Assembly (NCBI GenBank): GCA_003550305.1
Contig: QKYT01000009.1
Coordinates: 398,229 to 462,228 of the forward strand
Origin: Glomus cerebriforme
Lineage: Eukaryota > Glomeromycota > Glomeromycetes > Glomerales > Glomeraceae
Reading direction: 5' to 3'
Length of the DNA stretch: 64,000 bases
A program made the position numbers and the translations under genes. Under the pieces are notes generated by a model. That model searched no databases and had not been told where the DNA came from. It saw only the letters and a list, made by a program, of their open reading frames with translations. Below are positions 1-64,000 of this stretch, one piece after another; within the stretch, counting starts at the first letter, position 1; each line of letters starts with the position of its first letter.

Positions 1-1063
1 TAGGTGAATTCAGAAGTTTATTTATTAGTTAAGGTTATTTTTTAAGTTTATCGGTAAGATTTTTCGTAGTTTTTTTTAAATTTATTTTATTAGTTTAGGT
101 TAATTTTTATGTATAACAATAAGTTTCTTTTTTTATGTATTATATTTATATAATTATTAAATGTTTTTTTTTTTTTGAAATATTTTTAATAAATTTCGAA
201 GTTTTTAGAAATATCTTTTTTTTTAAAAAAAACTTAACAAAGATTGTATTCAATTTTATTAAAAAGTAATCAAAAATATATACAAAATATACAAAATTAC
301 AAGCGATAATCATGTGATTAAATATGATTAATCATATGATTAACACTACACCCGACGAAGCCAACCTACCGCAAAATTAAATAAACTTAAGTAAAATCCT
401 AAATTTAAAATAAAATTTCGATATAGTTAATCGTATACCAGAAGTTTTTATAAATATCAATACTATCATCTATTTTAATCTTAATTTTCTACGATAAACA
501 AGAAAAAAATCTTCTGTGATACAATTGATAAAATAACAAATATAACTTGCAAAAAGAAACATAATCTACATACCGGAAATGAATATGAAATAATTTCTTT
601 TATGAACGTTATTGAATCGAAATGGTTTCAAGAAATTTTGTAATAACATTTAATGATTTACCGAGAATAACCCTTCCTATTTTAATTGTTTTTAAATATC
701 AAGCCAGTTACATTACAGTATATTATTACATAACCTTCCAAAATGTCTATTTTAATTGTTCCAAATTTGTAACAAGTTCTACATAAAATAATAATAAATA
801 ATTTCTTTGCGCGTTAAATGGCTATTTTTTTTTTCTAATTTTGGTAAGACGACGACATATTTCTTTGATGACCATTAGTCATTACACGAACACGAACACA
901 ACATAGTATAACAAACGTACGCAATTCAACAACATTTGTACACATTATGTGTAACTCCATTTTTAATAAACTTTGTCAATTTACTGTCAAATTTTGTTTT
1001 TTAAAAAAAAAATACGTATATATATTCACACACATATACCTTGACGATAATCTTATAATAACA
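1..1063. other. Upstream region of the first HMG-box gene
   Basis: No convincing coding region. The part from about 560 to 930 resembles the DNA in front of the second HMG gene (about 3970-4450): both carry a TTTCTTTTATGRAC-like stretch, an ACGCGTT- or GCGCGTT-like site before a T run and TTTTTTCTAATTT, and then AACACAACAT followed by GTAACAAACGT or GTATAACAAACGTACG. It is probably the duplicated promoter. The first 560 bases are AT-rich with nothing recognised. Confidence 0.5.
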
Positions 1064-1759
1064 ATGAACTCGTCATTTAATGATGTCTTTAGAACAGAAT
1101 CTTTGGTAGAAAACATAAACACAGGACCTATCAAAAGAGTTGGACCGGAGAATAAAGAAGTAGTAATTAGTTTTATCAAGAAAATTGACCATTCAAACAT
1201 TTTTCCACCAAAACATTCAGCATATGAAATAATGGACAAAGAATTAAATAAAGCAGGTTTACCCAGAAGATCGATGAACTGTTTTTTTTGCTTTAGACAT
1301 GTCGTTTATCTTGAAGTGTTGAGTCAAGGACTTTCGGATCTCGTAAAAGACGGCGTATTTTTTACACGAGTCGCTAGTGAAATGTGGAGTTCTGCGAGTA
1401 AAGAAGATCATGAAGAATACAAAAAGCTTTCCACAGAATTAAGAAAACTGCAGGATGAGTTTTATAAAGATAAAATCTATAGTAAAAACAAACCAGCTCA
1501 TTCGGTGTTTGTTAATTGGACCGATAATGGTTTCTATGAAGATTCAAACAATAGACTTAAAAAAAAAAGGAAAGCTAATCAAAAGATTTCATGTAGTCTT
1601 GATTCACAACAACTCATGGACATAAATTCATCATTCGAATTCTTATATCCATATCCATACATTCTTTTTCCGCAAAATGTAAATAATATAAATAATTTGA
1701 ATGTATATGATCAAACTCAAACTTACGAATATAAGTCATATTATTTAGGTTGTTATTGA
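1064..1759 (+). CDS. HMG-box (MATA-HMG type) protein, single box
   Basis: Predicted nuclear DNA-binding protein of 231 aa. A conserved pre-box segment (IDHSNIFPPKHSAYEIM, about residues 41-57) leads into the HMG box at about residues 66-134 (GLPRRSMNCFFCFRHVVYLE, then GVFFTRVASEMW and the EDHEEYKKLSTELRKLQ helix). A basic run (LKKKRKANQK) follows at about 163-172, and the tail is Asn/Tyr-rich. The frame is open to an ATG at 947, but that adds 39 hydrophobic residues with no counterpart in the paralogue. The ATG at 1064 gives an N-terminus that matches the start of the second half of the neighbouring gene (both read LVENIN), so it is preferred. Large families of such proteins occur in Glomeromycotina, and whether any acts in mating is unknown. 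Domain call firm; role inferred. Confidence 0.85.
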   Translation: MNSSFNDVFRTESLVENINTGPIKRVGPENKEVVISFIKKIDHSNIFPPKHSAYEIMDKELNKAGLPRRSMNCFFCFRHVVYLEVLSQGLSDLVKDGVFFTRVASEMWSSASKEDHEEYKKLSTELRKLQDEFYKDKIYSKNKPAHSVFVNWTDNGFYEDSNNRLKKKRKANQKISCSLDSQQLMDINSSFEFLYPYPYILFPQNVNNINNLNVYDQTQTYEYKSYYLGCY

Positions 1760-2374
1760 TTGAATTTTAATGTTTTATAAACTTTATTTCCAAATTTCTT
1801 TACATAAGATTATTATTATCAATTTTTTTTTTTGATTTTTAGAATTTATAGTTATTTTTTTTTTTTATTATTATACAATTTATGCAATACTAAGAAAACC
1901 TTATTGGATTGTGGACAATAATTAGTTCATTAATACCAATCGTACAAGAACTTGGAATAAAACTTACGCAAAAGAAGAAGTATCATTACCAAAATGGTTA
2001 TATAATTGATCAAGTTATGGATTAGCTAACTTAATTATAGAAATATTATTTTGTAAATTTGAGCAAGATTTTATTATTTTAAGATTACTATTTTAAATTT
2101 GTTTCTTCTTCAATTATAATTTTCCGTTAATTAAGATAATATTGTTGTGTAAATTACAAAATTAATAAAGTAAATATATATTTTTTTTTTGATTTTCGTT
2201 TCTTTTCATTCATTGCTGTTTATTTAAAATATTCGAGAATAAAATTTACTTTCTTCTGTCTTTCTTCTATTTTGGTCAGGGGAAACGGGCTGGTTAATTA
2301 CTGTGAATTGTATGCGATTTACGAGGATATACAGTACCTACAATTTTGCGCAGCAAACATATGCAACAAGTCAT
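1760..2374. other. Intergenic, no gene seen
   Basis: AT-rich DNA with poly-T and poly-A runs. I see no gene. The open frames near 2272 and 2346 run into the foldback repeat and are repeat-derived. Confidence 0.4.
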
Positions 2375-3000
2375 GTTACTTGCCGAAATCCATTTGGTCG
2401 AACCTGTATTACCGAATGAAATGTCGTCTTACCAAAAATCATCTGACCGAAAAGTCATTTTTGCCGAAGTCTATTATTTCATTGGAGGAATATTTTTGCT
2501 GACACCGAAAATTAATTTTTTTAATAATTGTTAACTTTTCTCTTTGAATTTTATTTAGATATAAAAAAGTATTATTTTCCGCTAACCATTTTGTAATAAT
2601 AAATAATATAAAAAAATGAATGCTTTTTAATATACTTAATCGCTAAACATATATAACAATAAACAATATCTATAGTATTACATTTTATTCTCCTCATAAT
2701 TTTAATGACTTAAAATGGATTTAAAAAATTAATAAAATAATTAAATCAAAAAATATGCATAAATAAAATAAAAAATAAAAAATGAAATTAATAAAATAAA
2801 TTAATAAAATAAATTAAAAAAAATAAAAATTTCGGTAAAATATCCTTTCGGTAAAAAGGTATTTCAATAAAATATTCCTTCAATGAAATAGACTTCGGTA
2901 AAATGACTATTTGGTCAGATGATTTTCAGTAAGACGACATTTTGGTAAAATGTCATTCGGTAATACAAGGTTCGACCAAATGGATTTCGAAAAGTAGATT
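2375..3000. repeat. Foldback (inverted-repeat) element with TTCGGTAAAATG-type sub-repeats
   Basis: The left arm (about 2380-2510) and right arm (about 2860-2996) are imperfect reverse complements. TTGCCGAAATCCATTTGGTC on the left mirrors GACCAAATGGATTTCGAAAA on the right, and further matches run through AATATTCCTYCAATGAAATA and GACTTCGG. Within each arm a short motif like TTCGGTAAAATG or TTTGGTCAGATGATTTT is iterated. The 350-bp centre is AAATTAATAAAATAA-rich. It looks like a nonautonomous foldback transposon. I could not define a target duplication. Confidence 0.7.
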
Positions 3001-4621
3001 TCTGTGAAATTGGCGGACACCATTCCAAATTAATCTGATTCGTTCAAAATGCATGATTATGACGACCACAGTGACGTTTATTGGTTGGAACACGTTTTCT
3101 TTACTAATACAAAATATTTCATATAAACACTCATCGGGGTTCCCAATTTATGTATATTGTTGATAAATTCAAATTTCTCAATTATATGCATCAACGCGCA
3201 AAGAGCTTACTTAATATTAATAATTTATATTTAATTTTTTCAAAGATTTTTTGTTCGTCGAATTTGTAAAAACTCAATTTACTTTATATATATTTATGGT
3301 TAGTTCATAGAGTTATTACAAATAAACTCCGAAACAAAAAGAAAAGTATGTCCCGTTTTTAATTGTACAATTTATTTTGTCAAACGTTACTGTGTCTCGT
3401 AGCTTTTATTCCAATATCTATTTGTACTCGTAATCAAAATCCAATCCGTCCACAATTATATATTACTATTAAAATCAGCATACAATCTAAAAGTAGTTAC
3501 AGTAGTTTTTTCATCGTGAAAATCGATTTTATCGGGTATCATTTAAATTGTTTCCTTTTCAGAACATGTGACAAGGAAAATAAGAAATCAAAATTACGAG
3601 ATTAACATTATACCATTATACCTAGCAGATAGGTAACCAATTACTTCAATGAAGGAAATCAAAAGTTTATAGTTATAAATAAGTAGATGTTTAGTATATT
3701 AGTAAGATTTTATATACACAGTTTCTAGAAAATATCATCTATTTTATCTATTTTAATTTGCACCCAATTAAAAAAAAATCTAATAATCGACAAATAAAAA
3801 AAATATGTATATATGTCGTCTAATATGCTTTCTCGTGATTCTACGTAAACCTCTACCTTTTTGGATATTCCAAAGAAGTTCTGGACTATATAGAGTGCAT
3901 GCATGAAAAAAAACAATCTGCATACAGTACATAATTTTGTAGTGAAACGAATAATAATGATGTATAATTGGCATGAAGTAATTCCCTTTTATGGACATTG
4001 TTAAGATTTTTTAATATTAAATTAATTACGTGTCCAAGAAAATTTCTTTAATAAATTATTGAATATCCAAGAAATAATCCTTCCTAAATTTAATTTTCCA
4101 TTATTTTTATAAAAAAAAAATATATATATATATATTAGAGCCAGTTATCATTATTATAAATGTCTTAAGTATTTGCTAATCACGCAAATTATTTTAATCA
4201 TCCTTTTGCAGTAAAGATTATTCCAAATTTATAATAATTATAATAATGTTTCTATGTAAAAAAAAATTGTTAACATATATGTTATAATTAATCTCCAAAC
4301 GGTTTATATAATTAAAATATCTTTTACGCGTTCAATGACATTATTTTTTTTCTAATTTGATAAAAATTTTTTTAACCGACCATTGAGCATGTGATCAATA
4401 CATGAACACAACATCTCGATGTAACAAACGTGCACAATTCAAATTGATTGATTGGTCACCATAAAGAAAGTGATCAACATTTTGCTATAATGTGTGTAAC
4501 TCATATTTTTTTTTTTCAATAAAAATACTTCGTTTATTTTTTTACTTTTTTATCTTTCAAAAAAGTCAAATTTTGAGTTTTTTTTTTTAAAAAAAAAAAA
4601 AAAGTTCTTTTTTTCAATAAA
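3001..4621. other. Intergenic, includes promoter copy of second HMG gene
   Basis: No gene recognised at 3001-3960; an open frame near 3363 has no ATG start and no family resemblance. From about 3970 to 4450 the sequence parallels the upstream region of the first HMG gene. Just before the start codon there is a T run, an A run and then TCAATAAAATG. Confidence 0.45.
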
Positions 4622-5686
4622 ATGTCTACAACTTTATATGTAAGAAGTAATGAATTTAATGAAAGAATCGAACTTATTAAAAAAATTGACCTAGTAAATG
4701 AAGTAACCGAATTTATTAAAAAACTTAACCATACAAATATTTTTCCACCAAAATATTCTGCAAGTGAAATAATGGTCACAAATAAAGAAGGGTTATCCAA
4801 CAAACGATCGATGACTGGTTTTTTTTGCTTTAGACATGTCGTCTATCTTGAAATTTTACAACAAAAGCTTTTAGATTATGTGAAAGGTGGTATGTTTTTT
4901 GCTCAAGTCGCTAGCGTAATGTGGAATGAAGCGAGTCAAGAAGATCGTGATAAATATAAGGAACTTGCTTTAGAATTGAAAAAATTACATATTAATTTTC
5001 ATAAAGATGCTTATAATAGAAAAAAGATAGGCGGTCCGGTATATAATATGAACTTTCAAAAATCAAAATCATCTAATACGATTATAAAGAAAAAAAAAAG
5101 TGTTACCAAAAAACAAGTTCAATCTCAACAAATTGATGATAATAATTCAAATGTTCAACAAACTTCTCAACAATCAAATTCTTTTCAAAGAATGTCCATA
5201 TCTTTTTTGGTCGAAAATATAAATAGTAATGAATCAAATGAAATAACTGAATTTATTAAAAAACTTGATTATACAAATATCTTTCCACCAAAACGTTCAG
5301 CAAGAGAAATAATGGTTACAGATTTAAATAAAGAAGGTTTACCAAGAAGAGCGATGAATTGTTTCTTTTGTTTTAGACATGTCGTTTATCTTGAAATTGT
5401 ACAGCAAAAACTTTTAGATTTTGTAAAAGATGGCGTGTTTTTTACACAAGTCGCTAGCGAAATGTGGATTAAAGCCAGTCAAAAAGATCGGGAGAATTAT
5501 AAAGAACTTGCCTCAGAATTAAAAAAATTGCAGATTAATTTCCATAAGGATAAAACTTATATTAAACATAAACCAGCTGGTTCGGTGTTTGTTAATATGA
5601 ACGACAATTATTTTCTAAAAACAAAATCAAATAGTACTATTAGAAAGAGAAAAAAGATTACAAACAAAGATCAAGTAGGAAATTGA
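4622..5686 (+). CDS. Double HMG-box (MATA-HMG type) protein
   Basis: A 354-aa predicted DNA-binding protein with two HMG boxes in tandem. The first box is at about residues 57-125 and the second at about 239-307, each preceded by the family's FPPKxSAxEIM segment (residues 41-51 and 221-231). Between them lies a basic, Gln/Asn/Ser-rich linker (about 150-190, including IIKKKKSVTKKQVQSQQ). The second half starts like an independent protein: M191 begins MSISFLVENINSNE, matching SLVENIN near the N-terminus of the single-box neighbour. It also shares the post-box PAGSVFVNMNDN motif with that neighbour (PAHSVFVNWTDN). The first half is more diverged, with GLSNKRSMTGFFCF in place of GLPRRAMNCFFCF. 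The likely origin is fusion of two tandem paralogues. The C-terminal tail is basic (RKRKKITNK). Two boxes could bind two sites or bend DNA more strongly; that is inference. Confidence 0.87.
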   Translation: MSTTLYVRSNEFNERIELIKKIDLVNEVTEFIKKLNHTNIFPPKYSASEIMVTNKEGLSNKRSMTGFFCFRHVVYLEILQQKLLDYVKGGMFFAQVASVMWNEASQEDRDKYKELALELKKLHINFHKDAYNRKKIGGPVYNMNFQKSKSSNTIIKKKKSVTKKQVQSQQIDDNNSNVQQTSQQSNSFQRMSISFLVENINSNESNEITEFIKKLDYTNIFPPKRSAREIMVTDLNKEGLPRRAMNCFFCFRHVVYLEIVQQKLLDFVKDGVFFTQVASEMWIKASQKDRENYKELASELKKLQINFHKDKTYIKHKPAGSVFVNMNDNYFLKTKSNSTIRKRKKITNKDQVGN

Positions 5687-7095
5687 TTTCCAATCGCAAC
5701 GAACAATTCAAAAAAAAAAAAACATCCTAAGCAACATCCATTTGAAATCTATGGCTTTTTCATCCACAATATATGAATATAAGATCATCTTTATAATTAA
5801 GTTTTATTCATTTAGCCTTTGATTGATTGAATTCATTTTTATTTTACTTATTCAAAATAGCATAATTTTTTATTTTTATTTTCATTACGTTATTTTACAA
5901 TATCAATAAGCTTCTTCAATTTTTTAGATACCGTTACTTTATCTATACTCATTGTAGAAGTATCATTACAAATGCTTTGTTTGAAAATATTTTAGTCTAT
6001 AAGAAATTTCTTCTTCCGCATAATTCAATGTGACAGATTCTTTAAGTATACGTTTATTTTAACCTATTTTTCTTTATTAGTGGATTTTCTATATTATTCA
6101 AAGGCTTAACCAACATTCTTAGAATATATATATATATACATACATTTTTTTTTATTTTTTTTTTGCTGTATTCAAATTACATTTTATTTTCAATAATAAA
6201 ATTTTATAGAAATGATGTCAAAAAAAATTTATATATTTTAGAATCGTTAATTTACTGTATATTAAGTTCATATCAACTTCATTGATATTTAAATAATAAG
6301 GTAATCGAATATAGTCCATTTAATTTTGATTCAAAAAATTATCGTATATCATATTATCGTATATCATCACTAATTATCTTTTATTATTATTATGATTTTA
6401 GCTAATCAAATAATTGAATTCTTGAAATAAAAATAAAAGGGAAGGTTTCTTTGTAAGATCGATCTTCAAAAGAATATCGTTATCGAGTCTGGAAATGTTT
6501 GTTAGGCGTCAATCGTTTGTTTGTGTGTGTTATTTACAGCATATTAAATGACACGAATGTAGTAGTAGAAAATAAAAGTAGATTGCACAATCAGATAAAA
6601 ACAAAAAAATTATAAAATTTTCAACAAGTTAAACTTTTATATGATTTGTTGTACCTCAGACGTCAGGCGAAAGTCAGACGTCGATTTTGAATAGTTTGCT
6701 TTAAGTAAACTTTTTTTTTTTATTAATTAAATCACTTTAGTTTTATTATTAAACTTGTATAGTATAATGAATTACATATATTCTGAAAAATTCACATAAA
6801 TCTAATTAATGAAGAGCTGCTGAGCGATATATTGTAGATAATGTTACTTTAAGATTTAGTTATAATGTTGAAAAATTTAAAGTAAATCTGTAAACACCAA
6901 ATTTCAATACGATCGGATTCATATTCGTGGAAATCAATAATTACAATTGTTGTGCCCCAACTTGGAATTTGCCCCAAGTTGACAATTGGCCTAAACAGAT
7001 TACGGTCCATTTTTATGAATTAAATACTGCACAGTCACGACATTTATTTATTTTGTACTTAAAAGGAAAAGTGTAACGTAAGACTACATACTAAA
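5687..7095. other. Intergenic between HMG genes and the BTB-SPRY array
   Basis: AT-rich DNA with poly-T tracts and a TA microsatellite near 6125-6140. Nothing recognisable as a gene on either strand. Confidence 0.4.
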
Positions 7096-8436
7096 CTAAT
7101 TATAAAAAATTTCCAAGCAATGAGGAATAATGCACGGCTCTACGCGCAATTTACTACCATATTCCATGGAAACGATAGGATAAACCTCAGAAGAAATATT
7201 TTTCCATTCAGAAACTATGGGTTTCTTATTCTTATTGATAGAAAATGCACATGTTTTGTTTTTCATATCCAGATGAACGGTAACCTTATCTCCTTCTTTA
7301 TATTTTGCGTCATACCATTTCCATTCGTCTTTATGATAAACGTAACCATCTGATCCAAGAACCCACCCATGATAATTTCGATCCTTTTTTTTTAAATTCT
7401 CATTAATATCACATATACCGATGTAGACTGTTTTATATAGTTTTTCAATTAAAATATTCCATTCATATACTCCTTGACCTTTAAAGATTAAATCTCCAAA
7501 TATTGATTTAGATGACATAATCTTCTTGGTCTCGATGGTAAATCCACCATTAGAAACTTTTAAATTAACGTCATACTTCCACTTAAAAATAGGTACTCCA
7601 CGAATAAATTCTAATCCTTCACCCAGTGCTTTGGAACGATAAACATTTTTGACTTTTTTGACTGAAAAAACATTATAGGGCTCAATATATTGTTCAATTT
7701 CTTTTGCATCCATTCGATTTAAATCTATATAATGAGTGAACGGAGTTAAACATTTTCGAATCTCTTTAATTTCTCGATGTGGTTCAAGAATCATTCCACC
7801 CTCAAATTCATTTATAGCTTTCATTAAAACATATTCCCAAATTTCAAATTCTGGTGTTGCGAAAGGTTTTTTAGAATTGATAGTTTTCATCAAAAGATAC
7901 TTTAATCCTTCTAATGATAACGCGTCGATATCATTTTTTTCCAATTTGTCCTTAGCTACCCAATCGACTAAAATTTGAGATATTTCATTATCCACATTGA
8001 AGGAAAATTTATTAACACATTCTGACAAAAGCCTTTTACCAGGATTTCTATATTTAATATTCATCAAAAATTCCATAGTACGATCAATAATATGGTTTTG
8101 AAGACTCATCAAATTAAAATGAATGGATGCATGATAAACTCCAATAAAATTTTTAACAGTTAAATTTTCTTTTTCAATTTTAGATGTATATAAATATTCC
8201 AAAATAACTTTCATAGAATTTGAATTAATATTATTGAATAAAAGAATGTCGTTATTTGATCTGGTAAAAATGAGATCGTTGAAAATTTTGGATCGGGTTG
8301 CTAAAATGGCTTTACATCCAAATACTGTTATTTCATCCGAACATTTTAAGGAGATGTCATGAAATCTTTTATCATTTATTAATCGTTTAAAATCAATTTC
8401 TAACGATTCTCCTTGTGAAAAAGAATCTTGACTCAT
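7096..8436 (-). CDS. BTB-BACK-SPRY protein (array copy 1)
   Basis: A 446-aa protein, probably a cytosolic or nuclear substrate adaptor for a Cullin-3 ubiquitin ligase; this is known for BTB-BACK families and inferred here. BTB/POZ spans about residues 16-120 (FHDISLKCSD, CKAILATRSKIF, ILEYLYTSK). BACK-like helices cover about 125-235 (LLSECVNKFS, ILVDWVAKDKLEKNDIDALS, LEGLKYLL). A conserved linker follows (INLNRMDAKEIEQYIEPYNV type). A SPRY/B30.2-like domain at about 285-440 carries the family's signature blocks: GVYEWNILIEKL, VYIGICDIN, HGWVLGSDGYVYH, GDKVTVHLDMKNKTCAFSIN and VYPIVSMEYGSKLRVEP. The start fits the paralogues. There is no intron. It stands farthest downstream in the array and lacks the Asp-rich insert of copies 2 and 3. 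SPRY would be the substrate-recognition part. Confidence 0.9.
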   Translation of the reverse strand: MSQDSFSQGESLEIDFKRLINDKRFHDISLKCSDEITVFGCKAILATRSKIFNDLIFTRSNNDILLFNNINSNSMKVILEYLYTSKIEKENLTVKNFIGVYHASIHFNLMSLQNHIIDRTMEFLMNIKYRNPGKRLLSECVNKFSFNVDNEISQILVDWVAKDKLEKNDIDALSLEGLKYLLMKTINSKKPFATPEFEIWEYVLMKAINEFEGGMILEPHREIKEIRKCLTPFTHYIDLNRMDAKEIEQYIEPYNVFSVKKVKNVYRSKALGEGLEFIRGVPIFKWKYDVNLKVSNGGFTIETKKIMSSKSIFGDLIFKGQGVYEWNILIEKLYKTVYIGICDINENLKKKDRNYHGWVLGSDGYVYHKDEWKWYDAKYKEGDKVTVHLDMKNKTCAFSINKNKKPIVSEWKNISSEVYPIVSMEYGSKLRVEPCIIPHCLEIFYN

Positions 8437-9198
8437 CGTGAAGGATTGAATAGATGTTTTGTAAAATGTTTTTTTTGTTCATTTAATAGAACAATTTTGT
8501 AGATAATTTATTATAGTCTCAATTAGCGGAAACCAATCACAATAATTATTTTTATTTCTAGTAAAGCCACTGACATATCATTTCGACGTTATTCCCATTT
8601 AATTAAAGTATGGGAAATAATTCTTTTTCAAATTATTCAGATTTATATATACTAGTCAATATTAAAATGTCTAAAACCTGTCCAAAACCTGTCCAAACCT
8701 TTCTAAAATTATCCAATTGCCCAACACTTCTATTCGGCTTTGTACTTGCGTGATTTCGAAATAAGGAAAACAATTTGTGATCGAACAATTACGCCCAATC
8801 TGATACTTTATTGGTATCAAAAGAATAACCTTTATTTTTCGTAAATAGTAAGGATTCGCATTTCAATGTCGTCACGTGGATCTTCAACTGATCCTTGGCT
8901 TCAACATCATCCTTAAGGATTCCGAGTTAAGGGTATATATGTTCAAAAAAAATAATTCATTAAATTTAGCGCATAAAATACCCAAAGCTAATAAAATTTT
9001 ATTAACAATTTCATGATGTAATAGAATTAATCACATTACTATTAACAGATTCGAAGTTGACTTTGATGTCGGAGACATAATCACATTTTTATTCAAATAA
9101 AAAAAATAAGTTTCAAATGTTTAAAATTTTTAAAATTTATAAATTAAATGATAAGTTAACAAGTAAACTGAATATAGTATATCAATTACAAAAAAAAA
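8437..9198. other. Intergenic with a short tandem repeat
   Basis: No gene seen. About 2.5 copies of an 11-bp unit (AAACCTGTCCA) lie near 8673-8702. The remainder is AT-rich spacer. Confidence 0.4.
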
Positions 9199-10536
9199 CT
9201 AAAAAAACTCTTGTTCTATACTTAATTTACTCCCATTTCCTAAGGAAACAATAGGATAAACTCGAGAAGAAATATTTTTCCATTCAGAAACTATAGGCTT
9301 CTTATCTTTATTGATAGAAAATGCGCACGTCCTCATTTTCATATCCAGATGAACTGTAACTTTATCTCCTCCTTTATATTTTGCGTCATACCGATTCCAT
9401 TTTTTCTTATGATAAACATAACCATCAGATCCAAGAACCCATCCACAATAATTTTGATCTTTTTTTTTAAAATCGTCATCAACATCACATATACCTATGT
9501 AGACTTCTTTACATAACTGTTCAATTAAAATAGTCCACTCATAAACTCCTCTGCCTTTAAAGATCAAATCTCCCAATATTGATTTAGGTTGTGTAATTTC
9601 CTTGGCCTCGACGGTATATCCATGTCCAGAAACTTCTAAATTTAAAACATTATCTTTCCACTTAAAAATAGGTACTCCTCGAATAAATCCTAATCCTCTA
9701 CCCGTTGATATGGAAGAGTAAGCATCTGTAAGCTTTTCAAATGAATAAACATTAAAAGGTTCGACACGTTGTTTAATTTCATTTGCTTCCATACGATTTA
9801 AATTAATGTAGCGAATGAGTGGATTTAAATATTTTTGAATCTTCTCTTGATCATACATTGTTACTCTTCTAGCTTTCGCTAAAGTATATTCCCAAATTTC
9901 AATTTCTGGTGTTGCAAAAGGATCTTCAGTATCAAAAGTTTTCATTAAAAGATACCTTAATCCTTCTGCTGATAATGAATCAATTTCATTTTTTTTCAAT
10001 TTGTCCCTGGCTACCCAATAGACCAAAATTCGGGACATCACATCATCATCCACATCATCATCCAAAGCTACATTATTATCCACATCATCCACCATTAAAG
10101 AGAATTTATTAACATATTCTGATAAAAGTTTTTTACCAACTTCTTCATTTCTATCCTTCAAAAATGCTATAGTTTGGTCACATATATACTGTTGAAATTT
10201 TTTCAAGTCAAAATGAACGGCTGCGTGATAGACTTCAATAATATTTTCAACTGTTAAGTTTACTTTTTTAACTCTAGATGTATACAAATATTCCAAAATA
10301 ACTTTCATAGAATTTGAGTTAATATTATTGAATGAGAGGGTATTATTTTTTAACTTGGTAAAAATGAGTTCGTTAAAAATTTCGGAACGGGTTGCTAAAA
10401 TAGCTTTACATCCAAATAATGTTATGCCATCTGAACATTCTAAAGAAATATCATGAAATCTTTCATCATTCATTAATCGTCTTAAATCTTTTTCTAATGA
10501 TGGTTCGACATCTTCTGAAGAGATAATTTGACCCAT
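9199..10536 (-). CDS. BTB-BACK-SPRY protein (array copy 2), Asp-rich insert, MGxxxS start
   Basis: 445 aa with BTB at about 17-120, BACK at about 130-245 and SPRY at about 290-440. Two things set it apart from copy 1. The N-terminus MGQIISSE fits the N-myristoylation consensus (Gly2, small or polar residue at 6), which could place this adaptor on membranes. An acidic insert at about 149-167 (VDDVDNNVALDDDVDDDV) sits between the BACK helix LLSEYVNKFSL and ILVYWVARDKL; it comes from a GAT/CATC-like triplet tract at about 10035-10092. SPRY signature blocks are intact (VYIGICDVDDDFKKKDQN, CGWVLGSDGYVYH, VTVHLDMKMRTCAFSIN). It is the closest relative of copy 3, and they share a 50-bp upstream block. 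Confidence 0.9.
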   Translation of the reverse strand: MGQIISSEDVEPSLEKDLRRLMNDERFHDISLECSDGITLFGCKAILATRSEIFNELIFTKLKNNTLSFNNINSNSMKVILEYLYTSRVKKVNLTVENIIEVYHAAVHFDLKKFQQYICDQTIAFLKDRNEEVGKKLLSEYVNKFSLMVDDVDNNVALDDDVDDDVMSRILVYWVARDKLKKNEIDSLSAEGLRYLLMKTFDTEDPFATPEIEIWEYTLAKARRVTMYDQEKIQKYLNPLIRYINLNRMEANEIKQRVEPFNVYSFEKLTDAYSSISTGRGLGFIRGVPIFKWKDNVLNLEVSGHGYTVEAKEITQPKSILGDLIFKGRGVYEWTILIEQLCKEVYIGICDVDDDFKKKDQNYCGWVLGSDGYVYHKKKWNRYDAKYKGGDKVTVHLDMKMRTCAFSINKDKKPIVSEWKNISSRVYPIVSLGNGSKLSIEQEFF

Positions 10537-11113
10537 AATTTCGATAAAAAATTTAACGAGTAACTCGACAGAGTTGGAATAGATGTTTGGAGGTGGGCGT
10601 CGATTTTATAATTGAAACATTTTTCATTTTTGGAAACAATTACCTTGACAATCACGGGAATTGTGCCGGACATTATTCGGAAATATTTATTTGCAACGAT
10701 CGTTTTTTACACAACCGTGATCCATATTCCATAAAAAGGAAACTTTCCCTGTAATTCTCGCTTCAGTCAGCTCTAAATTTTAAAAGGTGTTCGAGAAGCC
10801 TAGAAAAGTCCTAGAAAGCGATATTATTCATTATTGTTTCTGAATATTAAATATAGCAGTGTGGAAATTTTCGATGGAGAACTTTTATTAATTTACAAAA
10901 AATTTCTAACTTGTTACTTAATTATACCAATTACTGCTATAACGCTATTGGATTCGAAGTTTTTATGAAAGAAAAAAATCTAAATGACTTTAATGTCAGA
11001 GACATAAATCAGCATTTTATAAAATTTTAGTAATTTGTTAAATATGTTTTATAAATTATAAAACAATAAATGATGAATATCAATACAATTTTTTTCGCAA
11101 CAGATTTGATTAA
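10537..11113. promoter_or_regulatory. Intergenic; upstream block shared by array copies 2 and 3
   Basis: About 10594-10645 contains GGGCGTCGATTTTATAATTG, then AAACATTTTTCATTTTTGG and AAACAATTAC. The same series, with a few changes, occurs at about 12498-12550 before copy 3. The match lies 35-110 bases upstream of each ATG, so it is either a shared promoter element or simply duplicated flank. The remaining sequence is spacer. Confidence 0.4.
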
Positions 11114-12463
11114 TTAAAACGAAACTATATCTACACTTAATTTACTCCCATGACCTAAAGAAACAATAGGATAAGCTCGAGAAGGAATATTTTTCCATTC
11201 AGAAACTATAGGTTTCTTATCCTTATTGACAGAAAATGCACAAGTTTTCATTTTCATATCCAGATGAACGGTAACTTTATCTCCTTCTTTATATTTTGCA
11301 TCATACCATTTCAATTTTTTCTTATGATAAACGTAACCATCAGATCCAAGAACCCACCCACGAAAATTTTGATCTTTTTTTTTAAATTCCTCATTAACAT
11401 CACATATACCTATGTAGACTTCTTTACATAACTTTTCAATCGAAATAGTCCATTCGTAAATTCCTCTGCCTTTAAAGATCAAATCTCCCAACATTGATTT
11501 AGGTTGTATAAACTCCTTGGCCTCAACGGCAAATCCAAAATTAGAAACTTTTAAATCTAATACATTATCTTTCCACTTAAAACTGGGTGCTCCTCGAATG
11601 AATCCTAATCCTTCACCCGTTGATATAGAACAATAAGCATCTTTGAGATTTTCAATTGAATAAATATTAAAAGGTTCGACACGTTGCTTAATTTCATTTG
11701 CATCCATACGATTTAAATTAATGTAACGAATGAGTGGATTTAAGTACCTTTTGGTCTCCTCTTGATCATACATTGTTTCTCTTCTAGCTTTCGCTAAAGC
11801 ATATTCCCAAATTTCAATTTCTGGTGTTGCAAAAGAATGTTTAGTATCGAAAGTTTTCATTAAAAGATATCTTAATCCTTTTGCTGATAATGAATCAATT
11901 TCATTTTTTTTCAACTTATCCTTGGCTACCCAATTAACTAAAATTTCAGACATCAAATCTCTATCATCAAAAGCCACATCAGCGACAACATCATCAGAAG
12001 TCACATTATCGCCCACATCATCCACTATTAAGGAGAATTTCTCAACGTATTCTGATAAAAGTTTTTTACCAACATCCTCATTTAAAAAACCCAATATATG
12101 TTCAAAAATATGTCCTTGAAGATCTGTAAAGTTAAAGTGAGTGGCTGCATGAAAAACTCCAATAACATTATTAGCAGTCAAGTTTTCTTCTTTAACTTTA
12201 GATGTATATAAATATTCCAAAATAATTTTCATAGAATTTGAATTAATATCATTAAATGAGAGGGTGTTATTTTTTAATTCAGGAAAAATTAATTCGTTGA
12301 AAATTTCGGAACGGGTTGCTAAAATAGCTTTACATCCAAATAATATTATGCCATCTGAACATTCTAAAGAAATATCATGAAATCTTTCATCGCTCATTAA
12401 ATGTCTTAAATCTTTTTCTAACGATGTTTCGTTATTTGAATTTAAAGAGTGAGATTGACCCAT
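11114..12463 (-). CDS. BTB-BACK-SPRY protein (array copy 3), Asp-rich insert, MGxxxS start
   Basis: 449 aa with the array's domain order. The BTB region begins SLEKDLRHLMSDERFHDISL. BACK is interrupted by an acidic insert (VDDVGDNVTSDDVVADVAF) that is longer than and different from that of copy 2. SPRY is intact (VYIGICDVNEEFKKKDQN, RGWVLGSDGYVYH, VHLDMKMKTCAFSVN). The N-terminus MGQSHSLN again fits MGxxxS, a possible myristoylation site. Copies 2 and 3 form a sub-pair, sharing MGQ starts, the insert position and the LNRMxANEIKQRVEPFN linker. Function as for copy 1, inferred. Confidence 0.9.
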   Translation of the reverse strand: MGQSHSLNSNNETSLEKDLRHLMSDERFHDISLECSDGIILFGCKAILATRSEIFNELIFPELKNNTLSFNDINSNSMKIILEYLYTSKVKEENLTANNVIGVFHAATHFNFTDLQGHIFEHILGFLNEDVGKKLLSEYVEKFSLIVDDVGDNVTSDDVVADVAFDDRDLMSEILVNWVAKDKLKKNEIDSLSAKGLRYLLMKTFDTKHSFATPEIEIWEYALAKARRETMYDQEETKRYLNPLIRYINLNRMDANEIKQRVEPFNIYSIENLKDAYCSISTGEGLGFIRGAPSFKWKDNVLDLKVSNFGFAVEAKEFIQPKSMLGDLIFKGRGIYEWTISIEKLCKEVYIGICDVNEEFKKKDQNFRGWVLGSDGYVYHKKKLKWYDAKYKEGDKVTVHLDMKMKTCAFSVNKDKKPIVSEWKNIPSRAYPIVSLGHGSKLSVDIVSF

Positions 12464-13723
12464 AATTTCAGTAAAGAACTACTGGAAAAAATTTTTTTGG
12501 GCGTCGATTTTATTATTGAAACATTTTCATTTTTGGAAACAATTACTTATAACTGATCAGCTGTTTATTAACTTCCGTTACGGGAAATCCTTTCATAGTA
12601 ATAAAAATTTAAGTTGTAACACAGACTAGTCGAGCCATTTTAGGAATTTCTATATTGCCAGCTCCCGATGAAACATACACAATTTATGTTGATCGTCAAA
12701 TAATTTTTTTTTTTTTTTTGATGCTAAATATTTTGCACCCTTATTCAGATAATTCCATTAAATAAATTTTATTAAATGAATAAACCTTATAAATCTTATA
12801 AATCTCGATTATTACTAGTTAGGGAGCACAAACCTGCATTATATATTTATATTTTTAAAAAGATATTTAAACTTACTCCAATTTAATTGGTATTCTTTTT
12901 TTATCTACTTTAACTCAGGAACAGGATATAAAATAACTCAAAGCCGATTTAACAAGTGAAAGAAATTTGCATTTAATTAGGTCTTATGAAAAAGATGACA
13001 GTTAAGATAACATGACCCTCCTATCTGAAAAAGAAATCTAATTATATTTAGGACAAAGAATGGAATAATAATGAGCTTCAACTAACCTATAATAAAGTAT
13101 AATCCCAGGTTTGTAGTTGGTTTAGTTGATCATTTTTGTCCTTATCATCATCTATCTCTCTCGCTATAGACAAAATACGTTCATCTCAAACGTTAGCTAC
13201 GAATATTTTAAGCGATCTACTCACCAAATAAATTAAATTCATCATTTACCTGAATCAATTATAGATACACATATTTAACGTGATTTGGTGGCCATCTGAT
13301 GATGACGATAGAAATTGTTCTAAAATTTTTTGCTGCTGTTACAGTATGCTGATTATCAGCAGAGGTCGTGGAATCTAGAATTGTCCCAAGGAAATTGCCA
13401 AAAAAAAAATCAAAATATAATTTCACGGGATGTGGTCTGTAGTTTTTTTGTTAGTAGAGAGGTGTTTTGTAAGAATCGTATTTTATTAAGAAAATTTCAC
13501 CGGAAATCATAGATTTCTATATGAAATGGATCATGAATACAAACAAATCTTTTCTTTCAACTAGTTAATTTTGTCCAATTATGCTTTAAAAAATATAAAC
13601 TAATCCAATTTAATTGTTATTCTTCAAGATAGAAAAAAACAATTAATACAAATTCTTATAATCAGAAAGTAAAATAGAAAAAAATATATAAATTAGACTC
13701 ACCAAATCGGAGTAAAAAGAAAA
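12464..13723. other. Intergenic, no gene supported
   Basis: After the copy-3 upstream block (to about 12550) the region is AT-rich. An open frame near 13330 has no recognisable homology and no sign of splicing. Nothing supported. Confidence 0.4.
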
Positions 13724-15373
13724 TTATTCCCATCTAACAAGAATTTTTTTATCAGAAGGGATAGAAAATTTATCCAATTTCCTTATATTCTTTCCCCTTT
13801 TTTCCGACCAATTTTTAACACATTCTCCAAACTCATCAATATTATTTTGAATTGAAACAACAACATATAAAAATTTTAAATCCACCACACAATTTTCTAA
13901 AAATTCTCTAAATTCATCAACATTACTAACTATATTTACAAGACGTATATAATCAGTTTTCTTGGGTAAAGCTTTTACCAAATTAATAATAAATCCAGTA
14001 CTAATAGGATATCCTGGATTTAATAATTGAAACTCTTTAATATTTGGGTTATTTCCTAGGATAGTAAATAAGAATTGTATATCATCATCTGCTGTTAATT
14101 GAGTAGTAAAATTAATCAAATTTCTACAATTTTCACTAATTGATTTCAATAAATCATGATTTTTGATATACGTATTTAAAAGATGAAGGATCTTTAAATT
14201 TGGTGAAATATTCTTGTTTTGTAAAATCATTTGGATTGGATTAAATTGACTGACATATTCTTTATTACTCCAATTATAAACTAATTCCAAAGAACGTAAT
14301 TTTGGTAATTCCGCTAAAGCGATCCATTCAAAATTTTTAATTGAAATATATGAATCTTCTAATTTTAAAATTTCCAGATTTTTACATTTACCAATAAATT
14401 TAAATGTTTCGTCATTCATCATTTTTATTCCACATATTTCAATCCTCTTAAGTGAATGAACAACGGTATTCAATGATGAAATTATTTCAAATATAGCTTC
14501 ATGATAACCAATCATATACGCATTATGAACCCCATAAATGATTATATTTTCCAAATTATTCTGCTTTTTAATTAATGATACCAATGGTGTTAAGATCAAT
14601 TGAAAATAAGGATGTTCAATTTCAATTGTTTTTAAATTTTTACAAGTCGAAAATGCTTCTAAAATCGCAATCTTAAAACTTGAACGATCAAGTTCCAAAT
14701 ATTCTAAATTTTCAAAAAAATTTTTTGATTCATCCAAATCTTCTAATCTTAAAAGAGTTGTGATGATATTTTCAATCCTATTAACTATATTATATCTCAT
14801 TTCAACGTCCGATCCAACTATTCTCTCATCATCTACGTAATAATATTCCACTCCGCCATCCATTTCTTCCCTATTGTTATTGAGAAATCCTTTAATGTCG
14901 TTGTACCTTATATCAAATTTAAACCATTGAATATTTGCTTTTCTCTTTACCATATTTACTAAAATCAATAAAATAATGACCCAAATTTGCCCAAACCCTG
15001 GCCATTTATCATATTCTAATTTAGAAAATATCGAAGGTAATGTATCATCTTGTTCCATCAAACCCAAAAAGTATTCAACTTCATCTTCATTAGTATTAAA
15101 AAAGTTGGAAGCTATCCTGAAAAGATTATCAAAATCTAAATGAGTAATAAAACAAGGATAATCAAATAAAGTATTCTCGTCTTTTTTTAAGAACGAAAGT
15201 AAAACGGGAATAATCTTGGTATGATTATAATCAATTTCTTTACGAAAAGGATTTTTCCATAGGTAAATAATACCATTTTTACACCAAGTGTGATTTACTT
15301 GAATAATGGAAAATAATGTTTTAGTATCTTGCACGTTACTAAAGATATGTTGATAACATTCGTTCGGCAGCAT
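13724..15373 (-). CDS. F-box / leucine-rich-repeat-like protein
   Basis: 549 aa. An N-terminal F-box covers about residues 1-45: LPNECYQHIFSNVQDTKTLF, then VNHTWCKNGIIYLWKNPF, the latter being the usual fungal F-box end. Degenerate leucine-rich repeats run from about 220 to 530 (LEDLDESKNFFENLEYLEL, CKNLKTIEIEHP, CKNLEILKLEDSYI, LPKLRSLELVYN, SPNLKILHLLNTYI). F-box proteins recruit substrates to Skp1-Cullin1 (SCF) ubiquitin ligases; here that is inferred from architecture. Single exon. It interrupts the BTB-SPRY array on the same strand and is longer and more diverged than the F-box genes at 38-48 kb. Confidence 0.85.
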   Translation of the reverse strand: MLPNECYQHIFSNVQDTKTLFSIIQVNHTWCKNGIIYLWKNPFRKEIDYNHTKIIPVLLSFLKKDENTLFDYPCFITHLDFDNLFRIASNFFNTNEDEVEYFLGLMEQDDTLPSIFSKLEYDKWPGFGQIWVIILLILVNMVKRKANIQWFKFDIRYNDIKGFLNNNREEMDGGVEYYYVDDERIVGSDVEMRYNIVNRIENIITTLLRLEDLDESKNFFENLEYLELDRSSFKIAILEAFSTCKNLKTIEIEHPYFQLILTPLVSLIKKQNNLENIIIYGVHNAYMIGYHEAIFEIISSLNTVVHSLKRIEICGIKMMNDETFKFIGKCKNLEILKLEDSYISIKNFEWIALAELPKLRSLELVYNWSNKEYVSQFNPIQMILQNKNISPNLKILHLLNTYIKNHDLLKSISENCRNLINFTTQLTADDDIQFLFTILGNNPNIKEFQLLNPGYPISTGFIINLVKALPKKTDYIRLVNIVSNVDEFREFLENCVVDLKFLYVVVSIQNNIDEFGECVKNWSEKRGKNIRKLDKFSIPSDKKILVRWE

Positions 15374-16129
15374 TTTTTAATAAAAAGAAAAAAATGCCGA
15401 TGATAAAAAAAAAAGAAAAAAAATGCTAGATGAAAGTTTGTATTACTAAGTATAACTTAACGTAAATTGAGTAACATATTTTATAATATTTGTTTCCCCC
15501 TTATCTAAAATCAGTTACACGATAATTTTCATTGTATAAAATTCGAATAAGTAATAAAACACTTTTTTTAAAAAAATAAAAAAAAATAATAATAATAATC
15601 TATTCTGTTTCCATTATAGGCATGCATGGAATGATGATAAATGTTTTGAGTTAATTTAGTAACACAACTAGTTAAATATTACCTTTTGAGTCGAGCGGAC
15701 CGAGCCGATCAGGTTCGGGTCTTTGGGACTTTAAATGTTGGAAGGATAACATCGACGAAAAATGTTCGTTGCCAACATATTCGACAACAAATTTCTTAAC
15801 ATTTGTACCTTCATTAATTTTCTACAATTTTTTTTTAAAAAAAATGTAAGAAAACGAGCTATATTTCGAAAAAAATCTAATAATCCCCTGCATACTTAGT
15901 GTAATACTAAAAAAAAATAAAATATATTATATATTTTTTTCCGCCCGAGTAGATCGTACTTTATTATCAAATACATTTATGTGAAACGAGTTACATATTA
16001 TACATATTATGCAGGGATAAGGGATAAAGATCCTAGAATTGTGTAACATGATGATAAATTTTAATCATGAAAAAGTGTTGATTATTTAATTGAATTTAAT
16101 CATAATTACATTCTTGAATTCTAAAGGCT
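15374..16129. other. Intergenic, no gene seen
   Basis: AT-rich spacer. A short GC-richer patch (GAGTCGAGCGGACCGAGCCG, about 15690-15709) stands out but has no identified role. Confidence 0.35.
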
Positions 16130-17242
16130 ATTCCAATATTTGTTTTCATAAAAGTCTTGGCAAAACGTAGATAGCCGAGTTTTATCTTTTGGAAAATAAA
16201 ATATTCGGCATTCAATTAATCTCTAAAAATTTCGACTGCAACTTGTCGTAAAAGAACCGATTACATGTACAGTATAAGACTCGTCAAATACTCATAAATT
16301 CCATTACTTTTATTATTTTTATTACTCTATCATTCTTAAACAACTAAATCAATATTGGGAGATTTGATTTTAAGTAAATAATCCTGTAAATTGCCTCAAC
16401 AACAAATACATTATTAGAAATAATTATTTGGATACCCGATGTATGTATCTCATTCACCCTTTTTTTCACATGAAAATAGGCACTCACAAATAAATTCTGA
16501 TACCTTATTCTTTGTTTGGAAAAAATAAATATCCTTAATTTTTTTCGATCAAAAAAGTTTAAAATTTCTTTTGAATCCATTCGATTTAAATTGATTTAAT
16601 CGATTAATGTATTACACTTTGATCAAGATTTTTTATTCAAGATTTTCTCAATAAATGATTCGTTTTGTATGACCTTTCTTGTACGTTTGTTTAAAGCATG
16701 TTCCAAATATTAAATTCTGATATTGCGAAGGAAATTTGAGCGTTAAAGGTTTAAATCAATTTTGCTTTTTTATAATTTATTCTTGGCTACCCATTCAACT
16801 AAAATTTTAATCCAGAATTTTTCGACCCATTCTGATAAAAGTTTTTATCGATATCTTCGTCTTCGCCCATCAAAGATTTATTTGTAAATCCAAATAAGAT
16901 GATCTTTGAAGGTCAATCAATTCAAAATAAATGGATGCATAATAAACTTCAATAACATTATTAACATTTAAATTTTTCTCAACAACTTTAGATGTATGTA
17001 AATAATTTTCATGGAATATCGTCAAATGAAAGTTTATTATTATTCTCCGATTTAGTGAAAATGGATGAGTTGAAAACATTCAGAACGAGTTGCCGAAAAC
17101 CTAAAATAGCTTCACATCCACATATCGTTTCACCTTCCAAATATTTTAAAGCAATATCATGAAATCTTTCATCATCAATTAATCGTCTAAAATCATTTTC
17201 TAAAGTGCGTGGAGAATTATTTTTGTCGGGTTTAATTTTCAT
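16130..17242 (-). pseudogene. Decayed BTB-BACK-SPRY copy (array copy 4)
   Basis: The BTB half is recognisable from 17242 (NDFRRLIDDERFHDIALKY, CEAILG, SSIFTKSENNNKLSFDD) but breaks near 17010. It resumes in another frame (YLHTSKVVEKNLNVNNVIEV, then YYASIYFELIDLQ) to about 16870. BACK is mostly lost, with scraps around 16760-16860. A linker remnant (INLNRMDSKEI) at about 16560 leads to scraps related to copy 5 (ISNNVFVVEA). No SPRY signature survives. Multiple frameshifts and deletions show a dead copy. It resembles copy 5 most and lies directly downstream of it. Confidence 0.8.
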
Positions 17243-17746
17243 TATACGGTATTTAATAGAATGAAAAAATTTTTTGAACTGGCGTAAATTTATTTGCGAA
17301 ATTTGATGTCGTGCAAGTTAGATTTCCTCTAGCCTAACTAATTTAAGAATTTGCTTTTTTGTGATGCAATCTTTAGTATGTTTGTCTAATATTAATATCC
17401 GAATAACAATATTACAAAGAAAGCACTACTACAAAAAGAAATATAATGTAATAATTCAATTGAAGAATAATGGAACCCAATATTTAAGTCTTTTATGGAA
17501 AAAAATCAAACTGCAACTTCTTATCGTAAAGAACCGATTGAGCTCAAAATAAGGTAAGGATTCTTGTATACTATAATAAAGATTATTTAAATAATTAATA
17601 TTATAATGCTTCCAGTCACAAATTTACACTTAGTTAAAATTCTCAAAAGAAAAACTTTATTTAATAAAAAAATATATACAGTATAAAGACATGAGAATTT
17701 AACGCAGCAAATAGTAGAAGTAAAATCGAAATAAAACATTTTACTA
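17243..17746. other. Spacer between decayed copy 4 and copy 5
   Basis: About 17333-17347 holds an upstream near-palindrome (CTAACTAATTTAAG), here decayed. Around 17505-17680 the sequence resembles 3' flanks of other copies: CTGCAACTTCTTATCGTAAA, and an A/T-rich TTTAATAAAAAAATATATAC stretch recurring near 25725 and 34285. No gene. Confidence 0.4.
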
Positions 17747-19120
17747 TTAGTTCTTCATATGAGCTTTTATACATAATTTACTCCCATGTCCCAAGGAGGC
17801 AATAGGACGAACTTGAGAAGGAATATTATTCCATTCAGGAACTATAGGTTTCTTAATATTATTGATAGAAAATGCACAAGTTTTGTTTTTCATATCCAGA
17901 TGAACAGTAACCTTATCTCCTCCTTTATATTTTGCATCATACCATTTCCATTTTCCTTCATGGTAAATATAACCATCAGATCCGAGAACCCACCCATGAT
18001 AAGTTTGATCTTTTTTTAAATCCTCGTTAATATCACATATGCCAATGTAGATGATTCCGCATAGTTTCTCAACTAAAATATCCCATTCATAAATGCCATT
18101 ACTTCTATTACTCTTAAAATTCAAATCTCCCAGTATTGATTTAGGTTGTTTAAGCTCTTCAACAACAAATCCATTATTAGAAATAATTACTTTGTCATCT
18201 GATGTATCTGATTCATTCTTTTTCCATTTAAAGATAGGTACTCCACGAATAAGTTCTAATCCTTCATCCTTTAATTGAAGAAAAAAAATATCTTTGATTT
18301 TTTCGATTGAAAAAACATTAAAAGGTTCAACATGCTGTTTAATTTCTTCCGAATCCATTCGATTTAAATTAATGTAATCAATTAATGTAATTAGGTTATT
18401 TTTTATCCCTTCAATTTCTTGTGAATTACACTGTGAATAAGATTCTTCATTCAAGATGAAAGTTTCGTTTTGTATAACATTTGTTGTAACTTTTGTTAAA
18501 GCATATTCCCAAATATTAAATTCTGGTGTGGCAAAAGGAATTTGAGCATCAAAAGTCTTTTCTAAAAGATATCTTAAACCTTCTAATGATAATGAATCAA
18601 TTTTGCTTCTTTCTAATTTATTCTTGGCTACCCATTTAACTAAAATTTTAGATATTTCATTATCCACTTTTAAGGAGAATTTTTCGACACATTCTGATAA
18701 AAGTTTTTTACCGACATCATCGTCTCCGTCCATCAGAAATTCTTTCGTAAAGTCAATAATACGATTTTGAAGGTCAACCAAATCAAAATAAATAGATGCA
18801 TAATAAACTTCAATAACGTTATTAACAGTTAAGCTTTCTTTATCGACTTTAGATGTATATAAAAATTCCAAAATAATTTTCATAGCTGTTGAATTAATAT
18901 CATCAAATGAAAGTTTATTATCCTCCGATTTAGTGAAAATGGATGAGTTGAAAACATCAGAACGAGTTGCTAAAATAGCTTTACATCCATATATCGTTTC
19001 TCCATCCGAACATTTTAAAGCAATGTCATGAAATCTTTCATCACAAATTAATCGTTTAAAATCATCTTCTAAGGATCTTCCTCGTGGAGAAGAATTATTT
19101 ATATTAGTTTCAATTTTCAT
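17747..19120 (-). CDS. BTB-BACK-SPRY protein (array copy 5)
   Basis: 457 aa, intact. The N-terminus MKIETNINNSSPRGRSLEDD is the subgroup's MKI...SPRG type. BTB at about 18-120 contains FHDIALKCSDGETIYGCKAI. BACK at about 128-240 contains LLSECVEKFSLKVDNEISKI. The stretch just before SPRY is NESDTSDDKVIISNNGFVVE, shared with the split copy at 34-36 kb but unlike copies 6-8. SPRY carries YIGICDINEDLKK, HGWVLGSDGYIYH and VHLDMKNKTCAFSIN. The gene product is a predicted Cullin-3 adaptor. Copies upstream (6-10) share its spacing of about 2 kb per unit. Confidence 0.9.
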   Translation of the reverse strand: MKIETNINNSSPRGRSLEDDFKRLICDERFHDIALKCSDGETIYGCKAILATRSDVFNSSIFTKSEDNKLSFDDINSTAMKIILEFLYTSKVDKESLTVNNVIEVYYASIYFDLVDLQNRIIDFTKEFLMDGDDDVGKKLLSECVEKFSLKVDNEISKILVKWVAKNKLERSKIDSLSLEGLRYLLEKTFDAQIPFATPEFNIWEYALTKVTTNVIQNETFILNEESYSQCNSQEIEGIKNNLITLIDYINLNRMDSEEIKQHVEPFNVFSIEKIKDIFFLQLKDEGLELIRGVPIFKWKKNESDTSDDKVIISNNGFVVEELKQPKSILGDLNFKSNRSNGIYEWDILVEKLCGIIYIGICDINEDLKKDQTYHGWVLGSDGYIYHEGKWKWYDAKYKGGDKVTVHLDMKNKTCAFSINNIKKPIVPEWNNIPSQVRPIASLGHGSKLCIKAHMKN

Positions 19121-19195
19121 GATATATTGCTTAGAATAATAATTTTAATGAACATGGCGCGTATTTATTACAAAATTTGGTGACGTATTTTTTTG

Positions 19196-19215
19196 GCCTA
19201 GCTAATTTAAGTTAG
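19196..19215 (-). promoter_or_regulatory. Conserved upstream near-palindrome, copy 5
   Basis: CCTAGCTAATTTAAGTTAG on the plus strand, about 80 bases before the copy-5 ATG. The same site recurs before copies 6, 7, 8, 10 and a relic. It is a candidate promoter element or a leftover of duplication. Confidence 0.4.
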
Positions 19216-19510
19216 TATTTTTTGTAATGCAAAAACTAATTGTATTGATTTTAAGTTAGTACGTTTTAGCTTATTAATAGGACAATATAAATAATTATCA
19301 TTGTAGACAATTTACTTGTCTGCCTATATTTTTATTCAGCCATAAATTAGTCTTTACATAAATAATTCTCAATCGAAAAATATAGAATTTGGCCGTTCCC
19401 AATTAATAATAAGTGAATTTAAATATGAAATTTTCGAAATTTTTCGGAGAATCTGTAGATAGAAGAGCTCTTTTACACAACAATACATATATTGTATAAA
19501 GAAGAGAGAA

Positions 19511-20878
19511 TTAATGAATATTTGGTTCTATTCGCAATTTACTCCCATAACCCAAGGAAACAATAGGATAAACTTGAGAAGGAATATTTTTCCATTCAAA
19601 AACTATAGGTTTCTTATTATTATTTATAGAAAATGCACATGTTTTCTTTTTCATATCCAGATGAACAGTAACCTTATCACATTCTTTATATTTTGCATCA
19701 TACCATTTCCATTTTCCTTTATGGTAAACATAACCATCAGATCCAAGAACCCACCCATGATAACCTTGATCATTTTTTTTCAAATCTTCATTAATATTAC
19801 ATATGCCAATGTAGACTTTTTTACACAACTTTTCAATTAAAATCTTCCACTCGTAAACTCCTCTTCCTTTAAAGATCAAATCTCCCAATATTGATTTAAG
19901 TTGTGTAAACTCCTTGGCCTCGACGGTACTTCCATTTCCAGAAACTTTTAAATCTAATACATTGTTTTTCCACTTAAAAATAGGTATTCCACGAATAAAT
20001 CCTAATCCTTCGTCCTCATTCTCCTCATTCAATGATATATAACGGTAACCATCACTAATCCTTTGAGGGTGATAAATATTAAAAGGGACGACACATTGAT
20101 CAATTTCCCTTGCATCCATTCGTTTTAAGTCAATATAGCCAATTAATGGGGTTAACTGATTTTTTATTTCTTCAATTTCTCGTGGATAACACAGCGAAAA
20201 AGATTTTTCTTCCAAAATTGTCTCAACAAGTGATTCGTCTTGTATGATCTTTCTTGTAACTTTTGATAAAGCATATTCCCAAATATTAAATTCTGGTGTC
20301 GCAAAAGGAATTTGAGCATCAAAAGTCTTTTTTAAAAGATATCTTAAACCTTCTAATGATAATGAATCAATTTTGTTTTTTTCTAGTTTATTCTTGGCTA
20401 CCCAATCAACTAATATTTTAGATACTTCGTTGTCCCTTCCTAAGGAGAATTTTTCGACACATTTTGATAAAAGTTTTTTGCCAATAACTACGTTTTTGTT
20501 CATCAAAAATTCCTTGATAAAGTCAATAATAAGATCCTGAAGGTCAACCAAATCAAAACGAATGGATGCATAATAAATTTCAATAACATTATTAACATTC
20601 AAGTTTTCTTTTTCAACTTTAGATGTATATAAAAATTCCAATATAATTTTCATAGCTGTTGAATTAATATCGTTAAATGACAAGCTATTGTTATTCTCCG
20701 ATTCATTGGATTCAATGAAAATGCATGAATAGAAAAAATCGGAACGAGCCGCTAAAATGGCTTTACATCCATTTATAATATTTCCGTCCGAACATTTTAA
20801 AGTAATATCATGAAACTTTTCATCATCGATTATTCGTCTAAAATCATTTTCTAAAGATTTTCCTCTTAAAGAAAACAT
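19511..20878 (-). CDS. BTB-BACK-SPRY protein (array copy 6), mosaic
   Basis: 455 aa, intact. The BTB half (residues 1-120) is almost identical to copy 7 (both start MFSLRGKSLENDFRRIIDDE). The segment before SPRY (NNVLDLKVSGNGSTVEAKEF) instead matches copies 2 and 3 (DNVLDLKVSNFGFAVEAKEF in copy 3), so the gene looks like a product of gene conversion or unequal exchange. BACK has a slightly different patch, MNKNVVIGKKLLSKCVEKFS. SPRY signatures are complete. The used ATG is preceded 16 bases upstream by an out-of-frame ATG at 20894, in the position of the ancestral MKI start, opening a 16-codon overlapping frame. Confidence 0.9.
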   Translation of the reverse strand: MFSLRGKSLENDFRRIIDDEKFHDITLKCSDGNIINGCKAILAARSDFFYSCIFIESNESENNNSLSFNDINSTAMKIILEFLYTSKVEKENLNVNNVIEIYYASIRFDLVDLQDLIIDFIKEFLMNKNVVIGKKLLSKCVEKFSLGRDNEVSKILVDWVAKNKLEKNKIDSLSLEGLRYLLKKTFDAQIPFATPEFNIWEYALSKVTRKIIQDESLVETILEEKSFSLCYPREIEEIKNQLTPLIGYIDLKRMDAREIDQCVVPFNIYHPQRISDGYRYISLNEENEDEGLGFIRGIPIFKWKNNVLDLKVSGNGSTVEAKEFTQLKSILGDLIFKGRGVYEWKILIEKLCKKVYIGICNINEDLKKNDQGYHGWVLGSDGYVYHKGKWKWYDAKYKECDKVTVHLDMKKKTCAFSINNNKKPIVFEWKNIPSQVYPIVSLGYGSKLRIEPNIH

Positions 20879-20894
20879 CGGTTTTAATTTTCAT
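20844..20894 (-). promoter_or_regulatory. Overlapping upstream ORF at copy 6 start
   Basis: An ATG at 20894 corresponds to the ancestral start codon of the family (ATGAAAATTAA...). Here an indel puts it out of frame; it reads 16 codons and stops inside the gene. It could lower translation from the ATG at 20878. Confidence 0.45.
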
Positions 20895-20967
20895 TATACC
20901 GTATTATTTTATAGAATTGATGGGAAATTTTTTGAGCGTTAAATTTATCCCAAAAAATGCCTTCTGA

Positions 20968-20986
20968 ACTAACTAATTTAAGTTAG
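20968..20986 (-). promoter_or_regulatory. Conserved upstream near-palindrome, copy 6
   Basis: ACTAACTAATTTAAGTTAG, about 90-108 bases before the ATG. Same element as before copies 5, 7, 8 and 10. Confidence 0.4.
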
Positions 20987-21432
20987 TATTCTTTTTCTAG
21001 GAAAAGTTAATACATAAATTACGTAAATTTTTATGGCTAAAAAAATATGGGTTAATGTAATGGCTTTTTGGCGTAATTCTCATATTATTTAAGTAATAGT
21101 CGAAATTATAGTCTGAACTTTTTTGGCCATCATATATGCTGATCAATCGAAGTTATGTGATAGTTCTTCCTTTTTTACAAAAACAATTTTAAAGGTGAAT
21201 TATAGAGAAGCTTAACTTCTATTCATAATTTTTTTCTTGTGGATTGACCAGAAATTTTTTATTACGATGGCTTAATATTAATGTTACATTGATTTAATTG
21301 AAGGAAATGGAATTTTTCGGTGAGGAGTATTTGTATAATTTAACTATGTTTATTTACCTTATAAAAAATTTTTGGCGCAAACACCGATAAATGATCATCT
21401 TTCTAGTTTTATTCCGAAAAAACTCAGGCATG
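20987..21432. other. Spacer between copies 6 and 7
   Basis: Duplicated flank. The part near 21000-21090 (TTATGGCTAAAAAAATATGG, GGCGTAATTCTCATATTATT) recurs upstream of copy 7 near 23010-23140. The part near 21308-21360 (GAATTTTTCGGTGAGGAGTA, then TTTGTATAATTTAACTATG) recurs downstream of copies 8 and 10. No gene. Confidence 0.5.
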
Positions 21433-22848
21433 TTACCAAAAGAATAAATGAGAGGAAGAACAGATTGTTGTCGAATTTATGGGTTCTATTCGCAATTTAC
21501 TACCATGTCCCAAGGAAACAATAGGATAAACTTGAGAAGAAATAGTATTCCATTCGGAAACTATAGGTTTCTTATTATTATTTATCGAAAATGCACACGT
21601 TCTCTTTTTCATATTCAGATGAACAGTAACAATATCTCCTTCTTTATATTTTGCATCATACCATTTCCATTTTCTTTTATGATAAACATAACCATCAGAC
21701 CCAAGAACCCACCCATGATAATCTTGATCGTCCTTTTTTAAATCCTCATTAATATCACATATGCCGATGTAGACTGTTTTACGTAACTTTTCAATTAAAA
21801 TCTTCCACTCGTAAATTCCTCTACCCTTAAAGATCAAATTTCCCAATATTGATTTCTGCGTAAATTTGGTAACAGTAAATCCATCTTTCAGATCATTATA
21901 ATGAAGTAGAACCATTTCTAGCAAATCTCTATCACTTTCCCACTTAAAAATAGGCACTCCACGAATAAATCCTAATCCCTCGTCCTCATTATCCTCACTC
22001 AATGATATGGAGCGATAACCGTCACTAATACTTTTAATTGGATAAATATCAAAAGGAGCAACATGTTGATCAATTTCTTTTGCATCCATTCGTTTTAAGT
22101 TAATATAATCAATTAATGGGATTAACCGATTTTTTATTCCTTCAATTACTTGTGAAGCACATGGTAAAAAAGATTTTTCTCTCAAGATTTTCTCAACGAG
22201 TGTTTCGTTTTTTGTGACATTTCTTATAACTTTTGCTAACGTATATTGCCAAATATCAAATTCTGATGTCGCAAAAGGAATTTGAGCATCAAGAGTTTTT
22301 TCTAAAAGATATCTTAACCCTTCTAATGATAGTGAATCAATTCTAGTTTTTTCCAGTTTATTCTTGGCTACCCAATCGACTAAAATTTTAGATATTTCAT
22401 TATCCACATTTAGGGAGAACTTTTCGACACATTCTGATAAAAGTTTTTTACCAACATCATCGTCTCCGTCCATCAAAGATTTATTTGTAAATTCAATAAT
22501 AAGATTCTGAAGGTCAACCAAATCAAAACGAATGGATGCATAATAAATTTCAATAACATTATTAACATTCAAGTTTTCTTTTTCAACTTTAGATGTATAT
22601 AAAAATTCCAATATAATTTTCATAGCTGTTGAATTAATATCATTAAATGACAAGCTATTGTTATTCTCCGATTCATTGGATTCAGTGAAAATGCATGAAT
22701 AGAAAAAATCGGAACGAGCCGCTAAAATGGCTTTACATCCATTTATAATTTTTCCGTTCGAACATTTTAAAGTAATATCATGAAACTTTTCATCATCGAT
22801 TATTCGTCTAAAATCATTTTCTAAAGATTTTCCCCTTAAAGAAAACAT
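21433..22848 (-). CDS. BTB-BACK-SPRY protein (array copy 7)
   Basis: 471 aa, intact. BTB is nearly identical to copy 6. From BACK onward it tracks copy 10 (MDGDDDVGKKLLSECVEKFS; GYRSISLSEDNEDEGLGFIR). The variable segment before SPRY is long and distinct (ESDRDLLEMVLLHYNDLKD). SPRY blocks are intact (VYIGICDINEDLKKDDQDY, GWVLGSDGYVYHKRKWKWYD, VTVHLNMKKRTCAFSIN). The C-terminus is extended by a hydrophobic/Ser-rich tail (TTICSSSHLFFW). An out-of-frame ATG at 22864 precedes the used start, as in copy 6. Confidence 0.9.
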   Translation of the reverse strand: MFSLRGKSLENDFRRIIDDEKFHDITLKCSNGKIINGCKAILAARSDFFYSCIFTESNESENNNSLSFNDINSTAMKIILEFLYTSKVEKENLNVNNVIEIYYASIRFDLVDLQNLIIEFTNKSLMDGDDDVGKKLLSECVEKFSLNVDNEISKILVDWVAKNKLEKTRIDSLSLEGLRYLLEKTLDAQIPFATSEFDIWQYTLAKVIRNVTKNETLVEKILREKSFLPCASQVIEGIKNRLIPLIDYINLKRMDAKEIDQHVAPFDIYPIKSISDGYRSISLSEDNEDEGLGFIRGVPIFKWESDRDLLEMVLLHYNDLKDGFTVTKFTQKSILGNLIFKGRGIYEWKILIEKLRKTVYIGICDINEDLKKDDQDYHGWVLGSDGYVYHKRKWKWYDAKYKEGDIVTVHLNMKKRTCAFSINNNKKPIVSEWNTISSQVYPIVSLGHGSKLRIEPINSTTICSSSHLFFW

Positions 22849-22864
22849 CGGTTTTAATTTTCAT
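22814..22864 (-). promoter_or_regulatory. Overlapping upstream ORF at copy 7 start
   Basis: Same arrangement as copy 6: the ancestral ATG at 22864 is out of frame with the used ATG and opens a 16-codon frame that ends inside the coding region. Confidence 0.45.
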
Positions 22865-22939
22865 TATACCGTATTATTTTATAGAATTGATGGGAAATTT
22901 TTTGAGCGTTAAATTTATCCAAAAAAAAATGTTCCTCTG

Positions 22940-22958
22940 AACTAACTATTTAAGTTAG
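22940..22958 (-). promoter_or_regulatory. Conserved upstream near-palindrome, copy 7
   Basis: AACTAACTATTTAAGTTAG, one base shorter in the centre than in copy 6, about 92-110 bases before the ATG. Confidence 0.4.
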
Positions 22959-23537
22959 TATTCTTTTGTGATGCACTCTAGGAAAAGTTAATACATAAAT
23001 TACGTAAATTCTTATGGCTAAAAAAAAATGGGCAGACGCGTAAATTAACTACAATGATAATCATTAAAAAAAATTGGCCACGGTCACTATTTTCTATGTG
23101 TAATGGCTTTTTTTGGCGTAATTCTCATATTATTCAAGTTTTCAATTAATTTAGGCTGGAATTATAAATTTGGCCAGAATTAATAAAATTCTGAAATATT
23201 TTTAAATCAATAGTTTAAGTCGATTAAAAAAATCTACTTTTCGTTAAATTATGCGTTGAACAGTTTAATAGAAATGATTTAACATAAAACCAAACTTAAA
23301 GTATGTGATAGCTCTTTATTATTTTAGTTGTTTTTTTTTATTGAAAAAAAAATTGTTCCCTTTTTTACAAAACATTTTTAAAGTGAATCTAATGCTATTT
23401 TTCTTGAAGATTGTTCGACGAATTTTATTATGGTGGCTCAATATTATATGTAATGTTACAACAATGGAATTTTTCGACGAGGAGCATTTGTATAATTTAG
23501 CCATGTTCATTTTTTTAAAAATAGAGTAGAAAATTTA
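22959..23537. other. Spacer between copies 7 and 8
   Basis: Duplicated flank DNA. GAATTTTTCGACGAGGAGCA and TTTGTATAATTTAGCCATG (about 23466-23505) match the downstream flanks of copies 7 and 10. Open frames at 23305-23529 on both strands lie in this repeat and are not supported as genes. Confidence 0.45.
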
Positions 23538-24935
23538 CTAAATTTTTGACGAATTTATGGGTTCTATTCGCAATTTACTACCATGTCCCAAGGAAACAAC
23601 GGGATAAACTTGAGAAGGAATATTTTTCCATTCAGAAACTATAAATTTCTTATTATTATTTATAGAAAATCCACATGTTTTCTTTTTCATATCCAGATGA
23701 ACAGTAACCTTATCACCTTCTTTATATTTTGCATCATACCGTTTCCATTTTCCTTCATGGTAGGCATAACCATCAGATCCAAGAACCCATCCATGATAAC
23801 CTTGATCATTTTTTCTCAAATCATCATTAATATTACATATGCCAATGTAGACTGTTTTACATAAATTTTCAATTAAAATATTCCACTCGTAAACTCCTCT
23901 ACCCTTAAATTTCAAATTTCCCGTTATTGATCTTTGTATATTAAATTGTTCGGTAACAGTAAATCCATCATTCGGAACATGAAAAAATGAAGATAGAAAC
24001 CTTGATGTCTGTTCCGGCCTATCAATTTTCCACTTAAAAATAGGCACTCCACGAATAAATCCTAATCCCTCCTCATTACCCTCATCCAATGATATGGAGC
24101 GATAACCGTCACTAATACTTTTAGCTGAATAAATTTCAAAAGGAGCAACATGTTGATCAATTTCTTTTGCATCCATTCGTTTTAAGTCAATATAACGAAT
24201 TAATGTGTTTAAATGAATTTTTATCTCTTTAATTTCTTGTGAATTACATAACGAAAAAGATTTTTCATCCAAGATTTTCTCAACGAGCGATTCGTTTTGT
24301 ACGATCTTTCTTGTAACTTTTTTTAAGGCATATTGCCAAATATCAAATTCTGGTGTCGCGAAAGGAATTTGAGCTTTAAATGTTTTTTCTAAAAGATATC
24401 TTAAACCTTCTAATGATAATGAATCAATTTTGGTTTTTTCCAGTTTATTCTTGGCTACCCAATCGACTAGAATTTTAGATATTTCGTTATCCACTTTTAA
24501 GGAGAATTTTTCGACACATTCTGATAAAAGTTTTTTACCAACATCGTCTCCGACCATTAAAAATTTCTTGATAAAGCCAATAATAAGATCCTGAAGGTCA
24601 ATCAAATCAAAATAAATGGATGCATAATAAGCTTCAATACCATTACTAACAGTTATTTTTTCTTCTTCAACTTTAGATGTATATAAAAATTCCAAAATAA
24701 TTTTCATAGCTGTTGAATTAATATCGTCAAATGAAAATTTATTATTATTCTTCGATTTAGTAAAAATGTATGAATAGAAAAAATCGGAACGAGTAGCTAA
24801 AATAGCTTTGCAACCATATATAATTTTTCCATCCGAACATTTTAAAGCAATGTCATGAAAATTTTCATCATTGATTACTCGTCTAAGGTCACCTTCTAAA
24901 GATTTTCCTCGTGGAGAAGGATTATTAATTTTCAT
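23538..24935 (-). CDS. BTB-BACK-SPRY protein (array copy 8)
   Basis: 465 aa, intact. The start is MKINNPSPRGKSLEGDLRRV. BTB at about 15-115 contains FHDIALKCSDGKIIYGCKAI; BACK at about 120-230. The segment before SPRY is the longest among the intact copies (IDRPEQTSRFLSSFFHVPND). SPRY has small changes at usually fixed places: SITGNLKFKGRG, RKNDQGYHGWVLGSDGYAYH and KKTCGFSIN (Gly for Ala). The copy-10 segment (RQEQALRFLP) is the nearest relative of this variable part. Predicted Cullin-3 adaptor. Confidence 0.9.
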   Translation of the reverse strand: MKINNPSPRGKSLEGDLRRVINDENFHDIALKCSDGKIIYGCKAILATRSDFFYSYIFTKSKNNNKFSFDDINSTAMKIILEFLYTSKVEEEKITVSNGIEAYYASIYFDLIDLQDLIIGFIKKFLMVGDDVGKKLLSECVEKFSLKVDNEISKILVDWVAKNKLEKTKIDSLSLEGLRYLLEKTFKAQIPFATPEFDIWQYALKKVTRKIVQNESLVEKILDEKSFSLCNSQEIKEIKIHLNTLIRYIDLKRMDAKEIDQHVAPFEIYSAKSISDGYRSISLDEGNEEGLGFIRGVPIFKWKIDRPEQTSRFLSSFFHVPNDGFTVTEQFNIQRSITGNLKFKGRGVYEWNILIENLCKTVYIGICNINDDLRKNDQGYHGWVLGSDGYAYHEGKWKRYDAKYKEGDKVTVHLDMKKKTCGFSINNNKKFIVSEWKNIPSQVYPVVSLGHGSKLRIEPINSSKI

Positions 24936-25016
24936 TGTATAGTATTTAATAGGATGAAAATTTTTTTTGGTTGAACGTTAAAATTCCCCAAAAATTTTAT
25001 AGTTAGATTTCTCTGA

Positions 25017-25034
25017 CTAACTAAATTAAGTTAG
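25017..25034 (-). promoter_or_regulatory. Conserved upstream near-palindrome, copy 8
   Basis: CTAACTAAATTAAGTTAG, about 82-99 bases before the ATG. In this copy the centre reads TAAATTAA, making it close to a perfect palindrome. Confidence 0.4.
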
Positions 25035-25539
25035 GCATAAATTAACCATAATGATAATTGTGATTTATATTGTTTTATTGATCCACAAAAAGCACTGGAC
25101 ATTAAAGAAAGCGTGCCATTTACTAAAAAGATAAAAAAATATTGCAGATCAATAAAATATACCTTTCGTCACGCTTAACAGTTTTTGTTTTCGATATCTA
25201 GTACTTATCTAGTTCTTTACGTGTTAATTATTTTTTTCTTTTAAAAAAAAATTTGTTTTAACCTCCCACAGACATTTTTAAAGGTGAGTTTAATTATTAT
25301 TATTATTTTTTGAAGTAGATGGTTATTCAAACATTTTTTATTGTGGTGGCTTAGATGCTTAGTAAGTTAGTATTAACATATATAATCATTAATCATTCCT
25401 AACAATTAGGCATTAAGGGTGAACACCGTCAATTTTTATATTAAAATAACATCACACCAGTATTACATCGGTGTAATATCGAACTGGTGTAGTATGGCAA
25501 TTTCATAAATAGAGTAAGAATAAAATTTTGACGATTTCT
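25035..25539. other. Spacer with a hairpin-forming inverted repeat
   Basis: ATCCACAAAAAGCACTGGAC and downstream sequence recur at about 29410. Near 25451-25490 ACACCAGTATTACATCGGTG and TAATATCGAACTGGTGT can fold on themselves. No gene. Confidence 0.4.
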
Positions 25540-26270
25540 GATTCTATTTGCAATTTACTATTATGTAGAATATAAATGAGAAGGAATATTTTTTCATTCT
25601 ATAATTGGCATTCATCGAATTCCAATATTTATATTTCTCATGGAAGCTTTGTTCAAATAAAGTGTTCGAGGAATTAGAATTCCTTATATTCTATAATAAA
25701 TATTAAATTCCAAAAGAATGTTTTTATTTAACAAAAAAAATTATATATATGGTATAATCGGTATACTGTATGTAAAGCTGTAATAAAGATATTTCGTACT
25801 AGTTCTTCATGAGCTTCTTCTCATGTCCCAAGGAGGCACTAGGATAAACTCGAAAGGAACATTTTCCATTCAGTAAGTGTAGATATCTTATTATTATTGA
25901 TTGAAAATGTGCACAGTAAACATCATAAAATTTTTACACTATCAACCTTGGATCAATAAATCCTTTTATTAATATTACATATACCGAAACATGTAATTTT
26001 CAACTGAAAGATACAATACCTGTAAATTTCATTATTTTATTACACTAAAATCACATCCTTAAATATTGATTCGGTTGATAATTGCTCAACAACAAATCCA
26101 TAATTGTTTGTTTGATCATCTGCTGATGTACAGTATCTTATTCATTATTTTCCAGGTGTGTACTCCCATGAATAGATTCAAATTCCTTATCCTTTGTTTG
26201 GAAAAATAAATATCTTTGAGTTTTTCATTTAAACAATATTAAGAGATAATTAAATTTATTATGAATTACA
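25540..26270 (-). pseudogene. Decayed SPRY-end fragments of BTB-BACK-SPRY copies
   Basis: Two eroded C-terminal ends. The first (about 25540-25665) still has the terminal GCAATTTACTA and GAGAAGGAATATT blocks. The second (about 25806-26250) reads like copy 5 with many small deletions: ATGTCCCAAGGAGGCACTAGG, TTATTATTGATTGAAAATGTGCAC, AATATTACATATACCG, AAATATTGATTCGGTTG and AACAACAAATCCATAATT. Reading frames are destroyed throughout. Confidence 0.75.
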
Positions 26271-26934
26271 CTTTACTGAAATGTTTTAAATTGTATATAT
26301 ACATAGTAACCAAATTGTGACCAAATAATATAGCTTTTAGCTATAAATTTGATACGATCTAGTAACACATTAGTCTACTATGATAAAGAATTAGTCAACA
26401 TGCAGTTACTGCGCATTAAGACGATCATAAATCAATTTCACGACTAAAACAATAAATATACTGTATTAACATCTATTTATTAGAATGTTGTTAAAAAAGT
26501 GGTCAAAAATTTATTAAAGAAATCAATTTACCCGACTCAAAAAAAATTTCGTAAAGAAATGGGAGAATATTTGTTCAAAAATCATGAAGATTATATTAAT
26601 AATTTTACATCAAAGTACAAGAAATATTTTTATAGAAACGTAAGTTTCAGTAGAATTAGAAGTTCTGCATTATTTATCTGACTTTTTTTTATCCAATAAG
26701 TTTTATTTATTTTCTGTTAGATTCTACAACAAATTAGAAACACTGAATAAAGGAACAAAAATGCAGTATTTTCTGTATTCAGAAAGCAGCAACTTCTACC
26801 ATAAAAACAAATGCACTATCTGCAGCTGTAGACAAATGGAAGAATGGAATAGCTGTAAAAATTGTCATAACAAATTATTTAAACTGATGGATGCAGGTAA
26901 TAAAAAAATCAATAATAATGCTTTGTCAAAAATG
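26271..26934. other. Unassigned stretch with a possible small spliced ORF
   Basis: A 60-codon frame from 26499 (KKFRKEMGEYLFKNHEDY) is followed after a GTAAGT-like site (26641) and a TTAG acceptor (about 26721) by a frame at 26761-26952 with C-x2-C and C-x2-C pairs (CTICSCRQM...SCKNCH). This could be a small zinc-binding exon, but no family is recognised and it runs into a BTB relic. Low confidence that it is a gene. Confidence 0.2.
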
Positions 26935-27360
26935 AATAGTGAAAATGGATGAATAGAAAAATCGGAACGAATTGCTAAGATTGCTTTATATCCATTTATA
27001 ATTTTTCCATCCGAACATTTTAAAGTAATATCATGAAACTTTTAATCATCGATTATTCGTCTAAACTCTTTTTTTTTTTTTTTGTTTTAACAGCATATTT
27101 TATTAATTGTAATTGTAATAGAAAATAAAACACAAAATACATAAAAAAATAAAATATATGGATCTCGTTTCTATCTAGTTTACATAAATAAGAATTTAAA
27201 AAGTAAAACTAATCTAAATGCCTACGCTATAAACCTAATATAAAAACATATCCAGTATACAACTTCACAATGAGAGGTCGCAACCAGATCGACCATCCAG
27301 AAAGTATCCGATTATTCGTCTAAACTCATTTTCTAAAGATCTTCCTCTTAAAGAAAACAT
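26935..27360 (-). pseudogene. BTB N-terminal relic split by a retroposon
   Basis: About 26935-27068 and 27328-27360 together equal the first BTB segment of a copy-6/7-like gene (compare 22690-22848). The 240-bp retroposon at 27069-27308 separates them. The rest of the gene is missing. The upstream near-palindrome survives at 27451-27470. Confidence 0.8.
27069..27308 (-). mobile_element. Poly(A) retroposon insertion (SINE or 5'-truncated LINE) with 19-bp TSD
   Basis: A 240-bp insert begins on the plus strand with 15 T (27069-27083), that is, a poly(A) tail on the minus strand. It is flanked by the exact 19-bp direct repeat CGATTATTCGTCTAAACTC at 27050-27068 and 27309-27327. Poly(A) plus a long target duplication is the hallmark of LINE-type target-primed insertion. 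The minus-strand head contains GGTTGCGACC, a weak resemblance to a Pol III B box, so a SINE is possible. No ORF. Confidence 0.85.
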
Positions 27361-27809
27361 CAGTTTTAATTTTCATTATACCGTATTATTTTATAGAATT
27401 GATGGGAAATTTTTTGAGCGTTTAAATTTATCCAAAAAAAATGCCTTCTGAACTAACTAATTTAAGTTAGTATTCTTTTGTGATGCATTCTTGGAAAGTA
27501 AATTTTTATGGCTAAAAAAATATACACGTCATAATTTAGGCTGGAATTATAAATTTCGCCAAATAATACAGTAATATTTTAATTATGCTGATCGATCGAA
27601 GGTATGTTCCTTTTTTACAAAAATAATTTTAAAGGTGAATCATAGAGAAGCTTAATAGTTTTTTATGCTTTTATTCTTAATTTTTTTTCCTTGTAGATTG
27701 TCCACAAATTTTTTATTACGATAGCTTAATATTAATATGTTACATTGATTTAATTAAAGGAAATGGAATTTTTCAGTGAGGAGTATTTGTATAATTTAGC
27801 TATGTTTAT
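27361..27809. other. Duplicated flank between the relic and copy 10
   Basis: Repeats the copy-6/7 upstream region (CATTATACCGTATTATTTTA, the near-palindrome, TTATGGCTAAAAAAATATAC), then the copy-7/8 downstream region (TTTTTCAGTGAGGAGTATTT). No gene. Confidence 0.5.
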
Positions 27810-29270
27810 TTACCTTATAAAAATCTCAGGCATGTTACCATAAAAATAAAGAGGAAGAATAGAGTTTGACGAATTTATGGGTTCTATTCGCAATTTACTA
27901 CCATGTCCCAAGGAAACAATAGGATAAATTTGAGAAGGAATAGTATTCCATTCGGAAACTATAGGTTTCTTATTATTATTTATAGAAAATGCACATGTTC
28001 TCTTTTTCATATCCAGATGAACAGTAACAATATCTCCTTCTTTATATTTTGCATCATACCATTTCCATTTTCCTTTATGGTAAACATAACCATCAGATCC
28101 AAGAACCCACCCATGATAATCTTGATCATTCTTTTTCAAATCCTCATTAATATCACATATGCCGATGTAGACCGTTTTACTTAACTTTTCAATTAAAATC
28201 TTCCACTCGTAAACTCCTCTACCCTTAAAGATCAAATTTCCCAATATTGATTTCTGCGTGAGTTCGGTAACAGTAAATCCATCTTTCGAACCATTATAAG
28301 GTAGAAACCTTAACGCCTGTTCTTGTCTATTACTTTTCCACTTAAAAATGGGCACTCCACGAATAAATCCTAGTCCCTCATCCTCATTATCCTCATTCAA
28401 TGATATGGAGCGATAACCGTCACTAATACTTTTTGCTGGATAAATATCAAAAGGAGCAACATGTTGATCAATTTCTTTTGCATCCATTCGTTTTAAGTTA
28501 ATGTAACCAATTAATGGGGTTAACCGGTTTTTTATTCCTTCAATTTCTTGTGAAGCACACGGCGAAAAAGATTTTTCCCTCAAGATTTTCTCGAGTGTTT
28601 CATTACTTGTGACATTTCTTATAACTTTTGCTAACGTATATTGCCAAATATCAAATTCTGGTGTCGCAAAAGGAATTTGAGCATCAAGAGTTTTTTCTAA
28701 AAGATATCTTAAACCTTCTAATGATAATGAATCAATTTTAGTTTTTTCCAGTTTATTCTTGGCTACACAATCGATTAAAATTCTAGATATTTCATTATCC
28801 ACATTTAAAGAGAATTTTTCGACACATTCTGATAATAGTTTTTTAACAACATCTTCGTCTCCGATCAAAGATATCTTTGTAAATTTAATAATATAATCTT
28901 GAAGGTCAATCAATTCAAAATAAATGGATGCATAATAAACTTCAATAACATTATTAACAGTTAAGTTTTCTTTTTTAATTCTAGATGTATATAGATATTC
29001 CAATATAATTTTCATAGCTGTTGAATTAATATCGTTAAATGAACAGCTATTCTTATTCTCCGATTCAGTAAAAATGTATGAATAGAAAAAATCGGAACGA
29101 GCTGCTAAAATGGCTTTACATCCATTTATAATTTTTCCGTCTGAACATTTTAAAGCAAAATCATGAAATCTTTCATCCTCGATTATTTGTCTAAAGTCAT
29201 TTTCTAAAGATGTCCCTCGTGGAGAAGAATTATTAGAATTATTAGAATTATTTGAATTATTAATCCTCAT
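27810..29270 (-). CDS. BTB-BACK-SPRY protein (array copy 10)
   Basis: 486 aa, the longest intact copy. The N-terminus MRINNSNNSNNSNNSSPRG carries an Asn/Asn/Ser repeat from an AATTATTAG-type microsatellite (about 29228-29265). BTB begins FHDFALKCSDGKIINGCKAI. BACK has the variant ILIDCVAKNKLEKTKIDS (Cys for the usual Trp). The segment before SPRY is SNRQEQALRFLPYNGSKDGF. SPRY is complete. The C-terminal tail is long and hydrophobic (SSNSILPLYFYGNMPEIFIR) and is not shared with copies 1-6. Confidence 0.9.
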   Translation of the reverse strand: MRINNSNNSNNSNNSSPRGTSLENDFRQIIEDERFHDFALKCSDGKIINGCKAILAARSDFFYSYIFTESENKNSCSFNDINSTAMKIILEYLYTSRIKKENLTVNNVIEVYYASIYFELIDLQDYIIKFTKISLIGDEDVVKKLLSECVEKFSLNVDNEISRILIDCVAKNKLEKTKIDSLSLEGLRYLLEKTLDAQIPFATPEFDIWQYTLAKVIRNVTSNETLEKILREKSFSPCASQEIEGIKNRLTPLIGYINLKRMDAKEIDQHVAPFDIYPAKSISDGYRSISLNEDNEDEGLGFIRGVPIFKWKSNRQEQALRFLPYNGSKDGFTVTELTQKSILGNLIFKGRGVYEWKILIEKLSKTVYIGICDINEDLKKNDQDYHGWVLGSDGYVYHKGKWKWYDAKYKEGDIVTVHLDMKKRTCAFSINNNKKPIVSEWNTIPSQIYPIVSLGHGSKLRIEPINSSNSILPLYFYGNMPEIFIR

Positions 29271-29347
29271 TGTTCAGAATTAATAGAATGAAAAATTTTT
29301 TTAATTGAGCGTTAGATTTATCCCAAAAATTTGTTAGATTTCCTCTT

Positions 29348-29366
29348 GACTAACTAATTTAAGTTA
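29348..29366 (-). promoter_or_regulatory. Conserved upstream near-palindrome, copy 10
   Basis: ACTAACTAATTTAAGTTAG, about 78-96 bases before the ATG. It is preceded by TTAGATTTCCTCT, also seen before decayed copy 4. Confidence 0.4.
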
Positions 29367-30639
29367 GACGTAAATTAACTACAATGATAATTGTTGATTT
29401 ATATTGTTTTATTGATCCACAAAAAAAAACCATTGGACATTTAAAGAAAACGGTGATATCATACAGTACTACGCATGGTGTATTTTATACACCCGGCGTA
29501 ATATTCCTACAACCCCAGCGTAGTATTTTTTTTGCGCATGTGAATTAAACTTTATTAGTCACATGCAAGTTTATATAGCTCTTTATTACCTATCCCTCCT
29601 TTTTTTTTCATTTAAATATTTACAGTTTTAACAATATGAGTGGCTCTATTTGCAAACAAAGAATCAGAAAAAGTATAAAATAAACAAAGATGACAATAGT
29701 GTGAAAATATGGATGCCTTACCGAAATTTGATCGGAAAACATTAGAAATCCTGTAATTAGGCGTCCAAAGGGAAGACCACCAGGAAATGCTAAATTTAAA
29801 AGCCTTTTGGAGTTTTCTAATGAAAATGCTAATGCCGAACTCAAAACAAATGTAGTTTGTGTAATAATATAGGACACAATCATGACAAATTGGTAAGTTT
29901 TGTTAGGAATCGGTTGTAACATTGGTTGTAGCATTGTTTGGTTTAGGATATAAGTGTTAAAACTTTGCTTGCAACATTGGTTTAGGGTAAGGGATTAATC
30001 TTTGCTTGCAACATTATTGGTTTAGAGTAAGGATGTGAAAGTAATTTAGAAAAAAAAAACGTTGGAGCCCGGTAGGGGCCCCCATAAGTAAAACTCGCAT
30101 AGCTTCAGTTATTCTGTTTTTTTTATTATGTAGATTTGGGAAATTATAGTTTTTTTTTTACCTAATTATGCAGATTACAAATATTCAGTGTATTTTTATA
30201 AGTAATTTGAAATAGTTTCAATTATATAAAGGGATGCGCACAAAAAAATTGTAACTTAATATTTATTTTAGAAAATTTTATCCAATGCATAAAATTTTAA
30301 TAATTTCATTTTTTATATACACCCCTGCATTTTGCGCAGGTATCTAGAAAATAAAAACCCTTTTTTTAATATGCAGCCTTTCGTCACGCTTAACAGTTCT
30401 TTTTCGATATCTATTTCTTTACGTGTTAATTTATTTTTTTTCTTAAAAAAAAATTTGTTCTAACTTCCAACAGACGTTTTAAAGGTGAATTTATTTATTA
30501 TTATTTTTTTTCGAAATAGGTTGGTTATTCAAACATTTTTTATTGTGGTAGCTTAGACGCTTAGTATTAACGTGTAATGTTACAGTGAGAAGCATTTATA
30601 TAATTTAACCATTATTTTTCTTCAGAAACAATATTATGT
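29367..30639. other. Spacer with tandem repeat; one doubtful membrane ORF
   Basis: A 104-codon frame on the minus strand (29934 to 29620) has two hydrophobic stretches (FVMIVSYIITQTTFVLSSAL; IVIFVYFILFLILCLQI) but no known family. It starts within a short tandem repeat (CTTTGCTTGCAACATT twice, about 29963-30021), so it is not called as a gene. About 30380-30480 repeats the flank seen at 25160-25275. A GC-rich patch (GAGCCCGGTAGGGGCCCCCA) sits near 30066. Confidence 0.35.
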
Positions 30640-31180
30640 CCCCAAAGAAAATAATTGAGAAGGAATATCTTTTAATTCTATAATTGGTATTCATCGAGTT
30701 CCAATATTTATATTTCTCATGGAAGCTTTGTATTGAACCTTCAAGCCAAGTTTTATCTTCTGAAAATAAAAGATTCAATATTCAGTTAAAACATTTCGAT
30801 TGCAAACTTCTAGGTTCGAGGAATTAGCTTTATTTAAATAAAAATAATGTATATATTCATGAGTTTCTATACATAAACTACTCCCATGTCCTAAGGATGC
30901 AATAGGATAAATTCGACAAAAGAATATTTGCCATTTCAATAACTATAGATATCCTATTATTATTGATGGAAAATGTATTGATATCTTTCCTTATGAATCC
31001 ACTTAGTAATAATTATTTTTCGTTTTTTCCTCCCAATGGTAAACGGTATAACAATTATGATGAGCTTAAAGGTCAATCGAATCAGGAAGCATAATAGACT
31101 TCAACATTATTAAAATGGCTTTACATCTTTACATCCATACTATATATATCTGAACTTTTAAAGATGTCATGTTCTTTTAT
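30640..31180 (-). pseudogene. Decayed BTB-BACK-SPRY copy
   Basis: About 30640-30735 matches the relic at about 25560-25660, including the post-gene stretch TTCCAATATTTATATTTCTC, so the two relics share an already decayed ancestor. About 30880-31000 holds a SPRY end (CTCCCATGTCCTAAGGATGC, TATTATTATTGATGGAAAAT). About 31050-31180 holds BTB scraps (CATAATAGACTTCAACATTA, AAAATGGCTTTACATC). The N-terminal end continues beyond an inserted element at about 31824-31870 (AAAATCATTTAGATCTTCCTC). Confidence 0.75.
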
Positions 31181-31824
31181 CGTAGGTTTAGCATAATATA
31201 ATCCTGATATTCATAACCTCGACGTTCTATAATCCTGATAACTTTATTCCCGACATTCCACTGACATTCCTAAAATCCCGAAGGATCAAATCCTAATATT
31301 TCCAGAATCCAAATTAATCTTGACAATCCAAAATTTTCAGTTGAATGTATTCATCGTGATGAGCAGCGACCAAAGCAAAAAAGGAGTTTGATTGATAGAG
31401 AAAGAGAATTATGAATAATATTGATGATCGAAGCAACTATTCAGAGATGGATTTTCGAAACCTTTCTTTATAATAGCATTTTCAATTCATTTTTAATTAT
31501 TAAATTCGTGATTTTTAATAATAAAATTTTATTCATATTCTTATTTATATAAAAAAAAAAAAGGAATAAAAAATATATTGCGCAATCATTGAAACGCGCT
31601 ACTGCACTACTTCGAAAATATAAACTAAAATAATAATTTTTTATTTTATAATCATATAACTAATGGAGATAATTATCAGAAATAAGAAGTAATATGATTT
31701 TGACTGTCAAAATTCTTTAAATGTCAGGATTTAGATACTTCGGAATTCTGGGATTGTCGGGAATAATGGCGTCAGGATTATAGACCGTCGTCAGGATTTT
31801 CGGAAGATCCTGACTGGTTCATCT
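31181..31824. mobile_element. Inverted-repeat element inserted in a BTB relic
   Basis: Left part (about 31190-31350) and right part (about 31690-31820) are imperfect reverse complements. TATAATCCTGATAACTTTAT, then TCCCGACATTCC on the left pairs with GGGATTGTCGGGAATAATGG, then CGTCAGGATTATAG on the right. AATCCTGA-type sub-repeats occur in both. It interrupts a decayed BTB N-terminus, whose two sides are still recognisable. Ends and target duplication are not resolved. No ORF. Confidence 0.6.
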
Positions 31825-31870
31825 CTAAAATCATTTAGATCTTCCTCTCGTTATTCGCATCAGTTTTAAT

Positions 31871-32799
31871 TCCATTATATAGTAATGAATTCTATTTCTA
31901 CTGACAATTCATATACAATTATGGTAGTTAAACTACTCTCTTCCAAAGTTTCTTTAGTACTATAAAAGATCAAACCTCTATTTCATTGATATAGAAGCTG
32001 GGTACCAAATACTTTCGATAATTGTTCTTGGCTATTTTGCTGAACTACTTGAGATAACTGCTGATCTGCGGCGCTTGGTTGATCTAAGGATTTTTTCCAT
32101 TGATATCGATAATTGAAAGTTGTAGTAATGGTTATAAGTACTGTATATTACAGTACTATTCGAGTTTAGGAGAGTCATTCAAGGTTAATTATCGATAGGA
32201 TTATTTGAGAAATTTAGTTATACCGGTTAGCGTAGGTTTCTAGTACGATACTTTGTAAATTTAATCCTTTAAGTGCATTATACGAAATAATAATCAGTTA
32301 TGCCATTATGAGAGAAATTAATTTTTTAATGTTTGGCGCATTTGGCAAAAACCATAGCCCCTAGGTAGATTATGAGATTCCTCGAGTTCGACCACTATTA
32401 AATGAATAATTCATATTTTAGATTAAAAATAATATAAATAATATATAAATTTCGGTTTATCCCTATTTTTATTGTTTTCATACAATTACAACCAACTTTA
32501 TATTCTTTTAATTAATTATTTCTGTCATTTTGGTTAATCCTATCTCAAATATGCCATAATATACAATTATAATTTTTCATTGGCAAATTCACATTTATTA
32601 AATGAGTCATGAGAAAGTAATCATGAAAACGGTATTTTGCGCGCGTAAAATATGATATTTAATATATTTCTACCCGTTGCATGATACATCATATTTTTGC
32701 GCGTCACGCGATTTTTACATGATCACATATAAAAAAATTATTTATATGTTCTTTCATATAAAATAGTGAATTCCGAGATTATTTCCTTTAAAAAAAGTA
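31871..32799. other. Intergenic, nothing recognised
   Basis: AT-rich. GCGCGC-like sites occur near 32640 and 32700. No gene or repeat identified. Confidence 0.35.
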
Positions 32800-32984
32800 C
32801 AGTAAGACCTCCATAAGTGCACCCACTATAAGTGCACGCATTATATAAATTCTCTTTAAGTACACGGTAGGCTTGATCCCAACTTATATTAGTTCTATAT
32901 ATTTTACTCTCAATAAATGCACACTCTAAGTGCACATTCTTTACTATGGTCCCAAGGGGGGGTGCACTTAGGGAGGTGTCACTG
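32800..32984. mobile_element. Tc1/mariner- or pogo-like MITE (185 bp, TA target)
   Basis: The termini CAGTAAGACCTCCATAAGTG and (reverse complement of the right end) CAGTGACACCTCCCTAAGTG form a good inverted repeat with CAGT tips, flanked by TA on both sides (32798-32799 and 32985-32986). Internal AAGTGCAC copies repeat the motif. No coding capacity; the minus-strand frame at 32738-32935 is within it and is not a gene. Confidence 0.75.
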
Positions 32985-33839
32985 TAGTTTATAATTAAGA
33001 ATCATGTGAAATATCATCTATAGATATGCTTCTCACTAATCATTTTTATATTAATTAGAATTTTATTGTTATTTTTGCCTATCGAATCCTCTAATTAACT
33101 GAGTAAATTATGAAATGATAGAAGTTCAATTGAAAACTGCTAATTTTAATGGTAAAAATTGAGCTAATCAACGTCTTCGTCCAGCAAAAAGCTAAAAAGT
33201 TGGTTAGAAAAAAAGATTCATCCACATCAGTTGAAAAATCAATCAAGGAATTAACCGCTCCTACTCTCCAGTAAAATTCAACTGACAAATAAATAACATA
33301 ATTATCAAAGCTGAAGGTAATATTCGAAAAACTGTATTGTTTTATGATAATAAATAATTTATTATAAAATTACAATTATTGAGCCTATTGATTTGTAAAA
33401 TGATGACGACAAATTTCTCTTTTTTAAGAATTAGACTTTTATAGTGATATTAATAAATCGGCAATTTTTTTTTGTCCTCATAATATCACTTTAGTCTGTC
33501 TTGTTAATTCTTTTTTCAAGATCAATATACTGTATTAATGCAATCTATAAATTTTGTGGCGCAGCGAATTTATTTTTGATCGTATTTGATTTAAAATATC
33601 TGCATAGGAAAACAATGTTAAATTATATTAAATTAATATTTTCTGTTCATAATTGATTCTTAGAGTTCTTAGAAAATAGACTGTAAAAATAGCATCATTT
33701 TAATAGAACCATTATTTCAAACTAGAAATTATGTATGTTGATTTTGTTCGAAATTTCAAAAACAGAAAAGGAGACAAACTAATTATCATGTCGGGAACGG
33801 CTCTCTTTTATACAAATATATTTATTTTACGAATTTTTT
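32985..33839. other. Intergenic, nothing recognised
   Basis: AT-rich. An open frame near 33091-33288 on the minus strand has no family resemblance and is not called. Confidence 0.35.
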
Positions 33840-34075
33840 TCTACACGTAATTTACTCTCTCTCACGTCCCAAGTAAATTTTTCTTTTTCATACCCAGATG
33901 AGCAGTAACTCTCCTTTTTCATTTTCCTTCATAACCATCAGATCCAAGACATCCATGATAATAACATCGATCTATCCTAAAAAATCCTCATTAATATTAC
34001 ACGTCAATGAATTATTAAAACATTACGCTCATAAACCTCTACCCTTAAAGATTAAAATTTTGATTGTGCTTTTTT
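33840..34075 (-). pseudogene. SPRY-end relic of a BTB-BACK-SPRY copy
   Basis: Short eroded C-terminal region: CACGTAATTTACTCTC, TTTTTCATACCCAGATGAGC, ACCATCAGATCCAAGACATC, AAAATCCTCATTAATATTAC and CCTCTACCCTTAAAGATTAA are in array order but separated by deletions. Confidence 0.75.
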
Positions 34076-34367
34076 TTTCTTAAATAAACACCATCTATTG
34101 ATTCTAGAATACAAATCGTAATAAAACGAACTGTATCGCGAATCAATCTCATAATTCTCGTGTAATAATTTCGCTGCAAATTTCTTATCATAAAAGAACG
34201 ATATTTACAGTATTTAAATAACAAATATTTATCACAGATTCACACTTAACAGAGTTGATATTTAAATTCGAAAAAGAATATCTTTATTTAATAAAATATG
34301 TATATATATATAAAGCTGTGTAACTAAATAAGAAAATAGTAGTAAACCGAAAAGGTTTATTCTCATA

Positions 34368-35788
34368 TTAGTTCTTCATATGAGTTTCTACACGCAATTT
34401 ACTCTCACATCCTAAAGAAATAACAGGATAAACTTGTGAAGGAATATTCTTCCATCCAGAAAGTATACGTTCTCTATTATTATTGATAGAAAATGCACAC
34501 GTCCTATTTTTCATATCCAGATGAACAGTAATCTTATCTCCTTCTTTGAATTTCTTACTATACCATTTGGGCAATTGTTTATTATGGTAAGCAAAACCGT
34601 CAGATCCAAGAACCCATTCTCGATCAATTTCACATTTTTCATTCATATCACATATACCAATGTAGACATCTCCGATGTTTCCATCCAATTTTTCAACTAA
34701 AATATCCCATTCATAAATTCCATTACTTTCATTACTCTTAAAAATCAAATCTCCGAATATTGATTTAGGCTGTTTAAGTAAATAACCAAAGAAGCTACTG
34801 TTAATTGCCTCAGCAACAAATCCATCACTAGAAATAATTATTTGATAATCTGATGTATCCCCTTTCCACTTTTTCCATTTAAAAATAGGTACTCCACGAA
34901 TTAATTCTAATCCCTCATTCAATGACATGGAACGATAAACATCTCTAATTGTATTATCTGAATAAATATCAAAAGGTTCAACATGTTGATTAATTTGTTT
35001 TGCATCCATTCGTTTTAAGTTAATATAATCAATTAATGGGGTTAAACGATTTTTTATCTCAACTAATTGTGGAGCACGCAGTGAAAAAGATTTCCGTTCA
35101 AGATTTTCTCAACGAGTGTTTCGTTTTTGGTGACATTTCTAGTAACTTTTACTAACGTATATTGCCAAATATCAAATTCTGGTGTCGCAAAAGGAGTTTG
35201 AGCATCAAGAGTTTTTTCTAAAAGATATTTTAAACCTTCTAATGATAATGAATCAATTTTGGTTTTTTCCAGTTTATTCTTGGCTACCCATTCAATTAAA
35301 ATTTTAGATATTTCATTATCCACTTTTAAGGAGAATTTTTCGACACATTTTGATAAAAGATTTTTACCAACATTTGCGTCTCCGTCCGTCAAAGATTTCT
35401 TTGTAAATTCAATAAGATATTCTAGAAGGTCAATCAATTTAAAATCAATGGATGCATTATAAACTTCAATAACATTATCAACAGTTAAGTTTTCTTTTTC
35501 AACTTTAGATGTATATAAAAATTCCAATATAATTTTCATAGCCGTTGAATTAATATTTTTAAATGAAAGTTTATTATCGACTGTTTCACTGAAAATGGAT
35601 GAGTTGAAAACATCAGAACGAGTTGCTAAAATAGCTTTACATCCATAAATAATTTTTCCATCCGAACATTTTAAAGCAATGTCATGAAATCTTTCATCAT
35701 CAATTAATCGTCTAAAATCATTTTCTAAAGATCTTCCTCGCGGGGAAAAATTGTCTTGCCTATTGATTGAATAGTTGTTAGTTTTCAT
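34368..35788 (-). pseudogene. BTB-BACK-SPRY copy split by a single-base frameshift
   Basis: Residues 1 to about 231 (BTB and BACK, start NNYSINRQDNFSPRGRSLEN) read from 35788. The remaining linker and SPRY read in another frame down to 34368 (MDAKQINQHVEPFDIYSDN to VISLGCESKLRVE). Against copies 7 and 10, about one base is missing around 35091-35100 (GATTTCCGTTCAAG versus GATTTTTCTCTCAAG). Everything else is full length, so this is either a very young pseudogene or an assembly error. The segment before SPRY is copy-5-like with an extra insertion (SSFFGYLLKQPKS), and SPRY has lost several consensus residues (REWVLGSDGFAYHNKQ). Confidence 0.85.
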
Positions 35789-36098
35789 TATGTAAAATTC
35801 AAATGTTTATCATAGAATTCAATTGAATATTAAAAGAAGTTGTAATTAAGAAAGATTTAAAATTAATTTCAACATTTGTTTCTTATTTAATGCAAGGATA
35901 TGCAAAGGTCGAGTACAAAATGCTATTATCATGTGTAAACGTTGCTATCGCAATTTCCGGGACATTTTCCGAAATTTTTCCTAAATTTTTCCCATTATAA
36001 CGTTATTATAGTCCATTAGAAATATTCCTTTTACTCTATAAAATTTGAGTACATATCTTTGAAACGTTTTTAATTCAACTCGTTGCTTACTTTATTAG
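35789..36098. other. Upstream spacer of the split copy
   Basis: The near-palindrome found before copies 5-10 is absent here. No gene seen. Confidence 0.35.
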
Positions 36099-36106
36099 TA
36101 TTTTTT

Positions 36107-36386
36107 TAGGGATGCAACGGTCACGGTCATTAACCGGTCATAACTGTGACCGTTTGACCGACCGTTTTGACCGACCATTTCGACTGATCATTTTAAATCA
36201 AATAGCAAATATTGATATTTGCATTAAAATGTTTGGTAAAAACCCGTTGCATTGGTCAACCTAACAGTTAAATTCATCCAGGGGGATCGGTTAAGCAATC
36301 GGTCAAACAAACGGTTGATCGGTTAAAGGTTCATAACCTGTCATGACCGATCGATGACTGACCGTGACCGACCGTTGCCATCCTTA
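36107..36386. mobile_element. hAT-like MITE (280 bp) with 8-bp TSD
   Basis: The ends TAGGGATGCAACGGTCACGG and (reverse complement) TAAGGATGGCAACGGTCGGT are inverted repeats of the hAT type. TATTTTTT at 36099-36106 and 36387-36394 is an 8-bp direct repeat, the hAT target duplication length. GACCGACCGTT-type sub-repeats fill both arms. No coding capacity. Confidence 0.85.
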
Positions 36387-36394
36387 TATTTTTT

Positions 36395-38151
36395 CAAGAA
36401 ATAGATCCTAAAACACGAACGGGTAAGTGGAATATCGAAAGATATTTGCGATTAGTCAATCGTACATAAAATACTGTATACAAAGTCTGGTGTTTTCTTG
36501 GGTACACTAGTAACTCTAGGTTGAAGCTCTATATCGGTTGATATAAGCCGTTGCCAGTAATTAACATTGACACTACCCTTGAGCTCTGCATCTGTAGTCT
36601 GTCACTCCTCAATAAACAGTATAACGTCACTCAAATAGTACAAACTTGAGTTCATATCTTAATAATTTTCTTCCAATATGTTTGTTTAACCAATTTCATT
36701 AACTTGCTCGATCTTTAAATCATCCAAGATTTTTAATATTTTGCACTTGATTCTAACTTTTTAATGTATAGTAAGAAAATGAATGATAAAAATAACATTT
36801 CAAATATTTTTAGCGCATAGAAGTGTGTTTTTTTATAAACATACTGTATATTTAAGAAAATTTTTTGGCAGAAAAAATGAATGCGCTAGTTCACAGGCGC
36901 GCGGTAATCGTGTGATTTGCGCAGATAAATTTCAGAGTGAGCTCTTTTAGTTGAGGTAATAAGAGCGAATAATAAATAGGAAACATTAGTAGATTAGTAT
37001 TTTTGTAGGTAGCTTGCTAAAATTCCATTTTTCCATGTTATGAAAAAACATTTTGCGCGTTTAAAGTCCAAATTTTTAACAAACCGACATAAAAAGTTGG
37101 TGAGGGGGGTGTGGTTTAGGATGGAATAGAGTAGTTGATTTGGAAATTTTCAAAATGGGGATTTGAGGATTTTTATATTTTTTTTGTCCCTTATGTAAAT
37201 AAGTTAATTACGCGTCAAATGCCATGATGAATTGTGTACAATAACTACAATATGCACAATATGAATAATTTCTTATTTAGAGCTTTCTTTAAATGATTTA
37301 AAAATATGTTGTGAAGAGTTGATGACCCCCCTTGTTTAACTAAAAAAATCATACAGCTGATATAGTGTTAATTAATTGTTCCAGAATACAATACATAAAT
37401 ATATTTCTTGTATTAAAATTTGCTGAATAAAATTTGTCATTTTATTGATTTTATTGTTAGTGAAAAATTAAGTAGATTATATTATTTCAAAAAATTTTAT
37501 ATATCTTAAATATTAGAAAGTAAATTATAAATAAAGTTTGTATATTATTCTATTTTTTTATGCATTTACAAGAGATTTGAATAGATAAATAATAAATCAA
37601 ATCATAATTTCTGATTATAATAAAATATAAGGAATAAAAATGTCAAAATAAGCAACATTTTCTATTAACATGAACCATAAGAAAATCTTTTACCGAAAAG
37701 CTGCATCAAATTAATCATATATTTCTTTGTACATCCAACGTCTCCTATGCATGCATCAGTTTTAAAGAGATACTATATCACATGATTTTCCTTGAATTGG
37801 ATCAAAAAAAATCAATCATATAGGAGTAATTGTTCGTATACAAAAATAACAGTAACAAACCTTTGTTATCGTGTCAATGTGTATGAATAAAAAAGTTTAA
37901 AATTTATTTTCGGATTCAAAATTTCATTTTTCCTCTTTCCTTTTAACGTTATAAACTCATCTTCGCTACCTTTAAACAAAATCTATCAAAAAAGTTAATA
38001 TAGTAGTGATTATAAAAAATTTAATGTAAAAAAATGGAAATGTTGGAATAGTTTTTATTAAATCCATTAAAATCACACCAAAATATTAAAAATAAATGTT
38101 TGCTCTCTATAAAATGATTTTTATTATGAAAAAAAAAATAATCTAAAATTT
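36395..38151. other. Intergenic, 1.75 kb without a recognised gene
   Basis: AT-rich DNA. I found no convincing ORF on either strand and no clear repeat. A GTGAGGGGGGTGTGG patch at about 37100 is atypical. Confidence 0.4.
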
Positions 38152-39684
38152 CTAAAAATACATAAGTTCTTTAGTCCCAACAAATCTAAAATCTTTAATC
38201 ACGCCTTCATCCTTATATTTGTTAATTATTCCCGTATATTCTTTTTCTTCATAACCAGAAGCATACATAAATATAGTAAGTGCTGGTCGTCCTCTCCAAT
38301 TTTCTAAGAAATCCTCCAAAGTTTCCAAAGAAAATTTAAAATGTTGTTCAAAAAATTTAATTTCCCTTAGATTAATTGATGCTGATCTAATTAACGCCTT
38401 TAATAATTTTTCTCTACCTGCTGATATCTCTTCATGGGAATTTGATATTTCTTCAATATTTGATATACTTAATCCTAATACTTTTAAATGTTGACAAACT
38501 TTAAGTAATTTTTCGAATTCAACGAAATGTTCGTCTGATGATGGAAATGCAAGTGATAAATATTCGATTAAAGGACAATTTTTATAAACTGCATCAATAA
38601 GAATAAAAGATTCTTCGGCAAAATTATCTTCACTAAAATCATAATTATTGACTAAAATTTTTCTGAGGTGCCCTCCACTATTTTTAATTATGCAAGAGAC
38701 CGTACTGATTAAAGTAAAATCATTTAATTGAAGGATCTCAAGATTAGGAAAACCTGACTCTTTTAATTGTTCATCATAACTATAATCGAATATAGAATGA
38801 AAATTAAGTTTTAATGTTTTTAAATTATGAAACTCTGAAAGTATCCTTGATGGAAATGTGAATTCACAACTTTCTTGAAAGTTTGTAATAAAATGAGTAA
38901 GAGTATCCGCTTTTTTCGTTAACGTTAAGAAAATTTCTTCATAAATATCGAAAGGATCAAAATCTTCACAATCATTCCACTCAAAATATTTTAAATTCCC
39001 TTGAACTTCAATTAATCTAATAATACCATAGTTACCCTCTGAAGATGTATTAAAAATGATTAGTTTTTCAATATTATTACAGATATACGATAATCCATAA
39101 AAATAAGCATAATGAATTGATGCATCACATGTTAATTCACAAAGCGAATCAAGACGAGTCTTAGCTTCCGGAAAATAAAAGATTTGGTGTTCATTTGATC
39201 TCATATCCAAATATTTTAGTTCGGGAAATTTATTCATAAAGAGAGTATAAATTTCTTGTTGTAAAAAAAACTGATTACAAGCTGAAAAAGAAATTCCGAT
39301 AGAAATAATGTCGTTAATTACTTTCACATTCATACTTCTGCAGAAATACAAATAATCAAATAAAAGTGTTTGACATGATAATTGGATCCCTTGACTTGTT
39401 AGATATTCTTTAACATCATCAGGCAAATAAGATGTAATAATATTGTATAAAGAACTTTTGTTTCTATAAATTATATTATTTTCATAACACCAAGGATTTT
39501 TCCACAAGACTGGAATCCCGACTTCACACCAAAGGCTGTTAATCATCAAGCATGAGAAAAGAGATTTTGGATCATCTTGTAATTCTTCAAATAACATGAA
39601 GAGAATATTCTCACTGATATGGTTTCTGGTGATAAGATATCTCTTATTAGGATCAGTCAAAAGATGATATTTCCTATAGCTCAT
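38152..39684 (-). CDS. F-box / leucine-rich-repeat-like protein
   Basis: 510 aa. The F-box covers about residues 25-65 (ENILFMLFEELQDDPKSLFS, then CLMINSLWCEVGIPVLWKNP). Degenerate leucine-rich repeats follow (IEKLIIFNTSSEGNYGIIRL, LKYFEWNDCEDF, LKTLKLNFHSIF, LEILQLNDFTLIS, LKVLGLSISNIEE, NLREIKFFEQHF) to about residue 470, then the family's C-terminal FLENWRGRPALTIF block. Predicted substrate adaptor of an SCF ubiquitin ligase. It is a close paralogue of the gene at 43165-44658 on the same strand. The N-terminus has about 20 residues more than that paralogue, so an internal ATG cannot be excluded. Confidence 0.87.
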   Translation of the reverse strand: MSYRKYHLLTDPNKRYLITRNHISENILFMLFEELQDDPKSLFSCLMINSLWCEVGIPVLWKNPWCYENNIIYRNKSSLYNIITSYLPDDVKEYLTSQGIQLSCQTLLFDYLYFCRSMNVKVINDIISIGISFSACNQFFLQQEIYTLFMNKFPELKYLDMRSNEHQIFYFPEAKTRLDSLCELTCDASIHYAYFYGLSYICNNIEKLIIFNTSSEGNYGIIRLIEVQGNLKYFEWNDCEDFDPFDIYEEIFLTLTKKADTLTHFITNFQESCEFTFPSRILSEFHNLKTLKLNFHSIFDYSYDEQLKESGFPNLEILQLNDFTLISTVSCIIKNSGGHLRKILVNNYDFSEDNFAEESFILIDAVYKNCPLIEYLSLAFPSSDEHFVEFEKLLKVCQHLKVLGLSISNIEEISNSHEEISAGREKLLKALIRSASINLREIKFFEQHFKFSLETLEDFLENWRGRPALTIFMYASGYEEKEYTGIINKYKDEGVIKDFRFVGTKELMYF

Positions 39685-39894
39685 TAATGTATCCCAGATT
39701 CTCTCCTTCGGTGTCTCATTTTTATTTGATTACAAGCATACTGGGATTTATATAGGGCCACCCGGCTATATGTAAATTGGTTTGTGGATCTCTCGTGATT
39801 AGGGGTTTTTACTGGCATCATGATTCGGTTAAATGGCTAAATTATTCAGACGTATATCATATCACAGGAATCACTACCACCAAGTTGTTTATTA

Positions 39895-40154
39895 GCCCTG
39901 TTCACTTCTGTTCCGTTCCGATTTTGGTGAAAGTTTTTTTAGCAAATTAAAAAATGGCATAAATTGAATAGAAAAATCGTACTTGGTCTGTTCCATTTGT
40001 TTTCAGCCAATCATATAGCTTAAAAAATAAGCACGCATTGTATATTTAAATTTTGGAATACTTGAAACATCAATTTTTTTGATCTGTTGATCTGGTTATT
40101 GATCCGATTCTTAAATGACTAAAAAATTTTTTGAAAATCAGAACAGAACAGGGC
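39895..40154. mobile_element. MITE-like inverted-repeat element (260 bp)
   Basis: The ends GCCCTGTTCACTTCTGTTCC and (reverse complement) GCCCTGTTCTGTTCTGATTT are imperfect inverted repeats. AT-rich centre, no ORF. No clear target duplication. It lies about 0.8 kb upstream of the secreted-protein gene. Confidence 0.6.
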
Positions 40155-40553
40155 AATTATAATAGAGATTATCTTTCACCACTGAATAGTGAGTATATGA
40201 GAAGCTCTCGACATTTATCTCGTGCGTAAAAATTTATTATCAGCTCTGGATAATAGCGATGTTCAAAATTATGAAAGAAAAAAATAATCTCATCTGCCAA
40301 CCACGTCATATTATAGTTTGGAATGTCCTTGACATAATTTATGGTTGATCTTTCGATTTTTTTTTTTTAATTGTGCTATTTTTTTATTTCTTATTATTTA
40401 CAATCAAACATACAGCAGATCATGAAAATTGGAGATCTCACATGACTATCAAGTAGATTTTAGAACACAAAAATGAAAATATTGTGAGGTGATAATGTAG
40501 CTATATCAGTCACAATAACTGAATGATTGGATGCCTGAACAATAACACAGTAT
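40155..40553. other. Spacer between two MITE-like elements
   Basis: AT-rich, nothing recognised. Confidence 0.35.
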
Positions 40554-40803
40554 TAGGCTTGTTCAATTTTGATCATTCAAATTTTTGATCGGGTTTTGAG
40601 TTGATAATCATTGGCTGATGCATGCAGCAAATGAGAAACTTTCAACAAAACGTACTAACTCATCCAGTTCTCAGAAATCTGGACTCAAAAGAAAAAAATA
40701 AGCAATATTACGCGTTCAATATCAACATACTCAATTTTTGATGTTAGGATTGGCTAATAGATTTCCGATCAAAAATCCGAACGATCAGAATTGAACAGGC
40801 CTA
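40554..40803. mobile_element. MITE-like inverted-repeat element (250 bp)
   Basis: The ends TAGGCTTGTTCAATTTTGAT and (reverse complement) TAGGCCTGTTCAATTCTGAT match almost perfectly for about 20 bases. A second inverted block, TTTTTGATCGG with CCGATCAAAAA, lies inside. The termini look hAT-like. Target duplication not found. It ends about 150 bases before the secreted-protein start codon. Confidence 0.7.
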
Positions 40804-40954
40804 TTGGATGGGGGTGGATATTTTTGTTCCCCTATCCAATAACTATTTAATATAGCCATATCCATATAATTGATGAGAATGTATAAATATAACCCACAAA
40901 TATCAATTTTTGAAACCAGCTTAATTATCTTTCCAAATATCTCTCAACTCTCAA

Positions 40955-41524
40955 ATGAATCTGATCTTTATTTTCTTATTTCTTTTTGGACTCAGCAGAA
41001 CCTTTGCTTGGGATCCATATCCTGACTGTTCTGGTAAGTTTATTTATCAGTATATATTTTTTGACAATTTCTTATTAAATCATCTGTTCATATTATCTCT
41101 ATGAAAATAAAAAGATGTTAGTATTGACCAATTCCAATGGGTGGCGAAAGATGCATTCACGGTCCACTTTCACAGCCCACCTTCAGTTGGTTGCACTCGC
41201 CATGGCAGTCAAGCAGGCGTAGAAATTATTAGCGATTATAATTTTGGCTCTATTTATAATATATGGTCAGAACGTGAGTGGGTGAATGGATACAATGAGA
41301 ATAATATTCAAAATTGTGGCCGTACAGGTTGTCCAAATTGTGAACATGAATATCAAGGACAACAAGACTACTTGTGGTCCGGCTATATTGACCGTTCCAA
41401 ATTTCCCCCATCAGGATCTAACATCACTCTCAATGCTAAAGTATATCAAAAATGCTGGTATGACGGTCAAACACATTGCGGAGATTGTTCATTAAACCTT
41501 CAAATACCTTCACCACCATCATAA
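40955..41524 (+). CDS. Small secreted cysteine-rich protein (two exons)
   Basis: Proposed exons are 40955-41033 and 41115-41524, joined across a GTAAGTT...AAAAG intron that keeps the frame, giving 162 aa. Exon 1 encodes a clear signal peptide (MNLIFIFLFLFGLSRTFA, cleavage probably before WDPYPDC). The mature part has eight cysteines (PDCS, VGCT, NCGRTGCPNC, QKC, HCGDC), an even number that suits disulfides, and no membrane segment or anchor. A likely extracellular protein; small secreted proteins of such fungi include effectors acting in plant roots, but no function can be assigned here. A tight TATAAATATAACC region sits about 70 bases upstream. Single copy in this window. The splice sites are my reading of the sequence. 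Confidence 0.75.
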
Positions 41525-42655
41525 ATATGCTAAGCATATTTATCACCAATCAAACTAAATTAGTAATGTTGAAATTAAAAAGATGAAGCCAATGTGAGCA
41601 AAATATTATTACTATTATTATTATTATCATGATTATTACTATTGTCATTATCTAGAAGCTATGTTATTGGAATATGAAAGCAAATGTATTATTCATTAAT
41701 ATCACTTATAAAATACACATGTTACAAAAATTCAAAGTAAAATCTTTATTATAATTCTGCCAAAATCATTTTGACGGGCTTCGATCTAAAAAATATTATC
41801 TGTGCTTCTGTGGCATAGCCAGCATCACATGCCTTAAAATTTTGTTATTAAGCTCAGTATTAATTTCATCCTTAATTTTGGTGACCTCCGCATTAATAAA
41901 CGTTTTAATTGTGCGGAAAAGTCATTGGAAATTTTTTGTTTGAGAATCATCCACATGATAACGATCCCCATGAATATCGCTGAAATAATGAGGGGTATAT
42001 TTATAATCTCTATTAATGTATATATAACTTTATATCCTATATTTAACCATAAATTATAATTAACTCGTTTAAAAAAAAATTATCTGAGAATTTTTGACAA
42101 GATGAAGGGTCCCGATTACCTCCAATTTCATATTAATCAATTTTATTATTTGATTATTATCCTTATACAGAAGTATTAATATGTAATTAATGATAAAAAG
42201 TTATTAGTAATCTTTATTTTTAAATATTTTAAAATACTATATTATCTATAATGACATTATTTCTATCGAATTATCTAAAATATAATTGGTTACATGAATT
42301 TACACTCTCTTTATGAAGAAGTTCACTGAGGTACGATATTTGGATATGAGATTAATTGAACACCAAATCTTTTAACTTGATTAATTTTGATTCTAAATAT
42401 TTTTATGGATTATTAAATTTTGTAATAGAAAAAATTTAAACGGTGCACCCATACATTTAGTGCACCCCTTTATACATTATATATAAAAGTCAAAATGACA
42501 CTTTAAACCTTGCTTGGTACCTTAAGTAAAGTTGCAGAGCAGGCAAAAATAAGCATAGTAAATAACTTTCTCAATTTCTAAAAAATATCAACCCAAATTT
42601 TCAGATAGATTAGTAGATAATAATATTGTGTATTTCTATAATTTATATCATTTTC
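41525..42655. other. Intergenic with a TTA microsatellite
   Basis: A TTA/ATT-rich microsatellite lies at about 41609-41645. GTGCACCCATACATTTAGTGCACCC near 42441 is a short direct repeat of GTGCACCC. No gene. Confidence 0.4.
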
Positions 42656-42775
42656 GTAACATCACGGATTCTCCCACAAGACCAGAATCACGATTTCGCA
42701 CCAAAATCTGTTAACCATCAGACAGATTTGGGATCAACCTGTAATCCTTCAAATAAAAAGAAAAGAAAACAATGT
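42656..42775 (-). pseudogene. F-box N-terminal relic
   Basis: CACAAGACCAGAATCACGAT, CACCAAAATCTGTTAACCAT and CCTGTAATCCTTCAAATAAA parallel the F-box end of the paralogues (39500-39600 and 44525-44630) with small deletions. The rest of the gene is absent. It lies between the two related F-box genes. Confidence 0.7.
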
Positions 42776-43164
42776 AGGAGATGATGCGCAGATGGTATAT
42801 ATTTATATAGTAATCAGTATTGTACTATAGTTTGTATAATAATAAGTCTTGAACTAATATCACAAACATATATAGATTTAATGATTATAGAAGATAAAGG
42901 TAAAGATTTAGTTCAATTATGAAGATATAACTAAGTAGTAAAAAAATTTGCTGGCAATTTATTAGTTTATTGTTTATATAACATTGCAAAAAAAAAAAAA
43001 AAAAGACTGCGCAAAATTTCTAATATACTTATTGCAAATTATGATGATAAATGTTTCATTATTGAATTTTATTGAATTACTGTAAAAGTCATAAAATTTA
43101 AATAATATAATAATCGTAGTATTATTTATTTTTCAATACTGAATATTGATAATTATTTCAAAAT
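42776..43164. other. Downstream spacer, no gene seen
   Basis: AT-rich, with a 17-A run near 42988. Confidence 0.35.
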
Positions 43165-44658
43165 TTAATTGTCGATATTCATTTCTCTTTTAATAACGCG
43201 TTTAAAATCTTTAAGTACCCCATCATTTTTAAATCTGTTGATCATATCCGTATATTTTTCTTCTTCATGATCATCAAAATCAGGTACGAATATAGAAAGT
43301 GCACATCTTCCTCTCCAATTTTCCAAGAAATTCTCCAAGGTTTCCAAAGTAAATTTAAAATATTCAAAAAAATTAATTTCTCTTAAATTAAATGATGCTG
43401 ATCTAATTAATATTTTTAATAATTCTTCTCTACTTGCTGACAATCTTTCATGTGATTCCTCCATTTCATCAATAGATGACATACTTAATTCTAATACTTT
43501 TAAATTATGACAAACTTTAAGTAATTTTTCGAATTCAACGAGAAGACCTTCTGATGATGAAAGAGCAAGTGATAAACTTTCAATCAAAGGACAATTATCA
43601 TAAATTATTCCAATAAGAAAAATGAAACCATCATAAAAATGATATTTATCTTCGATAGTATAATAATTATCGATCAAAATCTTCCTGATGCGACCACCAG
43701 TATTTTTAATTATACAAGCTACTGTATCTAAATAGGTAAAATTACCTAATTGAAGAATTTCAAGATTATAATAAACTGAATTTACTAATTTTTCATAATA
43801 ATAAAATTCAAATGTTGGATGAAAATTAAGTTTTAAAGTTTTTAAGTTACGAAGTTCTGGAAGTATTTTTGGCGGGAATGTATATTCAAATTCATCATGA
43901 AAGTTTGTAATAAAGTGAGTAAGAGTATGCGCTTTTTTTGCTAAAGTAAGAAAAATTTCTTCATAAATATCATCAAGTTCCATAAAATTGTCAATATCAT
44001 CATTCCATTCAAAATATTTTAAATTCCTTTGAACTTCGATTAATTTAATAATACCATGATTAATTTTTAAGATTGTATTAATAATAATTAATTTTTCAAT
44101 ATTATCACATATACGAGCTAACCCATAAAAATATATAGAATCAATTGATGTATCAAATTTTAATTCACAAAGTGAATTAAGTCGAGCCTTGGCTTCTGGA
44201 AAATAAAAGATTTGATGTTCAATTGATCTAATATCCAAATATTTCAAATTTAGACATTTTCCCATAAGGAGAATGTAAATCTCTTGTTTTAAAAGAAATC
44301 GATTATAAGTTGAAGTTCCAATAGGAATAATATCGTTAATTACGTTCACATTAATACCTTTGCAAAAAGATAAATAATCAAATAAAATTGGGTGACGTGA
44401 TATTGGAGGTAATTGAACCTCTTGACTTTTCAAAAATTCTTTTTTATCATTAGATAAACTGTTAATAATAATGTGGTATAAAGAACTTTTGTTTTTGTAA
44501 TTTATATTATTTTCATAATTCCAAGGATTCCTCCATAAAATCGGAATCGTGGTTTCACACCAAAATTTATTAACCATTAGACATGAGAAAAGGGATTTGG
44601 GATCATCTTGTAATTCTTCAAACAACAAAAAGAGAATATCTTCATTAAGTTTAGCCAT
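43165..44658 (-). CDS. F-box / leucine-rich-repeat-like protein
   Basis: 497 aa. The F-box is at the very N-terminus (MAKLNEDILFLLFEELQDDP, then CLMVNKFWCETTIPILWRNPW). Repeats include IEKLIIINTILKINHGIIKL, LKYFEWNDDIDNF, LKTLKLNFHPTF, LEILQLGNFTYLD and LKVLELSMSSIDEM, with the C-terminal FLENWRGRCALSIF block. Predicted SCF adaptor. It is alignable to the 38152-39684 gene along its whole length, so the pair arose by duplication with an F-box relic left between them. Start chosen as the first ATG immediately before the F-box. Confidence 0.88.
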   Translation of the reverse strand: MAKLNEDILFLLFEELQDDPKSLFSCLMVNKFWCETTIPILWRNPWNYENNINYKNKSSLYHIIINSLSNDKKEFLKSQEVQLPPISRHPILFDYLSFCKGINVNVINDIIPIGTSTYNRFLLKQEIYILLMGKCLNLKYLDIRSIEHQIFYFPEAKARLNSLCELKFDTSIDSIYFYGLARICDNIEKLIIINTILKINHGIIKLIEVQRNLKYFEWNDDIDNFMELDDIYEEIFLTLAKKAHTLTHFITNFHDEFEYTFPPKILPELRNLKTLKLNFHPTFEFYYYEKLVNSVYYNLEILQLGNFTYLDTVACIIKNTGGRIRKILIDNYYTIEDKYHFYDGFIFLIGIIYDNCPLIESLSLALSSSEGLLVEFEKLLKVCHNLKVLELSMSSIDEMEESHERLSASREELLKILIRSASFNLREINFFEYFKFTLETLENFLENWRGRCALSIFVPDFDDHEEEKYTDMINRFKNDGVLKDFKRVIKREMNIDN

Positions 44659-45177
44659 TTTTTTTTAAAAAAAAAAAAAAGAAAAGAAAAACACGCAAAA
44701 TTAAAATTAAATAATCATCCGAGTAGTTAGTTTTATATTGAAAATCCATATTTGGTTATATCCGAAATATGATCTACATTAATATAGTTAGCTTTACGGT
44801 TATTCATAAGAATGGTAAGCATTTTTTGATCATTTGACATTAAAATAAATATAACCAATTTGGCACGCCAAGACTGACTAAAAATACGTTTATTTAAGCG
44901 TTTAAAAGGTAAAAGGTTTTAAAAGGTTATAAAAGTTAAATTCTGTAAACATTTTAAATTTATTTTTTTTTTATGAGCTTATTTTTCTGCTAATCTTCAT
45001 AATCTTGAGAGTATTGATAAATGTATGTTACCTTAAATTCGTGAGATCAAAATAAAGTTGTATGTTATGATCCTTTAACGCCAAAAATGTTAGACTAACT
45101 ACAAATAGTTAGTGTATGGGAATAAGTTAAAAAAAAAAAAAAAAGGAAAAAAAATTCTTCAATTTGACGATAAAATA
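44659..45177. other. Divergent intergenic region between F-box and BTB-TLDc genes
   Basis: Contains an AAAAGGTTTTAAAAGGTTATAAAAG stretch (about 44908-44932) that may serve as a TATA-like region. An in-frame ATG at 45112 would extend the next gene by 22 Lys-rich residues. It is not used in my model because the paralogue starts at MAVQFF. Confidence 0.4.
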
Positions 45178-46708
45178 ATGTCAGCTCAATTTTTTTCACG
45201 GTTATCGCAAAACTTTATTAATATTTTAGAAGATAATGAATATTATGATATTACCATTGAAGTCGGAAAAGATCCTAAAGTGAAAATATTTAGAGCTCAT
45301 AACATTATTTTAAATAACCGTTCAACTTATTTTCGTAGAAAATCTTCTACAAATAAAAAGTATTCTAATGACCTGGTTCATATTAAATTACCAAACATTT
45401 CTCCAAATATCTTTCAAATTATTTTAAAGTAAGTTGTACACTTTTTTTTTTCTCTTTTAAAAATTATTAAATTTTTCCTAAATTTAATATTGATTTTTTT
45501 TTTAAAGATATATGTATGGTGGGATCCTTTTCTTGGATAGAATTGAACCTCCAGATATGATTAATTTATTGGTTGCGGCCGAAAGTCTTAATTTACAAGA
45601 AATAGTCGATTACCTACAATCATATTTGATTAAAAATAACTCTAATTGGATGGAAGAGAATTTTACTTTTGTTCATGACACAACGTTTCAACATGATTCA
45701 TTTATTGAACTTCAAAAATTTTGTACAGATATTATGTCAAAATATCCTGAAAAAATATTTAAATCACTCGACTTCACTTCTATTCCAGAAAATTCCTTAA
45801 TTACATTAATTAAACGAGATGATTTAAAAATGGAAGAAATTGATGTTTGGGAACATGTATTAAAATGGGGACTTGCACAAAACCCAACTTTACTTCAAGA
45901 TCCAGAAGCTTGGTCAAATAATGATTTCAAATTAATGGAAAATACTCTACATAATTGTTTACCTCATGTTAGATTTTTTCAATTATCATCAAAAGAATTC
46001 TTGGAAAAAGTGATACCTTACAAAAATCTTTTGAAAGTACAACTTTATGAAAATTTAAATAAGCATTATTTAGATGATAATAGTAAAATAATTTTAAAAG
46101 CTCAACAAGCAAGAGGTTCGACCATTGATTCAAAATTAATTACAAACAAAATTGCGGCGTATATTGCAAGTTGGATTGATAGAAAAGAGAATGAACATCC
46201 TCTTTATGGATTTCAACCTTATAATCCTTTGAATAATCCTTATAAATTTAAATTATTATTACGCGGAAGTCGGGATGGATTTGATGCTCAAACTTTCCAT
46301 AAACTTTGTGATGAGAAGCCTAAAACTGTGACAATTGTTAAAGTGAAAGGAACTAATGAAATTCTTGGAGGGTATAATCCTCTTACATGGGAATATAATA
46401 ATTATAATGAAGATTGGGATTGTGCAAGTAATTCTGGGTATTTAAATACCAATGAGAGTTTTATATTTTCTTTTACTTTTATGAACCTTAAAGATGTCAT
46501 TTTAAGTAGAGTGAAAAATTCAATTTATGCAATTAAGTCTGATGAGAATTATGGACCATGTTTTGGCGATGACTTTTATATTGATAATAATCGTGGTCAT
46601 TTTGGCAAAACACACTATGAAAAAAATATATCGAGAAATATACCGGAATCGGGTAATAAATATTTTCGTATTGAAGAATACGAAGTATTTCAAACGGAAA
46701 ACCAATAG
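45178..46708 (+). CDS. BTB-BACK-TLDc protein (two exons)
   Basis: Exons 45178-45428 and 45508-46708; the 79-base intron (GTAAGTTG...TTTAAAG) interrupts the BTB domain inside ILK|YMYGG. BTB spans about residues 1-115 (SAQFFSRLSQNF, YYDITIEVG, RAHNIILNNRSTYF, then YMYGGILFL). A BACK-like region follows (LQKFCTDIMSKYPEKIFKSL, LIKRDDLKMEEIDVWEHVL). The C-terminal TLDc domain (about 290-480) opens SKLITNKIAAYIASWIDRKE and contains FKLLLRGSRDGFDAQTFH, EILGGYNPLTW, SFIFSF and the closing EEYEVFQ. BTB-TLDc proteins are numerous in Rhizophagus. TLDc is linked in other eukaryotes to oxidative-stress resistance and V-ATPase regulation; the role here is unknown. An inverted, damaged paralogue lies at 53.1-54.7 kb. 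Confidence 0.9.
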
Positions 46709-47038
46709 TGTAAATGAATAACAATGATTCAGTAATCGATTATCGAAAAGATGATTTATATAATAAATTTATTAAATAATTTTATCCATTGTAAAAAATT
46801 AAAATGTTAACGTTTTATTTTATTTACAAATAACATAATAAATATATAAAAATTAGTTCATAAATTATTGAAACGTTCAAAAAAAAAAAATATTAATAAG
46901 TATTAATTAATATTATCTACAGTGTATTTGAAATTGGTCATTACATTACATATGATACGATATGATTGATATGAACTTAAATTACGTCACATTTTATATT
47001 TTTAAATTCTTTCATTTTTTTTTTTAAAGAAAACCAAA
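46709..47038. other. Intergenic, no gene seen
   Basis: AT-rich; terminator and promoter of the flanking plus-strand genes must lie here, but no specific element is clear. Confidence 0.35.
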
Positions 47039-48444
47039 ATGACAAAACTCAAGATTGATTGTTTTATTCTTATTTTTGGTGAACTGTTACGCATGAAACA
47101 TTCTTTAAATGCTTGTCTTTTAGTTAATAAAGAATGGTGTAATTTAGTAGTTCCAATTTTATGGAAATCTACTTCAGCACATTACTATTTTAAAAATGAC
47201 GAATTGGAAAAAAAATGGTTCAATACTATACTCTCTTGTATATCGCCCTCTTCAAAACAACTTTTATTCGATAATAATATTGAATTACCCTCAACAATTC
47301 TTTTAAAATCTCCATTATTTAATTATATCAGTTTTTGTGAATTTCCAGAAGCTATAGTTATAAATAAAATTGTAGAAATGGTATTTGAAGAAACATTTAA
47401 TAGCAATGATAAAGAAATATTTTAGAACAAGAAATTTACAAATTATTTGTTGGTCAATGTAAAAATTCTAAAGAATCAAAGTGGGAAACTTTGCAACCTT
47501 TACCATCGTTTCCTGGAGCTTCAATATGTTTTTCTCAACTTCGTCGATTATGTATTGATATCGATCTTGTAAATCCTAATAATATTTATAAGTTGGCACA
47601 AATTTGTAAAGATTTGAATGAATTAAGTATTAACAATTGTTATCAAGATTTTCCTGGATTAATTACTTTAATTGATGTTCAAAGAAATCTAAAAAGTGTA
47701 GAATTACATAATAGTGGAACTTTCAAAGAACTTGGAAATGCATTAGCAAGAAAGAAAAATATGATAAATTATCTTTATTCATACTTGATTAGTTCTATCT
47801 CACTTTCATTCTTAACATCACTCATTAATTTAAAGGAAATATCAATTTATAATTATTGCAATGAATATGACGAAGATTTTAAACATTATTTTGAAATCTC
47901 GGAATTTCCAGATCTCGAGCACCTTCAAATTAATCATTTATCCTGCTTTAAAGAAATTTCATTTTTAATCGAAAAAACCAAAGGGAATATTTCAATTATT
48001 TATATTCATACCAATAATGAAAATATTAAAAATACAGGAATGCTAGTTAAGGCAATTGCCAATAATTGTCCAAATATTAAGAGATTAACTACATATCTTG
48101 ATTCAAGAGATTTTATTTATGTAAAATCATTATTATTAAATTGTAGATATTTAGAATTAATAAGGTTTGATAGTATGAATACTTTTATAGATGAAGATGA
48201 TAATACAGGAGATGAATTGTTGGATATTCTAATTAAATTTTCACCAAATTCTTTAACTAAAATAACAATTAGCGGAAGATGGAAGTATTCAAATGATACT
48301 TTTGAACGATTTTTTGAAAGTTATAGAGAGAGAACTTTATCTTATTTTGCGGTTATTTTTTCTGATATGTATTATATTACACTAGATCAAGTATTAATGA
48401 TTAGAAAATATATTGAGGAAAGGGTGATTAAAAGTACAAAATGA
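47039..48444 (+). pseudogene. F-box / LRR-like gene with one frameshift
   Basis: The first 128 codons (F-box: CLLVNKEWCNLVVPILWKST) stop at TAG 47423-47425. Directly after a T run (47420-47423) the next frame carries the family sequence on (LEQEIYKLFVGQCKN) and stays open to 48444. A single missing T in that run explains the break. With it the product would be about 467 aa, matching the paralogues (459-510 aa). LRR-like segments (LNELSINNCYQDFPGLITL, LEHLQINHL, LELIRFDSMNTF) and the C-terminal FFESYRERTLSYF block are intact. It may be a functional gene with a sequencing error in a homopolymer, or a recent pseudogene. Closest in plan to the 62.5-kb gene. Confidence 0.8.
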
Positions 48445-51400
48445 TAAATTAGATTTTTTTTGAATATAATGTTCATTTAAATTCAATTTAAATGATCTAT
48501 TATTAATCTTTAATATTTTTTTTTTTTTTTTTGAGTGCTTTCCCAAACCAATTTCTATTCTACAAGATTCAATCAAGGTTAATAAAGAAGTTTTCTTTAT
48601 TTATGACGCAGACGCTGATAAATATCTAAGAAACTTAAAAAAATACTTTAAATACCGACTGTTTATTTCGCAAAAATTTTTGATTGATTATTTATTCACA
48701 ATTGTATAATAACCACCTTTCTAAATATAACGTTTTTCTATTTGATTCACCAGATTCATCGAATGATACAAAAAATAATAATGCGTTCATTTTCTCAAAT
48801 CAAAAATGACAAATTCGAGGCGTTCTCAAATCTCAAGCATCTCTTTCAATGTGAAATGGTTGGTTAAAAAATACAAACCATCATCTTTTTAATAAAGCTG
48901 CGCTGATTGGCTAAAATTTATAACTGATGGAAAGAAGAAAACAAATTTATTTTTTAGTACTAATGTTAAAATAAAGAGCCAATTTCATTGAGGAAGACGC
49001 CGCGGATTCTACTGATCAACGTCAAGTCCGGAAAAATTTACTGCGGATTTCGGCGAGAATAGTTTTTGGGATTATGTTTTTTCCATTTTTTAAAATGATT
49101 TTTAGCTTACAACTCTTTTTTTCTTTAGATGGGCTTTCTAGGAAAGATTTCAATAGAATTTTTTTTCAGGATGGCGATTTCTTCTAGGTCGACTAGACAA
49201 CACAGAGTTTAATAAGTTATAAATTTTGGATTATCTCAAGAATTTTTCTCACATCTTGTCAATTAGGATTCGTATTCAGATTGGATCAGATTGGAACCGG
49301 CTTGGAATACTAAGTGTAATAAATGTAATAATAAGGACAATTGTTCATCCAAATGTAGTGAAATAATTAAATTAAGAGTATTAAGAGTGATACGAAAAGT
49401 TGTAACATAGGGTTAGCCAAATGAGTTTTGTATGGTCATAAATATGACTCATTTTTAATAAAATAACCTTGCGACACAATAAATACATGTATGTACTATT
49501 TTGACTGATGCATAATCAATATTATAACGTAAGAAATGTAAGTAAAAATTTAATATTGATAAATTATGATTACATAATTCTTCATGACACACCCTTAGTA
49601 AATTTTAAAAAGGCATTCTATATAAATACTCATTTTATTATTAAATTTTTTTTTAAAAAATTTTCTCTATAATTTATTTTCCCTAGAATTTCCTTTAAAT
49701 ACCTCTTTACCTTCCTTATACTGTATATGAGTTACTTTTCTCGTTACAGGCAAGGAAAAACTGGTCAGTTAGTTGAGTCTCTCCTAACTGGCCAGTTTGG
49801 TTTAGATTAGATTTCCCCGTATCTTTATTTTTATATTATTATGTTTATGAAATCATCGTGGAAGTCAAAAGAAATCTGAAAATAGAAGTACATACCAACT
49901 TTAAACCAGATGTGATGAAAAGAGTTATATAACAGAAAGCTTTATTTGTGGGAATGAAAATTATAAAGATAATAATCATAAGGTATGTGTTATAAATGGA
50001 TTTTAAATCGTGAGTTATCCATAATTAATTGCAGTGCTATTTTTTTTGTTGCTTATATAACTTAGATCAATACCAAAAGCAGCTATTAAGAAGAACACTA
50101 TAAAATGTGACCAGGGTTAGCAAGAAAAAAAAGTATTGAACTTAAAAGTAACTAGATATTTGTAACTGAAGTCAGCGATAAAGTGGATAACTTCCATTCA
50201 AATGCGATTGGAATTGAAAATGAAAGGAGAATATTGATATCACATAGGATAAGGGGATTTTGTGACTATTTACGGTAATCAAGTGGATGACTTTCATTTA
50301 AAATGGAAAATACAGGCTTCAAAAGAAGCAAACGATTGAATAACTACCATAGTACTACCATTAACCATTTAGGTATGACAACAAAATAGGAAATGTTGAT
50401 GCTACATGGATAAATAGTATTTATTAAATGACCAGTAACATAAATCAAGATCAGGTTTCTCCACCAACTTTGGGATACCATTTCTTAGGTCAGGTGGTTC
50501 TAATAATACAAGTACTGGTGAGACCGTGAGAGCAATTATGCATATATATGATGGCAAATGGTTGTGATTTAGTAAAATGGAAATAGTATCAAGGGAAGCA
50601 TTAGCAAGTAGTAAAACAGGAAATAATAGCAAAATTGAAAATAATGACGCTTTGATGCCGAAATCCCAAACCGATGCCAGAATCCCAAATCATTGCCGAA
50701 ATTCCAAACGTTGCAATGGTTTTGTGATGGGTAGGGAAAATGTTGGTAAATGTGATAAGAAAGGTATTATGCAAAATTGAGAAAAATGTTAATTATAAAT
50801 TGTTTTTTAGAAAATATGTTTATACTTGTTCACTTTTATATCTTTGTTTTATTTTATTATTTATTTATTTCTTTATATAAAAAAATAGTGTAATACATTT
50901 TTTTTTAAATATAATAAAAATATAAATTAAAAATAATCCTAATTTCTGTTATTTTATTTATGAAGAGGACCTTAACACAGAGATAACTTTATTTTATATG
51001 TATAATTTTATAAATAATTATATAATACATATTTCTATAATACATACTGTTGAACTTCTATACACTATGCTCACACTATACTCAACATCGATTTTAACAT
51101 TATAATATATTCAAATTAGGCAATACTACTCTACAACTTTCTGTCTTACCTGAAAATAAGGGAAATCCACTCTACTAAAGTGACAAAAGAATATGTTTAA
51201 ACTATGTCTTTAGGGGACCCACATCTCAAAATGGTTGGTTTGGAGGAAAACCCCATTGGAATAATAAATTTAGTATAACTAAAAATCGGTGCTTTTTTGA
51301 TTATACCTTTTATCTAATTATTCGGAAATATCCAATCCAAGAAGTAAAAATCAACTGCCTATAAAAGAAATACAAATTCGAGTGAGTTTACAGTACTAGA

Positions 51401-52600
51401 AAATCAGTTATTTAATAAAAGAAATATGATACATACGAAGTCTTAAGAACATTCCGGATACCATGTTAAGTATTATTGGATTTAATGTTCTAAGAAAATA
51501 TGCAATTATTTCTGGATAATCTTGAAAAATCAGATAAAGAAAGGAGGAACCATGTTTTCACCATGTAGCAATTTGTTTTCTAAATCCCTTGCAGAGTGGA
51601 AAACCATGTAGAAACTCTTTTAAATAATTAACTACTGATTGCCGTGTTTCTGATTTATAATAGACATAAATCTATTAAAAAATGAAAACAAATTATAAAA
51701 AAGTGATGGCAACCCAAGTGCCAACGCAAGTAACGAATCAAAGAGAAACCCAAATCGAAACCATGCAGACCTGCTGCAAGGTAGAGAGAACGCGAGTAAT
51801 GGAAGTATATGAAATTTTTGAAATCTTGCCATTCTATTCACCAGTAAATAGTTAGTAAAAAGACTTTTTTGAAAACAAAGTAATTATCCTTTGAATTCTG
51901 ATTGGTTGAGCTTAGGGATTACATAATTATTTTGATTAAATAATTTTTATTTCACCATCATGGTGATTTATTATTAAATAACCTTTCGCGTACTGTCACG
52001 GTAATGTAACTTATAGGATGAGTGTTGGTTGAGTGTTGATACCGAGGTAAATTAATAGATTTGAATACAAACAATAATAACATAAAAATAAATGAATTTC
52101 AAAAAAGTAAATCTTTTACATTTCAATTCTAATAATTAAATTTCGATGTATTTTTTGAAAAGTATTATCCTCTTTTCTTTCTTTAAAAAAACTACTATGC
52201 GAGATTTCAGGTCCGAAGATTTCTTTTTTTTTCTGAGTATGTTAACTCCTGATCATAGAAAATTTATATACTTAGAACACAAGTCGGCAGGGCCAGAAAT
52301 TACATAATGTCATGATTAATAGAAATAAGAAAATTTTGGCCGGCATTATCTTATCTTAATGACTATACAAAATTATTAAAAAATATACTGACATTATAAA
52401 AGTTTACCTATTATTAGTTCATCATGCCTACTACTTTACTGTATAATTTCTAAAATATTTATGAATTAGCATATCATTGTTATATTATATATAACGATAA
52501 ACACTCGCTGTCTCGCTCATAAACAGAAATTTGTCATAAAATTGAATTAAACAATTAATTTGTGCCGTTCTCTCTCAATCTTTATATATTATTTCCTCCA
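48445..52600. other. Gene-poor region, 4.2 kb
   Basis: No gene supported on either strand. There is an inverted repeat AACTGGTCAGTTAG / CTAACTGGCCAGTT with an 11-base loop at about 49758-49796, a three-copy 19-bp tandem repeat at 50654-50710 (listed separately) and poly-T tracts. Open frames at 50402-50780 and 51632-51841 show no family resemblance. Confidence 0.4.
50654..50710. repeat. Tandem repeat, three 19-bp units
   Basis: The units GATGCCGAAATCCCAAACC, GATGCCAGAATCCCAAATC and ATTGCCGAAATTCCAAACG follow one another directly. Minor minisatellite. Confidence 0.7.
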
Positions 52601-53141
52601 TTTTGTTCATATTTTGTTAAACAAAATGTAATTTCAACAACTTCTCTAAAATTGTATTTTCATCATCGCGTAAATGNTTCATGTAAATAAACGATGCTAA
52701 TTGGATTATGATGCAAAATTTGCTAATTTTGCTAGAGTAAACCTTAAAAACAAAAATGTCTTATCAGATTATCAATTAGATAAAGGCAGAATTGTTAGCG
52801 AAGTTAAAAACTTACCTTATCGATAAACAAACTATTTCAACTAGTGATGATATTTTATTATCAACAAATCAATCTTATGTCAAGATAGTGGGAAGGCGCG
52901 TTAACTATGGTTTTTAATAATAATTGTGCTAGATCTTGAAATACTTGTAAGAATAAACGAAAGAATTAGTCTAAATATAATTAACAATCACTTAATTAAT
53001 TTTTCCAAAATTGCAAAATAATCTTTATACCTTACCTTTTTTAGGATCAAAAACAAATTACAGGTGAAATATATGAAATTTAAGTGGCAAGAAAGTTTAT
53101 TAATATAGTTAAGAATTATCCAATTACTTCTAAAGTTGAAA
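52601..53141. other. Spacer with a possible protein relic
   Basis: About 52705-52820 reads a short open stretch (DYDAKFANFARVNLKNKN, SDYQLDKGRIVSEVKNLP) ending in a stop. It may be a gene remnant, but I do not recognise it. One ambiguous base is at 52677. Confidence 0.25.
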
Positions 53142-53179
53142 CTACTTTGAATAATTATAATACATGGACTTATAATCAT

Positions 53180-54677
53180 ACGTATAAAAATTAATAAATT
53201 CAAACATCTTTGATAATTTGAAATACTTCATATTCTTCCAAGTCGAAAACCCCTTTTTTGATCTTAAATTTTTTTCGTAGTTCAGTTTATCACAATAACC
53301 AAAAGTACTAGATCCAATATAAAAATCCTCGCCAAAACATGAGCAAAACNCGGTATTAGATAAAAATGCTTTATGGTAGTTTCTCACTCTACTTAAAATA
53401 ACATCATTGAGGTTCATAAGTGAAAAAGAAAATATAAAACTTTCNTTAGTTTCAGAATATCCAAAATCATCTTTAGATTTCCATGTAAGAGGATTATACC
53501 CTCCAAGAATTTCACTAGTTTCTTTCACTTTAGCAATTGATACAGTTTTATGTTTGTTATCACAGAGTCTATGAAAACTATCAGAAGAAAATCCATCACG
53601 GCTTCCGCGTAATAATAATTTAAATTTATAAGGATTATTCAAAGGATTATAAGGTTGAAATCCATAAAGAGGATGTTGATTCTCTTTTCTATCAATCCAA
53701 CTTGCAATATATGCTGCGGTTTTACTTGTAATTAATTTTGAATCAATATTTGAACCTCTTGCCAGTTGAACCGTTAAAACGATCTTATTATCACCATCCA
53801 AATAATAACTCATTAAATCTTTATAAAGTTGAGGTTTCAATAATTTTTGATAAGGTGCCACTTTTTTTAAGAATTCTTTTGATGATATTTGAAAAAATCT
53901 AATAAATGGTAAACATTTTTGTAAAGTATTTTCCATCAATTTAAAATCATCATCTGACCAANTATCNGGATTTGGAAACAAAGTAGGATTTTGTGCAAGT
54001 CCCCATTTTAATACTTGCTCCCAAATATCGATTTCTTCTATTTTTAAATCATCTCGTTTAATTAAAGAAATTAAGGNTNTTTCTTGAATAGAAGAGAAGT
54101 CAAGTNATTTAAATATTTTTTCAGGGTATTTTGACATAATATCTGTACAAAATTTTTGAAGTTCAATAAACGAATCATGTTGAAAAATTGCGTTATGAAT
54201 AAGAGTAAAATGTTGTTCTATCCAATTAGATTCATTTTTAATCAAGTATGGCTGTAAATAATTGACTATTTCTTGTAAATTAAGACTTTCAGCCGCAATC
54301 AATTAATTATATCTAAAGTTTCAATTTTATCCAAAGTAAGAATACCGCCATAAATGTATCTAATAAATTACGTAAATAAAGTTAGTTTAAATATATATAT
54401 ATATTCGTCTTTAAACAACTTACTTTAAAATGACTTGAAAGATATTTGGAGAAATGTTTGGTAATTTAATATGAGTTAAAGTACCATCAGAATTCTTTTT
54501 ATTCGTAGATAATTTCCTACGAAAATAAACTGACCGATAATTTAAAATAACCATATGTGCCCGAAATATTTTTACTTGAGTATCTTGCCCAACTTCGATG
54601 GTAATATCAAAATATTCATCATCATCTAAAATGCTACTAAAATTTTGTGATAAATGTGAAAAAAATTGGACTGCCAT
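53180..54677 (-). pseudogene. Frameshifted BTB-BACK-TLDc paralogue with ambiguous bases
   Basis: Mirror copy of the 45178-46708 gene. Exon 1 is 54677-54424 (MAVQFFSHLSQNF, YFDITIEVG, RAHMVILNYRSVYF) and the intron 54423-54360 lies at the same position (ILK|YIYGG). Exon 2 starts at 54359. In exon 2 a 4-base deletion near 54299-54305 (AATTGATTGCGGC versus AATTTATTGGTTGCGGC) breaks the frame. It reopens and carries BACK and TLDc (SNIDSKLITSKTAAYIASWI, FKLLLRGSRDGFSSDSFH, EILGGYNPLTW). A second frameshift near 53240 scrambles the closing EEYEVFQ block. Seven N bases lie inside (53350, 53445, 53962, 53967, 54077, 54079, 54106). Either a young pseudogene or a poorly assembled paralogue. Confidence 0.85.
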
Positions 54678-54875
54678 TATTAAAAAAAAAAGATTTTTTT
54701 TTAAAGTTAAATCAAATGCATTGACATTGGTTTTTATGCTAGTTTCCGGTGGTACAAAATAATATTGGCTAAATTTCCACGTGTCAATAATAAAATTACA
54801 AATCTCGGATATACGTGATGATCATGAATCACTGGTGATTCAACAGATCATTTATAATTATTGTGATTAAATATT

Positions 54876-55372
54876 GGTTTCATAATATATATATTATGAA
54901 ACCTACTTGTATAGTGAAAACTGATTTTCTTCACAACTTCGATGCATCAGAGGAGATGAGGAGAGATATGTTTGCTCACTATTTAAAGTTGTTATGCAAG
55001 TTGGCTTACAATTAAAGTTGTGCCAAAATTTCGTGTTGACTTTACAAGTTCAGAGATGCATACAGGAAGAGGAAGGGCACTGATAACTCCTCCTACGGAG
55101 GAATAATAGCCATATCCCTGCTGTCTACTAGGTTCGTCTTGTAGCATCCTGTTATCTCCTATTGCTTATTTTGTTGTCTCCTGTTGTGCATTTCCCATTG
55201 ACTAACATGATAATCCATAAGGTTAGTCAGGGCTCATACGAGCCCTTCTCCATAAATTAGCCAGAGCTGTTAACTGAATATGTTAGCCCTGTAGCCTCCT
55301 GTGGTCTCCTATAGTCCTATTACGTTGTCTCCTATTATGCTAATCCCTGTTGTGTTTTTCCCTGTTGTCTAC
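54876..55372 (+). repeat. Left terminal inverted repeat of the primase-helicase element
   Basis: Begins with a perfect 28-bp palindrome (54876-54903, GGTTTCATAATATA centre). It continues with GTGAAAACTGATTTTCTTCA, TTTCGTGTTGAC, TGATAACTCCTCCTACGGAG, CATATCCCTGCTGTCTACTA and GGTTCGTCTTGTAGC, all mirrored at the right end. The motif TTGTCTCCTRTTRTGC recurs (about 55171 and 55324). An insertion of about 50 bp near 54950-55015 distinguishes it from the right arm. Confidence 0.85.
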
Positions 55373-55676
55373 CGGGTCCCTGTTGTTGACGAGATTATTG
55401 TTGACGGAAAATATATTTGTCAACTAGGTTGTTGTCAACAAGATTAGTCCCATTGTTAACACGTAGTATACTTGTTACTCATTTTACTCATTAGCACTAC
55501 AAACCTCTTTGTGGATGCTTCCCTCTCTTCATTTGGTAGGCCAGGTGAACTACGTTATCATTTATTGTTTCCCTGATATTTTTATTTTCGTGGCCTACCA
55601 CTTAATTACAATATGGCCTCCTACTTTATCTGAAATTTTTTCTTTGTTAGATTATTGTTATGCATTTTTGTCTATA

Positions 55677-56213
55677 CCATCACTAAATTTTCAAGAGGTC
55701 CGATGACCATCACTGCTCAAAAATGTAAAATTTACGTTAAGAATTTAACGTAAATTTGACGTTTGAAGTGTTCAATTACTGTCAGATGACAAGCACATTC
55801 ATTGGACGGTATGTTTATCATGCTTATAAACAGTAATTGGACGATTTCGTTTTATAACAGGTAATTTGTAGATCTTTTTTTAAAAAATTATATATTTTTT
55901 GATTTTTATTGAATAAATAAAATTATTTAGTATATAATTAAAAACAAAACCAAATAGTCTAGTTGTTGGGGTGTGAGATAATTGTGAGATATATTATTAA
56001 AGACATATTCGGTTCGATTCCTTATATAAACAAAAAAAAAAAGAATTTTTTATTAAATATATTATCAAATAAAATTTTCCGTCAGTATCACATATAACTA
56101 ACGGTCTGTGGACGTCCATTATTAACGTCCAACCTACGAAGGGTCTGACAATGGATAGTCAGTGGACATTCTGTCCATTGATGGTTATCGGACCTCTTGG
56201 AAACTTAGTGATG
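55677..56213. mobile_element. Inverted-repeat element nested in the primase-helicase element
   Basis: The left end CATCACTAAATTTTCAAGAG, then GTCCGATGACCATCA is mirrored by the right end (reverse complement CATCACTAAGTTTCCAAGAG, then GTCCGATAACCATCA). About 537 bp. The centre contains a tRNA-like segment and poly(A). No ORF. It appears to have inserted after the host element was in place. Confidence 0.65.
55955..56042 (+). mobile_element. tRNA-like SINE head or tRNA pseudogene with poly(A)
   Basis: TAGTCTAGTTGTTGGGGTGT resembles a Pol III A box region; GGTTCGATTCC at 56011-56021 is an exact B box. A/T-rich sequence lies between, and a 12-A run follows at 56031-56042. The spacing (about 50 bases) suits a tRNA-derived Pol III promoter. 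The arms do not fold into a complete tRNA that I can trust, so it is a SINE or tRNA relic rather than a gene. Confidence 0.5.
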
Positions 56214-56499
56214 ACATCTTTACGCAAAAGTGGGACAAAAAAAAAAATGCCAGGAAATTCAGTCAACGCTTAAAGCATTTTGGTAGATCACCACTTAATT
56301 ACACAATAGCCCTTCTGTTTTATCCAAATTGCCTCGATTATTATTATGCATTTGCGTCTAAGTCTCTGCATAAACAGTTTTATGTGTCCTACCTTTTTTT
56401 TATTTACAAGCGATTCAAATTGTCTTTAGGGTGTCTTCTATACCTTCACATGAATTATTTTTATTTGAACATTTATTTTTGTTTAGAAATATATGATAA

Positions 56500-57660
56500 A
56501 ATCTGCCGAAATTATCATGAGCTACATTGTTGATTTTGATAAAGATTATGATTCTTATCATGATGATAATGACGCAAGCAACACATGATTCAGATTCAGA
56601 TGAATTTTCTGTTGAGGATCCAAATAATTACTATAATGAATCCATATCTGAGAACTAACCAATTATACATCAGGATCGTAATTTTAAAGAGCTAGGAAAA
56701 CATCTTGTTGTTATTTGAGATGGAACTATTGGAGATTTTCTAAGAGTAAATGATTTGCAATACCTTGATGAGATTATAGAATTCGTAGAGGTAGAATTAG
56801 ATGAGTATATTAATGGATCCAGCCTCAACGCCCCATAATTGATTTTGACATGTCTATTTCTGAAGTCCATACAAGTGTATTAAAAGAGAATAAAAATTTT
56901 AGCTCTCTTAGCGAAACTTTTCATATAATTTGTAAAGAGTTGTTTCCAGTTGGGATAAAACACTTTTACGTTTCATATAACTGTGGGCCAACTAAGTTGT
57001 CATATCATTTATCCACTTTTGGACTTCGGCTACAGAACAATGAGTGTTCACTGAATTATTTCGTATGTATTTGCCTCTTCCTTGCAAAAATATGTAGATC
57101 ATAATATCATTAAAAAAGGATATTTTGTGCATATGCTCAATACGCCAAAAAAATGATAGGAAAACTGGACAACATGTGTGGTATAAAAGAGTACTAATCC
57201 CCAAGACTAACAATATTTCTACTTTTATGATTCAGCCACCGATGACAATGCACTGATTGTACTTATTTCTGAAAAAAATAGAAACCAATGTGTTTACTCC
57301 ATAAGCCCATATTACAAAAGTCTTTTGATATTCTACCAGTTGAAAATAGATTTTGCATGACTGTATAACTAAATTATTTGACAACTGTTTGTCACTTGGT
57401 GGGTTAAAGGGTTCAATCATCCCATTATCATATGTAAATGACTGGAAGTGTCCTGTATGACCTCTAAAGGATGGCAAAACCATACGTATCCATGAAAAAG
57501 AAAACGCATATATATCTGTTACAGATAAAGATTTCTGGTTTAACTGTCATCATTCTCAAGCTAATAAAAAATCGAAAAGTATACATTTAGGACCTAGAGA
57601 AAATAAAGACAAGGTATCTACATATAAAAGACAATCCTTTGATGAAAGGTTCGATGTTAT
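56500..57660 (+). pseudogene. Archaeo-eukaryotic primase (PrimPol-like) remnant
   Basis: The AEP catalytic motif I is readable as PIIDFD (Asp-Phe-Asp at 56841-56849). Motif II is SYHLSTFGLRL, with the S-x-H triplet at 57000-57008, in the same frame. An acidic leader (HDSDSDEFSVEDPN) precedes it at about 56579. After about 57100 the frame is broken repeatedly. Further family-like stretches appear in other frames (KENAYISVTDKDFWFNCHHS at about 57500-57560). AEP-type enzymes make primers for DNA replication. This copy cannot make an intact product. It lies directly before, and probably was once fused to, the helicase. Confidence 0.7.
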
Positions 57661-58650
57661 GATAAAAAACCTGCGAAACTTCCATCACTTCCTGCAACAA
57701 TTCGTAACGTAAAAGATATAGAAGTCGCACCTGAATTATTTCCTGATTTTACAAGTTGGGTACATACCACAACATTTATTCGTTCAGTTATGACCACATT
57801 GAAATCCAAAGCACTTCAAAATCTCATTGCTAAAATAATACACATATGTGATAGTACACTGAATTGCCTCGGCCATGTTTTATTTTTAATACATTCCAAA
57901 AAACACTCGGTAGGGAAACGTTAGAAGCAGTGAAAAATTACGTGAGACAAACCTGAAGGTTATTTACTACGAAGATACTGACGAATGTTATTTGGAAACA
58001 ACAGAATGGGACATTATTATTGTCCAATCAGAAAGTTTACATAAAGCGCATCATTCCCCTTTGCGAATGTCAGTGGTAATTCTTGACGAAGTTAATGCTA
58101 TTCTAAGGAAAACATGGAGTAGGTATAATTCATGAGAGACTTTTCAGCAGGCCTTAGAAACTCTTATGGAAGTGTCCACTCATGTTCTTGCCATGGACAC
58201 GCATGCAAGTTACGTGGCCTTGAATACTTTGAAAGCTTATCATAGTGATGACATTCGTGTTTTTAACAATATATTTTAACCACGAACAAGTGAGGTAGTC
58301 GAAATTACAGGCAATGTTAAAGAGGTGCAACACATAGGATTTGAATATCTTAGAACTGGCAGGAGAGCATGTTTTGCTGTAACATCGTGTAGAAAAACTA
58401 GAGCCATCGCTGAGCTTGTTGACCCTCAAGTGGTAACTGAGCATGTTACAAAAATAATTAAGCCTGATGGTCCTGCGGTGAAAGTTCATGCATATTATGG
58501 TAATATGGATGATGAGATCTGACGTCGTGACTTTGAAAATATTAATGCTGCGTGGAGCTCTCTTGATTGCGTTATATATACTAACACTGTCAGAGCAGGA
58601 ATATCTTTTGAAGTGCCCGGGCACTTTGATGTGGTCTGTTTTGTCTGTTA
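57661..58650 (+). pseudogene. Origin-binding-protein-like SF2 helicase remnant
   Basis: Successive frames give a superfamily-2 helicase of the type annotated as replication-origin-binding protein. A Walker A region (RSVMTTLKSKAL, about 57781-57816) has lost its glycines. Then come a DExx box (ILDEVNAI, Asp-Glu-Val-Asn at 58085-58096), a motif-III-like VLAMDT (58184-58201) and a C-terminal lobe (INAAWSSLDCVIYTNTVRAG and ISFEVPGHFDVV, about 58530-58630). At least three frame changes and several stops separate these. Such helicases open replication origins. The loss of the Walker A glycines as well as the frame shows this copy is dead. Confidence 0.7.
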
Positions 58651-59591
58651 ATCAGATGTTAGTAATTCATTATCATAGATAGGGTCAATTAGCTCAAAAA
58701 TTCTAGTCTTGTTTTCAGGTGATGCATTAAATAACCTTTTATAACAACTGTCTAGTTGCTCTAATAAATAAATCTTGGTATTTAGTCTTAAAATATTTCG
58801 TCTCTTATAGAGTTCACGACGAATCTCTTTATACAATTTGCGGTTAAGGTGGAAGCAATTCTCAAGATTTTCTACTGGGAATTTTCGACCAATAAATAGA
58901 AATCTGTTTCGAATCTTTTCATTAACAAACTACTCGGTCTGTAAAGCCAGGGAATAATATTTCTTTGAATTTGTTTACGATATTATTATTGTATTTGAAG
59001 TTCGAAGTACTGGAACAAATAAGTCCGTACATATAGAAATTTGTCTCTCGTGCGACAGTATGATCTACCTGTTCACGGTTCACCACATTATACATATTCG
59101 GTTTATTCATGCGTCACGAATAGTGTTAATGTATGTCTGTACCATTGACTCTGATTCAGGAAAAGGACTCCATCCCTCATAGAATTTTGCTTTGTCATGA
59201 ATACGGGATGCCCATGAATGAAAACTTTCACCAGTTTGCCTTTCTAATGCGTTCATTGTTAAAGTGTTATTTCCTTGTACATAAATAAATTCAACATTTG
59301 TAAATAGAAATCGTCTCTCCAGTCATTTGAAAAATAACGTTCCTTCGGGGCTGACAAAGAATGCAAAATTTTTTCGGGATTGGGTTGTTTAGTTTCCGAA
59401 GTGTAACGTTCATGAATAACTGGTTTTTTATTTTCTCTTGGTAAAGCCATTTTTCCGGAGGAACTATCAAAAGATGATAGGTGTTTCACTTTAAGTATCT
59501 GATTTTGTGCCAGAATAAAATTAACAACAGTAAAATAAGTATTATTTTTGTATAGTGGCTTTCTCCATATTGAAGTTCGTTGATCCACCAA
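58648..59591 (-). pseudogene. Second gene of the element, unknown function, broken in four frames
   Basis: Minus-strand pieces follow each other: 59591-59259 (110 codons, RTSIWRKPLYKNNTYFTVVN), 59256-59107 (49 codons, ALERQTGESFHSWASRIHDK), 59110-58922 (62 codons, joined by an ATGA overlap) and 58836-58648 (62 codons, LYKRRNILRLNTKIYLLEQL). They look like one protein of roughly 300 aa broken by small indels. It is convergent with the helicase. No domain recognised. It might be the element's own DNA-binding or terminal protein, but nothing in the sequence proves that. Confidence 0.45.
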
Positions 59592-59838
59592 ATTTTAAAT
59601 ATATATACTGTATATATACATATATTTCATATTTTGTGTTTTGTCAGATGAAACTTGATACTTTTTCATAGAAGACTGCTCCTAATCGTTGCTTATACAC
59701 GTTGCATGCTGTTTTGATTGTGTCTAACTCGAATGATTTTGTTGAAAGTTCAGACTCCCGCTTCTGCAATTCATTTGTCTTCGCAGAAATATCAGGTATC
59801 TCCGCATTTTTTGACGTTAAAATAGATATACTTAGCTA

Positions 59839-60364
59839 GTAGACAACAGAGATAAGCATAACAGGAGACAACATTATAGGCTATAGGAGACCACAGGCTA
59901 TAGGACTAACATGTTAACAGCTCAGGCTAATTTATAAAGAAGGGCTCGTATGAGCCCTGACTAACCTCATGGACAATCATGTTAGTCAATGGGAAATGCA
60001 CAACAGGAGACAACAAAATAAGCAATAGGAGATAACAGGACGAACCTGTTAACAACTTCAGCAGCCGACTAGTGGAGAAGAGCTTATAAAGAACACTAAC
60101 TAACCTCATAGACTAACCTAGTAGACAATGGGATAAGCACAATAGGAGATTACAAAATAGGCAATAGTAGGCTACAAGACGAACCTAGTAGATAGCATGG
60201 ATATGGCTATTATACCTCCGCAGGAGGAGTTATCAGTGCATATCTGAACTTGTGATGTCAACACGAAATTTCTGCACAACTTTGAGTTATGAAGAAAATC
60301 AGTTTTCACTTCACAATATAAGTAGGTTTCATAATATATATATATATATATTATGGAACCTACT
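59839..60364 (-). repeat. Right terminal inverted repeat of the primase-helicase element
   Basis: Reverse complement of the left arm with about 80-90 percent local similarity by eye. It ends in a 44-bp near-perfect palindrome (60321-60364) with an (AT)n core. Its CTCCTRTTRTG-type motif occurs at least three times (about 59860, 60005 and 60140). The block ATAACAGGACGAAC/ATAGGAGATAACAGG is duplicated within the arm (about 60000-60040 and 60140-60190). Confidence 0.85.
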
Positions 60365-60376
60365 AAAGGAAATATT

Positions 60377-61525
60377 AGTATAATCAATATTATCTTCAAT
60401 TATTTTAGTCACATTTTAAAAAGAAATCTAATAACAAGGGATTCAAATTCAATTATCGTACAAAATTTTGATACTTTTTATATATTTTAGTTATTTTAGT
60501 TCTAATCATTTTTAATATTTAATACATCAGTTGCTGCAAATGCATGATCATATCAAAACTATATATCTCTGATTATTCGTAAGTTTAAATCTTGCTAGAC
60601 ATGTAGAAACAATAATAAACGATATGTGTACAATACATCTATAATAAAAAATAGATTATTTCGTTTCTTTTCAACTATTTCATTAATCTTTCTTTTATGA
60701 CTTTCTTCATTAATTCGATGTGAAGCAAGATGAGAGATAAAATTTCAAATGGAATTATCAGACCCATAAAATAATCACATAGCCCTACACTATTTTTTTG
60801 TTGAACTTGGACAAAATACCTTGTTCAACTGATTAATACTAATCAAAATATCCTATATCAGAATTAATACTAATTTGTAGTATTGCTGAGTCAATTAATT
60901 CAATCGCATTCCATAGTTGAAGCTTATGGTGTATTTCATGATAGAGAAGTTAAAGGTTATAATGGATCTGTATGTTCAGAAAGAGAATATTGATGGCGTG
61001 GTTATGGAGTTAAAAGCGGGCGATTTCCAATAATTTATCTACTTTGGTTGTTACTAGTAATATTTTATTGATAATATAGGTAATTCTAGAGTTAATCCTA
61101 CTTTAAGTAAACGTGATGAGATTAATTTATTGCAAGGCATGATTTAACACTGAAACTTTTAGTGGCTGTTGGTAGTGCTGATCAAGCTGGTATTGAGGAT
61201 TTTGCTATTATTAAAGTGTTAGGAAATGTTGAGGAAAATCTTTTAAGACGGATTTTTCGAGTTTGTATTGCAACTGAAAGACTCTTTTTATAATTCATGA
61301 ACTAGAAAATTTATGAAAAAAAATATTATTTAAATTTCAGAATTATAAAATTTGAACCGATTATTTCGATTTAATAAAATTTTGTTCTTTCTTTTTATTT
61401 TGAAAAAATTAGTTAATTATTTAGAAAAGAGCTTCTTTTTATTAATATACTAGATATTATAGTGTTTTTTTTGTAATCTGATATTAAACTTTTTAGTGTG
61501 ACATCTAATTATCTTAAAATAAATT
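60377..61525. other. Intergenic with unassigned coding-like scraps
   Basis: About 60895-60990 reads SIVEAYGVFHDREVKGYNGS and about 61150-61280 reads LKLLVAVGSADQAGIEDFAI and VLGNVEENLLRRIFRVCIAT in one frame. These look like fragments of former genes but match no family I can name. Confidence 0.3.
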
Positions 61526-61527
61526 AC

Positions 61528-61675
61528 AATTTAGCATATTTCACTCCCGAACTATGCATTGTACCATCATATGGTTGAAACCAATCAAGGTTTAGCATAA
61601 GTCCGAGATGCGAATCTGCTATTTCAGGTCGAATCCATATATTCATCATTATCTTTATGGCTGCTCCATTACATA
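61528..61675 (-). pseudogene. Plavaka/CACTA-like transposase fragment
   Basis: The minus strand reads MMNIWIRPEIADSHLGLMLN, then LDWFQPYDGTMHSSGVKYAK without a stop. The LGLMLNLDWFQPY core resembles the transposase of Plavaka-type fungal DNA transposons as I know it. Only about 50 codons survive. Confidence 0.5.
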
Positions 61676-62019
61676 ATGATGGATGACATAACGCATGGCT
61701 CTAAATTTCTTTCACAAGTTAATATGGTAATCACATCTGGAAGTTGTGGTTTTTGGTACATTCCCTTTTGGTATTCTTTCAGAATTTGCTCAGAATTCTC
61801 AAAGTAGTTAAATCTGAGCAGAGTTCTATAGTAAAAGTTTTAGTTAGTTAATGAACTATATTTACAACCATTACATTATTATTCACTTACCCTCTTATAG
61901 TCATTAATTATTACTTCCTAAAACTGAAGGTTGTAAACGACTTTCAATAATTCCAAATCTACCTGTTGTAAGAAAGGTAATGTTAGAAGTGCGTTAAAGG
62001 TTTAATGGAAAGACCTTCT

Positions 62020-62425
62020 TTACCAGATGAATTGGACTATAAAAATGTTATCACAGATTACTAAGATACCAGTAGAATTTGACGATAATACAACTGCGAT
62101 AATGCGTGAATGCACTTTCAATGCAAATTTGATGAAAGCAGATGTCTAATATTTATTACAGAACGTAAGTATTTAATTTTTTTCTGAAAGTTGTAATAAT
62201 AATAGAATTTTTATTTTATTTTATTTTTTGCGTCAAATTAGCTGAAGCAGCTGCGATACATTGTTTAAAATCTTTGGAAGAAAATAATTTGAAACCTGGA
62301 GGTTCGTAATATATATATATTTATTAAAAAATATATGCTTACGCGTAAAATATTGATAAAATCCTAATAAAATAAATTCTGATATTATTAGATTCGTGGA
62401 TGCCATGAAGAATATATAACATTAT
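62020..62425 (+). pseudogene. Hsp70-like ATPase domain fragment
   Basis: KIPVEFDDNTTAIMRECTFN (about 62062-62121) and, after a frameshift near 62142, CLIFITE|PEAAAIHCLKSLEE across a proposed intron 62165-62241 (GTAAGTAT...AAATTAG) match the Hsp70-like (HSPA12-type) proteins that are abundant in Rhizophagus. The xTEPEAAAI block is the Hsp70 signature region around the ATPase cleft. The rest of the ATPase domain and all of the peptide-binding domain are missing. A dead fragment. Confidence 0.6.
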
Positions 62426-62465
62426 AACCTTTTAGTTTATGATTATATAAACCTAATATAATGTC

Positions 62466-63845
62466 TTATTCAAAGATAACCATTCTTCTATATCTTTCCA
62501 TAATTATTAAGTGCTCTTTTGTAAATTTATCTTTATAAAATGTAAGTGGAATTCTACCTTTCCAATTTTCAAAAAAAAATCGTAAAGCATAACCCGTAAA
62601 AATAAAATCATTATTAAAATAAAAATTAAATAAGGTTTTTGGTGAATAATTGACTAAAATTTCTAGGAATCTATCACAGTTAAGCTTTTTCTTATTGAAT
62701 GTTGAAAGTTCTATCCATTTCAATTGATTACAATTTAATAAAATTTCTTTTACTCCAATTAAATTTTCAGGTTCAATAAAAATAGCTAATTTTTCGATTT
62801 TTGGACAATATCTAATAATTGATTTAATTAATTTTTCAGAATAATTAAGATTCATATTTTTATTTATAAGGTATTTTTCAATTTCTAAAATATTACCATT
62901 TGATCTTTCAACTAATATGTATTCATTATAAAATGGTAAATATTTAGTTTTGAGATGTTGAAGATTTGAAAAAGAAGCTATTGATATATATTTTTCCCAT
63001 TCTTGCATTTCCTCACTTCCTTTATCCAATTTATTTCCATTATCATTGCAAAGGTCTAAATATTGTAAATTTACTAATGATGGAAGAAATTTAGGTGAAA
63101 GTAAAGTTATAGTTGGTGAAATAGAAAGTTGTTTTAATGTTGCAGCTTTTCTTTCTATTATTTCACTTAATTCTTGTTTACATTTCTTTTTTGTATGATC
63201 CATTATTAAGCTCAATGATTTCAAATTTGTTTGAACATCAATAAATTTCATTAAACCTGGTATATTGTTATTGCAATAATATATATTTAGATTTTCAATA
63301 TTTTTGCATATTTGTGCCATTCCAAGTAGTAATGTTGAAGGTGCACGTCGGATTTTTAAGGTGAAGGTGCAGAGCTTAGAGAAGCAAGTTAATGCACCTG
63401 GAAATTGATATAAAGGTTGTGTTGTTATCAAATAAAAATCTTTGATATTAACACAATTATTGATAAACAATTTGTAGATAACTCGTTCCAATAGATGATA
63501 ATTTTTTCGATTAGTTAAATTTTTTGTCATAACTTCTATAAAACTTGATGGAACTTGAGAGGAAATTTTGATATAATTAAATAATGGCTGATATGATAAA
63601 ACAGTTGAAGATGAAATAATCTTATTTTTGATTAATAATTCTTTTGAAGACGTTGGTAACAAGTAAATTATTGTTTCATAAAGTTTTTTGTAACAAGTAA
63701 ATGCTGCAAAGTTACTTTTCCACAATATTGGTATAGCTACCCTACACCAAAATCGATTTACTAAAATACATGAATATATATTTTCTTCGTATGTTAATTG
63801 AGTAAAAATAATTCTGAGACAATCTTCAGTGAGACATGGCACCAT
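62466..63845 (-). CDS. F-box / leucine-rich-repeat-like protein
   Basis: 459 aa. The F-box covers about residues 3-50 (LTEDCLRIIFTQLTYEENIY, then CILVNRFWCRVAIPILWKSN). Degenerate repeats run from about 150 to 430 (IENLNIYYCNNNIPGLMKFI, LKSLSLIMDHTKK, LQYLDLCNDNGN, LQHLKTKYLPFYN, LKWIELSTF), ending in the family's FFFENWKGRIPLTFY block. Predicted SCF ubiquitin-ligase adaptor. It is closest in plan to the frameshifted gene at 47-48.4 kb: both share a PLFNYI segment after about 90 residues and the PGLxxxIDVQxNLKS motif. Single exon; the first ATG precedes the F-box directly. Confidence 0.87.
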   Translation of the reverse strand: MVPCLTEDCLRIIFTQLTYEENIYSCILVNRFWCRVAIPILWKSNFAAFTCYKKLYETIIYLLPTSSKELLIKNKIISSSTVLSYQPLFNYIKISSQVPSSFIEVMTKNLTNRKNYHLLERVIYKLFINNCVNIKDFYLITTQPLYQFPGALTCFSKLCTFTLKIRRAPSTLLLGMAQICKNIENLNIYYCNNNIPGLMKFIDVQTNLKSLSLIMDHTKKKCKQELSEIIERKAATLKQLSISPTITLLSPKFLPSLVNLQYLDLCNDNGNKLDKGSEEMQEWEKYISIASFSNLQHLKTKYLPFYNEYILVERSNGNILEIEKYLINKNMNLNYSEKLIKSIIRYCPKIEKLAIFIEPENLIGVKEILLNCNQLKWIELSTFNKKKLNCDRFLEILVNYSPKTLFNFYFNNDFIFTGYALRFFFENWKGRIPLTFYKDKFTKEHLIIMERYRRMVIFE

Positions 63846-64000
63846 TTTAAGAGGTTAAATAAAAAAAAAACGAAATAAAATAAACCCCCTTTTTATATTA
63901 ATATATTTATTATATCAAGAGTGACTAATTATTTATTAGCAGATAAATCAGTTGTATGAATGACTAAGGCTACGAGCAATAAATTATGTCATTTATCATT
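63846..64000. other. Upstream edge of the window
   Basis: AT-rich upstream DNA of the last F-box gene. CCCCCTTTTTATATTAATATATT at about 63885 could hold a TATA-like site. Nothing else seen. Confidence 0.3.

What the first reader, a model, noticed from the sequence alone, without database searches (positions are those of the whole stretch)
54876..60364. Long-TIR element carrying a primase plus origin-binding helicase, no transposase seen
The sequence shows about 500-bp inverted repeats bounding remnants of an AEP primase (DFD and SxH motifs) and an origin-binding-protein-like SF2 helicase (DEVN box). This pairing belongs to self-replicating elements such as large-virus-like or plasmid-like replicons rather than cut-and-paste transposons. 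If full-length relatives exist, the family could be an integrating linear replicon of Glomeromycotina.
Basis: partly seen in the sequence, partly recalled or inferred. Interest (0 to 1): 0.75.

Follow-up and report, generated by a model that had tools for sequence, protein, structure and literature searches.

The report
Decayed hairpin-ended primase-helicase mobile element
A stretch of an arbuscular mycorrhizal fungus genome looks like the worn-out remains of a mobile DNA element whose larger relatives carry a DNA-replication gene and end in hairpin-like palindromes, which suggests that a kind of integrating linear replicon lives in these fungi.

Summary
Window 54876-60364 is bounded by inverted repeats (92.8% identical over 377 aligned columns) and holds broken pieces of a primase-like and a herpes-OBP-type helicase gene (PF02399), plus an unidentified convergent gene remnant. 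Both outer ends carry AT-rich palindromes.

The same genome (probably Glomus/Rhizophagus cerebriforme) has 20 OBP-helicase loci including the window's, one with an intact 1202-aa ORF. Its N-terminus models, with modest scores, like viral primases and PrimPol. Fourteen of 20 loci have a recombinase-like gene 2.5-3.6 kb downstream; 10 of 20 have a repeated terminal segment upstream. Three relatives with both ends span 38-46 kb and show 5-bp target duplications, 3 of 3; two of the three carry the OBP gene. Twelve of 13 ends read are near-perfect 58-62 nt palindromes.

Best reading: a decayed small member of a Glomeromycotina family of TIR-bounded, hairpin-ended primase-helicase elements that integrate into chromosomes. 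Self-replication, hairpins and the integrase are inferred; "tyrosine recombinase" rests on motifs only.

The parts
54876..55354 (+). Left terminal inverted repeat, about 480 bp
54876..54911 (.). Left terminal palindrome (28-nt perfect core 54876-54903, AT-rich centre); the outermost 4-5 bases differ from the other copies
55592..56329 (.). Probable later insertion: no match at the related locus C470, holds its own inverted repeats 55678-55722/56169-56213, with 35-bp direct repeats at its two sides (77% alike)
56814..57104 (+). Primase-like remnant (DFD and SYH motifs; by motif and position only)
   Evidence: no family or relative match
57646..58135 (+). OBP-type SF2 helicase remnant, N-terminal half (DEVN box); two ORF pieces in different frames
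   Evidence: PF02399
58280..58682 (+). OBP-type helicase remnant, C-terminal half; the first piece (58280-58522) has matches, and the joint stretch to 58636 matches subtype B
58648..59835 (-). Remnants of a convergent gene of unknown kind (pieces of 93, 63, 71, 111 and 63 aa); short matches elsewhere in the genome for one piece (C633, C645)
59831..60364 (-). Right terminal inverted repeat, about 534 bp, with a 129-bp stretch not in the left arm and three 47-bp direct repeats
60321..60364. Right terminal palindrome; one search scores 24-bp arms with 2 mismatches, two bases beyond each side of this range

Best explanation
The window holds a decayed, short (5.49 kb) member of a family of mobile elements of Glomeromycotina that carry an AEP-primase/OBP-type-helicase replication gene between terminal inverted repeats whose outermost 36-62 nt are palindromes. 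Working model: the element exists for part of its life as a linear molecule with folded-back (hairpin) ends. The OBP-type helicase binds the subterminal repeats and opens the DNA, the primase starts synthesis, and host polymerases copy it. Copying through the hairpin makes both palindrome arms from one template, which keeps them symmetrical while their sequence drifts. The linear form joins chromosomal DNA with a 5-bp staggered cut. Shown: TIRs, palindromes, 5-bp target duplications in relatives, the intact replication ORF in a relative, gene order. Inferred: hairpin ends, self-replication, an extrachromosomal stage, which enzyme integrates, and that the window's copy belongs to this family rather than having met its helicase by chance.
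Confidence: 0.6

Rival explanations
1. A cut-and-paste DNA transposon with long TIRs (MULE-like or another DDE type) picked up a piece of a replication gene; the transposase is encoded elsewhere and the replication gene does nothing for the element.
For: The window element is 5.5 kb and has no recognised transposase; its TIR type is seen on 12 other contigs, and around the five that I held there was no helicase match; the 5-bp duplications of relatives look like those of DDE enzymes (the comparison is recalled).
Against: The replication gene recurs beside ends of the same architecture: terminal segment upstream in 10 of 20 loci, the same gene order with the recombinase-like gene in 14 of 20. 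The intact ORF in C730 and full-length kin in other Glomeromycotina indicate that the gene is kept.
Confidence: 0.2
2. Fragments of an endogenised large DNA virus (asfar-, pitho- or pox-like), whose genome ends also have TIRs with hairpins.
For: The primase model is closest to pithovirus, ASFV and poxvirus primases; such viruses can have hairpin-ended TIRs (recalled); a 1.5-Mb endogenous viral region is published for R. irregularis (PMC10640383, passages).
Against: That region is reported to lack D5 primase and SFII helicase. Here there are separate short insertions with their own ends and target duplications; the helicase is OBP-type, not SF3; a scan of IMG/VR with the intact protein, which finds close relatives only, gave none. 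Capsid genes were not searched for.
Confidence: 0.1
3. The OBP genes are ordinary genes acquired once from a virus and passed on vertically, as in print; the repeats around them are unrelated neighbours.
For: Stated for genes with IPR003450 in R. irregularis, three of them tabled, in PMC10234402 (passages).
Against: Gene order, terminal segments, palindromes and target duplications repeat on different contigs.
Confidence: 0.03

Closest known systems
Polintons/Mavericks and Polinton-like viruses
   Same: Similar size class, TIRs, integrated in many copies in eukaryote genomes, some PLV with primase-helicase and tyrosine recombinase (PMC4642659, passages; size of PLV from the abstract)
   Different: Helicase is OBP-type SF2, not SF3; no PF03175 polymerase match on the OBP contigs; capsid genes not searched for; 5-bp, not the 6-bp duplication recalled for Polintons; palindromic ends
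Linear replicons with hairpin ends (poxvirus, ASFV, Borrelia type; recalled)
   Same: Inverted terminal repeats, palindromic outermost ends, subterminal repeats, own replication gene
   Different: Known here only as chromosomal copies with 5-bp duplications; hairpins not observed
Herpesvirus-type origin-binding protein (PF02399) and cyanobacterial plasmid protein CyRepA1
   Same: Helicase domain related
   Different: Joined to an N-terminal primase-like domain with a region that matches the Zn-binding part of poxvirus E5; CyRepA1 score 150.8, below its cut-off of 200
Teratorn (herpesvirus joined with a piggyBac-like transposon)
   Same: A replicon and a mobility function combined in one integrating element (PMC10175614, passages)
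   Different: 180 kb, with virion genes and a piggyBac-like transposase; none recognised in the pieces read here
Cryptons and Starships
   Same: Recombinase-like gene with an R-K-R-Y pattern; cargo genes; fungal
   Different: Those lack long TIRs (recalled); here the recombinase is by motif only, and the ends carry target duplications

Membership tests
[quoted passage not shown]
Polinton/Maverick | Retrovirus-type integrase | not tested
   No search made; interior of the 38-46 kb elements not read
Polinton/Maverick | 6-bp target duplication | tested here: not met
   5 bp in 3 of 3 two-ended copies; the value 6 is recalled
Polinton-like virus | Major and minor capsid proteins, packaging ATPase | not tested
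   No capsid search made; feature taken from PMC4642659
Hairpin-ended linear replicon | Terminal palindromes | tested here: met
   12 of 13 A/B ends, 27-29 of 29 pairs; window right end 24-bp arms with 2 mismatches, left end 28-nt perfect core
Hairpin-ended linear replicon | Covalently closed ends on an extrachromosomal linear molecule | not testable with these tools
   Needs DNA or raw reads
Archaeo-eukaryotic primase (AEP) | AEP fold and catalytic motifs | tested here: met
Herpes OBP-type helicase (PF02399) | Curated Pfam cut-off | tested here: met
   Window piece 21.1 bits against 20; C730 56.4 bits
CyRepA1 | NCBIfam cut-off of 200 bits | tested here: not met
   150.8 bits, E 6.7e-44
Tyrosine recombinase | Catalytic R, K, R, Y in conserved surroundings | tested here: inconclusive
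   In 14 chosen rows the columns are kept in 13 of 14 (one X), 14 of 14, 14 of 14, and all 12 that reach the last box; profile, PDB and hhalign tests negative
Endogenous NCLDV region | Several NCLDV marker genes together | not tested
   Only the primase was compared; it resembles NCLDV proteins

The most novel reading that the evidence does not exclude
A new class of eukaryotic mobile element: an integrating linear replicon with hairpin telomeres, primed by its own AEP-OBP enzyme, whose linked R-K-R-Y protein is a telomere resolvase or integrase acting on the terminal palindromes, and which carries Crinkler and LRR genes of mycorrhizal fungi as cargo.
Probability: 0.2. Interest if true: 0.92.

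Novelty: new variant of a known kind. Interest (0 to 1): 0.72.

Why it matters
The origin-binding genes of Glomeromycotina are in print as genes of potential viral origin that were then inherited vertically (PMC10234402, passages). Here they sit in repeated elements with terminal segments, and two copies with the gene have both ends and target duplications, which makes them mobile elements. [quoted passage not shown] If the ends are hairpins, these fungi would host an integrating linear replicon of a kind that I found described nowhere in the ten searches made. Copies C986 and C730 have Crinkler-domain genes nearby, so such elements might help to spread effector-type genes in a mutualist.

Tried and rejected

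Literature searches: (10 of 10). None listed a paper whose title or abstract start describes these elements; most subscription journals and preprints are not held. Eight papers were seen as 'find' passages only: PMC11075540, PMC10175614, PMC10234402, PMC8647823, PMC10899382, PMC10640383, PMC6431247, PMC4642659. Others were seen in listings only.

Full report
1. The thing itself. The window lies at G000:C1032:398229-462228. Contig lengths of this assembly (C134 21,696; C484 116,943; C475 117,907) equal those of public records named Glomus cerebriforme, so the genome is probably that fungus. The element spans 54876-60364. Its arms align at 92.8% over 377 columns, with gaps. It has 34.2% G+C against 27.1% for the rest of the window. 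Inside are, on the plus strand, a piece with primase motifs, then OBP-helicase pieces with a PF02399 match; on the minus strand, pieces of an unidentified gene. A stretch at 55592-56329, with inverted repeats of its own, has no match at the related locus C470 and is probably a later insertion.

2. The ends. The outermost sequence of each arm is an AT-rich palindrome. The left one is the only perfect palindrome with arms of 14 bp or more in the window. The TIR type occurs on ten other contigs (C978, C352, C282, C470, C1090, C138, C576, C280, C387, C535), and the 20-base end pattern adds C22 and C681: 9 matches on 7 contigs, 0 for the reversed control. C470 also shares window 56330-56724, just upstream of the primase-like piece, at a site whose flanks are unrelated. 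No target duplication was found for the window's copy.

3. The relatives. A PF02399 search gave 20 loci, the window's included. By tblastn they fall into subtypes A (C730, C953, C1101, C734, C134, C918, C200, C12, C908, C181, C490), B (C986, C475, C579, C484, C838, C562, C331), C (C442) and the window's own, nearest to B at 41% over 218 aa. C730 has an intact 1202-aa ORF. Proteins of type A (83 hits) and B (195 hits, 120 listed) carry, where a species is named in the rows shown, names from Rhizophagus, Glomus, Funneliformis, Gigaspora, Diversispora, Entrophospora, Paraglomus, Cetraspora, Scutellospora or Racocetra, all Glomeromycotina (the classification is recalled). The window's pieces are 40-46% like the best of these, so its own subtype has no close relative in hand.

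4. Architecture of the relatives. Downstream of the gene, on the same strand, a recombinase-like gene lies 2.5-3.6 kb away in 14 of 20 loci (about 8e-31 by a simple binomial). Several A loci have a 173-aa ORF in between. Upstream, within 9 kb and in the expected orientation, a repeated terminal segment is found in 10 of 20 loci by comparing tables; at C181 the gene's 5' part is missing. The segment has 32-bp tandem repeats in C730 and C986 and ends in a palindrome of 58-62 nt. Palindromes were found in 12 of 13 ends read; 11 in one register pair at 97.8% of cells (shuffle mean 90.7%, none of 2000 reach it), with 6 doubly changed pairs (74 of 2000 shuffles reach that). The shuffles do not allow for common descent.

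5. Two-ended copies. C986 has arms at 3600-4240 and 40804-41460, 98% identical; C200 at 94942 and 140452; C257 at 85588 and 126566. Direct reading of both flanks gives 5-bp duplications ACTGT, ACTTT and AAAGT, 3 of 3. C986 and C200 contain the OBP gene; C257 has the 173-aa ORF and the recombinase-like gene but no OBP match. C918 shows inner parts of the terminal segment on both sides, 20 kb apart, without the outermost part. C986:22000-28999 reads as N, so the interior is not fully known.

6. Proteins. The helicase part matches PF02399 (E 2.1e-15), solved origin-binding-protein chains (E 2.9e-5) and CyRepA1 (E 6.7e-44, below cut-off). The first 480 residues model with low overall confidence but a better core; the nearest folds are pithovirus, ASFV and cedratvirus primases with low TM-scores, mpox E5 and human PrimPol, and residues 357-449 match the Zn-binding part of E5. 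The recombinase-like protein keeps R, K, R and Y but fails every other test. Genes nearby in C986 and C730 include Crinkler-domain and LRR proteins.

7. How it probably works. The replication gene and the subterminal repeats are laid out as in an origin with its initiator. Palindromes that keep their symmetry while the sequence changes are what copying through a hairpin would give; selection on symmetry is the alternative. Integration makes a 5-bp duplication, which a tyrosine recombinase would not normally do, so either the recombinase-like protein is something else (for example a resolvase of the palindromic ends) or another enzyme integrates. All of this is inference from anatomy.

8. Known or new. 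The OBP genes are known in R. irregularis as of potential viral origin and vertically inherited (PMC10234402). A study of R. irregularis removed helicase-primase genes as transposon-related when it annotated genes (PMC8647823), and TE surveys list Maverick and Crypton families (PMC11075540), in the passages that I saw. None of the passages describes this element. I place it as a new variant of self-replicating integrating elements, with a categorically new class as the open, bolder reading.

Noticed in passing
L028:1346-1813 (C986), L024:1860-2780 (C730), L033:8589-8984 (C734): Crinkler N-terminal domains (PF20147; E 7.5e-23, 1.2e-10, and 0.0043 below cut-off) near the primase-helicase genes; a nearby upstream-like segment has at least 40 copies in the genome.
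   Followed up: partly
L024:3541-4899 (C730), L028:3652-4335 (C986): LRR proteins lie next to the recombinase-like gene in these two relatives, in either orientation; DNA similarity suggests the same in C734 and C838.
   Followed up: partly
window 53142-54821: Two open frames that look by eye like a BTB-type gene (no family search made) end about 55 bp outside the left end of the element; at C470 the TIR end lies about 170 bp from the start of a similar-looking gene, without shared flanks.
   Followed up: partly
L035:162-2006 (C442): A third helicase subtype (DES box) with a 615-aa open frame and no recombinase-like neighbour found.
   Followed up: no
C22:22290-22325, C681:10909-10928: Further ends of the window's TIR type; C22 has the pattern on both strands within 36 bases, as a palindrome would.
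   Followed up: no
C447:308162-308719: A PF03175 polymerase match in a 1136-aa open frame about 2 kb from a copy of the repeated upstream segment.
   Followed up: no
C257:85588-126566: Two-ended element with target duplication but no OBP match; possibly a copy that lost the replication gene or in which it diverged.
   Followed up: no
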